Source of the DNA: Xiphophorus maculatus
Lineage: Eukaryota > Chordata > Actinopteri > Cyprinodontiformes > Poeciliidae
NCBI RefSeq assembly: GCF_002775205.1
Contig: NC_036453.1
Span: 12,480,594 to 12,544,593 of the forward strand
Direction: 5' to 3'
Length of the DNA stretch: 64,000 nucleotides
Shown: positions 1-64,000 of the stretch, piece after piece
Layout of the letters: the number at the start of each line of letters is the position of its first letter
Position numbering within the stretch: the first letter of the stretch is position 1
Program-made: the position numbers and the translations under genes
Notes under the pieces: generated by a model
Seen by the model: only the letters and a program-made list of their open reading frames with translations
What the model was told of the DNA's origin: nothing
Databases searched by the model: none

Positions 1-1500
1 TTCTCGTTGATCTCCTTGAGATCTGAATGACATCAAACTTATTTTTGAAGTTTGCGTTTACCCTGTTGTATTAAAATAAAATCAGACTGACGTCTCGTTT
101 CCATCAGAGACTTTGTTATTGTTGTTTTAAACCTGCTACTGGTCCTGATTTAACGCCCAGTTCACTGATTAAATTCCCATGTTTAATGTCGGCTCTGCGG
201 ACATTAAATCTTCAGATTTACACACCAGTGGATGTTTGACTGTATTTATTGTGTACAAATAAATGTGAAATAAAGATAGCTTAAACGAAACAAACAAGAC
301 TCCACTCTGGTTTGTTGTGTTTTATATATTTTATATAATGAAGTCTGCAAAGGTCTCAGAACTTCAGGCATCTTCCAAATCTCAGCTTGGATTTAAGGGA
401 TGAACAGATGAACATTTCTGCAGTTTTTGTTTTTGCAATGAAGAGAAAACTGGACCATCTACGCTCCAAGCTTCACCTCTGGTCTTGGACTGGGGACCCC
501 CAGCAAACCTTTAATATTCAGCTTAAGATCATGTTAAATAAATGGATTTTTTAGATACAGAGATAATAAAAATTTGTTCCGTTGTCATACAAATTAGTCA
601 GTTCCTTTTAAATGTTTGATACCTGAAACGTAATCATTTTAAGTTCATTTTAAGTGATTAAAATAAGTAACATTACTTAGTTGTTCAGACTTGGTTTTTT
701 TTTCTCCATTTAGATATTAAAAGGATGCAGTTGTACCAAAAAAAATCCAGTTTTTGTTCTAAATCTTTAGTAGAAACTGTCTATTTACAAATTAACTTGC
801 TAAATTAGATTGTTGAAAACAAATTATTTCAGTAACTCCAGCACCAATTGAGACGCATTGTATAGATTAATTAGACAAAAACTGATGTGTTAACACCTTA
901 ATTTTGCTTAATCGCGATGACTTTCTACTAACAGGAAATGGAAACCTCCCAATTACATTTTGAATATTACATCAGACCAATTAAAAAAAATAAAAGAAAT
1001 GTAGGTTTAATGAAATGTATGTTACTTCATAAAGGCCGTTATTTCCAAATTGAAAGTGAATAGAAATTGTTTTGGTAATTCAGACTGCCATTAACACAGT
1101 CTGAGTGTTAAATCAGATAAGTTTAATCTGATTTAACTTTAGACAGTGGAAAAATTGCGTTTTTTTATTCAGTGTATAAGCTTCCAATTTCAACTAATTA
1201 AAGATCACCCACTAAAGTCAGCTATCTGACACTTATTAAACATGTAGAATAAAATTGCAGTACTGAGGAAACACTTAAATACTTAATCTCTAGTGAAACA
1301 TATATTGCTATTTTTAATCCAAACACATCCTAATATCCTGAAAGGGACTATTTGGGTTATTTCTATATTGACAACAAAAGTGAATGAATGATTAAATATA
1401 TCATTGCAATCCAAAAGAAAAGATTACAATCTATTTGAAAAGATACATTTTTAAAATGTATTTGTTTTCAGTGAAACAAATGTTCACGTCATTTAAGTGT
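1..1500. other. Intergenic DNA, AT-rich, no gene recognised
   Basis: I see no conserved coding exon. Two overlapping AATAAA-like hexamers near 259-274 could be the poly(A) signal of a plus-strand gene lying left of the window, but no coding sequence is visible to support this. The rest is AT-rich with short homopolymer runs. Confidence 0.5.
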
Positions 1501-1627
1501 AAAAAAACCAAAACATGGCACCTGTCTTGTTATTAACATCGCTTGTTCCGGTATTGTTTTATTTTGTAACAACACCGGAAGTTGTGTGCACTCTCGCCGC
1601 TTGGGGCTTGACACTGGTGTGGAAAAG
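1500..1627 (+). promoter_or_regulatory. Probable rsf1 promoter and 5' UTR
   Basis: This segment lies directly 5' of the rsf1 start codon. Base composition shifts from AT-rich to GC-richer here. ACCGGAAGT at 1574-1582 matches the ETS/GABP consensus often found at TATA-less housekeeping promoters. The transcription start is not visible, so the call rests on position and that motif only. Confidence 0.35.
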
Positions 1628-4600
1628 ATGGCTGCTTCGGCGGCAACGGCGAGTTCTCCCCCCGGTTTGTGTCCAAATTACGCCGTGGTTTGCTCGTTCC
1701 TGGAGCGATACGGAGCCCTGTTGGACTTGCCGGAGCTCAGCTTCCCTCAGCTGGAAAGATACCTGCAGGACACATCCTCAGGTAGGGCAAGAAAGCCCGC
1801 AGCAGGAGGCTCGGAGGACGCGGAGAGGCTCCTGCCTTGCATTAATGATAATGGGACTGAGCTAACGTGCTAACCGCTAATGTTAGCTGTTATTGTGTGG
1901 ATTTTTTTAACCTTCGTGTTTACTTAAACTCAACTCAACCGCCTCTCAGCCATGCTATTCAAGGTTTTAAACGTCTCCCCGCATATTTTCATGTTGATTA
2001 AAACGCAAACATGTCGATTTGTTCGATGTTTTCTGTCACTTTTTAGCTTTTGAATTGAGCTTAATTTTCCCCCAGCCTTTATCTGCTTGTCGTGCAACAA
2101 CACAAGCATGAATGTGCGGTGAAAACACTGCCTGTGTGCCCGTGGGCGTGATGCGAGCTCTCGCAACGAGCCGTGTAAAACTGTATGCTGCTGATAAATC
2201 GGTGAGAGTGTTACACGGATGTTGGATTATGCACTTTATTTACAGTTAAATATATTCTCAGGTAGTGGATAGCTGAGCTGAGGCTAAGTTAGTCGCAAGG
2301 GTGACGATGTCCGGCTTAGGCTTTCAAAATAAAACTAATTTAAATACCCAAGCAGACTTCTCGTCATGTATTTTCCTATTTACAAGTAACTTCACCAAGT
2401 ACTTGTATTACTTAGGCAAGTTAATCTTTGTAAATAACATTTGAATCTATTTTGAATGTGTTTTTATGTTGTTTAAAATGTCGATACCTTGTCTTCCGGT
2501 GCTTATTGCGGCTAACTTGACGCTTTTCGTGCGCTTCCTATTTGAAGTGCTGCTGATTGGGGTTTAATTTCTACCTCTCATTAACATGTGCTCAAGCTGC
2601 ACTGTGGAAACTTTATTTTATTAAATTAATCGTAATGAAAAGTCCTAAATGGACCCAACGTGATGCATTTTCTCAGAGCAGCGTGATGCGTTCATTAGAT
2701 TAGGTTGAGTTTTTCTCCACTCCAAGGAACTGCGTTTAAATGCTGACATGTAATGGCAATAAATCATCTCAGGGGGGCGCTATGTTATTGTTTAAAACAA
2801 TTTACAGCAACAGGTAGAGAAAACTCACCCCTTAATATTGAAAACCTGCAGCTTGTAATGTTACAGAATGTCTTTAGGTGTAAAATTGCCAGAATTTTAA
2901 ATTCAGACATACAAAAATACCTGATTTTATTTTATTCTAAAATTTATCATCCTTTTTTTTCCTTTTGAGTGCAAATCAACCCAAAATTACAGAAAAACGC
3001 TTTTAAATTTGAGTTTTTAATTCATCTTTAAGTTTGTGTGACATGTTTATTTGTAAATTATGGACTGCTCAAACAAAATGATTTGGTTGAAATAGTTTTC
3101 ATTTAACTGAACAGGTCGTCTCAGTCAAAACAAGTCAATTCACTCATTTGTTAGAAAGTAAATGAGTAAAAAGGGCAAATGTCATTTGATATCGACAATT
3201 TTGCGTATTTAATAAAAATATTACAAATGATATAAAGTTAGCAAGTTTGTTTATAGATCAGTAATAAAATTCAATCTTAATAAATGCTCTTGTGATAATA
3301 TTTTATAATCCAAGTATTAACCAGCATCACAAAGGTCATTTTTAAAATTATATAAACTGAAATTTTGACATTTTCATTATTATTGCAGCTCTAATAATTG
3401 GGTATGATGTGTTTAAAATTCTGATTTGTACTGAAGTTTAACTCAATTTTATTGCTTTTTTTTTCTTATAGATGCAACTTCATTTTTTTTTAGCTTATGT
3501 ATAAAAATACATATATATTTTAAGCCTAAAAAATGGCTTTACTAAACTAAATAACTAAATTGTTTGGAAAATGTTGCCTTATTTTTTTATTTTTATTATT
3601 TGTTTATTTTTTTACTTTTATTTGCAAGGTAGTTTTTTTCTTATAGATGCAACTTTAAGAACTAGTTTTTTAGTGCAGTGTTTCCCCAACCCTGGTCCTC
3701 AAGGCTCACTGTCCTACGTGTTTCAGAGGTTTCCCTGCTTTAATGGCCTCATTCAACTGACTGCAGTTCAACAAACGCCTGTTAATCAGTCGTCAATTGA
3801 AATCAGCTGGAGTGAAGCAAGGAAACATGCAGGGCAGTGAGCCTGGAGGACCAGGGTTGGGAAACAGTGTTTTAGTGTGTATTTTTTATATACATAAATA
3901 TAATTGTAAGAATATATCTAATTATTAGCGTAAATAGTCTTTCTTAAATACTTTTTCAAATTTAAAAATGTAAAAAAGGTAGCTCTTAAAATAACCAAAA
4001 ATTTCTTATTCATTCAATTTGTTGGTTTTCTATCAAGGTAATAGGTTTACAGTGTATTTTTATCATTTTTAAATATATATAATAGAAATTGTATGTAGTA
4101 TATAGTTTTGTAAGTCTAATAAATATAATTTAGCTGCAGTTAAACTTTTTTTTCTCTGTTATGTTTTCATTATTTTTTTTTCACTGATTAATTTAATCTG
4201 GATTTGCTGTTTTTAGATCTAGAGGGACTCATCCAGGCGTTTATCTTTCTTTACATTTTCCTCCTGTGAAGCACTTTCAATTGCCTTGCAAATAAACTTC
4301 TCTTCTTAGAACCAAATATTGATATCGGCCCAGAGTTTCAGGTCGGTGAATCCACGGTGAGGAGGAGTCGGCATGTTTAAAAACTTGTTCATCTGCTCAG
4401 ATTCAGGGGTGAATCTGTCACCCGGGTAACGTTGCCCTGTCTCCTCAGTTCCAAAGCTGCTGGTTGATCTCCACGTCAAGTTGCTGAGGAAGATTGGGAA
4501 GTCGGTTTCTGCAGACAGATGGGAGAAATACCTCGTCAAGGTAAGCGCTCAGCCTCCAGGCTGTTTAGTGGGAAAGGATGAAGTTTGCTTTTGTCATTTT

Positions 4601-7600
4601 AAATGTCTGCAGAAGGAAGAATGGAAGAAATAAATGTGGTTTTCATGCTGTTTTATGTAATATTTACATACAAGGCTGGACTCTCTGGTAGAGAGGAGAA
4701 CATTACAGAAACCCAAGGCTATTATGGATAACACCAGCCAATAAAACTCTTGGCCCTAACCCTAACCCTCCTCACTGGAGACTGGAAGGAGGGCTAACAG
4801 GAGTACAATAGAAACAGAGGGACTATAGGATCAGGCTGTAAATGTTAAAAAAAAAGGATTTAAGTACAGTGAACCCTCGTTATAACGTGGTTCACCTTTC
4901 ACAGCCTCGCTGCTTCGCAGAGGTTTTTGTGCAGTTTTTTTTTTCACAGTGCATTGTGTTCTGCGTCCTGATTGGCTAAACAGCCTCCGCGTTTCTTCTC
5001 TACCTGTGTGCCAATAACGTTACGGTATTTAAATATACGTGATACAGCTTGGCAAATTTTGGCAAATATTTTGCCCAGAAGAAAAAAGAGCAACAACAAC
5101 AACTACCGATAAATATGTTCTTCTCTCGAAAAAACTCACCTGCACCACAGGCTTCAGAAGAAAAAACCACCAGAGAGCGAAGTCAGGCTGCAGCGTCACA
5201 GTCAGAGGAAGAGTGAAATACGCCAGTCACAATTTGTCTTACTGTACTTCATATTGATGATTAAAATGATTCTTTTACTGTAGTTATTTGTAAGAAAGCG
5301 TTATATTTGTTAAAAAAATTCTTATGCCTCAAAACAGATTTTGTTCTTTGGTTTCAATGTAGAGTATTTAATTATGCTGTGTATAAAGGTAACTACTTCA
5401 CAGATTTCGCCTATCAAGGCTTCTTTTTGGAACGTAACCCCTGCGAAAAACGAGGGTTCACTGTATTGCTGTATTGTCTGATGTGTTGGTGCTGTGTGCG
5501 AGACTGAACCACAATTTTCCTGAGGGTAGGATTCTCTGTTTCTCGTCTGACTTTTTCAAGATGATAAAATAATATTGAATTGTTGGGATGAGTGAATTTT
5601 AAATGTGTTTTCTTCTCATTTAATAAGAAATTGAATGATTTCTGTGTACTTTAATCTATTTTTAATAGTGGATACAATAAACTTTAGTTGAGTGAAAAAT
5701 CTGCATAATGTAACCATTTTCTTAATCCGATTAATCGTCAGAATAATCGATTACTAAAATAATTGCACTTTGCAATACAATATGTTCAGCAGCCATAATC
5801 CAACTTTGCTTTTATAATAAATCTTTACTGTCATTGTTGCAAGAACAAAAACCAGTTTAGCCGCTCTCTGTGCATTGCAGCATCTAGACTTGTTTATCTT
5901 CGTGAGTATTTTTGACAATATCGTTTTCAGATTTTCTAACTCCACGCTGGGTAAACTTGAATGCTGACTGAACTGAAATTAGACCAAAAAAGTGAGGCTA
6001 GCTCCAGATCTGAAATGAAAATTTGTCTGAAGATCATAGAATCCAGCTTTTTGCCATCAGGTCAAAGGTGAAACTGAGAAATGCTTTTGCATCAATCAAT
6101 CCTGAACCTGAGCGCTAACCGGGATGAATTTCTATCTTTTGTTCATTTTTCCAGTGTGACTGTTCGTTTATAAATATATGTAAAGACCAACGCTTAAATG
6201 CAGAACAAGTCTCAGACTTGACGTATCATAAAACAGCGAAGTTCTGTTTTCAGCTGCAGATTTTGCTCTAAAAATCAACATTTTCCCAATTTAGATTAGA
6301 AATTAAATCAAGAGGCAGTTGGATGACAGTTCAAAGTTATAAGTACATGAAACTTTGCATGTCTTGTTTCTGTGGCATTCAATAATAACATTAATAAAAT
6401 AGAGTATCTGACATTACTGAAGTTAATAGATTAATGGTTTCTCTTGGTAAATAGTTTTTATTCCCAGGAGTTTGAGTCGGTCAGTTTTGTTTTTGTTGCA
6501 GATATGCCAGGAGTTCAACACAACCTGGGCGTGGGAACTGGAGCAGAACGGATACAAGGAGCTGTCCATGGAGTGCAAGACGGACATCCTGAAGGTAAGA
6601 GTCTGCTGGGCCGACTAATGGACAGTAAAGTTTATTTCTTTATGCGTTCAAACTCAGTTAAATTTCAGTTAATAAAACTCAGCAGGTTTGGATTCGTCTG
6701 CTACAAAAAATGACCCAGTCCCTTCAGGATTTCATCATTGTTTGTATTTTCTTTGTTTCTTACAATAAAATTCACAGATTTTGTGATTTTTATTTTAGAA
6801 ATATTTGCAAGGTATTTTACAATGTTTCTTCCTCACTAACCTGCTTCTATCTGCATATATGAGAAAAAATTGACAAGCAGACGGATTGGACACAAACGTT
6901 TTAATCTTTGAAGAACTTAAATAGCTCAATTTTTGTTACTCGACTTTAAGTAGACATTATGTAAGGATGAGGCAGCAAAGACCGAGTATAATGGCCTCGC
7001 TAAAAAAGAAAAGCAAAATAAAGTCAGAAAATTATGACTTTATTCTCAAAATATTACGTTGTTGCCATATTAGGACTTTATTCTTGTAATAGTTCTACTT
7101 TATTTTCTTATTTTATTCTTGTAATACTTTAACATTATTCTTGTAAAAAAAATTGCATCATTTGCCACATTGTCCCTTGTTTCCCTTGTGCTTGCTTCAG
7201 TATTTATGCGAGATCCAGTTTGACGAGAACGTGAAGTTCAAAACCGCCATCAACGATGAAGATCCAGACAAAATGCGGCTGCAGCCGATTGGCCGGGACA
7301 AGGACGGGCAGATGTACTGGTTCCAGCTGGACCAGGACGACAACGTGCGGGTTTACGTGGAGGAGCAGGACGACCTGGACGGCGCGTCGTGGAAATGCAT
7401 CGTCAGGTCGGCTGGCAGCTAAATGCTCCAACCACAGTAAAACAATGTCTTGATGTCTGCAGACTGATCAGTGAAATGTGTTTATTTTTTCCTCCTTTAG
7501 AACCAGAAATGACCTGGCTGAAGTTGTCGCTCTCCTAAAGACACAAATCGACCCCGAGCTGCTGAAGAGAGACCTGGAACTGAAAAGTAAAACAGAGGGG

Positions 7601-10600
7601 GAGACGGACAAAGACAAAGGTTGGACTGCTGAAGCCTCATTTTTACACGCTGATCATGAAATAATCAACCATAGGAGCACATTTGGAGATTAATAGAGGA
7701 AAAATCCACTGCATAGTTAGTTTATTCTCTCACAATAAGCAATAAATAAATTAATTGCATTATAAGGCGCAATCATTTTCTCTACAGACAACAGTCTTTA
7801 GAGAGACCCGCCCCTTTAATATCGTTGAAAAGCCGACATTTTGAGAAACGCTGCAAGCAATTGACAGCCTAACGAGACAGTTAGTTTACATTACCTCTCC
7901 CTTTTGCCTGTTTTCCCTGTCTAAGCTGAAGGATGATTATTTTTCAGAATGCAATTTTGGTTACAGAGATTTCATAATCCATTTTAAATATTGTTGTTTT
8001 GTTTATTTTTATGTTTAATGTTTTCCAGTTTCACTGTAAATGTTTTTTAGAATATTTTTTTATCTTTGAATTGGTGTACCAGGATTAATAAGCCTATACT
8101 GCTATTAAGTCGAAAATGGTCTCAAAATAAAATTGTATGGTTTATCGCCATAATTTCTGGAACAATTTATTGTGACAAGGCTACATAGAGTCTTGATGAA
8201 TTTGGTTTTTGCCTATTAGCTGTAACACAAATATTAATGGAAAGTTCAGTGGAAGAAAAGAATCACATTCTATTTCTTTACTAAATGCCAAGTTTATTGC
8301 TGTTCATTTAGACGATTTTTCCTTCCACTAAACTTTCCATTCTAGGATACAGCTCTATGCCTGACCACAAAGGTGGACATTTATCGTATCAATGAAAATA
8401 TTTTGATTTGAAAATCCAAAATGAATTTCAATTCGTTTTTGAACTGAAATTCAAAGATTTGCATTTGAATTCAAATGTTTAATTTTGAGTTGAATCCAAA
8501 GCCATCCCTCATCCTTTGTCTTGTTTTTAAGGCGACACAAAAGGGACTGACGATACGTCGGATGAAGACCTGAAAGACAAAAATGAAGGGACAGAAAACT
8601 CGGAGGTGAAACCAGAAGCCAAACTGTCACTAAACGGCGTCATCGAAGCTAAACTGGAGCCAGAAGTTGTTTCAGAAACCGTCAGCGCGAAGGCTCAAAG
8701 CATCAAAGAAGAGCCGATGGAGGCGGCGGACTCCAAACTGCTTCCGACCGACCCGACGCCGCCCTGCGCCGCCATAAAGGGAGAGGAGGTGAAGAAGAGC
8801 GGATCGGAGGAGATCCAGCAAACCCTAAAAAATGACCAGCAGGCCAAAATCCCACTGAAGAAACGGGGAATGAAGTTCAGCGAGGACTTTGGGGAGAAAA
8901 ACGGCACCATCACGGCACAAAATCCGTCTGTTCCTGAGTCAAATCCGGAGCAGAAAGTCCAGAGAATAAACGATCAGGTGAACGGCGAAGTTCTGCCTCC
9001 AGTGGACGGAGAACCCGAGAAACAGAGGAGTAAAGACAAACCCACAGAAAACCTTCCTGCTGGCGGCAATAAATCACTCCGGGACGACTCGACAAGAACG
9101 GAAGAGAAGAAAACAAAAAACAGAGAAACATACAAACCTCCCCAAGAATCAACGCTGGCGTGTGAAGATGGGGACAAATCATCCAATCAGGAAGAGGAGG
9201 AGAAAATGGACAAATCCGAACCAGCAGAGGTCAACGTGAGAGAAACAGATGAAGCAAATCCTGATCTTACATCTGCAAAGTCGGAGGGAAAGTCATCCTG
9301 CGTGAAAACGGACGCATCCGAGTCGAAAAAAGAGTTGAGTGGTGGCGAGTCGGATTCATCTGAAGCGAAAGACATGAAGGAAAGCATCAAAACTAAAGAT
9401 GTGGATCTTGCAGAGGAAGTTTCTGCAGAGAAAGATCTGGCAAAAGATCCTGTAGAGAAAGATCAGACGATAAAAGATCCTGTAGAGAAAGATCAGACGA
9501 TAAAAGATCCTGTAGAGAAAGATCAGACGATAAAAGATCCTCTAGAGAAAGATCAGACGATAAAAGATCCTCTAGAGAAAGATCAGACGATAAAAGATCC
9601 CGTAGAGAAAGATCAGACGATAAAAGATCCCGTAGAGAAAGATCAGACGATAAAAGATCCCGTAGAGAAAGATCAGACGATAAAAGATCCTCTAGAGAAA
9701 GATCAGACGATAAAAGATCCTGTAGAGAAAGATCAGACGATAAAAGATCTGTCAGAAAAAGTTCTGGTGACAAAAGTTTCTGCAGAGAAGGATCCTACAG
9801 AGAAAGACTCTGCAACGAAAGATTCAATGGAAAAAGATCCTGTGGCAAAAGATCCAACAATAAAGGAGCTAACGACAAAGGATCCGCCAAAGAAAGATAC
9901 AATGACAAATGATCCTGTAGAGAAACATCAGACAAAAAACTTCTCTGCAGAGAAAGATCCTGTGGCGAACAATCCGTTGATAAAAGATTCAATGGCAAAA
10001 CATCCTGCAGAGAAAGTTTCTGCAGAAAAAGATGCTGTAGAGGAAGATTTGACAAAAGTTTCTGCAGAGAAAGATCCTACAAAGAAAGATTTGACGACAA
10101 AAGATTCTGTAGAAACGGATCAGACAAAAATTGTCTCTGCAGAAAAAGATTCTGTTGAGAAAGATCTGGTGACAAAAGTTCCAGTGGAGAAAGATCCTGC
10201 AGAGAAGGACTCGACAAAAAATGTTGTGTCAAAAGATCCAACAATAAAAGATTTAATGGCAAAAAATCCTGTAGAGATGGAGTCTGCAAAGAAGAATCAG
10301 ACGACAAAAAATTCTGCAGAAAAGGGCCTTGTGGCGAAAGATTTGACAAATGATCCAACAATAAAAGATCATGCAGAGAGAGATTCAACAAAAAAAGATT
10401 CTGTAGAAACGGAGTCTGCAACGAAGGATGTGCTGAAAAAAGTTTCTGCGGAGAAAGAGCCTGCAGAGAAGGATCCTGTGGCTAAAGATGCAATGAAAAC
10501 AGATCCTGTAGCGAAAGATCTGTCGGAGAAGGATTCAACAATAGAAGATCCTACGGTAAAGGATCCTTCAGATGAAGATCCTGCGCAGAAATCTGCTGAA

Positions 10601-13600
10601 CCTAAAGCTACAGTAATTCAGTGTGCGGATGCAAAAACAGACAAACCAATAATCACTGACATATCAGGAGAGAGAACAGAAGCACCTCATGTAAACAGGG
10701 GCAAATCAGAGTCATGTGCAACCAGCAGGAAGAGCGACGACGTCGAAGAGGTGAGTTCAGAAAATCAGCAGGACGTAAAGAAAGATTCAAACTGCAAAGA
10801 TGGTACGATATGCGACTCCAGGCCGACAGGAGAAGAATCGGGTGATGAAAACAATCGGACGAAGATGCAAACCGACGAGAAAAACTCCGAACAGAAACCC
10901 TGCAAACAGACAGATAAACCATCCAGTCCTGCCGAGAAGAAAAAATCCCCCAAAGAAACAGAATCTAAACGAAAAGAGGAGAAAGTGTCGTTGACAGCCA
11001 AGGACCCACCATCAGAAAATAAGAAAGAAATTTCACCTGACAAAGGAAAGGAAGAGGACTCCCAAAAAAGTGAAATAACGGATGAAGAAGCTCAGAAGCA
11101 AAACAAAACTGAGTCGAGTCCAACAAATTCAAGCAAAGAATCCGAGTCGTCAAAAGAAACGGAGGAAAAACAAACCAAAGGAGCAGCCGGCGACGCGCCT
11201 GCAGACTGCGGCAGGAAACCAGAACAGGTGCGGAACGGCGACGGAGGCTCTCCGCCACAAGGGGGCGCACGCCGACGAAACAAGCCACCGGCGCTCAGGA
11301 GGAGAGCCGAGCTGCAGAGGGAGGATCGCCACGGCGACTCGGAGTCGGACACGAACACGGGGCGGTGTCTGAGGCGGTCGCCGAGGATCTCCAGGCCAAC
11401 GCAGAAGGCTGTGGAGGTTCAGGAGAAGAAGATGGAGAAACCCCCGCCCACTCGTCTTCCTCAGGACCGTGACGAAGACCAAGACAAGAAAGAAGAAGAG
11501 GAGGAAGAGGAAAAAGCGGATGTGAAGACTGTTCAAAAGAAACCCAAAGAGAAAAAGGCTGATCAGGAGGGCCAGCCAAAACCCAAAGTAAGATCAATAT
11601 CTGATTATTATTTCTGATCATTTCTAAACTGATTCAGGGATTTATGTGTTTTTTTTACTAAATTGAGTTGTTTTGTTTTCAGGGGAGAAAAAGACGGAGA
11701 ACTCGGTGGTCCAACACTCGAACGCGCAGGAAAAGGAAAAACTCCGACGAGGAGGACGAGAACAGCGAGGAGTCATCGAGCGAAGAGGAGGAGAGCGAGG
11801 AGGAGGACGACAGCGACGAAGACTACAAGGTCGAGCGAAACCGGAAGAGGAGGAACCGGAACCGGGAGAGGCGGAGCTCGGACTCTTCCACGTCTTCCGA
11901 CGACGATCTACCTCCAAACGACGACCCCTGCAAACACTGTGGTCTTCCAAATCACCCTGAGCTGGTGGGTGGGCGGGGCCTCTGCTGGTCCGCAAACCTT
12001 CAGCCATTCCTTGAGATATACATTTTATTCTTGATCACCAATTAATGCAGACAAAACAAACAGCACAGATTAGCAAGCAGAGGTATTGATCTGCAAAATA
12101 ACCAATCAGATGAGCAAAGAGAACAAGAAACAACACAGGAGAAACAGACAAAACACAGAACAAGTGTTGTCACTACAAAAATGAAATGAATATATGGGTT
12201 AGAATACTGTTTTTCTTTTGTAATCATTTCCAGAGTTTTACCTTGAAATTAATTACTGAGATCTGCAACTAACAATTATTTTACTGATCATTTACCCTGA
12301 CTATTAATTGATTAAGTTAAAAGTATTTTTCCACCGATGAGGTGCAGTCATGAGTCAAAGATACTTTAGCTTTAGTTAGTTATATTTGCTCATTGCAGGC
12401 ATGAGTATTTTTTATGTTTTTATATATTTTAGAGTAAAACTATCACCAGATAAAACCAAAAATTGTCACCATGTCTGTAAATCCCAAAACTGGCTGCCTG
12501 ATTGAATGTCATGGAGAAATAAATACCTCTAGGTTTGTAGAAAAAAAAAAAAGAGACAAAAACATCCTTAAAATGAAAACATTGACATCAAACGGAGCAG
12601 CAAAATGTATCTGGATGCAAACAGAATCTTTTCTGTTTCTTGATCTGACCGTCTCCTCCAGATCTTGCTGTGCGACTCGTGTGACAGCGGCTACCACACC
12701 GCCTGCCTGCGGCCGCCTCTCATGGTCATCCCGGACGGAGAATGGTTCTGCCCGCCCTGTCAGCACGTACGTTCATGTCAGACTGTCGCTGACCAAAGGT
12801 AGCAGTGGGGAAGAGCTCTGAATGAGGGATAGATGTTCTTTTGTTTCCATCTGCAGAAGCAGCTCTGTGACAAACTGGAGGAGCAGCTGCAGAACCTCGA
12901 CGCCTCATTGAAGAAGAAGGAGCGGGCCGAGAGGAGGTGGGACTTTCTTCTTCTTCTTTCAATCAAAGTTCTCGTTTCTGCTCTCCCACTGACCCACTAC
13001 AGGCTTCTACAGGTTGTCATGGTTTATGTGCCTCTGTAGACCAGAAAATGATTTAAACTGTTATAAATGCCCCCAATGACCTGATTGGTCGACCTAAACA
13101 GGAAGTCTGCTTTTGACCAATTATCACTAGAGCAGCTTTAGCCCCACCCACTGACTTTAAGAAGGAAGACCAACATAAATATTTGCAATATCTTGCAACA
13201 TCCAGCCGTTATCTTCCCCCGCTGGGGGAAAGCGTGTATCCTGGAACATATCAGAAAATATGTTTTTATCAGTTACATATTTGGGTTTAAATGTAATAAA
13301 TTTGTATTTGTTTACAGTTTTAAATAATTAACATACTCCATTAGTCATTTAATAATTTGCTTTTTTATTTATTTTTGGCATTTCTGGACCTCCATACTTG
13401 ACTGTTTTTCATTTGATGCATTTAATAAGTTCACATACATTGTGCTTTCTGTTTTAGGCTATAATCACTGAAGATATTCCTGGCAAAAAACACATTAGAA
13501 TAATTTTTTTAGGGTTTAATGAGATGTACAAAGCAAAAGAATCCATATGCAGTTTGTTGTTTGGTTTTTCTGTTTTAAAACAAAATCACAAGAAAAAAAA

Positions 13601-16600
13601 ACGTTTTTTTTTTTTTACATCTTTTTTCAAAATGTAATTTTGAACAGTGTGAAAATGTAATACATCCGTTGTCTAATCCATGATTTCCCAAATGGTGCAC
13701 CAACAAAATATAAAATAGTTTTTGCTGTAACTATAAAAATAAAAAATCTGAAATTTCAGTTTTTCTCATTTATTTTATAAACAACTAAAACACTTTTTTT
13801 CCTTTATTATATTTTGAAATGGAAAAACCAAAACAACAAATCATAGTTTTAAAATCATTAGTTTTGTTTCAAACTGCAGCTGCTGTTTATAATTGCCCGT
13901 GTTTAATGTGTTTCCCGCTTGTGCAGGAAGGAACGGCTGATTTATGTGGGGATCAGCGTTGAGAACATCATCACGCCTTCTGTAAGTACAAACCAGGCCT
14001 GGCCGGACACCAAGTCGCTCGCCTGCTCATGTTTGTGAAATAAAAGACGTTAAACCCGTCGCAGGTGGAGGTGGAGCAAGAAAAACCTGAGATCGTCATC
14101 AAGGAGAAGAAAGAAGCAAAGCGGAGTAAGAGCTGGGGCCGCAGATCGACGAGGGCCAAGAAAACCATCAGCTACAGGTCAGAGGCAAACATTTATTTAT
14201 AAAAATGGAAGTTTGTGAAAAACATATGCAACTTGTGCAACATCTCGAAATTGAGTGGAATAGCAGCTTTATAGCATCCAGAAGGGGGCGCACACGCTGA
14301 ATAAAATGTGGTGGGATTACTAAAGAAAGTGGGCGTACTTTCTTTATGCGAGACATTTCAAACATTACATTTTATTTTGGTTTACCTGGTTCCTTCTGTA
14401 GAACACTACCACAAAAAAATATTGATAACACAGTAATAAATTATATATAATAGCGAATTAAAATGGTCTTTTCTATTTTGTTGTTTTTTTTATTTCCAAA
14501 GTGTGATGCAGAAAAGGTTTGAAAACTTGAAAATCCTTGAACTTTACTGTGGGAAAGCGTACGAAGCCTGAACCAATTTGGGTAAAACTGTAAATGTTGT
14601 GATTTAAGTTTTTATTAACCCGGATTCATGTTAAGTAAAACTATCCTTGTGAAAATGTTGGAAATTGTTCTCATATTTGAGATGGTGATTAAAATCTTAC
14701 TTTTTAAAGTGTGCAAACTCATTAATGTGAAGTTTAGCTGCGTACTGATGCATCACATGGCAAACACACAGTGTGCCAACGACTGTTTTCGTTTGACAGA
14801 TTTGATGAATTTGACGAAGCAATCGAGGAGGCCATTGAGGAAGACATCAAAGAAGCAGAAGGCGGAGGTAGGAAGGATGTTTAATACTTTGGGAAGCCAA
14901 AAGCAGCTTTTTAATATTTGTATTTGGTATTTTTACATAATAATTATTAACGCAGGAGCCGGTCGGGGTAAGGACATGGCCAACATCACGGGCCACAGAG
15001 GCAAGGACATCTCCACCATCCTGCAGGCGGAGGAAGGGAAGGAGAACGGCCGACCGCCGCGACCCAACGCCGCCCAGCGCAGGAAGAAGCGCCGGCGACT
15101 CAACGACCTGGACAGCGACAGCACCGTGGACGAAGAGGAGAGCGAGGAAGAGTTTCGCCTCAGTGAAAGGTACATTTCAACCCGTCGGTCTCGCCCTCAG
15201 CGCCGTGGTTTCCCGTCTCCACTGAACTCCTCGTGCTCGGTTTCAGCTCGGAGGAAGAGTTTGTCGTGTCCGACAACGAGACGGAGGCGGAAACGGAGGC
15301 GGAGTCGAACGGCAGCGACCGCGGCGGGCGGCGCCACGCGTCGTCGTGGAGCAGGAGGCCGCAGAAACGCAGGCAGAGCTCCAGGAAGAGGAGGAGACCC
15401 AAGTGGTACTCGGACGATGAAGAGGAGGAGACGGATGATGAAGTGGAGGAGGACGACATTGGTAGGAAGACTCTTTTAATCGGGTTGGACTTTAACTCTT
15501 TGATGTTTGGCTGATAAATGTGAACAAGGGAGGAAATGAAAATGAAACTTCTGTAGATTAACGCTAAAAGGGTTGGAGTCAATAAAAATGATGTTTTAAG
15601 GATAAATCTGACCAAAATAAACAGATTTTCATATGATTTTTAAAAGAAGTTTGGGTTTGAAATACCAAGTTTTCACCTCTGCTTAATTATGAAGAAAATA
15701 AAATATCTGTCCATCTGTCATCGGTTTATTGTTTATCGTCCACCATTCGTCTCCATTAGTTGGTCAAACTGTAAATTCAACTATTTATTCATCATCCATC
15801 CATCAAGCTAGGTGTTCTAGGAAAAGCTAAGAAAAAAAGTGAAAAATCTTTTTAACTTTATGCATAAAATAAAACAAGATCCCTAAATCTAAATAAATCT
15901 ACGTCTTAAAATCTTGGTTAGAGATTTTTGTCAAAAAACATTTATAATAGTTTATTTTTACTAATTGAGTCTTGATTTCCGCTGCAGAGACGGAACGGTC
16001 GAGTGACTACAGCGACAGCGACCTGGACATGAGTCGGCGGCGGTCCCGGCGGAGCCACAAGAAGGAGGTGAACTACTGCGAGACGTCGGGGTCCGAAGGC
16101 TCTCAGGCCGGAACCAACCGGGCCAAGATGAAACCCAGGCGGTGCCAGGAGAGCTCCGACAGCGACGGTCAGTCAGAAACCGTCTCTGCTGCTGATCGGA
16201 CCCAGATCAGCCCGGTTCAATCTGACGATTAATCGATTATTCTGGTGATTAATTGGATAAAAATGGGGCACAATCTGCAGATTTTTCATTTACCCACATA
16301 AACTTATTTTATACAATATTAGAAATACATTCAAAATACAAATAAATAATTCAATTAATTTTTTCAAACAAACAAAAAAATAGACATTTTGTTGCCTAGA
16401 ATGTAATGAGAGCATTCCTTTAGCTTAAAGTGACACTTGAGGAGTTCTGGATAGAACAGGTTTACAGAAATGGGTTTTAAATTTTTAACTGCAAAATGTA
16501 TTTTGTACAGTTTTGGTGAATAGCAATCGTATACTCCAATTAACGATTAATTGGTTACTAAATTAGTTGGCTATTATTTCATCAATTTATCACGATTTTT

Positions 16601-17195
16601 CCATTTAATCATTTCAGCCCTATTGTTTTTTCACACAACGTTTTTCTTCCTTCCAGCGAGTTTCTCCAGAGACTCTGAAGACGAGTCGAAGGACCTGAAG
16701 GTGAAGCGAAGAGTCGATTCCTCAGAAGAAGACTCCCGGCGCAGGCGGCTGGCGCTGAAACGCAGGCGAGCGTCTCGAGACTCGGACTCGGACTCGGACT
16801 CTGACTCAGACGACTCTTCAGAGGAGGATCGGCCCATACGAAAGCGGGTGAACCGCATCGACTCGGATGACGACGAGGAGGAGGAGGAGCAACAGCAGGA
16901 GGAAAAGCCGAAGGAGACGAAGGTGGAGGAGGAAGAGAAGGAAGATTCAAAGGGAACAAACTCGTTGGACCGCCGCCCGGCGGAGAAGCAGCCTGCAAAC
17001 GGACAGAGCGAGACGAAGAACTTGGACGGCGTCGCCGCTCCACACCTGGAGACGCCTAAAACTGTGAGTTCCACACCGGCCGCCGCCCCGAACGGACTGG
17101 CAGGACAGGAAATGGCGGCGCAAGACGAGGACGAGGACGACCTGTTAGGAGTCACAGACTTGGTGGATTACGTCTGCAATAATGAACAATTGTAA
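1628..17195 (+). CDS. rsf1: Remodeling and spacing factor 1 (RSF1), 16 coding exons
   Basis: RSF1 is the histone-binding partner of the ISWI ATPase SMARCA5 in the nuclear RSF chromatin assembly and remodelling complex. Exons by GT-AG sites and matching phase: 1628-1781, 4449-4540, 6502-6594, 7201-7406, 7501-7619, 8532-11587, 11683-11964, 12662-12766, 12857-12936, 13927-13981, 14065-14177, 14800-14867, 14956-15169, 15247-15461, 15988-16167, 16657-17195. They sum to 5571 nt, or 1856 residues plus stop. The N-terminal region (YAVVCSFLERYG; later MRLQPIGRDKDG) is the conserved part that contacts SMARCA5 in human RSF1. A PHD finger lies at about residues 1323-1369 (CKHCGLPNHPEL, then CDSCDSGYHTACL and CPPC) and is split between exons 7 and 8. 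The middle and C-terminus are highly charged, and the end DLVDYVCNNEQL matches the human tail. Human RSF1 is about 1441 residues; the excess sits mostly in the repeat-bearing exon 6. Start: first ATG, aligning with the human N-terminus. Confidence 0.95.
3676..3869. mobile_element. hAT-type MITE with 8-bp target-site duplication (rsf1 intron 1)
   Basis: The left end CAGTGTTTCCCCAACCCTGG and the right end CCAGGGTTGGGAAACAGTG are near-perfect inverted repeats. The element is flanked by the identical 8-mer TTTTAGTG at 3668-3675 and 3870-3877. An 8-bp duplication with CA-G ends is the hAT superfamily signature. At 194 bp with no transposase it is non-autonomous. The 89-codon open frame that crosses it is not a gene. 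Confidence 0.85.
4867..5463. mobile_element. Tc1/mariner (Tigger/pogo-like) DNA element remnant in rsf1 intron 2
   Basis: The termini CAGTGAACCCTCGTT and AACGAGGGTTCACTG are perfect inverted repeats, flanked by TA at 4865-4866 and 5464-5465. These are the features of Tc1/mariner elements, and the end sequence resembles Tigger/pogo families. The 597-bp body has only short broken frames, so it is a deleted or non-autonomous copy. Confidence 0.8.
9446..9745 (+). repeat. Ten tandem 30-bp units encoding a decapeptide, inside rsf1 exon 6
   Basis: Ten head-to-tail copies encode DPVEKDQTIK or DPLEKDQTIK, about residues 527-626 of the predicted protein. The order of the third residue is V,V,V,L,L,V,V,V,L,V. 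The second codon is CCC only in units 6-8. The array keeps frame because 30 is a multiple of three. Decayed relatives of the unit continue to about 10600, making a Lys/Asp/Glu-rich tract of about 390 residues. The near-identity implies recent unequal exchange or slippage. Confidence 0.97.
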
Positions 17196-19200
17196 AAAGA
17201 CAACAGAAATGGTGTACCGTTTATTATTTTTATTATTTTTTTGTGGTATTGTATTTTTATATTGCTTAACTTTATTATTCCCTCCCCCTTCCACCAGTTG
17301 TTGTCGTTTTTATTTCGACATGGAGCTTCTTTCTCGACGCCAACACATCATCAGATCCTCCACTGCCAAACCTGTCGTCGGTTTTCCTCCCAGCTGGTTT
17401 TCTCTTTTTGTAGATTTTTTTATCTGTTGAAGCACTAACATACATTTACAAAATCTGGCACTGAAACGGTTTGTATTTTGAACAGTTGGTTACTGTTGGA
17501 TTGCTTGTCTGACTTAAAGTATCATTCCTTACCAAAGTTGCACCGATTGCAGCTTTCCGGCTGATTGACGATCTTTGGGGGGGGATTTGTAAATTAAAAT
17601 GTGTTCAAAATATCTTAAAGGAAGAAATTTTATTCAAATAAATAAACCCAGTTGAAATTTTTTAGCGCCCAAAAATAAATGTTTTTTTGTACAGTGGAGT
17701 TTTGATTTCTTGGCTTTGTCCTGTTTTTAGCTTCTCTGTAAATGACATATTGAATAAGCTAACCCTTAAAACAGCTGGATGATTCCGGCCAGCATCTGGA
17801 AATCTGTTCTCCTTTCCCACCATCCGTTTTCCATCCGCCTCGTGTTCAAGGTGCGAATGCATCCGAGTGACCAACCCGTTTTTTTTTTTTTTCACCCCTC
17901 CCTCCTTTTTGAACTTTTGTATTTGAGTGATAGTGTAGATTTTTGTATATTGTATACATTGTGTAATTATTTGAATTCTGTGTATTGCCATCAGCACCAG
18001 TGGTGAGCTCTCCGTTATTGAGAATTGTTTTGAGGAAATGAAAGTTAAACTATTGTCCCTCCTAATCCTCAGATCTCGCAGTGTCTTCATATTTCATTTA
18101 TTTTGTTTTTTGTATTTTTTGTATATCTAAACCATTATTTTGAGTAAAAATGTAAAGTGTCTTACTTTTATGTACATTGTCCCTCATTGCATGTTTAAAA
18201 TCATGCAGCTCCATCGTAACATTGTTTTCCTCGCTCTTCTTCCCCAGATCTTCCAGCACTTCTTTTTTCGTAATCTTGAACCCGAGTCGGGTTTTCTGGA
18301 TTTATCCCCAAAGGTTCAAAATTATGAGAAGTCTGTGTAATGAGCAGCTTGGAAGTAAAACTGAGACGTTTTTCACAGGAGGAATGGACGCAAAAAATTC
18401 AAACCAATGACTATACTGACCTCTGCTGGAACCAGTCTGTGTGTATATGTGTAGTTTTTGCTGTAATATATTTAGAGGCATTTTGTAATCATGGAAAAGG
18501 AAATATATTGGGCAATTCTATGGGATTGCATGGGTTTCTATTAGGTTTTTTTTGTAGGGAAGTAACATTGGCACAACAGGTTTTATAGCAAAATCAAAAA
18601 AATCTGGGCATGTTTTACAGATGTGTGTCTCCTGACCTGTTTTGTTGGTGCTGAGGACGTTGTGTCATAGGCAGGCGCTGACCAAGTGAAGGAATGGGAT
18701 GACCTGATTTGAGAGAGAATATTGTAAAAAAAAAAAAAAAAAAAAAAAATTTGTAAATTTTTCTGGAGCGCCGTCTCCAGGGATAAGTTGCTCTATTGAC
18801 CGGAAACACGACTTCCAAGAAGAAACAAAACTCTACGAGCTGCTTACAGTGAACACAAATGTTACCACATCCAGTCTTCAGCTGGACAGAATTTAGCGAA
18901 CCCAAATATAGAAGTTATAATAATAAAATGTGTTCTGGTGGGCTGAGCTGAGAAATGTGTTGATGCGTGTTGCATAGAAGCAAAATGAGAGCGCTCAGTG
19001 AAAAAGACCAGTGCCAACGACTGAAGTGTTAACTGTTTCCTTTTTACCTCATGATGAAGCTGGAAAGAAAGAAACTGTCCACTGTGCATAGTTCCTAGTA
19101 GACGGATTGTGTTTTGTCTGCTATATACTTTTGTTTGTTTACTGCTATTTCTTATGGATCGGCTCTTGTACATTTCTTATAATAAACTGGGTTTTAAGCC
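17196..19200 (+). other. rsf1 3' untranslated region
   Basis: AT-rich DNA follows the rsf1 stop, with no convincing coding frame. A canonical AATAAA at 19181-19186 suggests cleavage near 19200; an earlier AATAAA near 17640 could give a shorter transcript. A 24-base A-run at about 18726-18749 lies inside it. The end is inferred from the hexamer only. Confidence 0.6.
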
Positions 19201-20173
19201 ATATGTTTGTCTTGCTCTGCGTTTTCTACTGAGTTAATCAGTAAGCACATAAATGTTGTATAACATGTAAGTTTTTAGAATGCAGCTCAAACTAGAATAT
19301 TTTAAATATTTTCTTTACTACTAGACTTAGTTTGAGAAATACATCAGTTCAGTTAAAAAGTGCAATAAATCAATAGGGTTTTTTTTTTGTATAGCACATT
19401 TCAGCAATGCAGAAGTTCAAAGTCCTTTATGCAGACAGTCAACTTGGGACAATAGTAGATGATAAACTAAACTGTGAAACAGACCTTGGCCATGTTTACA
19501 CTTTAACTGATAGTTATGGTTTTTACCCTGAGGACTGGGACAATATTCCAGGCTGGAAACTTGGCCTTAAAGCTAAATGTAATCCTCTTTAACTCTGGTC
19601 AGATTGCAGCTCCTGTTGGTTCTGTATGCATTGAGTATCTGAACTTCTCCAGAAGGACCTGACGCACTCTGAAGGACAACAAAACTCACAATTTATTATA
19701 ATAATGAAGAGAACATTTGCCAAATGTTCCTGTAATCAAGTTGTTTTATTGATGAAAGCCAAAGAGACAGAATAGCAGACATTTCTTTTTCTGATCTAAA
19801 TCTAGATGCCCAAGAAAACAGCATCAGCTGTGAGTTCATGCTAGTTTCAGATTCTTCTTTGAATCACAATAAAGAAAATAGAAGTAAGTTCAGTTCACTT
19901 CAGTCTCAGCTGATTTAAAGAACATTTGTTCTGCAGAACAGTGGAAGAGAGACCTGAACATCTGAATACATCAATACAAATATTAAAGTCAAACTATTAG
20001 AGGCAAGTGAAGTTCAGAGTTTCATGTGGATAAATATTTCTGTCATAAGAATGAAAGGAAACGTCAGCAGTGATTTCCTTTATGGCTGGTGGAACACAGT
20101 CAAAAATAAACCAGGATTTAAAGAGAAACAAAACAATAAACCCTGATCAACAATCAGAGAGAAGAAAGAAAAT
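19200..20173. other. Convergent intergenic spacer between rsf1 and the TRIM gene
   Basis: No coding exon is recognised. The stretch 19383-19425 resembles a decayed copy of the fish dispersed sequence that reads 'atagcacatttcagcaa..' (related copies near 54650 and 61000). The right part is probably 3' UTR of the minus-strand TRIM gene. Confidence 0.45.
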
Positions 20174-21841
20174 CTATCTGGGTTTACAGAACTGTGCAGA
20201 GGATACTGTACTAACATAAACTCCAGCCAGCAGCGGCCGAGTGAATTTGGTCTGGACTCTGTGGAGGAGAGTCATTGTTTCAGAGACGCTGTAGAAGGAC
20301 AGAAGACCTGCTCTGTGATCCAGGTAAACCCCGACTCTGGAGGAAACTGGACCTGAGATGGAGGTCCAGATGCTGTTGTGAGTAAAACTAGAACTGCTAT
20401 GGGAACAAGTTAATACCCAAGATTTGTCATTATATCCAAAGCCACTCATATTCCCCCCTTCTCTGCTGATATTCTTGTATGCTACTGCTACACGAACTAG
20501 TTCTCCGCTCTACTCCACCTCCCAGTAACAACGTCCAGTCAGACTCTCTCTACTCAGGACCTGAGTCCAATCAGTGAATCTGTCTGAATGACTGGAATAA
20601 GACTGACGCTGATTCATCCATGTCACCTTCCTGTTCCCCTCTGATAGTCCCAAACATGGGAATGCTGTGTTTGGATCCAGAGTGATTTCACATGAGTATC
20701 TTAAGAATCCAGCTCTGCTCTTTGGTTCTGATCCTGGTTGTGACAGCAGAACATCCACCTCAGTGACCATCAATGAGATGTTTGTCCATGAGAGTCTCAG
20801 GATGTCCTGTAGTTTATCTCTGAGCTCTGACACAGCTGCTGTTACCTTCTCAAAGTATCCTAGAGGAAGATATTCTAAGTTGGAGAATTTAATAGGTGTA
20901 CTGAGTGCTGGCAGTGAGGGGTAGTTGAGGAGAAACTGGTTGTGATCCTCTGTGTGTGAGAGCTGCTCCAGCTCAGCGTCTTTCCTCTTCAGCTCAGTGA
21001 TCTCCTGCTCCAGCTTCTCCTGAACATCTTTGACTCGACTCACTTCAGTTTCCTGCTGGGATCTGATCTGCTGCTTCACATCAGAGCTTCTTTTCTGGAG
21101 GAGATGGATCAGCTGGGTGAAGATCTTCTCACTGTCCTCCACTGTTTTATCAGCAGAGCGACTGATGGCCTCCACCTCCTGTTGAAGCAGCTTCACATCT
21201 TCCTCTCTGTCCTGGATTCTCTGCTGGATGTTTCCTCGTCTCTCCTCCAGCTCTCTCTGCCTCTCAGTCCTTTCTGTTGCAGCTGAGACTATGTCATGGC
21301 CTTTATGTTCCTCTGTTAAACAGAGACTGCAGACACACTTGTGATCAGTGCGGCAGAAGATCTCCAACAACTTATCGTGCTTAGAGCAGATGTTCTCCTG
21401 GAGGTTCTTGGACGGCTCCACCAGCTTGTGTTTCTTAAACGTAACTGAATCATAATGAGGCTGAAGGTGTTTCTCACAGAAAGAGGCCAGACAGACTAAA
21501 CAGGAGTTGATGGCTTTCAGCTTCCTCCCAATGCAGAAATCACAGGCCACATCTTCAGGTCCAGCATAGCAGTGATCAGCAGCAGCAGCTTGGAGTGCAG
21601 TCTTCTTCAGCTGCTCTACTAAAGCTGCTAGCACGGTGTTCTTCTTTAGCACAGGCCTCGGTATGAATGTCTCCCTGCACTGAGGGCAGCTGTGGATTCG
21701 TTTCCGATCCTCTTCATTCCAGTGGATTTTAATACAGTTCATACAGTAATTGTGTCCACAGGGAATAGTCACTGGATCCTTCAGTAGATCCAGACAGATC
21801 GAACAGGACAAAGTTTCTTGGTCCATCTGATTCTGCTCCAT
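20174..21841 (-). pseudogene. TRIM-family E3 ubiquitin ligase, single exon, with an in-frame premature stop
   Basis: Reading down from 21841, the frame encodes a RING finger (CSICLDLLKDPV, CGHNYC, CPQC; about residues 15-60), a first B-box-like Cys cluster (CDFCIGRKLKAINSC), a B-box 2 (CSKHDKLLEIFCRTDHKCVC), a long coiled coil (about 190-300) and a PRY/SPRY domain. This is the layout of teleost TRIM16/TRIM25/finTRIM-like proteins, many of them innate-immunity ubiquitin ligases. The open frame ends at 20510 with GRCYWEVE followed by TAG (codon 444). The same frame then stays open for 111 more codons to 20174 and encodes the rest of SPRY (SGELVRVAV..., then WTSISGPVSSRVGVYLDH...). The usual motif is WEVEW, so TGG has become TAG. 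Without that stop it would be a normal 555-residue protein. It could be a nonsense allele, a young pseudogene, a truncated functional TRIM or a sequencing error. Confidence 0.85.
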
Positions 21842-22320
21842 TTCGTCTCTCTGTCACAGTGACTGTGTGAGTTTCACTTTCTGAAACAGAAACCGGTTTG
21901 AGCTCTGATCTGAAAATCACGTCAGTGCAGAGAGGCAGCAACCAATCAGCTTCCACCTTCAGCAGACGTTGGTTCCACCCAGATTCAAGGTGTGTTTGAG
22001 CAGGAAGTAGATGGAGGAATGTCAGGCTTTGATTCCACAAAGAATTTAAAGTAAAGTCTAAATGGTTTGGCAAGAATTTTCTGTTCAAAACATCAAAGTC
22101 AGCAAATCTCACAACTTTAAAATGTAATCTAATCTCTGCGGGCATTCATATAGCACCTGTGCACAATCTGTGTTTCTGCATTGCTGTGACAGACAGACTC
22201 AGAAAATGAAAGGAGTGGGTGAGAGGTGTCTGTTGAGTTTTTGCAGGTGTAGTGATGGACTCTGACCTGACACTTCAGAGAAATAAAAAGACAATTACAA
22301 AGTCGTCTTCTATCACTCTG
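21842..22320. other. Upstream region of the TRIM gene
   Basis: This probably holds the TRIM 5' UTR and promoter, judged only by position. Direct inspection shows no clear TATA box or immune-response element. The open frame on the minus strand at 21729-22145 is a shadow of the TRIM start region. Confidence 0.3.
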
Positions 22321-22620
22321 AATCCGAGATTAAAGAACGAATGTCCCAGAAAGATCTAGAGAAACTCATCCAGGCATTTATCTTTAGTCACATTGATCAC
22401 TGCAGCAGTGTCTTCATTGGTCTTCTTAAAAAAAACAAACTCAGACAGCTGCAGCTGATCCAGAGCGCTGCTGATCATGTTCTGACTAAAACCAGGGAAA
22501 TAGATCACATCACCCAGTTCTAAATCCTTCCACAGTCTAATCCCTGTAGCTCAGAGATTAGACTTCAAAATACTGTTATTAGTTTACAAATCGCTATATG
22601 GCTTAGCACCACAATATATA
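22321..22620 (+). mobile_element. L2-type LINE reverse-transcriptase fragment
   Basis: The translation from 22341 (DLEKLIQAFIFSHIDHCSSV, QLIQSAADHVLTKTREIDHI) matches the C-terminal reverse-transcriptase region that is very common in vertebrate L2/CR1-type LINEs. A stop at 22521 breaks it, and frame-shifted similarity continues to about 22620. A sequence resembling an L2 3' tail (AAGCGCTGTGAAC... then CAAATAAACTTGACG) lies at 22792-22855, so a later insertion appears to split the copy. It is a dead fragment with no endonuclease domain. Confidence 0.75.
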
Positions 22621-22633
22621 CAAGAAGCGATTG

Positions 22634-22690
22634 GAACACCTGATTCTGATCATTTGGATGGGTGAGCAAATACTTTTGGCAATATAGTGT
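22634..22690. mobile_element. End of a Tc1-like MITE inside the L2 fragment
   Basis: The stretch GGATGGGTGAGCAAATACTT followed by TTGGCAATATAGTGTA resembles the terminal region of an abundant teleost Tc1-type MITE whose end reads TACACTATATTGCC. I could not find the partner end, so this is probably a truncated copy or a recombination product. Confidence 0.5.
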
Positions 22691-22855
22691 ATTTGATTTG
22701 TATTTGCTTGATGATTTTTGATTATGGCATTTGACAAAATATAATGTTTTTTTTTTGCATGTTTCATAATTGGTGACTGTATGATGTTTTTACAATGCAA
22801 AGCGCTGTGAACTTCATTGTTACTTAGATGTGCTTTCCAAATAAACTTGACGTGA

Positions 22856-25800
22856 CTTTCAGCCTGGCGTGAACCAGTGAGTTGCGCGAACAGCATGGAT
22901 CATTTTTTAGTAAGTGTGACCTGAACCCAAGGTTGGGTCCCATCCCTCAGCGATCCTGAATGGGGCAGCAGCCAGGCCGCCGGGAAATGACCCGGTGTTC
23001 CCGATGTCCAGTCCACCACTGAATATGATGCATCAAAAGTCTAAACGTCAAAAAGCCCGGTCAGGAGCGGCTGGTTGAGCAAAGTGCTACAGAAACCAAG
23101 TTAAATGATCCAGATTGATCTTGTTTGTCCGTTAGGACTGGGAGGAGTCATCAGTGTTAACGCGACGGCTAATAAAGTCTTTGTGGCTATTTGAAATTAT
23201 GAAGAGTTAGTGCAAATAAAATCCTCACAACTGACTGAATTTCCCACAGATTTAACACCTTTTGGTTTGATTCAAAGATCAGACTTCTATCTCCAGATCT
23301 GAGGGTTTGCTTTGCTAATGCATGTGTGTTTTCACTAAGGCACATTACAGTTATTGTGATATCAGCATCGTAAATACAAACATATACAATTTTTTGTACA
23401 AACTGACAGAGCACTAGGCTGAATTTACAATGAAACCAATATGTATTGTTAATATCAGACATTGCAGAAGGTATGTATGGGTTCAATCTAAAACTCTCAA
23501 TTCAGCTTCATAGGAAGCTGCTAGTGATTATAAAGGTGTGTAAAGATAGCTTAGAGCTTATTAGAGTCACACTGCAGGGACTTCAGGTTACTGAAGACAA
23601 CAGGAGACAGTGGAGAGGAAAGTGGACTGAAAAGGTGGATATAAGCTTTTCTAACAGAGTGAAAAAGTATTTTGACAGAAACGTTTGCCGCTGAAAACGG
23701 AAAACGCTCTACCAGACATGTCGACTTCAATCCTAACTGAAGACGTGAGAGTACAAAGGTTTTGATGAGCATATTGAAACAGAAAGTTTCAAGCACATGC
23801 AGTTCTCATGCCTGCCAGTAGAGGTCGTCTGCACACATCAGCCCCAGGAAGGTGTCGATGCTGCAAGTTCCTCTGGGATCCACATACTTTCCATGCAGGT
23901 CTGCTGGTAACAGTGTGCACCAAATGTCCTGCTAGCTGTCTTGGTTATGAAAATGACCAGTGCAAAGTAATCGGTGCCACTTTTAGTTTGACATTTAGTT
24001 CAATCTGAGTGTAAAAGTTAAATAAAGGCCACATGTTCATGTTATGTAACAGGTACCATGTGACTGGCAGGATTTAATGGAGCTTTTTTTGGATAATCCA
24101 GACTTCAGTGAGGGGATTACCTGCTATTTAGATCATTTATTGCGATAAGGCTTTGGGTAAAAATATCTACACTTTACTTTCTTACCAATAAATTCATATG
24201 AACAGTAATTAGAGAATTATTCAACAAAGATTTGATCAACCTAAAGCCAAACTGAAAGAAGATCAAAACGTGTTTACATTTTTACAAAACTTATTCTTTC
24301 TCACAACACAAGTTTATATTATTTACATCATTAGGATAAAAAATGATGTAAAACACTTTTTTTTTTTTTTTACAATTCAACTGAATAAATAGCATAAATT
24401 GCTAAAAATAGAGACTGACATTAGCTTCCTCCCAAAACCTTTTTTCACTTTGCAAATGGAAAAATAAACACTTACTTTTATTGTGTAATTTAATTTTGAA
24501 TGTTTTCAGCAGATCTAAATCCAGACTGAAATCTTTTATTCATTTCTTGTGCTACTGGCCCTTTGAATAACACAAACAGCAACTTACTTTCAGGCATATC
24601 TACTGGTATAATAAGCAGTTCGACCCCACAGCATGATGCCACCTCCACTATGCTGAACAACCACAACCACTGATCGTTGTCCACTACGATTTTGTGGTTT
24701 TGGTTATTTTTGTAACAGACTTTTTCAGTATGAAATTGAATCAAATATCAGTGGTGATTTCATACCAACTTTGTGTCAGTTTGTACTCTCTCTTAATTTC
24801 TCCATATTTAGACTCGTGTAACATCAAGTGCTGTCACTTTGTTCAGCGAGGTGCGTCTCCTTTGATGGGCTCTTGGTTTGAATAGAGCATGTGTGTTTGG
24901 ATGAAGGGTGTGAAATTCACTGACCACTGAGTCAGAATGGCAAACCTGACTGTTGGCGTAACGCCACCATTTAAGGACCTATGAACTGTCTGAGAATTTA
25001 TTTTTAATGCTCTGAGTGCCCTAATGTGATCAGGTAGTTATTAGCCAACAAGTACTGTAGGTCATGCCATCAGAGTCACTTCATGTTATTGTTGGGTCAT
25101 TGTTGCAGATGACAGGGATATCAGAAAAAAACAACAACAATAAACTCAAAAAGCCCAAAACATCAGTGACAAAAAGCTACTCGTTTACTTTTTATTCCAA
25201 TCAAAATACTTCACATATTAAAAATAAATGCCTTTTTATTACACACATACAAAACCGTGTTTCCTAGAAACATAACGTACATTTTCCTGACAAACAGCAA
25301 ATCGGAAAAATGAATTATTTTATAGCAACATGAGCTATTAGCAATAGCTGACATTTGAAAAAGATGAACACAAGCAAGTTGTACGTTTACTACAATCCTC
25401 AGCATCCTCTGTCAATACTTCATCCAGGCAGCAGCACAGCATATTATTACTCAGAGTGATGTATGCAGCAATACTTTACTAAAAAGATCTAAAGACCGAG
25501 GAATTACTTTCATCTAAAACAAATTAACTTACCATGACTGCCTGAAATTTCAACAAAAAGTTTTGAAAATAATAGAAACACTTTGGTGGAATCAATGCTG
25601 TCATAAAATGCTATTTTCCTTATTTATTCATCTATAAAAGAAAAGAAAAATACAACTTTTGTGCTTAACTCATTTATAACAAAGATAATTAAACAACATT
25701 CAAGTGCTGTCAGATATATAAAAATATTTCACAGTATCAGCCATTTTTAGAAAGGCAGGCAGGTGGGTAGGCAGAGAACAGCCATCTGTTTCTGTGGCTT

Positions 25801-26330
25801 TTTATTCTACATCATTTTGACTAATTTACATTTTGATCAAATATTTAGTAAATATTTGCACACTGTGGTTGGAATAAACAGAAAACTCATCGTCAGAGGG
25901 CGTGCTAACTTTTTACAGTGTCTGTAGATGGACTTTATTGACCCTTTAAGAGAAACTGTCACCAAATATTGACCTGGCTGCATTTAGCTGGAGTGTTCAT
26001 ACATTCTTAGAAATGTTCGTCAGCACTTGGTGCAGGAATACGAGTTCACTGTATTGCATAGAGAGCATAAATGCTATTAATAGGACACTTATGGAGCCAT
26101 TTGATGCATATAAAACATGCGATTAAACGTTACTGTCGTCTGTTAAGAGTGAGGCATTAACATTTTGCAGTGCATTTTCAAAACCTCCATGCATTTGGAT
26201 TGCTGGTTTTAGGAAATATGTAATTATTTAATTAAAATAAGCAAAATAACTAAACAATATTCCAACAAAATTAAATTAAAAACCATATCATAAGAGGTTC
26301 GCTCATACAATTATATAACACAATAACCAT
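22856..26330. other. Intergenic DNA between the TRIM gene and the 26.3-kb MITE, no gene recognised
   Basis: I find only short frames with no recognisable family. The part at 24590-24665 (CCACAGCATGATGCCACC..) looks like a decayed Tc1-type transposon segment. The rest is AT-rich with several homopolymer runs. Confidence 0.45.
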
Positions 26331-26342
26331 TTTTCTCTAAGG

Positions 26343-26664
26343 CAGTGGTTCCCAAAGATTTTCTGGGCCCCCCTATGGATTACAATAAAATCCCCCACCC
26401 CAAAAAAAACAACAAAAAAAATCAACTGGGCGCACACATCGTTGAACCAGACATAAACCTAAACACATATTTTGTTTTCAAACTCCATTTATGTTTATTT
26501 CACCCTTCAGGTTCCAACAAAACAAAATACAAACCATCTTTATAGTGAAACAATTTTGTGTAACTGTGTTTTTTGGGGGTTTTTTTCATTCATCCATACG
26601 GCGTCCCCCGGCAATGGCACTGCGCCCCCCCTAGGGTGCGCGCCCCACACTTTGGGAACCACTG
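26343..26664. mobile_element. hAT-type MITE with perfect terminal repeats and 8-bp target-site duplication
   Basis: The ends are CAGTGGTTCCCAAAG and the matching inverted CTTTGGGAACCACTG (one base differs). The 8-mer CTCTAAGG flanks both sides, at 26335-26342 and 26665-26672. The interior is C-rich just inside both ends. At 322 bp with no transposase it is non-autonomous. The perfect duplication suggests a fairly recent insertion. Confidence 0.9.
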
Positions 26665-26672
26665 CTCTAAGG

Positions 26673-27691
26673 AATGTAATAAACTGGAGTTTTATTGTTG
26701 GGACTTTGAGTTGGCATACAAACAGACAGATTAGATTTGTATTGTTGCGGAACCCAATGGTGTTGTGAAAAGACTAAATAAGGCTAAAAGAGAAATGCCA
26801 AATAAAGTTTGAGAACAGTTTCGTATTCAAGTGAAAAAATTATCAAATTGTAAGAAATGGTTTGTGTTTTTAGCTAACTGTTAGCTAACTTTGAAGTAGC
26901 TAACAATTCAAACCAATTATGCCATAATTTTATTAGCTAACCTACATGTATATATCTGGATTATTCAGAAATTGTCCAGCAGGGCAGGCAGCCTACATAC
27001 ATTTCCTATTAATCGAATATATATACTTTTAGCGCTGCTCTAAACCCAAGTACAGTAATAGTTAGCTAACCTTAGCAGGATTGCTAGCTATGAGTATGTT
27101 TGAAACAACTGAGTCTGATAAAAACTTTAGTCAGATTTTAAAATGGTTAAAGGCTGTAAATACAAGAGAATTGAGTTTTATTATATTTAAGGACCTTCCT
27201 AAATTTAGCACCACCAATGCTAATCGTATGTGGAAAAATAATCCCAGACATACGCAATCAAAACAGAACTTTTACATTTTATATGAAATACAGTTTTTTC
27301 TATTGGATTTTTAATGATAGGCATAACATTAACTTCAATGCATCAGCCATATTGGATTATGTTGAACAGTTATGTTATTTTTGGTCACTATTGAGTTTTT
27401 AGTCATCACTAAAACATAGCATGTTTTAAATCTAACTCTTCATCTGCTGGTTCATTGTTGCTTCTCATAAAAGACGTGGTGAGAGCAAAAGTTTCTGTCT
27501 GTTCATGTTCAGATTTGTTCAAGTCACGGAGGTGGCAAAGATGGTTCTACTTCTAGAGCATAAATTTTCCAAAAGGGTTTTTCCCTCATCAGTGATGCTT
27601 CACCAATCTAGTCCTGTTGCACGTCCCCATAAGTCACAGAGACGAGTCTTAATTATCCAGAATTGTTCTCCCACTTAAATAAAACAAAAAT
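26673..27691. other. Spacer and probable aqp11 3' UTR
   Basis: The right part is the likely 3' UTR of the minus-strand aqp11. A TTTATT at about 27178 (AATAAA on the minus strand) is a possible poly(A) signal. Repeated 'tagctaac' words occur at 26870-27085. No coding exon is recognised. Confidence 0.4.
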
Positions 27692-30059
27692 CTACTGCGT
27701 CTTCTCTTTCTGTGTAACGGAGCCGTCCGTCTCAGCAGGGCCCTTTCCAGAAAGAAACGGGACGATCTTCTCGAACAGGAGGATGCAGCTCGCCATGCCT
27801 GCAGGCACACAGCAGCCTACGTTTTAACGCAGCCTGTGTGCTCAATATGAAGCTAAAACACAAATTAAAACACTAAGAAAGAGGAGGAATCGGATGAAAA
27901 CAGGATCATTACCCAACGTTGGACCCAGCCAGTAGATAAAGCAGTACTCCAGGTAGGTGTGGCCACTGCAGGGGAACTGAACAGAGAAAGCCAGGGCTGG
28001 ATTAAAAATGGCTCCAGAGATACTCCCACCTGCACAAAAAAAAAAAGGGACAAAATAAACAAAAGCACATAAATATGCTCTTTAAACCCAAACTTCCTGA
28101 AACCAAACAGTCATCCATGTTTAGCAAAAGTAAATTAAAAAAATGATGCAATTCCATGAAGAATTATTATTCATTAAAGACGATGTTTAAGTGAACAAAG
28201 ATCACATGTAAAGTTCCTCAAAACTTCATTCTAGGGTCAGGTGGTAACTAAAAGGTGATGAGCTAAAGCTAGCATCCTAGCTCAGATTATAGAGTATAAA
28301 CACATATATTACCACACTAATACTCATTTTACCTGAACATTAATCTGCTGCTAAATCAGCCTGTTTGCCAGAATGGTGGGTTCACTGTCAAATCAAGACG
28401 GATTAATTGTTTTGTGATCTTATTTTCTGAAAGCTACTTCATTGTCTTTAAAAGTCTTTGTGAGAAGATGAATAAATAAAAGACCTGCTAAGTCACAGAT
28501 CCCAGAACCAGAACTAAACAAAACAAAGTTTCTCCGATACTCAGTGGAACAAACTCCATAAAAACCCGAGGCGAGGAGAAACTGTTCAAAAGGAATGAAA
28601 ACAATTCCGATCTCTGCAGCGTTCCTTTAAAGACGCTTCGTCATTTAATCCATAATACGTTCTGCTTATCGGTTTTAAATTTGAGATTATTTTCAGTTTT
28701 CCGTGTTGTTCTTTCACGACATTTCTTGTTTTGTACGCAAACCGTGCTGACCAAATAAATCCGCCTTTAAAACTTGGACTTTACAAATGCTGTTGGACAA
28801 AAGCGTCACAATTACACTCTGTTCTCGGCACATTTGCTCTGCTTTTTAATTTTCTAAAATATTTTGAGCAAATCAAGCAACTGTCCATGCAGGCATTTGC
28901 ACAATTTCATTCATTTCAAATATCATTTCTGATGGTTTTGGCACATGTCTGCCGTTTTCACTTTTTATGGCTGAAACAAACAATCAGAGTAATTGATTAT
29001 TGAAATAATCGAAGATTTTAGTAATGATTAAAGTTAAGACTATTAATGATTAAAGTTAAGACTATTAATGATTAAAGTTAAGGCTGTTAATGATTAAAGT
29101 TAAGACTGTTAATGATTAAAGTCAAGACTTTCTAGTTAGCGTTGGGAGAAGGCAGAGGAGCTCGATTTTTTCCCCCACAATTATAGTGACAGTTTGAACA
29201 TATATAAATAAATAAATATATAAAAAATAAATAAATAAAAGTTTTAAATACAAACTGTATGCATGACAAGTTGAGTAGAAGTTTGACTTAATTATTGCTC
29301 TGAATGTTTTTTTTTTTGTCAGTATCCTCCAGTTAACATGAATAGATTTCTAAATTAGTTAACGATCATTTCAATAATCGATCAATCGTATCAACTTTAA
29401 GATAAAAATAAATAAAACCAGGGATCTTTACATGTTTGCATTACTTTTTTTTTCCGGTTCAACACACCTGTGTAAACCAAAGCGGTGATGACCGCAGCGA
29501 AGACGTGAACTCGGAGTTTCTCCTCCAGCTTGTGGATGTGCATGGCGGTGGCCTGCACCGCGAAGGCGCACGCCAGCTCCACGGCGGCAGCCTCCAGCAC
29601 GGTCCCGCCGAGCGGGTCGATGCACCGGAACCCGAACTTTTGGTGCTGGCGGTGCATATCCGACAGCCCCAGCGACCAAACGGAGGCTGCAAAGTACCGT
29701 GCGGCGACCGCGGCTCCCAGCTGGACGGCGATGAGGAGCGCCGCCGCTCTGCCGCTCGCCGCGCCGCGGCAGGCTCTCTCCAGAGCCGCAGCGGGATTAC
29801 ACGTCGCTTCCCTGAAAGTTGATAAGTGAACAACGGTGACGACATAAGTGAGGGTCAAGCTGATCGATAGGTCCAAGCGGACGGATTCCGCGAGCAGTTT
29901 GAGTTCCTGGGTGCAGCAGCAGAGCTGGAAGGTGGACGCCGCTTCCAGCAGGTAAATCCAGCAAACGCCGGGGAGAAAACGCGCCGCAGCTCGGCGCGTC
30001 GCCTCGCAGAGCAGCACCGCGGCGGCCAGAACACCCAGCGAGACCCACAGGTCAGCCAT
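27692..30059 (-). CDS. aqp11: Aquaporin-11 (AQP11), three exons
   Basis: AQP11 is an unorthodox aquaporin of intracellular membranes (ER in mammals) that passes water, glycerol and hydrogen peroxide. Exons, minus strand: 30059-29468, 28029-27913, 27798-27692. GT-AG sites and phases agree, and the total of 816 nt gives 271 residues, the same length as human AQP11. The first pore box is NPA (ATCNPAAALE), where mammalian AQP11 has NPC. The second is NPA (GAIFNPALAF), created by the exon 1-2 junction region. A Cys nine residues after the second box (NPALAFSVQFPC) sits where human AQP11 has its conserved Cys. WSLGLSDMH matches WSLGL in the human protein. Several hydrophobic membrane segments are present. 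The first exon is GC-rich, unlike the flanking DNA. The start is the first ATG (MADLWVSLGVL). A hAT-like element begins 842 bp upstream. Confidence 0.93.
29022..29130. repeat. 22-bp minisatellite in aqp11 intron 1
   Basis: There are five tandem copies of a unit reading TAATGATTAAAGTTAAGACT plus two bases, with single substitutions in later copies (GGCTG, GTCAAG). No function is implied. Confidence 0.93.
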
Positions 30060-30900
30060 GTCCGCGGTCCGGAGCCTTACAGGCGGGTTTATCCCGAGGA
30101 TCGAGTCGCTGGTTGGACAGAGCGCAACTTTTCAGACTAGTTATCAGTGGCAGAGTGTCAAAGTCCGGGAGACCCACGTTGTCTCCGCTGCGTCAGTTTT
30201 TATCGTTAAACAGGAAACAGAATGACTCAACCTTCAAATTAAAGGCATGACCAACAATTTGATACGGCAATGTCTCAAACAATTATCCAAACCAAAATGT
30301 ACTCTGATAGAAATCTAAATTTGTTGGAAACATAAATTACAGACCTACTTTGGCTAAAAGTAAATATTTAAGTTACTTTTATTATTTTTTAAGCAGTTTG
30401 ATGCATCATCTTTTATTTTTCTCTATATCTATACATGTCTTGTGACTCCAGCAATGGGGTATTGTGAATAAAATTTTTTTTAAAAAATCAATACATACAT
30501 TATATTTGCAATGTTATTATTGGTCTAATCTTGTTTTGGACCGTTTTTCTTGATTGGTCACATTTTTTAACACTATTTGATCAAATGCTAGTTCATTTAA
30601 TCTGAAAAAGGGAACTTCAGATCTTTAAATAGGTTTATTTTGCTGTTGGACCAATTTTCTTATAAGACAAAAAAAAAAAAAAAAAAAACCAGGAATGTCC
30701 CAGTTAAATTTTTAAGAAAGATTTTTGTCTTTTTTACGTGGTTATGGTTACTCTATCCAACTGAAGGAAATAACTTCTGCTCTTTCTGTGAATAATCCAG
30801 TTATCCTTTTTTTGGTACTCTTTTCCAAAATTTTCCAAATCATTACAATAAATAGACGACAACAAATTTGAGATTCAGTTCACTCAATTTAACCTTTTTG
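30060..30900. other. aqp11 upstream region
   Basis: This is the probable promoter side of the minus-strand aqp11. The GC-rich part lies next to the start codon (30060-30190), then the DNA becomes AT-rich. A 20-base A-run is at about 30669-30688. No coding exon is recognised. Confidence 0.4.
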
Positions 30901-31397
30901 CAGGGCCGTGCAGAGACCTTTGGAGGGTCAGGGGCTCAAATTTAAAAAAGGGGCACATTGAACAAAAACTCCGTACAACAACATAGCAACGACCCATATT
31001 AATCAAGAATCTAATTGGTTCCTACTGTATCATCGCCATCATGTGGGGAAATGCAAAGCAAATCTAGTCTATATTTTCCCCAACAGGTATAAAGTTTCTG
31101 TTTCTGCTGCTGACAGTCCTGGAGGTCTGAGCTGATCTGAGACTGTAGCTGTTAAACAGACCAGAGGAGAGAAGGTCAAAGGTTATGAAGTTATTAAATA
31201 AGCTAATTTGCTGCCATTTTACTAATTAATCCCTAATAATATCTATTTAACCTCTAGAACAACCTGGCTGCAGACTGATTTATAGATCAAAAAGCTCACA
31301 GGGGTTAACTCTATATAATAGTTTGATGTTAAACTTCCAGATCTAGAATTATAAGACTGGGATATCAAGGCAGAGAAAACTGAGTAGCTGCTGATAG

Positions 31398-31450
31398 GGG
31401 CCATTCAGGGGCCTCCAGACATTCAGGGGCCTCCAGACATTCAGGGGCCC
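31398..31450. repeat. Short 18-bp tandem repeat
   Basis: About two and a half copies of ATTCAGGGGCCTCCAGAC are present. The words resemble hAT terminal sequence, so they could be subterminal repeats of the surrounding element. Confidence 0.7.
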
Positions 31451-31908
31451 CTAGAAATGGTTTAATTATAACACAGACTGTAGAACTAAACCTGTAGCAT
31501 CATTTATAGAGAATGACAATGTTATTACATTTTATTTAATGCATTCAGCTGAGAAAAATAAATAGTACATTTAGGATTTAATTAGGACGTTCACTTTGTA
31601 AAAGTTTAAAGAATCATCTTGATAGTTTGATTGTTGCGTTACCATGGCTACAATATGGTGTAATCTTTGTGTTTGAATTGGGTTTGTTCACAAATACATC
31701 ACAGCAAATAACCAATAATCAGTGATTGATTTTAAACTGGGCCAATAAACCTGGTCTCCTTCTCACAGATTCACCTGATCGATATTTAAACGTTAGTCAT
31801 GCGGAGGTTCTTAGTAGGACGGGTTCTGGAGGGAGGGGGGTTCTGTCTAAGGCCCCATATTACTTTGGGCCGGCCCTGGAGGAACAGCTGCTGCAATGCA
31901 CATCTCTG

Positions 31909-31950
31909 GAATCTACCTGGAATCTACCTGGAATCTACCTGGAATCCCCT
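31909..31950. repeat. 11-bp tandem repeat
   Basis: Three and a half copies of CTGGAATCTAC are followed by a variant. Just to the left, 31860-31880 holds GGGCCGGCCCTG, which resembles another hAT terminus without a visible partner. Confidence 0.8.
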
Positions 31951-32012
31951 GGTGGCTCCTGTCAGTCCGCCGATGCTTTGGAGACATTTTGATTAATTTC
32001 ATTGTGGCATGT

Positions 32013-32555
32013 TTGGCTTTTTGCTGCGGTTCTAATTATTGCTACAATATTTTCTCTGATGTTTATTTCATGAACTCTAATTGGGCCGAATCTTCCTTTA
32101 ACACTTGAGGTTCTGCAATAAGTTCTATTTACAGTCGTGAACCTCCAGCCCAGATCCTGTCAGCAGCAGCTTTAACCTGCCTGATAGAAACGTTAAGGAG
32201 AAGCAGAGCGAACAGAGAGCAGGTGGTACCAGGTGGTACCAGGTGGTACCAGGTGGTACCAGGTGGTACCGGGGCTTTGATCTGCATTGTGACTCGCGGT
32301 GACAGTCGGTACCGTGTCTTATATCAGGATGTCTGATATAAATCAGATATTCTTTCTATCTGTCGGTGGACCGACTCAAGCTGCCTGTAGTGAACCGGGC
32401 TTTTAGCAGAATGATGAAGTTAAAAGTCAGAAGTTTCTCTGCAGCTGAAACATTTCTGTGTTTATGGGCGAGGCGGGTTTTGTCCCGCTATAGCGAGGAC
32501 GATTATAAAAATATAAATAGAAACAGTTTTTCTAACATCAACATCAGACCTACAA
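32013..32555. repeat. 0.54-kb direct repeat, left copy
   Basis: It is near-identical to 35833-36365. Seen differences are one extra 10-bp AGGTGGTACC unit here (five against four) and a few substitutions. An additional shared block follows: ACACTTAAAGTCCAAC.. at about 32569-32606 recurs at about 36764-36801. A 63-codon frame (MDRLKLPVVNRAFSRMMKLK) is kept in both copies but matches no family I know. Confidence 0.95.
32221..32270. repeat. 10-bp tandem repeat AGGTGGTACC, five copies
   Basis: Five perfect copies occur within the left direct repeat. The matching site at 36041-36080 has four copies. The repeat therefore changed length after the two segments duplicated. Confidence 0.97.
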
Positions 32556-32797
32556 CTTCGTACACTTAATACACTTAAAGTCCAACAAAAAGATTCATAG
32601 AAAATAATAATACCAGTAATAGTAATACTGTTAATCTCTTCATGTTAAATAAAAAATATTACTTAATATTTAAGTACTTAGTCATTATTTCAGCTTGACT
32701 CATTCAGAACTGTTCTGATCGTTTCCATAGCAACGATCAGAAGCAAGACCTCCCCCAGAAGTCCAGTGAGCTCACTGATGAGGTCATAGATGACATC

Positions 32798-33772
32798 ATG
32801 TACATCACAATAGATCAAAGAAGTTCTAAAGATTTAATGTGTTGCGCTCCAACATTGAGCCCAAACAGTTTTCAGAGACCAGAAGCCAACATGAAGATCA
32901 GTGATCATTTCAGAGCTTTTTTGGACAACTTTCATTTTCACCGTGAGACAACTGAGGACAGCGAGGACGGATTAAACCCCATAAAGATGACCCAGAACAT
33001 GAGACGCTTTGAGAAAGACATGAGACCTGTGGAACACTTTTTTAGAAACCTGTCTGCTTTGTCCAGCTGGCGCTCTGTGCACATGACTGCCTGTTTTTTC
33101 TTCATCTACATGTGCACAGTGTGGCATGGCTGGACCTTTTCTTTCGTCGTGCTCTTCATGATTCTCCAGCTTTCTGTAAATTATTTAATTTCCAAAGGCT
33201 GGAGGATCGAGTGGAGCATCATACCCGACATGGGTGAGCCAGTGGAACTTCTACAAGAGAACCTAAATATGGTTCAGATGTTCCACTGGGTTGCCAAAAC
33301 TGCTCAGAAAACCCAGAAGCTTTTTGGAAACACGGCCGACATGCTTGAGAAGATAAAAAACCTCTGCATGTGGGCTCGGCCAGAGCTCACTGTTAAGATC
33401 TATGTGATACTGTGGCTGTTTTTTATCTTCTCATGCATGTTACCATTCCAGCTGCTGGGTTTTATCCTAGGTGTTTCTGTAGGGATCAAGATTTTTATCA
33501 TCGACTTGATCTTTGAAAGGTTCCCAAAGCTGCGGCAGCAGTTTGACGTCCCCTACAACCTCTGGGCTGATTTACCCACTGACCTGCAGCTGAGGGACCC
33601 CAGAAACACCTTGCTGAGCAGGTGGATGGCCAAAGCAAAGGCCCGATGGAGCACGGCCCGAAGGAGCATTTCCAATGCTCTTCTCGGTGCCAGAAGGAGG
33701 CTCGTTTTGCCTCCACGCTCCCGCTTCATCGGGACCTTGCATGCATGGCGACGTCGGGTATGGCGACGATAG
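32798..33772 (+). CDS. GRAMD4-like protein fragment, intronless open frame of 324 codons
   Basis: Residues of about 60-275 resemble the middle of vertebrate GRAMD4. Matches include RRFEKDMRPVEHFF, VWHGW, LSVNYLISKGWRIEWSIIPD, LFGNTADMLEKIKNL and LPTDLQL. Two hydrophobic regions are visible (about 95-130 and 203-245), the second ending in a FILGVSVGIKIFIIDLIF-type segment. GRAMD4 is a mitochondria- and ER-associated membrane protein with an N-terminal coiled coil and C-terminal GRAM domain; both ends are missing here. No intron interrupts the matching part, whereas GRAMD4 genes have many exons, so a retrocopy or captured cDNA is likely. The last 45 residues are Arg-rich and match nothing I know. 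Start is uncertain: the first ATG gives 324 residues, a second at 32891 also fits. It lies inside the hAT-like unit. Expression is unknown; it may be a pseudogene. Confidence 0.65.
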   Translation: MYITIDQRSSKDLMCCAPTLSPNSFQRPEANMKISDHFRAFLDNFHFHRETTEDSEDGLNPIKMTQNMRRFEKDMRPVEHFFRNLSALSSWRSVHMTACFFFIYMCTVWHGWTFSFVVLFMILQLSVNYLISKGWRIEWSIIPDMGEPVELLQENLNMVQMFHWVAKTAQKTQKLFGNTADMLEKIKNLCMWARPELTVKIYVILWLFFIFSCMLPFQLLGFILGVSVGIKIFIIDLIFERFPKLRQQFDVPYNLWADLPTDLQLRDPRNTLLSRWMAKAKARWSTARRSISNALLGARRRLVLPPRSRFIGTLHAWRRRVWRR

Positions 33773-34104
33773 CGGACCAAAGTGTGTCCCAGGTCTCGCA
33801 GGATGACGGGAGCAACTGCTTTTGGAAAAGCGTTTCATGTTCAAGGAACAACCAACGGATGTCTGTGGGAAAAGGTAAGAAATGAAGTCACACCTGACGT
33901 TACGGTTTCTCCAGCCCCTCCTCTTGACCATGATTAAGGAACTTTTGGAGAGGAACTAAAACTAACAAATTCGGAAGATGAAAAAATCCCAGAACCAAAT
34001 TATTATTGACCATTTTGAGGCTGGAGAAATCTGACTGGGACTGAACATGTGTCCTGATGTGTTCAGTTAAATGAAATTATGGGATTAAAAGGTAAAAAGA
34101 TTTG

Positions 34105-34630
34105 ACAGGTTTCCTGTTTGCAGGTTTCTCTCCGGGTGCTCCGGCTTCCTGCCACAGTCTGAAATTAAGACTGTTTAGTTAATTGGCCTCTAAATTGTGC
34201 TCAGGTGTGATTAAAACATTTCTTTTCTTTTCCTTGACTAAACCGTTTGCCTGGGTCTGAATTCCTGCCTGGGTTCTTCTGTCTTTATGGGGTTTGCATT
34301 TCCTCCTAGTGCATTAGTGGGTTCTCTCCGGCTTCCTCCCAGAGTCCAAAGAAATGATTGTTGATTTATTTGGCTTGTCTAGTTGACCTTTGCCCCATGT
34401 CTTCTTCCCTCTCTTTTGCTTAAAGTAGTTTTGGCCAAAACTACTTTAAGCAAATGTCAAACATACATTTTTGTGATTACATTTCATAAATATCAAAAAG
34501 TAGTTTCCTGTTTGCAGGTTTCTCTCCGGGTACTCCGGCTTCCTGCCACAGTCTAAAATCACGACTGTTTAGTTAACTGGTCTCTGAATTCTGCTACGGT
34601 GTGATTGAAACATTTCTTTTATTTTCTGAA
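34105..34630. repeat. Two direct copies of a dispersed fish repeat
   Basis: About 110 bp at 34109-34220 (TTTCCTGTTTGCAGGTTTCT..) recurs with few changes at 34502-34622. The core 'tctccgggt.ctccggcttcctgccacagtc' is a widely dispersed vertebrate repeat. A third, shorter echo is near 34320-34350. Confidence 0.85.
34415..34454. repeat. 40-bp perfect palindrome
   Basis: The left arm TTTGCTTAAAGTAGTTTTGG is followed immediately by its exact reverse complement, with the axis between 34434 and 34435 and no spacer. It lies between the two copies of the dispersed repeat. Confidence 0.97.
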
Positions 34631-34699
34631 ATGTTTCCCTGGGTCATCTTGCTGTGGATTGCCACATGACTGCCCCTTGCTGTGGCAATCCATCTGCTC

Positions 34700-34800
34700 A
34701 GGAAGGTGTTTCTGGTTCAGCTGCAGGTCGGTGGGTAAATTAGCCCAGAAGGTGTAGGGGGCGTCAAACCGCTGCCGCAGCTTCGAGAACCCAGCCTGGG
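34700..34800 (-). pseudogene. Inverted GRAMD4-like fragment (second copy, part 1)
   Basis: The minus-strand translation contains KLRQRFDAPYTFWANLPTD followed by LQL. This matches KLRQQFDVPYNLWADLPTD in the plus-strand copy at about 33527-33592. It is a short, broken piece in the opposite orientation to part 2, so the second copy has been rearranged. Confidence 0.8.
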
Positions 34801-34929
34801 CTCTTCTGTCTTCATGGGGATTGAATGTTCTCCAAGTGGGGCCAAAACTATCCATCCATCCACCAAGGGGGCAACTTCGTTGGCGAATCCCTGGAGGCGG
34901 GTCCGGCGAACAATGTCGGCACAGGGGCC

Positions 34930-35169
34930 GGACCACCTGGAGGCGACGAGGGAATCCTGGGACCACATGGAGGCGACGAGGGAGCCCTGGGACCACATGG
35001 AGGCGTCGAGGGAGCCCTGGGACCACATGGAGGCGTCGAGGGAGCCCTGGGACCACCTGGAGGCGACGAGGGAGCCCTGGGACCACATGGAGGCGACGAG
35101 GGAGCCCTGGGACCACCTGGAGGTGACGAGGGAGCCCTGGGACCACATGGAGGCGTCGAGGGAGCTCTG
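34930..35169. repeat. 30-bp minisatellite, eight copies
   Basis: Eight units start GGACCACMTGGAGGCGWCGA and end GGGAGCCCTG, with A/C and A/T variants. Because the unit is a multiple of three, several frames on both strands stay open. In one plus frame it encodes a Gly-rich GPHGGDEGAL repeat that runs straight into the GRAMD4-like membrane segment to its right. Confidence 0.96.
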
Positions 35170-35256
35170 GGACTGTGGCTGGCCTTTATCTTCTCATGCG
35201 TGTTTCCATTCCAGCTGCTGGCCTTTATCATAGGTGTTTTTGTAGGTGTCTCATAG
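35170..35256 (+). pseudogene. GRAMD4-like membrane-segment fragment (second copy, part 2)
   Basis: LWLAFIFSCVFPFQLLAFII followed by GVFVGVS matches LWLFFIFSCMLPFQLLGFIL plus GVSVG in the 32.8-kb copy. The sequence expected upstream has been replaced by the minisatellite, and the sequence expected downstream lies inverted at 34700-34800. A stop follows at once, so this is a broken copy. Confidence 0.8.
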
Positions 35257-35570
35257 GTGAGAGACGGTGAGAGGCGTCGGGCAGGAGTGGGCATACTTGT
35301 TGCTCCCCATCTCGGCGCCTGTATGTTGGGGTTTACCCCGGTGAACAAGATGGTAGCTTCCCTCCGCCTACGGGTGGGGCGGCGGGTCCTGACTGTTGTT
35401 TGTGCTTACAGGCCGAACGACGGTTCAGATTACCCACTCCTCTTGGAGTCCTTAGAAGAGGTACTGGAGAGTGTCCCTCCTGGGGACTTCCTTGTTCTGC
35501 TGGGGGACTTCAACGTTCACGTGGGCAATGACAGTGAGACCCGGAGGGGTGTAGTTGGGAGGAACTTGTG
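35257..35570 (+). mobile_element. Non-LTR retrotransposon endonuclease fragment
   Basis: The translation contains VGILVAPHLG, LTVVCAYRPN and FLVLLGDFNVHVGNDSETRR. The GDFN motif and its spacing are typical of the AP-type endonuclease of LINE elements. I cannot assign a clade. It is 5' and 3' truncated with no reverse transcriptase. Confidence 0.8.
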
Positions 35571-35832
35571 CTTTACATCACAAGTCATAGAAATAAACAA
35601 CAAAGATATTTATCATTTTTAATCTGTTCTTCAGGTTCAAAATGTTTTTCTATCCGTTTATCTTCACAATTTCATGGAGTTTCTGTAGAAATGTGATTAT
35701 AAACGCTAACATTAGCATTAGCTGCTACATGTTTACCATTGAGGCTATTTTGGCTAGCATAGCTTTCTGACAGGCTAACTGCTTTTAGCACAACTTCAAC
35801 ACACTGGTGTCTCCCAGCATCCAATCAGATCG

Positions 35833-36365
35833 TTGGCTTTTTGCTGCGGTTCTAATTATTGCTACAATATTTTCTCTGATGTTTATTTCATGAACTCTAA
35901 TTGGGCCGAATCTTCCTTTAACACTTGAGGTTCTGCAATAAGTTCTATTTACAGTCGTGAACCTCCAGCCCAGATCCTGTCAGCAGCAGCTTTAACCTGC
36001 CTGATAGAAACGTTAAGGAGAAGCAGAGCGAACAGAGAGCAGGTGGTACCAGGTGGTACCAGGTGGTACCAGGTGGTACCGGGGCTTTGATCTGCATTGT
36101 GACTCGTGGTGACAGTCGGTACCGTGTCTTATATCAGGATGTCTGATATAAATCAGATATTCTTTCTATCTGTCGGTGGACCGACTCAAGCTGCCTGTAG
36201 TGAACCGGGCTTTTAGCAGAATGATGAAGTTAAAAGTCAGAAGTTTCTCTGCAGCTGAAACATTTCTGTGTTTATGGGCGAGGCGGGTTTTGTCCCGCTA
36301 TAGCGAGGACGATTATAAAAATATCAATAGAAACAGTTTTTCTAACATCAACATCAGACCTACAA
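35833..36365. repeat. 0.54-kb direct repeat, right copy
   Basis: Right partner of 32013-32555. It has four copies of the AGGTGGTACC unit at 36041-36080. The right end of the hAT-like unit lies 311 bp further on. Confidence 0.95.
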
Positions 36366-36684
36366 ACCAGTGTATGAAAAAATATTCTTGCCCATAATTT
36401 GATAGAGGACACAGATCCGCCTCCTCCTCACCATGGACCCGGAGTCTGAACAACATGGAGGCTCTGAGAGTCATTATTAGACTGAGGGCAGCCAGACTAG
36501 TTTATTTTTACTAAATTATTATATTTAGTTAAATATTATTGCTGAGGGGCACAAACAGGCCTTCTGACATACAGATTAAAAATAAAAATTAAAAAACTCA
36601 AAAAGGGCACTAGGGGCATCAAGGATAAAAAGGGCAGGGGCTGAAGCCCCCCTCACCCCCCCTCTGAACGTGCCTGCCTTTTTG

Positions 36685-39600
36685 TGTGTTTGCTTCAAGT
36701 TTTTATCTAAATAAACTCTAATTCTTCATCTTATTATTTGACCAATATTTTGAGGGGTAAAAATACACTTAAAGTCCAACAAAAAGATTCATAGAAAATA
36801 ATTTACTCATCTATTTTTTTTTTTACCCTTTAAAGTTCACTTATTGTATATGCATCCTTTATACGGGAGAAATCTGGACTTTACCGGGTTTTAGAGGCAA
36901 AACCAGAGCTGTAACCGTTGACCCGGTTTTATTTTGACGGTTCAACCGGAAGTGCCGATGAATGCGATGGAAACACGGATCTGTTTGGGTGCAACACTGG
37001 CGGTCAGGCTCAACGCAGGGCGAGAACATTCCTGCTCCAGCGGTTTGACAACTTTACTGAGAAAGAGAGCAGCTGGAGGGAGAGCTGAGCTCAGTGGGTT
37101 AAAAAACAGAATAAACTAAAAGAAAATAAAAATTGTGTTGGTTAACAATGGAAGCTGCTGCAAATCCCCAGAGGTGGGCAGAACAGCTAAAACATTTACT
37201 CAAGCAAGAGTAGAAATACTTTCATATATTTACATGAAAGTAAAACTTTTTTTTTTTTTTTTTTTTTAAAGGCTACACAACAGTTTGATCTTAACATCTG
37301 ATTTAACTTGTGAAAAGGTAAATCAGACAGAAAAATTATATTTAGTTATGCAATTCTAGTCTTTAAAAATAACAATTATAATAATAAAAATCGAACTTTA
37401 TTTAATGAGCACTTTTTAAAACAATCAAGTCTGAAGCCAGGACTTGCTGTATGTTCACGTTGGAACGGTGAAATACTCCCTGTAGCAATATTTACCATTT
37501 ATTGTTTACTTGACCCCCAAATGTTACAGCAGTGAGAAAGTGACTTTGGTGCAGAGCTAAGTAGTTTTACTGCATCTTAGCTTTTACCTTTACAGACATC
37601 AGTCAGTTTTTTATCTGAAGTGTTAATACGGAGGATAGCTGTATGTGAACCTTTAAAACAGGTGGACTTTCTGCTGGTTATGTAACAGTAATCTTGTTTT
37701 CACAGGGTCCAACTCTGAGGTGAACTTTGCACATCACACTCTGTGCTTTATAACGTTGCTATGTTCCTTTCTTCGCTTATACTTTGACTCTGGGATTTTA
37801 CTGCAGGTCTCATTCTTACTCAGCATTTTCTCCACGTTATGTTTTGCACTGAGCAACTTCATGCCTTTAGATGTTGACATATTTTGCGTGTTTCTTTTTA
37901 TTTATCTAATTGCATTTATTCTGCCTTCCGTCTAGTTCAAACCAAAAATCTGTTATTTAGGATCATGTTTTGAGATCTTTCATAGCAAAATGTTCTCCTA
38001 TTCAAGCCATATACGCACCAACTACTTGGTCTGGGCTCCTTTTGCATAAATTTCATCAGTGTGATTAGCTTTTTGGTCGCTCTCTTGAAAGGGTTTTGCT
38101 TCACAATCCTCTCCACACTTTTTCCTTCCACCAAACCTTCCACGAATATACCCAACAGACACACTGTGACCTTTTGTAAAGGGGTTTCACAATAAGCCAG
38201 GCATTCTCCCCCATGGTCATTTAGGCCATAACATTACATTTCTGATTATATGTATAAATTGATCTTTACTTAATAACCAAAATATATCAGGATTTTTCAT
38301 TAGCTGTATTTTAAAAAAGGAATTTGAGCATTTCAGATATTTAATCCAGGACTATATTTAACTGTGAGAGCAATGTTTCTGGACATATTTTAAGAAATTT
38401 ATTAAATGAGTCACTGTTGGTATATATATATATATAAAAAAAAGCAAAATACAGAATATTTCACCAAAACGTCGCATCTCTTTAAAGAGGCTGACATCCA
38501 ACTGGACTCAACTGATGGTGTGTTTGCATCACCTTGGCAACAGGTGGCGATGGATGACACCGAAGAGCAGGGTCACCAGCATGACTTATGTACATTTGCT
38601 AGAAAATCTCTAGTGCTTCCGCTTTATTTTCAAAATAAATTTAACAAAAATCTGCTTTGCTCTTTATATTTTCTATCTCGGCTACAGAGTTTCTCCAGAT
38701 ATGGCGGAAAAAATAGACGAGAAACTTAAATTCTGCTCTCAATAAACCAGCAGCTCTTGTTATACAGGCTCTGTTAGTGAACGCCTAAAACGGAGAGAAA
38801 CATACAGTACATAATTATCTTATGTTACTATAAGCTAATTAAATGGGAAGAGATTGAAAGATCTTTCTGTATTTGTTTGTCTGTTTCTGCTTTAGAAACG
38901 GAGTTTTTTGGGGTTTTTTTTTTTTTTTACCACAACCCTCTTAAAAAAGTGATTAACTTTAGTTTGAAATAAAAATAATAATACGAGTCATTTTAGGTTC
39001 TTCTCACAGAACAAATGTGAAGAACAGAAATGTTCCGACTCAGAGAAACACAAATGATCAGGATCATAATTCGTATTGTGACTCTAGGGGGCGCCGTTTC
39101 TTCTTTATTACCTTCGTGTGTTTACCTGGCTAGAGTAAACGCAAAGTGTCACCATGTGAAGAAAGCAACGTGATGTCCAGGTTAATTTCATAAAGTCCCT
39201 TTTATAACCAAACATCGCGGATGAAAGGGAGTCTTATTGCAGATTTTCGTGCATATCTGACTCGGTTCTGTTACTAGGCAACGCATCAGTTTGCTGTGAG
39301 GGTGATAAACATGGAGAAACATCCATCGATCGTTTATACCTACTTGTTCTACAAGTCTTTGAAGCCATCGCTGTGTGGAGAGTTTCTTACAATGTCTTAT
39401 CATGATATGCACTGACACAGAAACCGTAACTAAATCATCCATTAACCAATTTAATGTTTTACCTTTGCAATTTTACTTTAACAAATCATTTGAACTGAGG
39501 AGTTGTTAAAACACAACAGATTTTTAGGGAGTTGATTGGTGACCAAAATTGCAACGTTTGTTACATTTTCAGCTGCACTGGCTGCTTTTCTAATTGCTCA

Positions 39601-41188
39601 AACTGTTTCCCCCTCCTCGCCTGTGGGGGCGCTGCACCAAGAACCACTGAAGGAAACACAAAAACCTCTGAAGAAGACACTGGATGCAACTTCCTTCTTA
39701 ATGAAATGTTAACAAAAATTAATTGGTGGTAGGACTTCCCTTTTGTCTTTGGTCAAAGACCACAAGTCATTTATCTCACTTGCACTACATTTAAGTGTTT
39801 GTTTGGTTGTATTTACCCAGAATGCCCTGCTCTGTAGTCAACGTCCTGCTTTTGGAGCGGCGTTCACATATGAAATGAAACTTCTTCATCTGAACCCACA
39901 CCCTGGTTTGTAGGTAGACCAGAGTTGGGTTGTGCATTCACACCTCCCCAAACGAACTGGACCTTCTAGACAAACAAACTGGAGTTGGATTGAGTTGGAC
40001 TAAACAGGGCTGGTGACCAGGAGTCCACGACTTGCACTTCTGGAGCTACAATCTGCTCTTTGGTTCTCTTAATATAGACAATGAAATATTGCTTTGTTTT
40101 GGGGCGCTGGATGGCATCGTGCAAACGCACCAGTCTGAGGCCTTTTCCTCTTCTCTCCCCTAATTCCCAATAATTTACTGTTCAATGAAGGCTGCCTGTG
40201 CTGTGGGTGGTAATTCGGGTCTAGAACCACCACGAAATTAGACCTTCTGCAGCTTGAATCCAAGAAGACAGTGGAAGTGAAGGGGAAGAGGAAATCCATA
40301 TAAGGCTTATAACAGATCTGAGGACCACGACATCTTTTCTTCCCTCCCTGATTGTTAACCAAGGAAGATAACCTCAGCACTGCTGTCGGACCAGATGGTT
40401 GGAGGCTTTGTTTTTCTATAGAACTTTTCTCCTTCCATTAGATTCTTTCTTCACTTTTCACTCACAAAACTTCACCTGTGGAAATTCCTCAGTGTGGTAA
40501 GTGTTTGTCCCCACACCTTTCTGGTTCCTGACTGGAGCCAGAATGGCTCCTGACAACTTTGGCTAAACATAAGGAGCAAATTAATATGTTTATTTATAGA
40601 TATGTCGAATGCAGGTTTACATTTATCCATGGAATAATTGCATTGCATTGCCACAACAGAATAACAGCTATAGTACCAGTAATATTACTGCTTTGAAACT
40701 CTTTCTTTCCTTTTTCTTTCCTTCTTTTTTACTTGTTTCATGAATTACATCTCTTTGAAAAATGAAAACTAAAAGCAGAAATAAAATGGTTATTCTTTTA
40801 AAATGGCAACAAATTTCTCAGATGTTTATCAAAAATTAGAAGCAGACTTTTTTTAAAGCGGCAAAGTAAATCTGATTGACTAAATTCAGTTTTTTAATAT
40901 AGTTTACGTCTGAAGGCACTTTACACAAAAAGTTTCAATTTCACTTCAGTCACACATACATTCAAATTGATCCTAGTAATAAAGCAGTGCATCAAGTTCA
41001 GTTCATTATTCAAATTTGCTTACATTTTTTTCTCAGGAAGTCCAGCAGTCGTGCAGCATTCACTCCTCCTGGACGAGGAAAAACTCTCCTTTAACAGGAA
41101 GAAACATCCAGCAGAACCAGAACCTGGCTCACTGAGATGTGATGATAAACTTATAAAACTTGTATTCTGGTTATATTTTTGATTTTGG
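36685..41188. other. Intergenic DNA, repeat-derived, no gene recognised
   Basis: I find no conserved exon. A segment at about 38010-38200 belongs to a dispersed repeat with related copies near 8225-8345, 42345-42385, 51860-52040 and 54465-54490 (shared words TGGTCTGGGCTCCTTTTGCA and CTTCCACYAAACYTTCCA). Homopolymer T-runs occur near 37247-37267 and 38909-38930. Confidence 0.45.
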
Positions 41189-41242
41189 TGTGCCACCCCA
41201 GATGACCACCGGGCCCCCTATAGATCTGGAGACGCCCCTGGT
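41189..41242. mobile_element. Isolated hAT-like terminus
   Basis: Read on the minus strand from 41242 the sequence begins CAGGGGCGTCTCCAG and runs into a G/C-rich segment, like many fish hAT ends. I did not find the partner terminus or a matching 8-bp duplication of GTGTTCAG. Confidence 0.45.
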
Positions 41243-41374
41243 GTTCAGTTCAGATCTTATAAACCAGCAAAAATGACGCCGGGTTTATTTTTGCACTGTT
41301 AATTTTGTGATTTTTTTACTTACATTTAAAGAAAACCTGCTGAAGCCTCCCCTTTTAAAGTCTTAAGTCTTTTA

Positions 41375-41502
41375 CTTCCGGTTGTGGTGTCGGTAACTCT
41401 CGCTCTCTTGACTCCTCCCGATCAGCCGATCTGCTCCGAGCGACAGCCGGAGAAGGAGCTCTGCACTGCGGGTTCGTCTCTGCCGGCTCACCGAGAGCCT
41501 GG
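41375..41502 (+). other. Possible non-coding first exon or promoter
   Basis: This is a GC-richer island in AT-rich DNA. It has an ETS-like CTTCCGG at 41377 and a good donor (GGAG/GTAGGA) near 41503. It could be a 5' UTR exon of the downstream phosphodiesterase gene, which has a possible acceptor (CTCCTCAG) at about 46095-46102. This is speculative. Confidence 0.25.
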
Positions 41503-44500
41503 AGGTAGGAAGACCGGCCTGAAACAGATCCATGGGATAAATATGAAACAAGATGGGAAGAGATGCTGGTGCCGATGCTGGTTACGGGTTATTCGCCTCT
41601 GAGCGGATTTCCCAGAGCTCAGCGGCTCCGTTCTTTGTTTATAGAGACAGTTATGAAGGCAACCCGATGAGACGTGCTGTTTTGACGCAATAAATAAGCT
41701 TTAAAAATGGTAAAAGGGCAAAAAGCTCCAAAAACCACGGAGTTATTTAAAAAGTTTGGTGTTTAAATGAGTGAAGGATTTACTAACACGGAGGCTGACT
41801 GTTATTTCGACTGGCAAACACAACATGGGATGGATTATTTAATCTAAATGTCCCAGATTATTCATTTTGGTCGTCATGTTTCAACCTACAGATGTACTGT
41901 TCAGAAACAGTACAGCGCTGCTGTTTCATTTTATTGCAGGAATCCTGATGCATTCAGGCCTGGAAATAAGGAAATGCAGCTGGAGAGCAGATATTTCTGC
42001 CAAAGTATCCACACATGCCTTAATCATTCAAAACGTTGTTCTGTGTTATTGATATCGACCAGGGGAAACTGGAATAGATTGTGACACGTTCCAACAAAAG
42101 TGACGCGTTCCAAAGTCCTTGTGTTGATTTCTGAGGTTTTACAGCAAATAAAATCCCAAAATTCAACGTCCCGGAAAACTTCAGGAGATTTATAATTCAA
42201 AAGAATATTTTAAAATAGTTTTAAAAATGGCAGATAAAGACATGGAGAAGACTCCTGACCTGCAGCAGCAAACTATCACTGATACTAAACAAGGAAGGTA
42301 AAATATTACTAAAGATGCCAGCTGTTGAGACTGCTCTGTCCATAGCATATTAATAGAAAGTTTAGTGGAAGGAAAAAGCGCACAAAGAATGCCTTGTTAT
42401 GAATGTGAGGTTAAGGGGTGTTCAAGAGTTTTAGGGAACTCCACGGTCACCACACATGGACAAATACTTACAGTGTAATAAACATCAGTCTTAAAACAAG
42501 TTAAAAAAAATAAAAAAAAATATATATATAATATTGTACATATATATACAGTATTATATATATGTACTGTATATATATAAAAACAAAACAAATCTGCCAA
42601 TGGAACTTTTACTTTTAATTAAAATTCTAGAATTAATGACATCAACAAGCTTCTATATCTTGCTGATAAGTTACTTTTAAGTTAGGTTAGGGTTTATTTT
42701 AAGTGATGCTGAGGTATTTATACTAGAAACTAGACAAAATACTTTGTAAGATTTGGTGTTTTTGCAGTGCACAACTATGGTCTCTATTTTGACATTTATT
42801 ATGTTAATCTGTTCCTGTCAGGGGCACAATGTGGCAAATTTACAAAAATAAAAACCACACAGGACTCTGGTATTTCTGCTGGGATCGGGCCAACAGGGAG
42901 GAGATGAACTCAGCATATCTGAGTACACAAAGTTCCACAATTGCAACAAATCTCGTTCATTAACAAGATATCTTGTCATATTTATATATCTGACACTTTT
43001 AATCTGATGAACTCCCGTTTTCTGACCCAGAGCTCTTGGCTCGTTTCAAGCTGGAGTCCTATAAACTTTTCCAGGAATTGTCTACAGCTGCAATGTTTAC
43101 AAGACATGGCTACGTGACGGTTTACAGCACTTTGCAGTTATTTCCAATTTTGGATTCTTCCCTGACTTTTCATGTCAGGGTGACCTGAAACGTTTCACTC
43201 TTTTTTTTTTTAAATCTTCCTGGAGTAAGGAGAGGAACACCTGGATTGTTGCAAACTGGTCTGAGAGCCACCAGACCCATCAGTGAAGAAGACCCAAAGG
43301 CCGCAGTCAAAGTAACTGAACTTTCACGACGCCTCAGCAGCAGCAGCAGCAAAAAAAAAAAAAAAGATTCACACAATAATTCTGATTTTCATTCCCTGCG
43401 ATTCAGAATCGCTATAAAATATCCCAAAATCGATTTTAAAACTAAACAGTACAGCAAATCCGCCACGTTAAGCATGGCGGACACAACCCGCTCAATGAGG
43501 CGTTCACGTGTCCATGTCTACGGAGGAAACTCGAGACAGAGACGACTGAACCGGTCCGTCTTCGTGAAGACATTTGGACACAATTAGCTTTTTACTGAAG
43601 ACCGAGTTTGACATGACGCTCACCGCGTGTGGCCAAGGTTCACAAAACGAAGATTGACCAAAACGGGAACTAACGCAAATGGGCGGGGCCAAGTTCAGTC
43701 ATACCTGTGATTGGTCAGTTGTTTGTTGGCATGTTTTATGGAGAAATGTGTTCGGACAGGGTTGTTGATATTACACTTTGTGTTGCCTGGATGCTGAAAA
43801 TGGGCTATTTAAATAAAATTACTTTTACCATTAAATTCCCCTCAGTTCAACTAGTCCTCTTCCGCTGACATTTTGTTTTATCTGTAGGCGACTTGAATCC
43901 GACTCAGTGAGGAATTATCTCCATTTGTTTCTGATTATTCACTAAATAACTAGAATAATAATCAGGCTGTCAAATGGCTGAAAACCTCTGGACGGAGATT
44001 GCAGCTCGTTGAGGAGGCTGTCTGCAGAAACGTGTGGCGCTCTTTCCGGACTTTTTGAGGATGCATGGATTAATATTTAAAACTTAATAAATGTGAAATA
44101 AGACACTTTATTGTTTCTATTTGTCATTCTGCCTTGCAAAGCAAACTGTTATAGATCGTTAAGAGCCTTTATACACCTATAGTTTAAAGCAGAAATGGTT
44201 GTGAGTAACTGTTTTGAATCCAAAATCGATTTTCAATGGAATTGTGAGACAGTAAAAGATTCCCACCACTGATCTCCTTTATGCAAAACGAGCCCCAACC
44301 AACGTTTTAGGCCAAATATCTGTAATAAAAATCATTTTTTTATTGTCCTGATGAAATATTGTCAGAGACATTGAATTTTGGGTTTTAATTTGCTGTAATA
44401 ACTGCAATGGACAGAATCCATCTGTGTGCAGAGCGAATCACCTTTTTAGCTGCTAAAATGCGTGAATGTTTCAGTAACTGGAGAGGAAGCCGACGAGCCA

Positions 44501-46132
44501 GCAGATCAGTTACATCTGTCCTCCTGTAGTACAATAAGAATAGGAGCTGCTGCAACTCTGCCTCTGGCTGTCTGCGGGAAGGTATATCATATTTTTGGTT
44601 GCACAAAGAACAACAAAACAAAGATAGGAGATTACAGGGATGAAGTTTCGGGTGTGGCTCTGCTGAGGTTGACCTGAAATCTGCCGGAAGGAAAAACTCA
44701 GGTTGGAGGTCGAATCCGACTGGCACCTTTTGAGGGACTGAGAACGGATGATGCTGCAGAGAACAAAACCGAGACAATCCTACATTCCTGAATGTGTTGT
44801 TGCTGTTCAAGCTGTAGTCATAATAAAGTTTGTTTATAGATTTTGATGTGAGGAAGCGTCACAATGCTGCAAACGATGCTTATCTCCACGTTGTTCCTGT
44901 TTGTGTGTCTGTTGGTCATGTGCTGTTTGTTTGGTCATGTGACTGTGATGCAGAAAACTCCGCCATGTGGTTGTTGTTTTTTTTTTAAATGGTGTTAAAA
45001 GTGTGGTTTAATGTATGTAATATCAATTAATGTTTGTTTTCAGCCATAGCAACAGTTTTCACCCAACATTGGCCCAGATTATTAAATCAGTGGATCCCTA
45101 ATGAAAAGGTGCTGCTGTGTTTCATTTTAAAAATGTGATCAATACCAACACTGGACATTAGAGTTACTGTGATCAATAACTAATATTTAACAATATTGTT
45201 TATAGTTTTCTCCCCTTCTGACACTGAAGAAAATAACCACACCGCTGACATCTGTTCTCTGCTCCAGTTCAAGGTTTTTATAGGAAACTAAAACTAAGGA
45301 AAGAAAGAAAACTGAAATAGATTTTTATTTTAACCGTATAATATAAAAAGATGGTAGTTCATGGGGAACTATGTCATGCGTCTATAAAACGAACTAAAGT
45401 ATACTGAAGTTTATAGTTGTAATGTCCTTCGTTTTTGTGTTTATGATTCTTTTTATTAGCCTTTCAAACTGAAGTGAAAGCTGGTCAGATTACGGCCCTC
45501 CGTTCTGCTGCTGGCGCTTAACGCTGGAGCTCAAAATGGCGACAATAAGAGTTGGAAGAAAACCAGTCAGTTGGTTGTTCAACAATAACAGTACAGTTTT
45601 TGAAAATGGTATCTCCTGTTGAATATTCATGACCTAATTGATGTAATCGCAATAATTTGACCTGTTTGAATTACGCACCTACAAATTTACCTAAGTATAA
45701 GAAAACTAAAGCTACTACTAAACTAAAACACAACAATATGTAACAAATATTTACTAATAAAAAGCGTCTGCAGTCTGAACTGTCATGTTGCATTTTATCC
45801 AACTTTAACGTCATCGATGTGAGACGTGTGTCAAACACATTGGGTCTGTAATATAGACGAAGGTTTTACGTTAAATGCAAAAGGTCTATATTTTTTGTAC
45901 AGTTTTGCCTTCATTACTACTCTGAAGATGCTGTTATTTCAGAAAACAACTCTTTTTGAGCCTGTGCTCTCCAATTAACAATGAACTGATCGCTAAATTG
46001 GTTGCCGATTATTCCAATAATCGATGAATCCCTTTAATCATGACCAGTCCCGCCTCGCCGCAGCGCCGCAGCGGCGTCTCAAGGTGTGTTTTCTGCTCCT
46101 CAGGTGTGTGTCAGCAGGATGGTGGTTGACTC
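41503..46132. other. Spacer upstream of gdpd4, no gene recognised
   Basis: No conserved coding exon is seen. An 113-codon frame at 43246-43587 includes a Ser/Lys homopolymer run and matches no family I know. Microsatellite-like TATA runs occur at 42517-42580. The last 100 bases are probably gdpd4 5' UTR. Confidence 0.4.
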
Positions 46133-49100
46133 ATGACGTATCCAGCGATGGCGTCCAGGTTCTCGCAGCGCCTGCTTGGCCTCCGCGCCAAACTGCTGCA
46201 GCGCTACGAACACGGGCCCTTCGTGCGGTGTCTGTCGGGTCTGTACGGCTGTCGCTGGAGGCGCTACGAGAGGAGCAGGGGTCAGCCAGAAGATTGCTGC
46301 TGCAGCAAGGTCAGACACTGTGGGGCAGTGCTGCAGCTCAGGAATAGTTAATTTTGCGCAAGAATGTGAAGAACAGAACCATGGAGAAATGTCTCAACAA
46401 CTTATATTCTCCTTGTCCGCAGCCAGGATATTCTGTAATCTGCCTCAGGGGGAAAATGTTGCCAAATTAGCTCAAAGAACTCAAGATCGGGATTATAGGA
46501 AAGCCTGGCTGCTTGGAATGATGACATTAAATACATTAAGGATGTTATGAAGGAAAAGGTGATGTAATTTCCTTCCGAGGTGAACAGATCAGACTTTAAT
46601 TTCTTGGCTTAAAAAAATTGTTGCCAATGCATAAAAAATGTTCAGCATGTTCTGAAGAAGATGGTTTTAAACTACAGCGAGGAACTTATTGTGATAGTTT
46701 TGATTAAATGGTTACATAGATTTTAACATGCTAAAAATGTAACTTAAGTTTATTGCATTTTTTTTTCTTTTACCTACAAAACGTCCGAGTGGAACCTTTG
46801 TGTTTTGTGTTTCTGGTCCGTCCATAAATCTGCAGGCCACAACCGTAAACAAAGCGATGGACGACAAGGTCGCTTCTCTTCGCACCCTGCGGGTTCATTT
46901 CTGCTTCAAAAAATGAAATATATGAAAATCAAATGGCTTTGCTCTTTACCTAGAAAAAATTACCCAAATATGTTATTAAAATATTTTGTAGGCACCTATA
47001 AACTGTGTTCAAATTCTGTCAGAGTTTTTAACAAAACAATTAAAGGAAGAAGAAAAAATCTACAACTAGAGATTTAAAGTTAGATATATAAAACTTAAAT
47101 AAAATGTACTGGTATCAATATTAGTTTTAGCATAGGCGATACTGGCACTGTATTTACTTAGTAATGGACTGATAATATGCAGTATGGCACATCTCTAGTA
47201 AGAAATACTGCCACCTGCAGGTGGGAGTTTGTCACTTAAAATCAACGTTTTTGACTATTTTTGTGGTAAATTTTGCAATAAACTCACAATTATGCATTTG
47301 TATGAATAAGTGCAGGGATCTGTGGATTCGTAGTGAATTTCCACGATTTTGGAATCGCAAAAAAAATAAATAAATAAACAGGAGGAACTGCGTAACTAAG
47401 CAACAAAGCAAACCAGACAGGCTAAAACAAAAGAGTGAAAAAGTTCAATATTTTCCAATTTCCAATTCCAATTTGTGCTGCACATACTAATAGAAAAATA
47501 AAATAAAATAAAACCAAAACGCAGACATTAAAAGAATCATAATAAAATGGAAATAACATGAGAGCACGTCAACTCAACTAATATGTCTGGGTTAGTTGAG
47601 TATTTTTGAGAAGTGAAGCTCTTATGCATGGAGTTACATAATCCAAGCCCTCATTTCTTTTCATTCTGGTGGCAGAGAATGAAAATATAAAATGAATCAT
47701 CAGATAAAGTCAGAATATTGTTGTGTGATTTTGACGGAAGGTTTTGTGTAAACGTCCTGTTGGGTTGTGGCGTCCGCAGCTGGAGGGAGCGTCGTTCGCC
47801 CTGCTGGTCGTCGCTTTCTGTCTGACGCTGCTCTTCCTCTACTTCTGGGGACAAGCAGAGAACGACTACAACGACTTTGACTGGTGGGTCAGACAGTTTA
47901 CTCTGTGTGCAACACGTCTACACAAACTGGAGCAGTTTTACTCATGAACCTGATGAAGGAGAGGAGGGAAGATTTGTTTAAATATTTGTTTAGGAGCAGA
48001 TTACTTCTGCTGCGTCTCCTCGACACGCAGTTCATCTTCACTCTGTTGTCCTGCTTGTTTTAAATGATTCAATATTTGAATTCCTGGGAAATTAACTCTT
48101 GTTGCCTTAAAACTGAGCAAAGACTTGTTTCCACAAGTCCTCTGGAAAGGTTTCCTGTTCTGCTTGTTGCAGGCCTAAACACAGCCAGATGTTTGCCGCT
48201 CACTGTGGTTAAACAACCTTTCCTGCACTTAAACTCATTTTCTAATTCTACGTCCTCCTTGTTGTTCTTCTCTACTGGAAACATGTAGATAGTTTATTTT
48301 CTGAGTTTTATGAAATGAATGTTATTTAACCAGTCCTAATCCCCCGCCGCACCGCCGCTGGTTAACCTTTTTAACTCTCGTCGGAGAGGAAGAAATTTCA
48401 AAAACACTTTTTCAGGGTTGAATGATTTTTTTTTCTTGCTTTCAAAAATGAGCTTAAAAAGTGATTTTTAAAGACTAACATTTCTAAACTGATATAAATT
48501 TGGTCAAAATTTACTAAGATTGCTTAGTTGGTTTTTTTTTTACGTGTTTTTCACCTCTCTCTTTGTTTTGTTGTTTTTTTCTCTTTTTCTTCCTTTGTTC
48601 ATCTTTTGTTTTCTCTTTTTCTCCTTTTTTGGGTTTTTGCTTCCATTTGTTTTTTGTTTGTTTCTCTATTCCTTTCTTTTTACTTAGTTTTTTTTTTCTT
48701 TGCTTCGTTTCTTTTTCGTCTGTTTGTTTCTTTCTTTTTGTGTGTTTCTCTGGATCTTTCCCCTGTTTTTTTTCCCCTTTTCTTTCTCTCTCTGTTTCTT
48801 TCGACAGTTTTGTCGATAAAACAAAAGCTTATTTTCTGTCAATGCTTTATTTCATTAAATGGACCTTATTTTCATTCCGACTGTATTAAATGGACCCTCT
48901 CTCTGCTCCTCTGCTGGTTTGAAGGTTTAACTTTGGTCATTTGGGGTTCTGGTTCCCCTGGTCTGTGGTTCTGCTGGTCATCTCTGCAGGGTTCTTCACC
49001 TACGTCACTGTGCTCATGGTGAGGCGCCGACATGCTGTGCATGTAGTTATCACCTTTTTATCAAAATGTAAATGATCCGTCTTTAAATAAGTTGATATTT

Positions 49101-52100
49101 TACATGTGAATGCTGCAGTTTTTCCTTCTTGTTCAGATGAGGCTAATATTTCTTCTGAGTTAAAATATTCTATTTTAAAGTGAACTAAAATGGTAGATTT
49201 CAAACCCTAAGGCTTCAAACAAACATTAGAAACTATTTTAAGTTAAATTATGAGCAGTTATTAATTTTTTGTGAAAGATTAAACAGCTAAAATAGACTCT
49301 ACCGTTACTTAAAATACCAACTTTCTTGTTTGTTAAAGACTGTTGTGTTTTTATAATGCAGCATAAACGCCAGTTTAATGGTGTCACAGATCATGTTATG
49401 AATTTTTCTGTAAGTACTAATTGTTTTTATTTGCTATCAAAGGCAAAACAGTTTTTTTTTTTTTTTTTTTTAAACATATGAATATCATTAAAAATACAGA
49501 ATAAGCCCCTCATTTTCAGGATTTCGCAGCTTTAAGCTGCTAATTCAGGTTGATTAGACTCCATGGAGCTAGAAGCCATTTTGAAGAAGTCTGGAAAACA
49601 CGCAGCGCTTCCAGTAACGTGGCAGGAACACTGAGCAACCTGCAGCGAGCGAAAAGCAGGAAGTGAGCAAAGTGTCTCAAGCCGTTTCTGTTCTGTTTCT
49701 TTCTGCAGCTCCTGGCGGTGTGTTTACTGTCTGAGGGCCAGAAGCTTCATTTACACTGGAGTCACAAGGTAACCTGAACTCAGCACCGGTTTGGGTTAAG
49801 ATCAGATTTTTAAAAAAAGCATTTTACATTACAATATATTTAATTCAACATACTGTAAGTCTGCATCAGAAGCCAGACGTTGCTTGCAAAGTGCATTAAA
49901 TTCAAAACTGTTTGCATCTTATATTAAAGCAGCAGTCAGCCAATCTGACTCTTGGTTGTTGACAGTTTCATGACTGTAATGACACTAACAGCTCAATTTG
50001 TGAACAGCGGAGACGATATTCCACAATAACGTGTCCTGATGACATCATCGGTTGTTAGCTAGCTCTGCTAATCCACCTTGTTTGCTTTTGCTGCTCCTCT
50101 TTACATCTCTGCCTGGCCGTTTGGTAGGAAAGCTGGACAGAGAGACGTTGGAAGGTCAAAAGGCTCCTGAACACTGAAAAAGAGAACGGAGCTCCAACTT
50201 AAAAAGAAAATGATGACGTCATGACAACTTAATGAACTTCCTTGGATAAACTTTATTGGATTACTTGTAACAAATCAGCTCAGTTTGTGTAAAAGTTGGA
50301 TCGCCTGTTTTCTTTTTTGAGTGTAGTTTAGTCATCAGGCTGAAAACTGTTAAATAAATTTGGAACGTTTCATTCATTTAGTTTCATTGTGATAAAAGTT
50401 TGAAGTGATTCTTTGTTCTAAAACCTAAAGTTAGATTTACATTCTTAAGTTTCCCTAAAACTTACTTCTTCCAAAGAGTCCCGTCGGTTTTTGCGCCTCA
50501 AGGCGAATTTCATTAATTCAGATCGGGAAGGCTGCTGACCTCTGACCTTTGACTCTCCTTCTTCCTGTTTGTGTTCAGGTTGGGATCCTGATCAGCCTGA
50601 TCTTCTCTGTCGCAGCCACTGCGGTCTTATCCGACCTGTGGGGAGAAGAATGGACGACTCTGCTGCTTTCCTTCCAGGTAACATCTTCCTCCTCCTCCTC
50701 CTCCTCTTCCTCATCACCACTGATGGTGTGTTTGATCACCTGAGCAGGTGACGGCGCCGTACCTGCACCTCGGCGGCGTTCTGCTGATGACATCACTGGG
50801 CTGGCCTGTTGCTCTGCACGTCTTCCGCATGAACAGCAGCGGTGAGGAGACGCTTCGGGTTGAAAACAAAATGGTGTCTGAACACGACAACAAAACTTGA
50901 TAGAAACATTTACTCTGGTGATCTGGCTTTAATGTCAGTCTCCTAAAGACTTTCTGATCTTCATCGTGATCTGTTCTCATCTGGAGTCGGGAAAGTTGAT
51001 TCCAGATTATTCCAGATCTGGATTAAATATATAAAAGAACAACTAAATGAGAGTTTTCCAGACTGGATTCCTAATCCCACTGACCAAATGTCCTGTTGTC
51101 TCCTTCCTTTCTTCTCTAATTCTTCCTTTCCTCCTGTCCTTCCTTCCTTTTGTTTTTACTTTCCTTTCATACTCTGCTGTAGAAAATTCTGCAATAATTA
51201 TCACTAAATGTTTTCAATTTATTCCAAAATTAAAAGTTAAAGTTCTGGAACTTTTTGCCCAGAAAACTTTATTTTTTTGACATCTTGACAAACTCACAGC
51301 TTCTATCTCTGCACATTTACATGCAGAATACATGAAGTGATCTGACATTACTAAAACAATTATTGAAATGAATCTCATCTCAATCTGTTTGTTGTTTTTT
51401 CCCTAGTTAGACGGCGTCGTCAACGTTTGAAGCGTCTCGACGATGCAGCGTTTTAAAACCTGATGTTTCTGTTGCAGTGAGGCGGGGGCTGATCGTGGGG
51501 GTTTACCTGTCCGTCCTGCTGACCCTCTACCTGGTTCCTCTGGGCTTGTACTCTCCCTGCATCAAACAGAAAGGAACGCTGGGCCCCGCGCCGGCGCTGA
51601 TCGGCCACCGAGGGGCGCCGATGGTGAGCGGCCCGCCTGTCAGAGCTGTTAAAAAGATTCGGTTTAACTCTAGAAAAGTAAATGAATCAGGCGGATTTTA
51701 TGAATTAACCCTGATCTCAGGGTTTTTATTCATTAGATAAATGAAATCAATGGATCCCACCTGAAAGAATGAAATTCTATAGAACTTCATATATCTAGAA
51801 AAAATCTGAATACAAACTGGTTAAAAGTTAGCATAAGTTCATTTCTATGTTTGGTCTGGGCTCCTTTTGCATTTAATTACTGCATCAATGCAAAGTTTCC
51901 CTAAATTCTTGAATATTTTCTTCTTCACAATCCTCTTAATACTGCAGTTATCCTTTTTTCTGGTACACTTCTTCCTTCCACTCAACTTTTTATGAATATG
52001 CCTGCATGCAGCTCTCTGTGAACTCCCAGCTTGTTTTTTAGTAACGACCTTTTGTGGCTTCAGTGTTCAGTCTTCCCCATGAGTGTGTAGCTCATAATGT

Positions 52101-55100
52101 GGCCAAAACGTAACATTTATATGTTAAAAAGCTTTTCTTTTCTTTTAAAGATGATTATATGTAATATTAAATTTGGGGGGCGGCTGGGTTCCTGTTCCTG
52201 ATTATCTGCTAGACATCAAAATGAACAGATATTTTGGAAATGAGTGTCCAAAATTAAAATCTTTTAGTTTTTTTGAGATGCACCTGAAAAGTTCCAGTCA
52301 AACTGCGACTCTGACCTTTCACCTGTTTTTAAATCTCTCGAGCTGAAGCCTCGGTTTGTCCGCTGACTCATTTAAATATTTATCCTTCTGGATGTGAGGG
52401 TTCTGGTTCTGCCTCTCCTCCGCTGCGCAGCTTGCTCCAGAAAACACGCTGATGTCGTTCGAGAAGGCGGTGGAAGCCGGAAGCGACGGCCTGGAGACGG
52501 ACGTTGCAATAAGGTCCGTTTGGTGCCGATGAGCCGAACCTCAGCGCTGCTCTGGAAAAACTTGCTGTGACTGATTATTCTAAAGACACAATATTGTAAT
52601 ATTATAAAGAATCAGCTGTTCTGACCATTAATCAATGAATCATATAAAAATATTTGTCACATTCTGCAGGTTTTTCATTCAACCACTGAAGCCTTTCTGT
52701 ACAGAATTAGAAACACATTAAATATGCAAACAATCAAATGTCAAATTATATATTTCTGATAGTTTTGGTTTAGTTACTGCTCTGAGTGTTGTTCTTTCAG
52801 CGAATTGCCTTTTTTTTGAATCTGTATACTTCAGTTAAAACGATGAATTGATGACTAAATTAGCTGACGGTTGTTTTAATAATTAATTAATCACGATTCA
52901 TTTGATTAATTGTTTCAGTAATTTCATGTAAAAGGTTTCGCTGTGTGGTTGCAGCTACGACGGCGTGCCCTTCCTGATGCACGACCACAACCTGCAGCGC
53001 ACCACCAACGTCCAGGAGGTTTTCCCAAACCGGACCGGCGCCCCTGCTGCCACGTTCACCTGGAGCGAGCTGGAGGGCCTGAACGCCGGCTCCTGGTTCC
53101 TCTCCGTGAGTTTCTGTCTTGGAAAAGTCGTGAACCTCTACTTGGTGTGTCCACGGTTTGGAAGTGCTTGATTCCTGTACAAAACTCTACTGCAAAACTT
53201 AGCAACTTTGTAATAAAGTGCAATTAAACCTTAAATTTGGAAAACGCTACAGTTTAAACCGGATAGTTTCATACAGCTGATGAAAAGACACAAACACATT
53301 TTTTCTGTAGAACATAGAATACAATCACAATCAAATTATTAACAGTAGCAAATGATATTTAATAGTGAATTGAAATTGTCTTTTTTTGTCGAGTTGTATT
53401 GGTTTTATCTCCAAAGTTTGGTGCTGAAAAAGTTTGAAAACTTACCTTAAAAATGCTTGAATTTTACTGTGGGATGTACAAAAGTGCATATAATCCATAT
53501 AGTTGGACTTTGTTGATTCAGACACTGCCTCCTACTGGCCATCTACTGTAAATGCAGAGGAATACTAGATTTTTATTTCTTTCATACTGGATTCCCCCCT
53601 TACTCCCTACTGAATAAATGTCCTTAGAGTATTTGTTTTTTTTTTTAAACTGCAGCAGTGTAAAGACATGTTAGAAATTAAATATTCCTTTTTTTTAACG
53701 CTTCTTGGTAATCTTTACCTGGAGCTCCAATGAGTGTGGAGGCAGCGTCAGAAGTTCAGCAGCTCTGGTGTAGCTTGAAGTCCAGCTGGAACATGTTGAC
53801 CATATTTTCCTCATGACCGAATCCAGAGCAACACGCAGTCTGCCAGCAAATGGAAAACGCATCGATCGGTGTGTTGTCACAGAAATAACTGGGCTTTGAT
53901 TTCTTTTTTTCTCTCTCTTTGTACCTTAAAGCAAAATCCATTTGGGACAGCCGGTTCGCTGCGGCAGGAGGAGCGGCAGCGAGCGGGAAACCAGTCGGTC
54001 TGCAGCCTGCAGGACTTCCTGCAGCTGGCGGGTCAGGCTCAGAAACTGGTGATCTTTGACCTCTACCGCCCGCCCTACGGCCACCCGTACAGCAACAGCT
54101 GGATCCAGCGAACCCTGGATGTTCTCTACAACGTGTCGTCCATCCAGTCATCGCAGGTAAAACTCATTCAGTGCTATTTAATGCTTAAATGGCTTTAAAT
54201 GCTTTCCTTAAATCAGAATTAAAATTGTTTTTCTGTAAAAAATAAAACATTTGTGTGCATACAAGGACAGGACAGCTGGTACATTGTGATAAATTACAAC
54301 ATTAATCATTTAAAAGTAGTTTTTTTCCTGTAGTGCAGTCCAAAAACTGAAGCTAGTACATTTTACAGTGATTTATTTCATGTTTATTAGATAAAAATTT
54401 AAGCACAAAATGTTGTTTCTCAGAAAATTTAAAGGAAGAATTAAAAAATTGGCCACCAGAGTTTTTTCTTCCACTCAACTTCCCATTAAGTTGCTTGGAT
54501 GTGGCCCATTGTAAACAACAGCCAGCTTTATAATCAGTGAAATAATACTGAACTGCAAGATAGGGCTGATTAATCTCATTTAAACCAATTTAACGATAAA
54601 TATGTTCGTGTATAAAGTACGGCTCAAACGATTGATCTAATGGTAAAAGGTAAAGGTAACTTTAGCACATTTTCAGCAACAAGGCAATACAAAGTGCTTT
54701 ACAGGAATTAAAAGGAAATACAAACAAAATGACAAACCAAAGGAAAGAGTAAAAGAAGAAATAAACTAGATTCTCCTATTCAGGGATGGTAGTTGAGTAT
54801 AAGTAAGTATCCTCTAATCTAATTCCTTTTCTGGGTTGGAAGAATAGGAGTCTAAAAAGTAGTTGCTGAAGTAGTTTTTCTGGATTCCAAGTTCTAATCC
54901 CTGTTCTGGGTTGCTAGATAAGTATAAGTAAGTTTTCTCTGGACTTTCTAAGTGTGCTTTAAATTTGTAAAAGTAATGAGCACTCCACAATTTCTAAGTA
55001 ATAATAAAAACTAAATGTTTCTGTTCTGGAAAAACTTTTTCTGGATTCTAAGTTCGTTCTAATTCCTTTTCTGGGTTGAAACAATATGAGTCTCTCTCCA

Positions 55101-58100
55101 TCTAAATAGTGAGAACTCTACAGTTTCTAACAAAATAAAACAGAGGAAAGGACACATTAGGGCAAATGGCAACATTCAGACAAAACAAAAGGCAAAACAA
55201 AGACATGAGTGAAGGAAGTGACATCACAGGGCCATGAAACCACGTTGCTCAGCCTCCCGGCAGAAATCCGATAAAGATATTGTTGGCAAGGCATGATGTC
55301 CTTGGGAGCGCTCAGCTCCACAGCTGCATGGATAACAGGAACGTTAGGTTTACATATCCTCAAGGAGATTAGAAATATGCAGCCCTTCCAAGGCAACACG
55401 GGGAAAACCAGTTCAGATACAGAATGTCTTAGGTCGGGTAGATTATAAATTTCAGTCTTCCCTAAAGTCTCTCCGATTCATCTCAGTTTCCAATTATCCA
55501 AATGAGTTTGGTCGTTCCACTGAGCCGAAACTAGCAACTTCTCCAAGATCGATTCCATCTTTAGTTAGTGAGTTTTGAGTCCCCAGCTGGGCTGCGAGTC
55601 TCAGCAAGACTCACATCCAACTTGTGTCTCTTTCCACACCAACAGCCTGAGTGTTCACTAGTTCGGCCAAGTCCGTCACAAATTTGTCAGTAAGTCAAGT
55701 ATCCACAAGCTCCAAACAGCAGAAATCCTGTTATCATGAATAAATCCAGGGTGAATCCCGCCGGGTGTGTCCCCGCAGGACAAGAGGGCCCTCCTGTGTC
55801 CAGTCTTCTCGTCAAGAAAATGTGATCAATTGCATTGAGAGACCAGGTTGACCAGATCTATAATTTGTAGATTTGGAGGATGTGCAACGAAAGGCTCCAA
55901 AAATATAGAAAAAGACAAAAAACAGAGCAAGCAGGACAGAGAGGGAGCAGAGGAAAAAAGCGTCCGCCTTCACTGAGAGCAAGAGATTTAATTATGATAA
56001 ATCTCTATTAATCAATTACTGAAATCATCATCAATAAATGTAGTTATGATTAATCGCTAACTGGAGTATCGAGACTCGTTAAAAAAGGTAAATTGCTGAA
56101 AGAACAACATACTTAGAGCAGTAAAAACTGTACAAAAAATATATTTTACATGTAAGATAAAAAAAACTTTGTCTGTAAATGTGTTCTATCTTCAAGTGGG
56201 TCTTTCAGCTTCACCTTGTTCAGATTCTGTAAAAACAGGGGAAAAACTCCAATGAAGCATCTTTTACTATCCAATTATTAATCAATGAATAAAAAAATGA
56301 TCACCAGATCTTAATGATGTTAAGTCAAGAAGAAATGTTCACATGTTGATGTTTTGTAGCTGCAGGTGCATTCTTTGCTTCAAATGAACAAGAGTTCACT
56401 AAAGTAATGCTGTTATTGCATTTTAGGTAATAAAATGTTTATTTTCTCATTTAAAAACTAATTTAATTGTTTATTTGCATCTTTTAATGTATTTCTAAAA
56501 TAGCATAAGAGATTCTTAAGTGGTTAAATGAAAAACCTGCAGCATTTGCCCGTTTTCATTCCAATTAATCGCCAATTAATAATGCTTGGCTGCAGCTGGA
56601 AGTGGGATTTGTTTTTTCGTCTGCTGTTTTTGATGTAAAGTTGCTTCCCGGTGAGTGACGACACCCTGGTCAGCAGGCACTAACGTCTGCAAGTTTAGGT
56701 TCTGTGGCTGCCGTCCGATCAGAGATCCTGGGTCCACCAGTCGGATCCCGGCCTCCAACAGACGTCCGGGACTCGACTCCCTCTAGAGGAGCTGCAGCAT
56801 AACAACATCGTCAGACTCAACCTGCCCTACAGCTCCATGTCAGCCGAGCTCACCAGGTCCGTGTGTGTGTTGCGGAGAGAGAGGGCCCGCTGGGTTCCCT
56901 ACCAACGCTGCTGCTGTTCTCACCTGCAGAGAGTATTCAGCGGTGAACATCAGCACCAACCTGTATGTGATCAGCCAGCCGTGGCTCTACTCTCTGGCCT
57001 GGTGCACTGGGGTCCACTCGGTCACCACCAACGCCCCCCAGCTGCTCCGGACCCTGGACTCCCCGCTCCTCCTCATGGTGGGTCCGATGTCAATCAGAGC
57101 TGCTCACTAAAAGGTCTGAAGTGCAAAAACTTAGTGCATTTTATTCTGAAGATAACATTTATTGGTAACAAATGGGACTAAACCTCTTCAACATATCAAG
57201 ATTTTTCCAAAAGTGATTTTTAAAATGCAATATTTTTAATTTAGTCACTAAAACATACTAACAAAGTAATTACAGGGTTTCCCTCAGTGTATTATAAGCC
57301 TTGCTTGTTTATTTTAAGCAGGGGTTTTATTCAGCAGTAACAGTGAGGGTAAAGTTCGGTTTTTAGTCGACACTGAACTGGGTGAAAACAGGTGTGAACC
57401 AATGGCACCTGCCGGTTGGCCTTCCAAGATATTATTTCCCTAATTGATTCATATCCAAATTAGTGTAACACGGTGGTTTTCAAAGTTAGGGCCTGACTTT
57501 TTACTTTTATAAATTCTGAGTCACACAGGTTATTTTAATATTCTAATGTGAAAAAAATATTCAAACATTCAATTCAACACTTTTTGCCTGTGTGTGTCAG
57601 AGTCCAGAAGAATACAACCTGATGTGGATTCTCACAGACGTCCTCTCCTTCATGCTGGTCGTCGCCATCTTCTATTTTCACAGGTGAACCAACACTTGTT
57701 TTTTTACCTGTCTGCATCCTTCTGAGACAGAAATCGAACAGGTATGCAGATAAAAATGTTTTTTGATTATTTTTTTTTAAACTGCAGGTGGCGGGAACGA
57801 AGACTGGCTTTCTGCTCGGACCGAGAAGTGAAGCAGGATAACGACAGCTGCAGGCAAAACAAACCAGGTGACCTAAAGTACAACTCAGCTATCGGCGTTG
57901 TGTATTATTATTCACTGTATACTGTGCACAAATATTAGGTGAGTATTTTGACCATATAATAAATTCTAGGCTTATTTTCTAACTCCAAGCTGGATAAAGT
58001 TGAATCCTGAATGGATTTAATGATAGCTGTGTATCTGGGTAGTGAGGTGTGGCCTACACAACATCCTGCATCAAGGTGAGCAGAACCATTAGGCAACTTC

Positions 58101-58779
58101 TTTTCTTTAATGGTTTAACTGATTTTGAAGAGACAAAGAAGACCAAAGGTCTCTGAGGATGATTCAGTATTCTTGAAATTGCTGAGATGTTGTGATCACA
58201 GAACCATCAAACATTTTGTTGTTACAAATAGTCAACAGGGTCTTAAGAAGCATCCAGCAAATAAAAAGACGCAAATTAACTGATTTAATTTGAGAAGGAT
58301 GAAATGTGTAGCAACCAGGAACCCATTATCTTCCAGTTCTGTCAGGTTCAATAACTGCATCCTACCTAGGAAACCCAGAGGTTCAGAGTTCAGAGACCTG
58401 GCCAAGGTAAGGAAGGCTGAACTCGTCAGCTGAGGTGTCCAGGTTGGGTCAAGACATATCTGGAGACGGATTCTTCAAAGGTTTTATGGATGAAATGAGA
58501 GCGTGGGTGGATCAGTAACGAATACAAAGTTCCACTCAGAGTCAGAAACTTCTGCCAGTTTTTTAAAGACACTTTCTTGCAGCAGTGCTTGTCTACATCT
58601 TTCAACAAGACCGTGATTTGTCTGCAGAGTAATGCTCCATCCTGTAAGTATTAATGATAATTTCTCTCTCTGATGATTTCATAGAGATGGGCGACATCTG
58701 GTCAGTCTCCAGCTCAAACTGTCAAACAGAGAAGATGCTCAACCTGGCAACCATGACGGAGCCCTCTAGGCAGAGCTGA
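46133..58779 (+). CDS. gdpd4: Glycerophosphodiester phosphodiesterase domain-containing protein 4 (GDPD4/GDE family), 15 coding exons
   Basis: This is a multi-pass membrane glycerophosphodiesterase. Exons: 46133-46309, 47780-47883, 48925-49018, 49709-49768, 50579-50677, 50748-50841, 51478-51623, 52431-52513, 52955-53105, 53932-54156, 56699-56856, 56930-57077, 57601-57683, 57788-57867, 58685-58779. All phases join and sum to 598 residues plus stop (human GDPD5 about 605). [15 protein letters not shown] matches the cytosolic N-terminus of this family. Five membrane segments precede the GDPD domain (about residues 65-235) and one follows (about 520-540). The catalytic pattern is HRGAPMLAPENT (His253, Arg254, Glu262), LETD (Glu280, Asp282) and FLMHD (His295). 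As I recall it, human GDPD5 has QAD where this has ETD. I chose GDPD4 over GDPD5 because of that residue and the adjacent myo7a. An in-frame TGA lies two codons before the start. Met6 is an alternative start. Confidence 0.9.
48520..48810 (+). repeat. Pyrimidine-rich tract in gdpd4 intron 2
   Basis: About 290 bases on the plus strand are almost all T and C, with some G, just upstream of exon 3. The long membrane-like frames here are low-complexity artefacts. Confidence 0.85.
54157..56698. other. gdpd4 intron 10, repeat-rich
   Basis: The intron is 2.5 kb. At 54650-54720 it carries the dispersed fish sequence ending CAATACAAAGTGCTTTACAG, and at 54810-55080 three scattered copies of CTAATYCCTKTTCTGGGTTG-like words. 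At 55980-56580 it has the ATTAATCGATTA-type dispersed repeat. No exon is recognised within it. Confidence 0.6.
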
Positions 58780-58900
58780 TCTGGCAACCTCTCACACTGC
58801 CAGTTTTCTGTCATACTGCAACCAAATCCCATCAACGCCAGAAGAAAACGCCAAACATCAAATATTCTCAGGTTAAATTCCGTTAGTGATTTATACTTTA
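58780..58900 (+). other. gdpd4 3' UTR (proximal part)
   Basis: This follows the gdpd4 stop. No AATAAA lies within it; an AATAAA near 59436 is the first candidate, beyond the MITE that follows. If that signal is used, the MITE is part of the 3' UTR. Confidence 0.45.
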
Positions 58901-59360
58901 AAGGGGCAGTATTATGTAAAAGTCAACTTTTTTGAGCTTTCCATTATGTTATAATGTTATTCCCTCATCAAAATCATACATGGAGTGTTGCCTTGATTAT
59001 TTCCTGCATGCTTGAGAAATCTTCAATCTCCATGGCAACCATTCAGCTGTGGAAAATGCCTGGCTGAACCTAGCCCTGCCTTCGAGGCGTGAGCCAGTGA
59101 GCCACTGGTAAAAACGTTGTTAAAGGGTCAATAGAGGAGCCATGTTGTGATGACGTCCTGAAGGCGGAGTTTCAGAAAGAGCAGGAGTTTCTTACAGAGG
59201 CAGAGGCTCAATTTCAAGGTGTTAAATTACAAAGTAAAATGTATTTTAAGTCATATTTGATATACATAGCCTTTTTACAACAACTGAAGGTAACATAGTT
59301 ACTTGGATTGTGCTATTAAATGGCACCGTGTGCCTGGAAAACACGTAATACTGCCCCTTT
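58901..59360. mobile_element. MITE with inverted terminal repeats AAGGGGCAGTATTA
   Basis: The left end AAGGGGCAGTATTATG is matched by the inverted right end TAATACTGCCCCTT. The body resembles an abundant teleost repeat (AGCTTTCCATTATGTTATAA..). The target-site duplication is unclear because the ends run into short T/A stretches (TTTA on the left, TTTAG on the right). It has no coding capacity. Confidence 0.75.
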
Positions 59361-62300
59361 AGTTGCACCATAACAAACTGCCATTAGCTTTGCTTCACAA
59401 TGTGACTGAAAAGAAACTAGTCTGAAAAAACATCAATAAACAATTTATATCTGTATATCTTTCTGACTGGATTAATGTTCCTACTGATGGAAACAATAAT
59501 GAAGCTGGTTTAGTTGCTTAAAGATAAGATTTTTAATGAGAATTATTATTTTATACTAGATACAAATACCAACATATTTTCACATGTGGTATTTATTATT
59601 ATTTGGATGGGAGGTTTCTGTTCCTCCATCAGTCTCAGCAGTGCTGTACCATCCTGTTTGTTGAGCCCAGTTCAAAGTATTTTTAGCTTTTTGTGCCAAA
59701 ACCTTGACAGAAGCAATCTGTATGAAGAAAATCCAAAATGTCTGGATAGTTGATCACATTGAAGCTCTGAAGTCTGATGTGTATGTTTTAGATTTTAAAC
59801 AGCAGCATAGAGAGCTATTTATTTCTGTGTTGTAGGCATCAAAGTATTTTTTATTAAAGAACTCAAACAAGCTGAGTTTGGTCAAAGGTTCTTTTTTAAA
59901 ACTGTTCCATCCAGAACCTTAAATGCTTGTGCTGAAGCCCGGTAATCTGTCCCGACTCTCCCTACCTAAACGTGCTGGTGTAAATAGACGAGGTGTGTAG
60001 CGGTGTGTTCTCCTTCAGTCTCCCAGCAACCAGCACAGCTTTTTGGAGGTCTGTGTCCTTTTCTCCAGCTGGGAGCTTAGTGTATATTGGTGAACGTTGA
60101 GGCCTAAGCATCATCTCTGTGCGCCGAGTTCTGTCTCAAATTGCTACAGAGATTCAAGAATGAGTAAAACAGTCGGGGAAATAAAGTAGCCAACAGGTAC
60201 AAACATGCAGCAAACAGGCGTAAATGTGTACAAACAAAAACCCACAATCAACGAAACAAATGCAAATGAAAAATGGTCTAAACATGAAGAGCTGCAAAGT
60301 TGCTCCACAAAATTAGAGTCGGACCAATCTGATATTATATGTATCAAACCTGATATGGAAACAAATTCTAGATCAGGGATCAGTGACAATGTACTCAATC
60401 CACAAGGGCTGTTCAGTCTAATTCTACGCTTGGTGCTCTGAGCGACGTATGTCTACGTCTTTACTGAAGGTCTGCTCCCATGTGACTTCGTTGGTCGACT
60501 CCCCCTTAGTGGTCAGGAGCCACTTCAGTCTTGTAGAGCGAAATGTCAGATTTACTATTTTTACTATAATCATGGCATTTCTCCTTGCTCCTACTTCCTG
60601 TGGCTGCAGCGTTTTTTATTTGCAGTGTTTGTTGCATTTGTTCTTTTTGTGTGTCTGCGTGTCCTGGAGTTTGCATGGTTCATGTGTTTGAACCTGCTAT
60701 GTGACAAGAAAAATGTTGACATCACACAGCAGCAAGAAGTAATAATGGACGGAGCCGTTTAGGGACGAATTTTAAATGTATTCAGTATTTTTAAATTCAA
60801 TATTGGTAAAGGACAAGTCCCACTGGCAGATTATTTCACTTAGAACCAGACATTTTTCGCATTTTATAAGTGAAATGATCTGCTCAAAGACTAGTACTTT
60901 TTCATCAATATTAAGAAATGACTGACTCCAAGCTCCGATATCTTTCTGAGAAGCTGTCTGTAAGTTAGTTTTACCTTAAGGTGCACTAAGATATTTTCAC
61001 TAGGCAAGGCAATTTTATTTATATAGCACTTTTCAGCCAAAGACAATTCAAAGTGCATGTGCAAGAAAAACTAGAATATAGACAAAAATACTTGAAAGCA
61101 TTCTGTGTTTTTGCAGTTTTTCTAAATAATAATCTTCAATAGCTCTTAGGTAAACGTGAAGAAACCATATTTAAATGGGAAATGAATCCAACTTTCTTTG
61201 CAAAATGTAATTTATTTATGGCTACATAACATTATGTCACATATTTTGATAAAAGTACTTTGTACATGGATGACGTGAGACATGATGACTTCACACTCAA
61301 ATTATTAAATTATTTGTATTTAAACATGAGATTAGAAACAGATTCCTGTGATGTCCTGTAGGGACAGATCCTCTGTAAACCAACCTTATGAAACAAAGAT
61401 GGTTTTAATTTAGTGGCACGCCTGCAGAACAAATCACATTTTCTTTCATCTAAAACCACATATACACTTTTTCCAACAGAGAGAAAAGATTATCTAAAAA
61501 AATAATTATGCTAAATACATAAAATGACTGGAAAAAGGCGTCTAATTGACATTTTTGTGGGAGATGAATGGTTTTGTTTTGGATTTCATGATGCAGGTTT
61601 TCACTGTAGAACTAAATTTAAAACTGTATTAGTTAAAGGTGTAAAAATTCAACTTCAATACATGTGAAGACACTCACTGGGAGTTAATAGTTACCGTCTA
61701 AAAAAGGAAAATAGCTGGTCTTGGGCACCATCGTCCAGAATAAAGTGAATTTTATTGCAATAATGCATAACTGTCTTAAGTGAAAAATAAAATTTTTACC
61801 TACTTGAGAGGTTAGAAATGGTCTCATATGACATGTTGCCTGATTCCTTCGTTTCAATTTCGGGTCAGAGGATTAACATTAATTTAGACCTTTTTCATGT
61901 TACAATAACTGGTGTCAATGTATTTTAATGGAAACTTGTGTGGCAGACCAGTACAGAGCAATGTTTCATTGTGAAGTTTAAGTAAAATGATGGTTTTCTA
62001 ATGTCTTAGAATCTAACATCTAAAAATGTATGGGTCAATTCTTTTGCTGAAATCCATATTTTTTGGTGGTTGTTCATGCTGCTAATGAAATGCGACTGCA
62101 ATCAGACGTCTGCGTGAACATTATGACCACAAAACGACCCGAATGTGCAGAAGAAGAACATAGATGTGACTCTGTGACGATCTTCCATTTTTATTTCTGT
62201 TTATGGAAAGAATAATGGCCACTGCCGTTTACGGATCAATTTTAAATCTGTTGACGAGTGGCAGCCGACTTCATCACAAGATCATTAAAAGACGAAGGAA

Positions 62301-62860
62301 GATAATAAAAAGAAAGCACAGCGTTTGGCTTCTTCTGCTGCAGAATTATGACTCATGTCTCACGTCTGTGACGTAAAAGTCAGATAAAAAGCGAAATGAT
62401 CGTTCAGGCTGCAGACACTTTGAAAACTATCATTTCGTCGGAGTTGGGAATTCAGGCTGCAGAGAAAAAGTTGGATCCTGCAACTTTAAGATGCATCTCC
62501 GTTTCCACACCACTAAATGAGAAGTCTGAATTACCTCCTGCTTATGCCCATTGATTGAGCTGTTTGGATCAGGGGTGCATTAAAAGCTGCAGACCCCCAG
62601 CATAAGTATTTCCACATCATCCCTCTGTGTTGGTCTGTCACATTAAGTCCTGCAGACAAAGACACTCAGCTATGTAGTTGTAACATGACAAAGTGTGTTA
62701 ATTTTCCTGGGGTATGAATGTTTTTTGCAAGGCTGTTAATCAATCCAGAAGCAGCTCAACACAGGAGAATCCTGAAGGAGTGACTTTAAAGGCAAAAGGT
62801 GAGTTTTTAAGACAGGACACAAAAATGAAAGGTGGGTTTTAGTTCAGGAGTGTGGCCTGA
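59361..62860. other. Convergent spacer between gdpd4 and myo7a
   Basis: No coding exon is recognised. At 61005-61055 it has the dispersed fish sequence (GGCAAGGCAATTTTATTTAT..GCACTTTTCAGCC). The right part is presumably myo7a 3' UTR on the minus strand, but no clear poly(A) signal can be picked. Confidence 0.45.
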
Positions 62861-63633
<773 letters not shown>

Positions 63634-64000
63634 CTGAGGAGAGAAGAAAATCCAAAACGTGAGTCATATAAACTCATCATTCACTACGAAAGGTGCTAGA
63701 AATCCATTACTTTATGGATCTCTGCTTTCAACCGACTAAAGAATAAAAGAAAAATCAACTCAAATCTTTCAGCTAAGATTTATTATCAAAGACAACCTGC
63801 ATAAATATAAAAAGAAGTTTTAAAAAGTGAATAAAAGCGTTCTAAACCCACTTGGACGTAACAAAAATAGTACCTTATCTGGTTCTGCTTCCCAGCAGAA
63901 ATTAAGAAGTCTTTTTGATTACTGTGGAGGAATTTTGGCCAGAAGTATTTTATTTAATTCACATTGGAAGGTTTTACAGCATTCCAGTCAGATTTTAGTC
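63634..64000 (-). other. myo7a intron, running off the window edge
   Basis: This lies upstream of the first visible myo7a exon on the minus strand. I found no further myo7a exon before the edge, so the preceding exon is outside the window. Confidence 0.6.

Follow-up and report, generated by a model that had tools for sequence, protein, structure and literature searches.

The 5.8-kb unit at 30893-36684 of the window (the whole stretch of 64,000 nucleotides from Xiphophorus maculatus analyzed here) most likely imitates the capture of a gene by a transposon without being one. In our preferred reading, to which we give a probability of about 0.72, the unit arose when the hAT copy at the window site recombined with a second hAT copy that belonged to a duplicated block with a GRAMD4-like gene. 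Gene capture by a non-autonomous hAT, put forward as a candidate in the sequence-only reading, does not agree with complete relatives that have no room for a gene, with a block that is found repeatedly in the genome with no surrounding hAT ends in the stretch examined, or with an interior that holds single-copy flank of the site itself. The features of the unit are listed in Table 1.

Table 1. Features of the unit and its right flank (positions in the window)
Feature	Position	Strand	Basis or remark
Left copy of the 8-bp target-site duplication CCTTTTTG	30893-30900	.	Abuts 5' end exactly
hAT1, 5' part of a non-autonomous hAT, 3' part missing	30901-32555	+	Collinear with L034-L038; 99.1% to L033 over 30916-32555
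12-bp filler at deletion (lost: hAT1 3' end and first 85 bp of right flank)	32556-32567	.	Comparison with locus V, which retains both
41 bp of the element's own right flank (36762-36802), exact	32568-32608	+	Sequence identity
Filler where flank copy meets gene block	32609-32625	.	Junction elsewhere only in locus V
Segment of duplicated GRAMD4-like gene block	32626-35832	+	Start common to other block copies
GRAMD4-like open frame	32699-33772	+	357 codons stop to stop, 293 from ATG 32891; no GRAM match
Antisense fragment of GRAMD4-like frame (copy of 33519-33641, 84.6%)	34674-34791	-	
30-bp minisatellite, copy number differs among blocks	34870-35199	.	
Sense fragment of GRAMD4-like frame (copy of 33409-33483, 88%)	35172-35246	+	
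LINE-like endonuclease fragment, weak	35257-35565	+	E 0.003, under curated cut-off
Part of the block; at C7, C17, and C11:14.7 Mb, upstream of its own hAT copy	35568-35832	+	
hAT2, 5'-truncated hAT copy with 3' end	35833-36676	+	Starts at hAT position equal to 32013
Right copy of the 8-bp target-site duplication CCTTTTTG	36677-36684	.	Abuts 3' end exactly
Right flank; with the duplication (36677-36802) also in locus V; last 41 bp inside unit; otherwise single copy	36685-36802	+	

As judged by sequence comparison, the ends of the unit are those of a real non-autonomous hAT family of fish, an ordinary element of about 2 kb. The terminal 15 bp, CAGGGCCGTGCAGAG and, for the reversed 3' end, CAGGCACGTTCAGAG, are again identical at 12 of 15 positions when recounted, and the exact copies of CCTTTTTG reported on both sides were found directly at these ends; in the window, this 8-mer occurs three times on the plus strand, with the third copy at 17904, and once on the minus strand, at 36599. 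Genome matches to the 5' 200 bp have at least 94% identity in all of the best 40 of 399 candidates, and those to the 3' 200 bp at least 85% in the best 40 of 296 (window included in both), which indicates that the ends are not a product of chance. The ends are thus carried by many other elements, so that the refuting condition named in the sequence-only reading, ends that are unique to the unit, does not apply. No transposase was detected in the eight frames scanned against Pfam, from 15 listed frames of at least 80 codons, in line with the earlier impression that none is visible.

Complete relatives were examined at five loci (L034 to L038), each 1.95 to 2.2 kb in length; L035, L036, and L038 are copies of one insertion that share their flanks, and hence the five loci represent three independent insertions. 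The 8-bp duplication typical of hAT elements is exact in the window and in L037 (8/8), matches at 7/8 in L035, L036, L038, and a second gene-bearing locus, locus V, and is lacking in L034, one of the three independent insertions. The short terminal inverted repeats, which begin with CAG, match at 13/15 positions in L034, L035, and L037 and at 12/15 in L036 and L038, as in the window. Joined together, 30901-32555 and 36366-36676 are collinear with the complete relatives at all five loci. The two ends belong to one hAT family and probably to a single insertion with its own 8-bp duplication, in keeping with the sequence-only reading, and this duplication is likely to be a property of the simple hAT element, predating the arrival of the gene block. 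Since the complete relatives are too short to hold the GRAMD4-like gene, the gene is not supported as cargo, and it was rejected as a component of the hAT family; such membership is also opposed by the copies at C7, C17, and C11:14.7 Mb, in which a hAT 5' end lies 4.5 to 4.7 kb downstream of the gene start and belongs to the shared block.

The interior contains a direct repeat (32013-32555 versus 35833-36365, 97.8% identity) and the exact 41-bp copy of the right flank, both new relative to the sequence-only reading. About 3.3 kb of foreign DNA splits the hAT at this locus, and the hAT sequence consists of parts of two copies. Except for one 33-bp match, the left flank (30393-30900) has no second copy in the genome; for the right flank (36677-37200), the only matches besides the flank itself are 126 bp in locus V and the internal 41 bp. 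If 36685-36802 is taken as original flank, then, because 41 bp of the site's own single-copy right flank lie inside the unit, the interior appears to have been assembled at the window site after the hAT had landed.

The remainder of the interior belongs to a block with shared borders. Among 34 other places, the block starts at 32626/32627 in 33 and at 32631 in one (C4), and the junction between flank copy and block is spanned in only 2 of 37 matching places, the window and locus V. The junction between block and hAT at 35833 is carried by 9 of the 40 best-scored of 337 candidates, and these nine, the window and locus V among them, all lie on C11 at 11.9 to 12.7 Mb, which indicates that hAT2 arrived with the gene block. 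When the copies at C7, C17, and C11:14.7 Mb were extended toward the hAT 3' ends, L039 and L040 gave no match and L041 matched in its middle part only. The window locus sits between arrays of near-identical blocks.

The GRAMD4-like open frame noticed earlier is part of a large family. The best 40 of 89 candidate places in the genome were scored, and 24 of these were examined over 10 kb each (20 compared together and 4 more), with intact frames in 20 of the 24. Both hAT ends surround the gene only in the window and locus V among these 24 loci, and the four further loci have no hAT end upstream of the gene within the 10 kb examined. No GRAM domain was matched by the window frame or by 69 residues of L042, a decayed C18 copy that aligns with the window frame at 234 positions with 39% identity, and the one match of the window frame to solved structures (E 0.46) was regarded as chance. 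Another part of L042, 44 residues that lie further along, matches sequence interrupted by a gap on C2 and C17, as well as C11:12674972-12675085 (63%, one stop), just after an array frame in L026 with 59% identity to the window frame. These matches, which we take to be putative gramd4, link the window frame to that gene only indirectly. The pieces of a second copy mentioned in the sequence-only reading correspond to the antisense and sense fragments in Table 1; the antisense fragment is also present in L010-L019 (10/10, C11) and L020-L025 (6/6, C16) and was not seen in L026-L028.

The following events, in an order that we infer, may account for this structure. A 2-kb non-autonomous hAT inserted at the window site and created the duplication, as its ends, its relatives, and the flank show. 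The hAT interior may later have been opened in situ, and a segment of a neighboring GRAMD4-like block with its own downstream hAT copy would have been joined to the right flank of the element, after which homologous recombination of both hAT copies could have brought back the 3' end along with the duplication and the adjoining flank. A later deletion would have eliminated the first of the two 3' ends together with 85 bp of flank, so that 41 bp of flank stayed in the interior, as the comparison with locus V, where both are intact, suggests. Given this series, the unit would be a recombination product with the hAT copies as homology arms and not a gene-carrying transposon.

Variants within the hAT sequences give a mixed pattern. 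Near the distal end of hAT2, the variant at 36347-36361 is shared with hAT1 and L033 and is absent from L017 and locus V, which favors the recombination reading. Two other positions speak against it: at 36107, hAT2 resembles the array copies and L033, unlike hAT1; and at 36004, both hAT1 and hAT2 resemble L017, unlike L033. The window and locus V differ at 14/313 positions directly before the 3' 311 bp and at 1/311 within them. As the hAT copies show several exchanges, donor and recipient are not assignable.

The main alternative concerns locus V (C11:12445781-12451625), which lies 60 kb from the unit, inverted, on the minus strand. Its outer ends are flanked by CTGGAGCA and CTGGAACA, a 7/8 near-duplication, and its inner hAT 3' end is followed by CCTTTTTG with 126 bp of window flank, including the 85 bp deleted in the window, then by 17 to 18 bp of filler and the gene block. 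Maize Ac composite insertions are described with this layout, an inner transposon end on donor flank that is end-joined to a second flank (PMC4270019), and so is paired-element capture in Pack-TYPE elements (PMC8903248). A hAT transposase may have used the 5' end of the window hAT and the 3' end of the gene block hAT, carrying 126 bp of flank and the block to locus V, and the window interior would derive from locus V or a precursor by recombination. Locus V would then be a vertebrate composite insertion, in which two neighboring hAT copies, in one transposition reaction during replication, moved an intact coding frame, along with donor flank, to a different site. We consider this origin doubtful, and it is equally tentative that the window unit inherited its interior from such an event: the duplication is inexact, only one such locus is present among the 24 gene loci examined, and the outer ends look like those of an independent hAT copy, since they differ more from the window than the inner parts do. 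The 5' end of locus V has 7/431 differences from the window, against 1/437 for the shared 3' end and flank (Fisher nominal p 0.037; 0.0085 with 32568-33772 added), and its outer 3' end has 10/309 (nominal p 0.006); its 5' end is 97.9% identical to that of the window, compared with 98.3% for L033.

If the gene had first been captured and the complete 5.8-kb unit had then transposed into the site, the inverted ends and the exact 8-bp duplication at the outer borders would be explained. However, such a transposon could not carry its target's unique flank internally, so that arrival of the whole unit in one step is refuted and was rejected, provided that 36685-36802 is the original flank. In addition, the complete relatives are 2 kb in length, and the same junction occurs elsewhere only in locus V, whose inner 3' end carries window flank; any such route is highly improbable. 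A GRAMD4 retrocopy simply nested in an older hAT, earlier regarded as an equally simple explanation, comes closer in its nested arrangement, and the frame is intronless while split exons of a related gene occur elsewhere. A fresh retrocopy is nevertheless hardly credible and was rejected, as the inserted segment lacks the borders of a retrocopy: its borders are common to array members and are followed by the second hAT piece, and what came in belongs to a duplicated block that already existed and was most likely introduced via hAT recombination. A misjoin of the assembly, conceivable between arrays of near-identical blocks, is negligible in probability given that both flanks are single copy and that the flank-block junction recurs, with differences, in locus V.

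The recombination product that we favor resembles known systems in part. It shares with non-autonomous hAT elements the ends, the duplication length, the many copies, and the lack of a transposase in the frames scanned, but in the window 3.3 kb of foreign DNA separates the hAT parts, which stem from two copies. Non-allelic recombination between dispersed transposon copies occurs in segmental duplications, and the repeated hAT at the exchange points and the gene arrays nearby are in keeping with it, whereas the outer ends in the window keep a true duplication that imitates gene capture. As in the Pack-TYPE (Pack-hAT) elements of plants (PMC8903248), coding sequence lies between hAT ends with a target duplication and is surrounded by two hAT copies in the same orientation; unlike them, the window interior holds the site's own flank, the host is a fish, and the interior does not recur as a set of copies elsewhere, each with a duplication of its own. 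Elements with the same ends and no gene exist as the complete relatives of about 2 kb, and with the gene there is only locus V, an ambiguous case, among the 24 loci, the examined gene copies elsewhere being without hAT ends on both sides. Locus V shares with the maize Ac/fAc composite insertions, or macrotransposons, as described for maize (PMC4270019, PMC9910405), outer hAT ends with a near duplication and an inner end on donor flank that is end-joined to the flank of a second copy, but differs in its 7/8 duplication and independent-looking outer ends.

That a gene lies between matching inverted ends with an exact 8-bp duplication is insufficient to call gene capture, as recombination between copies of one transposon can place a gene between true ends. 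Locus V makes it possible to test whether the hAT ends of two copies moved a gene jointly in a vertebrate, and the GRAMD4-like family, with its many intact frames, is a candidate for studying a fast-expanding retrogene.

The unit is directly flanked on either side by CCTTTTTG, and its 15-bp inverted ends match at 12 of 15 positions. The window occupies C11:12480594-12544593 in a genome totalling 704.3 Mb (101 contigs). In a search of that genome, the best 40 of 399 candidates for the 5′ 200 bp, including the window, all showed at least 94% identity, and the best 40 of 296 for the 3′ 200 bp, again including the window, showed at least 85%. The ends of the unit belong to a real hAT family. The window pieces 30901-32555 and 36366-36676, when joined, align end to end with all five fetched two-ended loci, which span 1.95 to 2.2 kb and have alignment pieces 88 to 93% identical to the joined sequence. 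L035, L036, and L038 (duplication 7/8) have common flanks and were counted as a single insertion that was later copied, which leaves three independent insertions among the five loci; L037 has an exact 8-bp duplication, CAGACATG, and no target duplication was found at the ends of L034. A nearly complete copy, L033 (C11:12.72 Mb, minus strand), is 99.1% identical to the left part of the window unit, lacks the first 15 bp, and is rearranged on its 5′ side. At C11:14.74-14.84 Mb (L003 and L005 to L008), copies of the hAT 5′ end with an identical left flank recur every ~25 to 28 kb. The interior of the window unit also holds two fragments of the GRAMD4-like frame, one antisense and one sense, and a LINE endonuclease piece with a weak Pfam match (E = 0.003, under the curated cutoff). 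No Pfam match to a transposase was obtained in the 8 frames scanned, of 15 frames of at least 80 codons. The copy number of the minisatellite is unequal among gene blocks.

Features of the unit and of the loci compared with it (window coordinates unless prefixed by a contig, C)
Feature	Position	Description
hAT-ended unit	30901-36676	hAT-like ends around the GRAMD4-like frame
hAT1	30901-32555	left hAT piece
Gene block	32626-35832	duplicated segment with the GRAMD4-like frame
GRAMD4-like frame	32699-33772	357 codons; 293 codons counted from the ATG at 32891
30-bp minisatellite	34870-35199	within the unit interior
hAT2	35833-36676	right, 5′-truncated hAT piece
V (L018)	C11:12445781-12451625, minus strand	second locus with hAT ends on both sides of the gene
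GRAMD4-like loci L009-L032	C11 11.9-12.7 and 14.3-16.4 Mb; C16 21.8-22.7 Mb; C62; C7; C17; C23	L009 is the window locus
L042	C18:24081200-24083200	decayed gene relative

The segment 32568-32608, inside the unit, is identical to 36762-36802 in the right flank. Besides the right flank itself, the only places in the genome that match 36677-37200 are V (126 bp from 36677 on, 100%) and the internal 32568-32608, and the left flank is single copy except for a 33-bp match on C8. The junction between the flank copy and the gene block occurs at 2 of 37 matching places, the window and V. The remaining 35 comprise the right flank itself, 33 places that begin at 32626 or 32627, and 1, on C4, that begins at 32631. 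The four blocks compared (L010, L017, L020, and L030) carry other sequence upstream of the block border. If 36685-36802 is the original flank, the unit would not have been brought from elsewhere, because the target's own unique flank lies inside it, and a one-step transposition of the whole unit into this site is rejected.

The two hAT copies form a direct repeat (32013-32555 versus 35833-36365, 97.8% identity), with hAT2 beginning within hAT sequence. The junction at 35833 is complete in 9 of the best 40 places (337 candidates), all on C11 at 11.9 to 12.7 Mb, which argues that hAT2 came along with the gene block. Near its distal end, at 36347-36361, hAT2 has the variant of hAT1 and L033, not that of L017 and V, as would be expected if it had been rejoined to this site's own element. 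At 36107, hAT2 agrees with the array copies and differs from hAT1. At 36004, hAT1 and hAT2 alike have the variant of L017, from which L033 differs; with this mixture of variants, the exchange history must have involved more than one step.

Read along the minus strand, V consists of CTGGAGCA, a hAT 5′ end, foreign sequence, a hAT 3′ end, and CCTTTTTG, followed by the window's flank (126 bp), the gene block, a second hAT 3′ end, and CTGGAACA. Inside its first hAT, ~490 bp (L018 reversed, 3032-3521) have no match to the window unit. V differs from the window at 1/311 positions in the first 3′ end, 0/126 in the flank, 2/323 in 32568-32890, 3/882 in the coding part, and 3/264 in 35568-35832. The counts are 14/313 just ahead of the 3′ 311 bp, 10/309 in the outer 3′ end, and 7/431 in the 5′ end (9/431 in the multiple alignment, in which the 5′ ends of L033 and V resemble that of the window equally well). 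The outer ends of V diverge more than its inner parts, with single-test p values of 0.037 (5′) and 0.006 (3′). This pattern is in line with an independent hAT copy at V that received its middle by recombination. We give this more weight than a composite insertion because it needs no transposase event and accords with the unequal divergence, and because one-step transposition is untenable for the window unit. A composite insertion at V is a tenable alternative, as V has the same layout as cases described in three reports (PMC4270019; PMC9910405; PMC8903248), but the lower similarity of the outer ends to the window speaks against it. Among the literature titles and abstract openings listed, no vertebrate hAT case of gene capture, macrotransposon, non-allelic recombination, or alternative transposition was visible.

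The best 40 of 89 candidate places for the coding part of the block, given in 41 rows of which two adjoin at C11:12.67 Mb, lie on C11, C16, C7, C17, C23, and C62, a small contig; many of them are regularly spaced. For 24 of the 40, 10 kb was fetched, making hAT ends detectable to ~5 kb from the gene. Only the window and V, among 20 compared loci, have hAT ends on both sides of the gene. On C7, on C17, and at C11:14.7 Mb, a hAT 5′ end with the left flank CTCCGGGT or CTCTGGGT lies 4.5 to 4.7 kb downstream of the gene start, inside the common block, and the C23 locus has no hAT end within the 10 kb fetched. The gene block as cargo of the hAT family, a capture that the sequence-only reading raised alongside nested insertion, is rejected, since the two-ended relatives are short and, apart from the window and V, the blocks do not have hAT ends on both sides in the stretch fetched.

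The window frame and its family are putatively GRAMD4-like. L042 is 39% identical to the window frame over 234 aligned positions and continues past the end of the GRAMD4-like family. Further along it, a 44-residue piece has its matches divided in two both on C2 (25.88 Mb), with 128 bp in between, and on C17 (14.53 Mb), a pattern as would be left by split exons. The same piece matches C11:12674972-12675085, with one stop, directly after the L026 array frame, which is itself 59% identical to the window frame. The family looks retrocopy-derived, because its frames are intronless and their relative L042 matches split pieces. No description of the family was found among the papers listed on GRAMD4 in fish or Xiphophorus or on retrogenes, and none of those listed on retrogenes concerned GRAMD4, which does not prove that no description exists.

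In 20 of the 24 fetched loci (L009 to L025, L029, L030, and L032), an open frame that starts with MK extends over 293 codons or more; the frames of L026 are all shortened, and those of L027, L028, and L031 are broken. The dN/dS ratios range from 0.27 to 0.82, mostly 0.4 to 0.75 (54 defined pairs, 11 sequences), and nonsynonymous change is lower than synonymous change in all four tested pairs, each including the window sequence (p = 0.00019 to 0.021). Between the window and V, the coding part has three nonsynonymous and no synonymous changes, leaving dN/dS undefined. Synonymous divergence from the window is 23 to 26% for L029, L030, and L032, with 6 to 8% in adjoining noncoding sequence, and 8.7% versus 2.9% for L020; across 32891-33772, it is approximately three to four times the noncoding divergence on either side. 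Hypothetically, this excess would be accounted for if old copies had exchanged coding segments. One study reports an X. maculatus GRAMD4 with 94 fast-evolving sites, outside the GRAM domain (PMC6027864), to which mixing of paralogues could, hypothetically, contribute.
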